A stretch of 5,452 bases of DNA, taken from NCBI GenBank assembly GCA_031275035.1, contig JAISPH010000124.1, positions 1-5,452 on the forward strand, given 5' to 3'. Below are positions 1 to 5,452 of this stretch, piece by piece. The first letter of the stretch is position 1, and every line of letters starts with the position of its first letter. The position numbers were made by a program, and so were the translations under genes. Under the pieces are notes generated by a model that did no database searches, was not told where the DNA came from, and saw nothing but the letters and a program-made list of their open reading frames with translations. The DNA comes from Treponema sp. (GTDB lineage: Bacteria; Spirochaetota; Spirochaetia; Treponematales; Breznakiellaceae).

Positions 1-564
1 GCCACCATGAACGATCCGAAATTGAGCGTCGAGGAAATAAAGTGGGGCATCAAGGAGGGCGGCTGGCTTCCGCAAAAGACCGCCCACACCGTCGTCCACG
101 CCGGGCGGAAGGAAGTGGATGATAATTATGCCGCGCTAAGTGGGGGTGCCGCTCCAGAGATTGCCAAATCCATAGGCCAAAAAATCGGCAGCATATATAC
201 AACCCTTACTAGCGAGACTCAAGCCCAAGGTGGAAATCCGAGCTCGGTTATTTTTTCGGGCATAATTCCTGAGAATCCTATAGATTCATACAATATCGGC
301 TACATCAATGGGAATGAGGGTATAAAAAGCGTGGTTCCGCATTATAACTCCACTAACGTATTTATCGCAGGAATTGATGATACTGATGAGTTCAAAGGAA
401 CTGTAGATGGCACATTCCAATATTCAGGAATTATCACAAATGTAGCAGCCATGCAGCCTGCCAGCAAGCAAGCCCTATACCTTGCAAACCTGACACAGCC
501 AAAATCCAACGGGACGGATTACGGGTATCCGGGAGCGCAGGGGCAGGCACGCACGCGTGCCTGA
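1..564 (+). CDS. Partial paralog of the downstream coiled-coil lipoprotein, C-terminal part only
   Basis: The frame is open to the left edge and 187 codons are visible. The ATG at position 7 is probably internal: the sequence before it (GCCACCATG) aligns with GCCGCCATG inside the next gene (1183-1191), so the real start lies outside the window. The visible part matches residues about 200-300 of that gene: VEEI.WGI, GGWLP.KTA, HAGR.EV, NYAALSGGAA, then a nearly identical block through IPENPI.SYNIGYINGN. After GIK the two proteins diverge and this one has its own tail of about 80 residues. I do not recognise the domain. By analogy with its neighbour it is probably the outer part of an exported lipoprotein, but the signal peptide is not visible. 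The last residues (QARTRA) are encoded by a GC-rich terminator hairpin overlapping the TGA stop, which suggests the original C-terminus was lost or replaced. It is a certain ORF of unknown function. Confidence 0.75.
   Translation, partial: ATMNDPKLSVEEIKWGIKEGGWLPQKTAHTVVHAGRKEVDDNYAALSGGAAPEIAKSIGQKIGSIYTTLTSETQAQGGNPSSVIFSGIIPENPIDSYNIGYINGNEGIKSVVPHYNSTNVFIAGIDDTDEFKGTVDGTFQYSGIITNVAAMQPASKQALYLANLTQPKSNGTDYGYPGAQGQARTRA
230..317 (+). repeat. 88-nt direct repeat, copy 1, inside the first lipoprotein-family gene
   Basis: This block matches 1406-1493 with a single mismatch (G at 283, A at 1459), which changes Asp to Asn in ENPI(D/N)SYN. The spacing between copies is 1176 nt. Sequence on both sides is much less alike, so the block stands out from ordinary paralog similarity. 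Confidence 0.9.
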
Positions 565-574
565 GGGCTTTTTT
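544..574 (+). terminator. Candidate Rho-independent terminator overlapping the stop of the first gene
   Basis: CAGGCACG (544-551) pairs with CGTGCCTG (556-563) as an 8-bp GC-rich stem with a 4-nt loop. A run of six T starts 5 nt later (569-574). The TGA stop (562-564) lies within the 3' arm. The gap between stem and T-run makes it less than ideal, but its position between two same-strand paralogs is right. Confidence 0.6.
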
Positions 575-603
575 CCCGGATAAATTCCGGTAAGGAGTTT
601 GAT

Positions 604-1695
604 ATGAAGATTCGGATACATCTGCTGGCCGCGGTTTTGGCGGCGGCCCTGTTGTCCTGTGACGCCGGCCTGCAAAACGAGCTTGACGAACTGAAAGACA
701 AAAACGGCGAATTAAAGGAGGAGCTGGCGGAACGGGACGCGCAGATCGCCGCGCTCCGGGAAACCCTGGAGGGGAAGGAAGCGGACATTGCGGCGGTTGA
801 AGCCCAAATAACGGCGCTGGAAACCCGGAAGACCGCCCTGGAGGCCGCGCTGGCCCAAGCGGAGGGGGACGCCGGGGACCTGGAGGCGGAACTGGCCGCG
901 GTAAACGCCGCGCTGGACGCCAAAGCCGGGGAGCTTGCCGGTAGCGAGGCCGCCGTTACCTTCATGACGCGCCAGATCAGCCTCATGGAGGCCGGCGGGA
1001 AGAAGCGGGACGCGGATTGGTTCGCCCGGTCCGACGCTATCGCCGCAAACGCCCGGAGCATGGGCGGCGAGCTTGTGACGGTGTTCCTCGGCGACGGCTT
1101 GATAATCGAGGCCGTTGGAAATCAAACCGAAGAACAGATAAAGGCCGCGATGCCCAACATCCCGACGGCCCGGGTGCACGTCGCCGCCATGGACGGCGCG
1201 ACGGTCGAGGAAATAATTTGGGGCATTACGCGGGGCGGCTGGCTCCCGACGAAGACCGCCTACACCGTCATCCACGCCGGAAGGGCGGAGGTGGAGGCGA
1301 ATTATGCCGCGCTGAGTGGAGGTGCCGCTGTAGAGATTGCCTATTCTATTGGGATGAAGATAGGGGGCATATATACCGCAGTTGTGGATAAAACTACAGA
1401 CCAAAGTGGAAATCCGAGCTCGGTTATTTTTTCGGGCATAATTCCTGAGAATCCTATAAATTCATACAATATCGGCTACATCAATGGGAATGACGGGATT
1501 AAATACGGCGATTTTGGGACCGCGATAGATAATAGCTATATCAAAATGATAACCCCAAATAGTAGTGATACTTTCAAGACAATAGCCAATGCGTTCATAA
1601 ACAATCAACCCACATACGTGGCGGGCGCCGTGCCTTGGGGCGGCGGCATTTTCCTGGCCGGCATGAATTTGACAACCGGCGTTGTGTTCAGGTGA
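604..1695 (+). CDS. Coiled-coil lipoprotein of unknown function with divergent C-terminus
   Basis: The product has 363 residues. The start is supported by AAGGAG at 592-597, 6 nt before the ATG. Residues 1-18 form a lipoprotein signal peptide (basic MKIR, Ala/Leu core) ending in the lipobox LLSC, with lipidated Cys19, so the protein is expected to be membrane-anchored. Residues about 22-130 are rich in Ala, Glu, Leu and Lys with heptad-like spacing, a long coiled coil. Residues about 155-195 are a small globular linker (VTVFLGDGLIIEA). Residues about 200-300 are the domain shared with the upstream paralog (GGWLPTKTAYTVIHAGR, NYAALSGGAA, the ENPINSYNIGYINGN segment). The tail (301-363) is unlike the paralog's and ends in a Gly-rich stretch. 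Base composition falls from GC-rich to clearly AT-rich near 1340 and returns to GC-rich for the last 25 codons, suggesting a mosaic. I recognise no catalytic motif; a surface or periplasmic role is inferred from the lipobox and coiled coil only. Confidence 0.85.
   Translation: MKIRIHLLAAVLAAALLSCDAGLQNELDELKDKNGELKEELAERDAQIAALRETLEGKEADIAAVEAQITALETRKTALEAALAQAEGDAGDLEAELAAVNAALDAKAGELAGSEAAVTFMTRQISLMEAGGKKRDADWFARSDAIAANARSMGGELVTVFLGDGLIIEAVGNQTEEQIKAAMPNIPTARVHVAAMDGATVEEIIWGITRGGWLPTKTAYTVIHAGRAEVEANYAALSGGAAVEIAYSIGMKIGGIYTAVVDKTTDQSGNPSSVIFSGIIPENPINSYNIGYINGNDGIKYGDFGTAIDNSYIKMITPNSSDTFKTIANAFINNQPTYVAGAVPWGGGIFLAGMNLTTGVVFR
1406..1493 (+). repeat. 88-nt direct repeat, copy 2, inside the complete lipoprotein gene
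   Basis: This is the partner of 230-317, with 87 of 88 positions identical and no gap. It encodes the end of the shared domain. Directly after it the two proteins keep only a few similar residues (GIK) and then become unrelated. Confidence 0.9.
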
Positions 1696-1704
1696 TAAAA
1701 AAAT

Positions 1705-1744
1705 CCCCGGAAAGGGTTGCGCGTGAACCGCTCCGGGGTCTTTT
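1705..1744 (+). terminator. Rho-independent terminator after the lipoprotein gene
   Basis: CCCCGGA (1705-1711) pairs with TCCGGGG (1732-1738), with an inner GGTT/AACC pairing (1715-1718 with 1726-1729). TCTTTT follows (1739-1744). It begins 9 nt after the stop and separates the lipoprotein unit from the prenyltransferase gene. Confidence 0.75.
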
Positions 1745-1776
1745 CCCGGGTACGTCCTATGGGATAAACTCATCCT

Positions 1777-2832
1777 ATGGATTCGCCCTACGCGCAGCGC
1801 CTGGCAAAGATAGAAGCCGTTTTGAACGCCCAATTACCGGAAAACCCGGATCTTCCCTGGGTAAACGGTAATTTCCCTGCCCTTCCCGGTACGGTTTCCC
1901 CAAGCCTGGTGAAGTCCCTGACCCTTCCGGGCCGGGACCTTATCTCCCGGGGGGGGAAGCGGTGGCGGCCCCTGCTGGCCACCCTGATCTGCGAGGCTCT
2001 TGGGGGAGGGGACGGGGCGCTGGCCCTGGTTCCCCTGGTGGAACTGCCCCACAACGCCAGCCTTATCCACGATGATATTGAGGACAGCTCCGGTGAACGC
2101 CGGGGGAAGCCTGCGGCGCATATCCTCTACGGAACCGATACGGCGATCAACGCCGGGTGTTTCCTGTATTTCCTTCCCCTCACCTGCGTTGAAACCTGGG
2201 ACGCGCCGCTTGCGTTGAAAAACGCGGTGTACCGCCTTTGGGGGGAGTATATGCGCCGGCTCCACCTGGGGCAGGCTATGGATATCCGCTGGCACCGGGA
2301 TTATGCTTCCCTGCCGGCCCTGGAGGAATACGACCTGATGTGCCGCCTTAAAACCGGCTGCCTGGCCAGGTTTGCGGCAATCCTGGGTATCTACGGCGCC
2401 GCCGCCTCCGGGGGAATACCGGTTGGCGGGATAGACCGGTGGTCCGGTATTCTTGGGGACGCGGCGGAAAAACTGGGGGCGGGTTTCCAGATTCTGGACG
2501 ATGTTAAAAACCTCACCACCGGCAATCCCGGTAAAAAGCGGGGGGACGATATAGTGGAAGGGAAGAAAAGCCTTCCGGTATTGCTGTATCTCCACGGGCG
2601 AAAAAGCGCCGCCCCGTTGGTGATCCGCTGTTTTCAATCGGCCGGAACTTCAGGGGTTGGCGCGCCGGAGGTGGAGGAGCTTATCGCCGAACTGGATCGT
2701 TCCGGGGCCTTGGGGGAAGCCAGGAAACAGGGACTTTCCCTCATTGCTGAAGCCCGGGAAACTTTTTCCGGCATTTCCGGCGCCGCTTCTTCAGGAGAGC
2801 TGCTTGCAGGTTTAATCGATTCGATCAGTTAA
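1777..2832 (+). CDS. Polyprenyl diphosphate synthase (trans-isoprenyl diphosphate synthase family)
   Basis: The 351-residue product is a class I prenyltransferase that would extend an allylic diphosphate with isopentenyl diphosphate in the cytoplasm, supplying quinone side chains or other polyprenyl lipids. Visible motifs are GGKRWRP (59-65, diphosphate binding), the first Asp-rich motif DDIED (99-103), KTG (192-194), FQILDDVKN (237-245, second Asp-rich motif) and GDDIVEGKKSLP (256-267). The first motif has DDxxD spacing, not the DDxxxxD of typical bacterial farnesyl diphosphate synthases, and the residue five before it is a small Ala (94). By the known chain-length rule both favour a longer product, but length cannot be fixed from sequence alone. 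The last Asp of the second motif is Asn245. The start is the first ATG after an in-frame TAA at 1765; its Shine-Dalgarno is weak (GGGAT, 1761-1765). The next gene follows after 9 nt. Confidence 0.9.
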   Translation: MDSPYAQRLAKIEAVLNAQLPENPDLPWVNGNFPALPGTVSPSLVKSLTLPGRDLISRGGKRWRPLLATLICEALGGGDGALALVPLVELPHNASLIHDDIEDSSGERRGKPAAHILYGTDTAINAGCFLYFLPLTCVETWDAPLALKNAVYRLWGEYMRRLHLGQAMDIRWHRDYASLPALEEYDLMCRLKTGCLARFAAILGIYGAAASGGIPVGGIDRWSGILGDAAEKLGAGFQILDDVKNLTTGNPGKKRGDDIVEGKKSLPVLLYLHGRKSAAPLVIRCFQSAGTSGVGAPEVEELIAELDRSGALGEARKQGLSLIAEARETFSGISGAASSGELLAGLIDSIS

Positions 2833-2841
2833 GGGGGAGCC

Positions 2842-3477
2842 ATGAACAGGATCTTAGAGGCTGAAATATGGACCATTGCCCGGATGGATGATGGAACTGC
2901 GGTACTCCTGCGGCCTTTAAACTCCGGAATTGCGGTTCCGATCTTTATCGGCGAAAGCGAGGCCCTGGCCATACTCCTCGGGCTAGGGGAGGTGGTGATT
3001 TCCCGGCCCCTTACCCACGATCTGCTTCTGGAACTTATCAAAAGGGACGGGCTTGGCCTGTATCAGGTGAAGATTCACGATTTGCGCAACAGTATTTTCT
3101 ACTCCCAGTTGCTTCTTACGGGCAGAGAGTTTTCGGAAAAAAACCCCATGATCCTCGATTCCCGCCCTTCCGATGCTCTTGCTCTGACGGTTCGCTGTAA
3201 GTGCCCGGTTTTTATCACCCAAAAGGTGGTGGATCAGGCGGGCTTACCCATTGAATTTTTTCTTGACGCTGTTGGGGATAATGGGACAATTTCTACCGAT
3301 ATTACTGTAGGAAAATTGTATGGCCATATACCGGATGTGCCCGGTTTTATTGCCCGGCGGGAAACGCTCCAGATGGAACTGGAACAGGCGGTAGCCGCTG
3401 AAGAATACGAAAAGGCCGCGGAAATACGGGATGTTTTGGCCTTGTTGGATAAAGAAAGAAAGGATAGACAATCATAA
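2842..3477 (+). CDS. DUF151 bifunctional nuclease family protein with C-terminal UVR motif
   Basis: The product has 211 residues. The N-terminal about 140 residues match the DUF151/BFN family: LRPLNSGIAVPIFIGESEA (23-41), the stretch RPLTHDLLLELI (55-66), and the signature ILDSRPSDALAL (104-115) followed by RCKCPVFI. Family members have been reported to have DNase and RNase activity, but for most bacterial members the role is not settled. Residues about 175-203 (MELEQAVAAEEYEKAAEIRD) form a UVR motif, the helical hairpin that links UvrB and UvrC and also occurs in other proteins; here it is a likely protein-interaction tail. GGGGGAG (2833-2839) lies just before the ATG. The 9-nt gap from the prenyltransferase gene implies one transcript and probably coupled translation. 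Family membership is firm; the nuclease function is taken from the family. Confidence 0.88.
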   Translation: MNRILEAEIWTIARMDDGTAVLLRPLNSGIAVPIFIGESEALAILLGLGEVVISRPLTHDLLLELIKRDGLGLYQVKIHDLRNSIFYSQLLLTGREFSEKNPMILDSRPSDALALTVRCKCPVFITQKVVDQAGLPIEFFLDAVGDNGTISTDITVGKLYGHIPDVPGFIARRETLQMELEQAVAAEEYEKAAEIRDVLALLDKERKDRQS

Positions 3478-3486
3478 TTTCGTTTT

Positions 3487-3506
3487 TTGGCGATCGTAAT
3501 TGCCAA
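3487..3506. promoter_or_regulatory. Inverted repeat overlapping the -35 box of the M23 gene promoter
   Basis: TTGGCGAT (3487-3494) and ATTGCCAA (3499-3506) are inverted arms of 8 nt with one imperfect position and a CGTA centre. No T-run follows, so it is a poor terminator for the gene before it. Because its right arm covers the -35 box it could be a repressor site; no regulator is identified. Confidence 0.35.
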
Positions 3507-3528
3507 TAAGGGAAAAACCGTATAAAAT
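3500..3528 (+). promoter_or_regulatory. Candidate sigma-70-type promoter for the M23 peptidase gene
   Basis: TTGCCA (3500-3505) and TAAAAT (3523-3528) are separated by 17 nt. The expected transcription start is about position 3535, the A of the ATG, which implies a leaderless or almost leaderless message. No Shine-Dalgarno lies at the usual distance from this ATG. Confidence 0.55.
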
Positions 3529-3534
3529 ACAATA

Positions 3535-4521
3535 ATGAAAAAAATAATCAGGCTGATCATGCTTTTTTCTTGTATCTATTTTTTCCCGTTCCCCGGGTAT
3601 TTTCCCGGATTTATGGGAGAAGCTTTCTTCAAAAGATCGCAAAAGCCTGAGGTACTCGATGCTGAAAACGGTATGGGTATGCCCTATGTCGAAAATGTTG
3701 CCCTGGCTTTACCGGAATCTGCGGTTCTGTCCTCCACGTCCGGTACAGACGTCGCCATAGCCGGTATGCCGGAGCCGGAGGCCTATTCCAAACCCCGGAT
3801 GCTGCTCAGTTTTCCCTATAAGGTTCAGCAGGGCAATACCATTGGGGTCCTTGCGGAAACCTTCGGCCTTAATCAGGATACGCTCCTTTCCCTGAACGGT
3901 ATTAAAAATTCCCGGCTGCTTCAAATAGACCAAATACTAAGAATACCTAATCAGGATGGTATTCTCCATACGGTTAAGAAAGGGGATACCCTTGCTTCCA
4001 TCGCCGCAACATACGAGACCAGCCCCGAAACAATCCTGACGGCAAATGAGCTTTTCTCGGAAACAGTTAACCCTAATACCACCCTGTTTATTCCCGGCGC
4101 CAGGCTTTCCCGGACAGATCTTCAGGAAATAAACGGCGATCTTTTTCAGTGGCCTGTTCGAGGGTATATTACCTCGGCCTACGGCTACCGGCCGAGCCCC
4201 TTTACCCGGGAACGTCAGTTCCATACCGGTATTGATATAGGTTCGCCCACAGGGACCCCCATACGAGCGGCTATGGCGGGCAGGGTTTCCTCGGTCGGTT
4301 ATGACGGCGTTTCCGGCAATTATGTGGTACTTTCCCATCATTCCGGATATCGGACCCTATACGCCCACATGAGCGTTGTCAGGACAAAGACTGGCGCCTA
4401 TGTCCGTACCGGGGATATTATCGGAGACGTTGGCAGTACCGGTTTAAGCACGGGCCCCCATCTGCACTTTACGGTTTATAAAAACGGCGTTACGGTTAAC
4501 CCACGGACATTGATAAAGTAG
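3535..4521 (+). CDS. Secreted LysM-LysM-M23 metallopeptidase (peptidoglycan hydrolase or its activator)
   Basis: The product has 328 residues. Residues 1-30 are a signal peptide or membrane anchor (MKKIIR, then a long hydrophobic run). LFSC at 10-13 resembles a loose spirochaetal lipobox, but the hydrophobic region continues beyond it, so lipidation is doubtful. Two LysM peptidoglycan-binding domains follow: about 94-138 (YKVQQGNTIGVLAETFGLN, ending ILRIP) and about 144-188 (HTVKKGDTLASIAATY, ending LFIPG). The M23 domain covers about 206-325. Zinc ligands H230 and D234 (HTGID) and H311 (HLH, 309-311), plus H278 (YAHM) and H309, are all present, so it should be an active endopeptidase cutting peptide cross-links, not a degenerate EnvC/NlpD-like activator. 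The first ATG is chosen because it supplies the basic n-region; the ATG at 3559 would lose it. It lies 57 nt after the nuclease-family gene, with its own likely promoter. Confidence 0.92.
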   Translation: MKKIIRLIMLFSCIYFFPFPGYFPGFMGEAFFKRSQKPEVLDAENGMGMPYVENVALALPESAVLSSTSGTDVAIAGMPEPEAYSKPRMLLSFPYKVQQGNTIGVLAETFGLNQDTLLSLNGIKNSRLLQIDQILRIPNQDGILHTVKKGDTLASIAATYETSPETILTANELFSETVNPNTTLFIPGARLSRTDLQEINGDLFQWPVRGYITSAYGYRPSPFTRERQFHTGIDIGSPTGTPIRAAMAGRVSSVGYDGVSGNYVVLSHHSGYRTLYAHMSVVRTKTGAYVRTGDIIGDVGSTGLSTGPHLHFTVYKNGVTVNPRTLIK

Positions 4522-4523
4522 CA

Positions 4524-4689
4524 GGCTAGTCGTTTACGACGTTTGGGCGGCACCATAAAGAAACCCGTAGGGTTTCGTGCCGCCCAAATGTGCCGGAGTG
4601 AGCCGTGGGAAGGAGCGGAGCGACTGACCTAGGCGAACGGAGATCGAGGGGCCTTCAGGCCCCGATGCGTAAAACTGGCCTGTTATACG
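4524..4689. repeat. attC-like structured element 1 (integron recombination site), outer left box missing
   Basis: The outer arms GGCTAGT (4524-4530) and TTTACG (4533-4538) pair with ACTGGCC (4674-4680) and CGTAAA (4668-4673), leaving CG (4531-4532) unpaired on one side. This resembles the extrahelical bases of attC L boxes. Inside is a 12-bp stem (4542-4553 with 4577-4588), a six-base bulge (4554-4559) and an inner 7-bp hairpin with loop GTA. A second hairpin pairs GGGGCCT (4648-4654) with AGGCCCC (4657-4663). The right end is the core-like box GTTATACG (4682-4689). The partner box CGTATAAC expected left of 4524 is absent. The element begins 2 nt after the M23 stop codon and has no T-run that would make it a classical terminator. 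The call rests on comparison with element 2 and known attC architecture; at about 166 nt it is long for attC. Confidence 0.6.
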
Positions 4690-4722
4690 ACGTTTTGCCC
4701 GTACTTTATTTATTACAATTTT

Positions 4723-5241
4723 TTATCTTTGTATCCATCCTAATAATTCAAATGTTTCTACCACATATACGGCTATATATTCCGCTACCCATATTTCATT
4801 CTCATTATCATATCTATAATCAGATATAAATGGATTCGGTCTATTTGTAGTATAGGATTTCATATCAACGTTAATGCAATTATTGCCTCCCTGTCCATCT
4901 TCACCAATAAAAATACTTGTAATAGAAATTCCACCAGATCCCAAGTCATTCTTTATTTTGTTATAATATCTTGGATCATTTTTTAAATTGTTTATAAATT
5001 TTTCCAGCAATAATTTTTGTCCGTTTGTTAGAGATGACTTTTCTCCTACCAGGAAATTTCCTTCTTTTTCCCGATAGTTTTTTATTGACCATTCTCTATA
5101 ATACCAACAATCTTCAATGGATATATCACAATCAAAAGGATAATTCAATCCATATTTTTCCATATAATTCGTTATTTTATCGTCAGAATAACAGAACATA
5201 CCGATTATTAGGAAAATAAAACAGAAAACCCCTTTATTCAT
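4723..5241 (-). CDS. Exported protein of unknown function encoded by the cassette
   Basis: The product has 172 residues. The start is supported by AAGGGAGG (complement of 5247-5254), 5 nt before the ATG. Residues 1-19 are a signal peptide (MNK, a hydrophobic core, then CYS before DD). Cys17 follows GMF, a poor lipobox, so signal peptidase I cleavage is likelier than lipidation. The mature part is polar and rich in Asn, Tyr, Lys and aromatic residues, with Cys38, Cys45 and Cys122 that could form disulfides outside the cytoplasm. Notable stretches are the basic SLTNGQKLLLEKFINNLKN (70-88), GEDGQGGNNC (113-122) and a hydrophobic EIWVAEYIAVYVVETFELL segment (149-167) with a strand-like pattern. 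I recognise no family. Base and codon use is strongly AT-biased compared with all other genes here, pointing to transfer. Such cassette genes are often unique; toxin, immunity or adaptive surface functions cannot be distinguished. Confidence 0.8.
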   Translation of the reverse strand: MNKGVFCFIFLIIGMFCYSDDKITNYMEKYGLNYPFDCDISIEDCWYYREWSIKNYREKEGNFLVGEKSSLTNGQKLLLEKFINNLKNDPRYYNKIKNDLGSGGISITSIFIGEDGQGGNNCINVDMKSYTTNRPNPFISDYRYDNENEIWVAEYIAVYVVETFELLGWIQR

Positions 5242-5263
5242 TAGAACCTCCCTTTTATTGACT

Positions 5264-5292
5264 ATTCTATACGATATATTCTATTTTGTCGA
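5264..5292 (-). promoter_or_regulatory. Candidate sigma-70-type promoter for the cassette gene
   Basis: On the minus strand TCGACA (complement of 5287-5292) and TAGAAT (complement of 5264-5269) are 17 nt apart, each one base from consensus. The start would be near 5257, giving a leader of about 16 nt that holds the Shine-Dalgarno. The region is AT-rich, so chance matches are a concern. Confidence 0.5.
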
Positions 5293-5330
5293 TATTTTAT
5301 ATTGGTTTCAACAAAATTTAGGGCAAATGG

Positions 5331-5452
5331 CGTATAACGTTCCGGCTGTTTACGACGTTTTGCCAGCCCGAATAAGGGCTTTGCGAAGCAAAGACCAGGG
5401 CTGGCAAAATGTGCCGGAGCAATGGCGTGGGAATGGAGCGTAGCGGAATGAC
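5331..5452. repeat. attC-like structured element 2, cut by the right edge
   Basis: It starts with CGTATAAC (5331-5338) and the L-like arm GGCTGTTTACG (5344-5354). A 12-bp stem follows (TTTTGCCAGCCC, 5358-5369, with 5398-5409), then an inner CTTTGC/GCAAAG hairpin with loop GAA (5385-5387). GTTTACGACGTTT (5348-5360) and AAATGTGCCGGAG (5407-5419) are identical to 4532-4544 and 4586-4598 of element 1. The downstream tail (GTGGGAA, GGAGCG, AGCG, TGAC) also follows element 1. The distal arm and core box lie beyond the window. Confidence 0.6.

Follow-up and report, generated by a model that had tools for sequence, protein, structure and literature searches.

Two hairpin-forming elements near the end of a Treponema contig raise the question of whether they are recombination sites of an integron and, if so, which enzyme acts on the genes between them. 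According to our analysis of the window (the whole stretch of DNA under study, 5,452 nt) and of its relatives in a genome collection, the elements probably serve as attC sites in a cassette system of the integron type that belongs to relatives of Treponema in termite guts. Judged from the sequences, this system is a new integron variant, the recombination itself being what we infer.

Folded Sites in the Window

Element A (4542..4588, plus strand) has a 12-bp stem, TTTGGGCGGCAC/GTGCCGCCCAAA, in which 4542-4553 pair with 4577-4588 around a 6-nt one-sided bulge and a 7-bp inner hairpin with a 3-nt loop. Element B (5358..5409, plus strand) has another 12-bp stem, TTTTGCCAGCCC/GGGCTGGCAAAA (5358-5369 with 5398-5409), enclosing a one-sided bulge and a 6-bp inner hairpin, again with a 3-nt loop, and the flanks GTTTACGACGTTT and AAATGTGCCGGAG are the same in both elements. 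These stems, bulges and inner hairpins all lie where a preliminary description had placed them; its observation that the stem letters are swapped while the flanks stay fixed was confirmed in the sequence, and the covariation persists across 49 aligned relatives. When folded as single-stranded DNA, the elements gave z values of -6.1 (A) and -5.6 (B) on the plus strand and of -5.2 (A) and -4.2 (B) on the minus strand, and none of 200 shuffles folded as well in any of the four element/strand cases.

A covariance model built from the 49 relatives placed attC site A at 4511..4692 (plus strand; cmsearch 118.6 bits, E 6e-30) and attC site B at 5328..5452 (plus strand; 105.7 bits), the latter covering model positions 1-120 of 182, as its 3' part is cut by the window end. 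The described element is thus a real hairpin, but it is only hairpin 1 of a longer site, the other hairpins of which had been missed. In site A, the plus strand is the better-folding (bottom) strand, and the standard attC orientation is the minus strand; the outer R box (near 4520-4531) is degenerate.

On the window plus strand, the layout begins with an R box whose last letters are AAC, a few unpaired nucleotides, an L stem and hairpin 1, and continues with further hairpins, the L stem, fewer unpaired nucleotides and an R box starting with GTT. The conserved attC fold and the R''/R' boxes with AAC and GTT, by which integron sites are recognized, are therefore both present. In known attC sites, the L box of the bottom strand includes an extrahelical base; the L stem of the 49-row alignment showed none that was conserved, column 186 being filled in the window row only (1/49).

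Relatives and Conservation of the Fold

An exact pattern for the two flanks matched at least 119 stretches in the genome collection. Among the matches listed, 107 of 119 were spirochaetes by their record titles, and we read the record names as placing most of these relatives in termite guts. On many contigs the copies occur in succession, e.g., ten in 8 kb of L030, and one relative (L119) shares an identical core of 61 nt with site A. The further copies, expected in the preliminary description at intervals of 0.5-1.5 kb, were found approximately 0.3-2 kb apart with a single gene between them.

Changes on both sides were seen in 25 of the 36 consensus pairs of the 49 aligned relatives; 96.3% of the cells were paired, and double-change cells numbered 300 compared to 95 in shuffles (0/500 shuffles as high). 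Sliding the partners by 1-3 columns lowered pairing to 31-45%, a control biased toward the structure, which itself comes from this alignment. The window plus strand was the more stable one in 150 of 154 elements (mean -48.2 vs -43.7 kcal/mol), taken from first-scan loci and many of them out of few genomes. According to passages of PMC11023631, integron recombination proceeds through the folded bottom strand. Taken together, the covariation and the R/L box layout support the earlier proposal of attC-like sites in which the fold is under conservation.

The Window Cassette and Its Neighbors

The window holds one gene cassette (4531..5338, minus strand), flanked by two attCs of about 150-190 nt. 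As defined by the GTTATAC/GTATAAC R boxes, the matching ends and the cassette model from the arrays, it extends along the minus strand from position 5338, the crossover G of GTT, to where site A ends; site B is part of the preceding cassette of the array. The sequence of the cassette end (4684..4702, plus strand; R box GTTATACG and extended arm ACGTTTTGCCC) is complementary to the cassette start arm GGGCAAATGGCGTATAAC (5321..5338, plus strand; GTTATACGCCATTTGCCC on the minus strand), with one extra mismatch and a one-base shift relative to array cassettes, as read by eye. The cassette ORF of 172 aa (4723..5241, minus strand), taken from the ORF list, matched no Pfam family at E 0.01. Upstream of it, a promoter-like site, TCGACA-17-TAGAAT, with 10/12 letters was found by eye (5264..5292, minus strand).

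A chromosomal neighbor gene, in which the Pfam search found LysM and M23 peptidase domains (3535..4521, plus strand), ends at 4521. With site B assigned to the cassette before, the window represents either the far end of an array or a small cluster next to ordinary chromosomal genes. On a Prevotellaceae contig (L111:2400-5131), a cassette likewise adjoins an apparent M23 peptidase gene. Elsewhere in the window (28-327 and 1204-1503), two adjacent ORFs have long direct repeats in common (79% and 93% identical), which represent a partial gene duplication.

Cassette Arrays and Cassette Ends

The array organization is clearest in the single-contig genome G045, in which 42 attCs within 38.5 kb all have the same orientation; the array begins 1.9 kb after the recombinase gene, and the next 69 kb beyond it contain no attC. 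Passages of PMC9668308 ask for at least two attCs less than 4 kb apart in an integron, and two or more within 4 kb are indeed found here. Whole-genome searches gave 48 attC matches in G045, 34 in G421, 15 in G155, 6 in G153 and none in G047, the last of which has a canonical IntI.

Both ends were found for 55 cassettes (38 in G045 and 17 in G421). The longest ORF points along the array direction in all 52 cassettes having one, the other three containing no ORF of 50 aa. Three short ORF-less cassettes with similar starts were noted in a joined stretch of G045 (38015-38180, 38316-38480, and 42641-42805).

The two ends of a cassette are complementary over 16-18 nt. When each start was compared with the reverse-complemented end of the same cassette, 17.2 (G045) and 17.35 (G421) of 20 positions agreed on average, compared to 10.7 and 10.8 for the ends of other cassettes, and in neither genome did any of 5000 permutations match the own-end value. 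In 54/55 cassettes, the start has A at position 11 where the reverse-complemented end has G, which gives a G.T wobble on the folding strand and an A.C mismatch on the other strand. For the folding strand, the calculated energy was -41.0 kcal/mol in the array form and -52.9 kcal/mol once a cassette's own ends were joined as in an excised circle, the joined form being lower in 24/24 G045 cassettes tested. The ends of two control cassettes next to the canonical Gracilinema caldarium IntI were complementary over 8 nt only.

These data bear on the idea that the elements are MITE, REP or similar hairpin repeats multiplying singly. Such repeats would also be multicopy hairpins, and solitary copies do occur in Helicobacteraceae; however, the uniform orientation (42/42), the one gene between copies and the cassette-specific complementary ends speak against this reading, which we regard as extremely improbable and which the spirochaete arrays contradict. 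The preliminary description had named lone, scattered, MITE-like copies as the finding that would count against attC sites; they are not the pattern in spirochaetes, although lone copies are present in other phyla.

Cassette Contents and Promoters

Pfam searches of 52 cassette proteins revealed acetyltransferases in three and Fic, HicB, PIN, TIR, and AbiC-like domains in one each, and PADLOC models of defense candidates matched some of the cassette proteins. Promoter-like sites with at least 10/12 letters were found in 173 of 260 cassette starts of first-scan loci, compared to 9% in shuffles, and sites with at least 11/12 in 100 of 260, compared to 0.8%; these starts (loci L001-L119) come from few genomes. 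Two thirds of the starts thus carry a sigma-70-like site, unlike the usual promoterless cassette. In G045 (2/23) and G421 (2/17), sites with at least 10/12 letters are at the shuffle level, but the two in G421 reach 11.

The Recombinase Beside the Arrays

The gene adjoining the arrays encodes a tyrosine recombinase of approximately 390 aa with an N-terminal domain of about 100 aa. Between the two catalytic patches, 58-62 residues were counted in 103 of 120 relatives (17 were not parsed), compared to 98-101 in 115 of 120 IntI (5 not parsed) and 101 in IntI4. The enzyme is thus without an insert of approximately 40 residues, and positions 178-234 of the IntI profile are unmatched. Parts of PMC9668308 and PMC9024848 name the IntI-specific additional domain around patch III as defining, and the array-adjacent recombinase does not have it. 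Residues R240, K265, H329, R332, and Y364 are invariant in 49 sequences, and these recombinases form a clade apart from IntI. The preliminary description had suggested looking for an integron-type recombinase; judged by the insert, the enzyme that adjoins the arrays falls outside the IntI type.

A recombinase match skipping the insert was obtained in 7 of 41 carrier genomes, near attCs in three of them (G028, G005, and G025), and the insert-less recombinase also lies near attCs in G045, G155, and G421. We collected 54 recombinase loci (three duplicate stretches left out), 39 of them with at least 900 bp of downstream sequence. An attC follows within 3.9 kb downstream in 21/39, in the same orientation in 20 of the 21, while none was found downstream in the other 18, and six loci (L150, L199, L202, L204, L205, and L206) show no attC in about 9-10 kb downstream of the recombinase. 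None of the 15 loci with less than 900 bp downstream shows an attC. In L199 (9010-11247), an attC lies on the other side of the recombinase in a divergent layout, so that a single family may contain both integron layouts. A GTTANRYG-like first-cassette junction, an attI candidate read by eye, was noted in 9 of 20 downstream stretches. Outside the family, the divergent recombinases of G226, G227, G239, and G209 adjoin divergent attCs; in the stretches examined for G207, G218, G244, G256, and G263, none was found.

An ordinary integron, with a canonical IntI mobilizing the cassettes next to an uninvolved insert-less recombinase, would equally account for attCs, cassettes and array layout as in integrons, and for the attCs in 106 of the 122 genomes in which no recombinase was detected (counted by eye). 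This explanation appears unlikely to us, since no IntI above the curated cut-off was found in any of the first 41 carrier genomes searched, nor in the single-contig genomes G045, G155, and G153, which carry arrays or copies, and since five genomes with canonical IntI are without these attCs.

We lean slightly toward a second integron type, driven by a sister of IntI that never had the insert or has lost it, that reads the folded sites otherwise, perhaps by the N-terminal domain, and that drives cassette exchange in termite guts across several phyla. In our main reading, the insert-less recombinase would bind the folded bottom strand (the plus strand of the window) and cut at G^TT in the R box; cassettes would be excised as circles and inserted at attI next to the recombinase gene. 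An extended stem would be closed in the circle by the start of the same cassette; by calculation this form is more stable than the array form by some 12 kcal/mol, a difference expected to favor capture rather than loss. The role of the IntI insert may fall to the N-terminal domain, and cassettes might occasionally insert outside arrays, in other phyla as well.

It could also be supposed that the recombinase became inactive with loss of the insert and that the arrays are relics copied by other processes. The activity is indeed deduced from sequence, in G153 the recombinase gene is broken and copies are few, and copies are scattered in other phyla. Against this stand the invariant catalytic residues in 49 sequences and the ends complementary over 16-18 nt with the odd position matched in 54/55 cassettes, because complementarity decays without selection; relic arrays are therefore, in our view, very unlikely. 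The G153 recombinase (L217) was matched in two separate pieces, and this genome has six attC matches.

Distribution Within and Beyond the Spirochaetes

The attC model matched 167 of 195 genomes of the window's family, and canonical IntI was found in 5 of 195, none of which has these attCs. Matches occurred in 61 of 68 genomes with an insert-less recombinase hit and in 106 of 122 with neither recombinase (counted by eye; many are fragmented MAGs); the argument is therefore one of linkage, because co-occurrence alone proves little. In the order, the attC model matched 149 of 390 genomes and the recombinase, at E 1e-60, 74 of 390.

Among the non-spirochaete genomes tested (all MAGs), 8 of 11 matched the attC model at E 0.01: the Helicobacteraceae genome G013 has 29 sites (25 at E 1e-4), and the other matching genomes have 1-4. 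Some of these sites may be assembly errors, since most lie near contig ends. Low-GC cassette ORFs adjoin higher-GC genes, on both sides in G029 (L246) and G023 (L248), and we read these neighbors, without a formal score, as host core genes. Of 23 non-spirochaete cassette genes compared with the spirochaete loci examined, three had a relative by DNA and five by protein, the best DNA identities being 84% (G013 with L089) and 74% (Planctomycetales G008 with L048). A canonical IntI fragment (251 bits, profile 158-315) is also present in G023. Single or few cassettes were seen in Helicobacteraceae (L230-L244 in G013), Accumulibacter and Planctomycetales MAGs (L246 in G029, L248 in G023, and L249 in G008). 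The distal junctions in these loci read G followed by TTATAATT, AAATAGC, TCTTAAT, and TTTGTG.

Implications and Comparison With Known Systems

Passages of PMC9024848 and PMC8138268 state that the IntI insert goes with single-strand recombination and distinguishes IntI from other recombinases. Clear attC arrays in a lineage without the insert open the origin of integrons to testing, i.e., whether the insert was gained after a simpler ancestor or was replaced. Searches that require the insert profile, as described in part of PMC9668308, would miss these integrase genes, even though the attC type is present in 167/195 genomes of the family. The relatives of cassette genes found in other phyla suggest exchange among members of the gut community.

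Our literature search found no paper on this insert-less integron system. The sedentary chromosomal integrons of Treponema denticola, T. succinifaciens, and T. brennaborense, as described in PMC3607928, resemble it in their one-gene cassettes, GTT/AAC attC cores and array-facing integrase. They differ in attC length (63-132 bp, compared to about 150-190 nt here), whereas the integrase here is insert-less and the cassettes of some hosts have promoter-like sites. The preliminary comparison with T. denticola therefore fits in layout but not in lineage: the carriers are of the termite-gut lineage, the isolates of which were reported as being without integrons in that 2013 survey (PMC3607928).

The IntI cassettes of G. 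caldarium have ends complementary over 8 nt (n = 2) compared to 16-18 nt here. With respect to IntI itself (TIGR02249; IntI4 structure 2a3v), the insert is missing, and four proteins scored 186-208 bits, below the cut-off of 265. Against XerA (NF040815; 5hxy), four proteins scored 210.2-217.2 bits, below the curated cut-off of 220; the recombinase differs from XerA in its N-terminal domain and array neighborhood, and it stands apart from the XerA-like proteins sampled. Finally, Loot et al. in 2024 reportedly described attG insertion of integron cassettes outside integrons. The solitary cassettes among chromosomal genes, with junctions read as G and then mostly T, resemble such insertion, but here they extend across phyla and involve another attC type.
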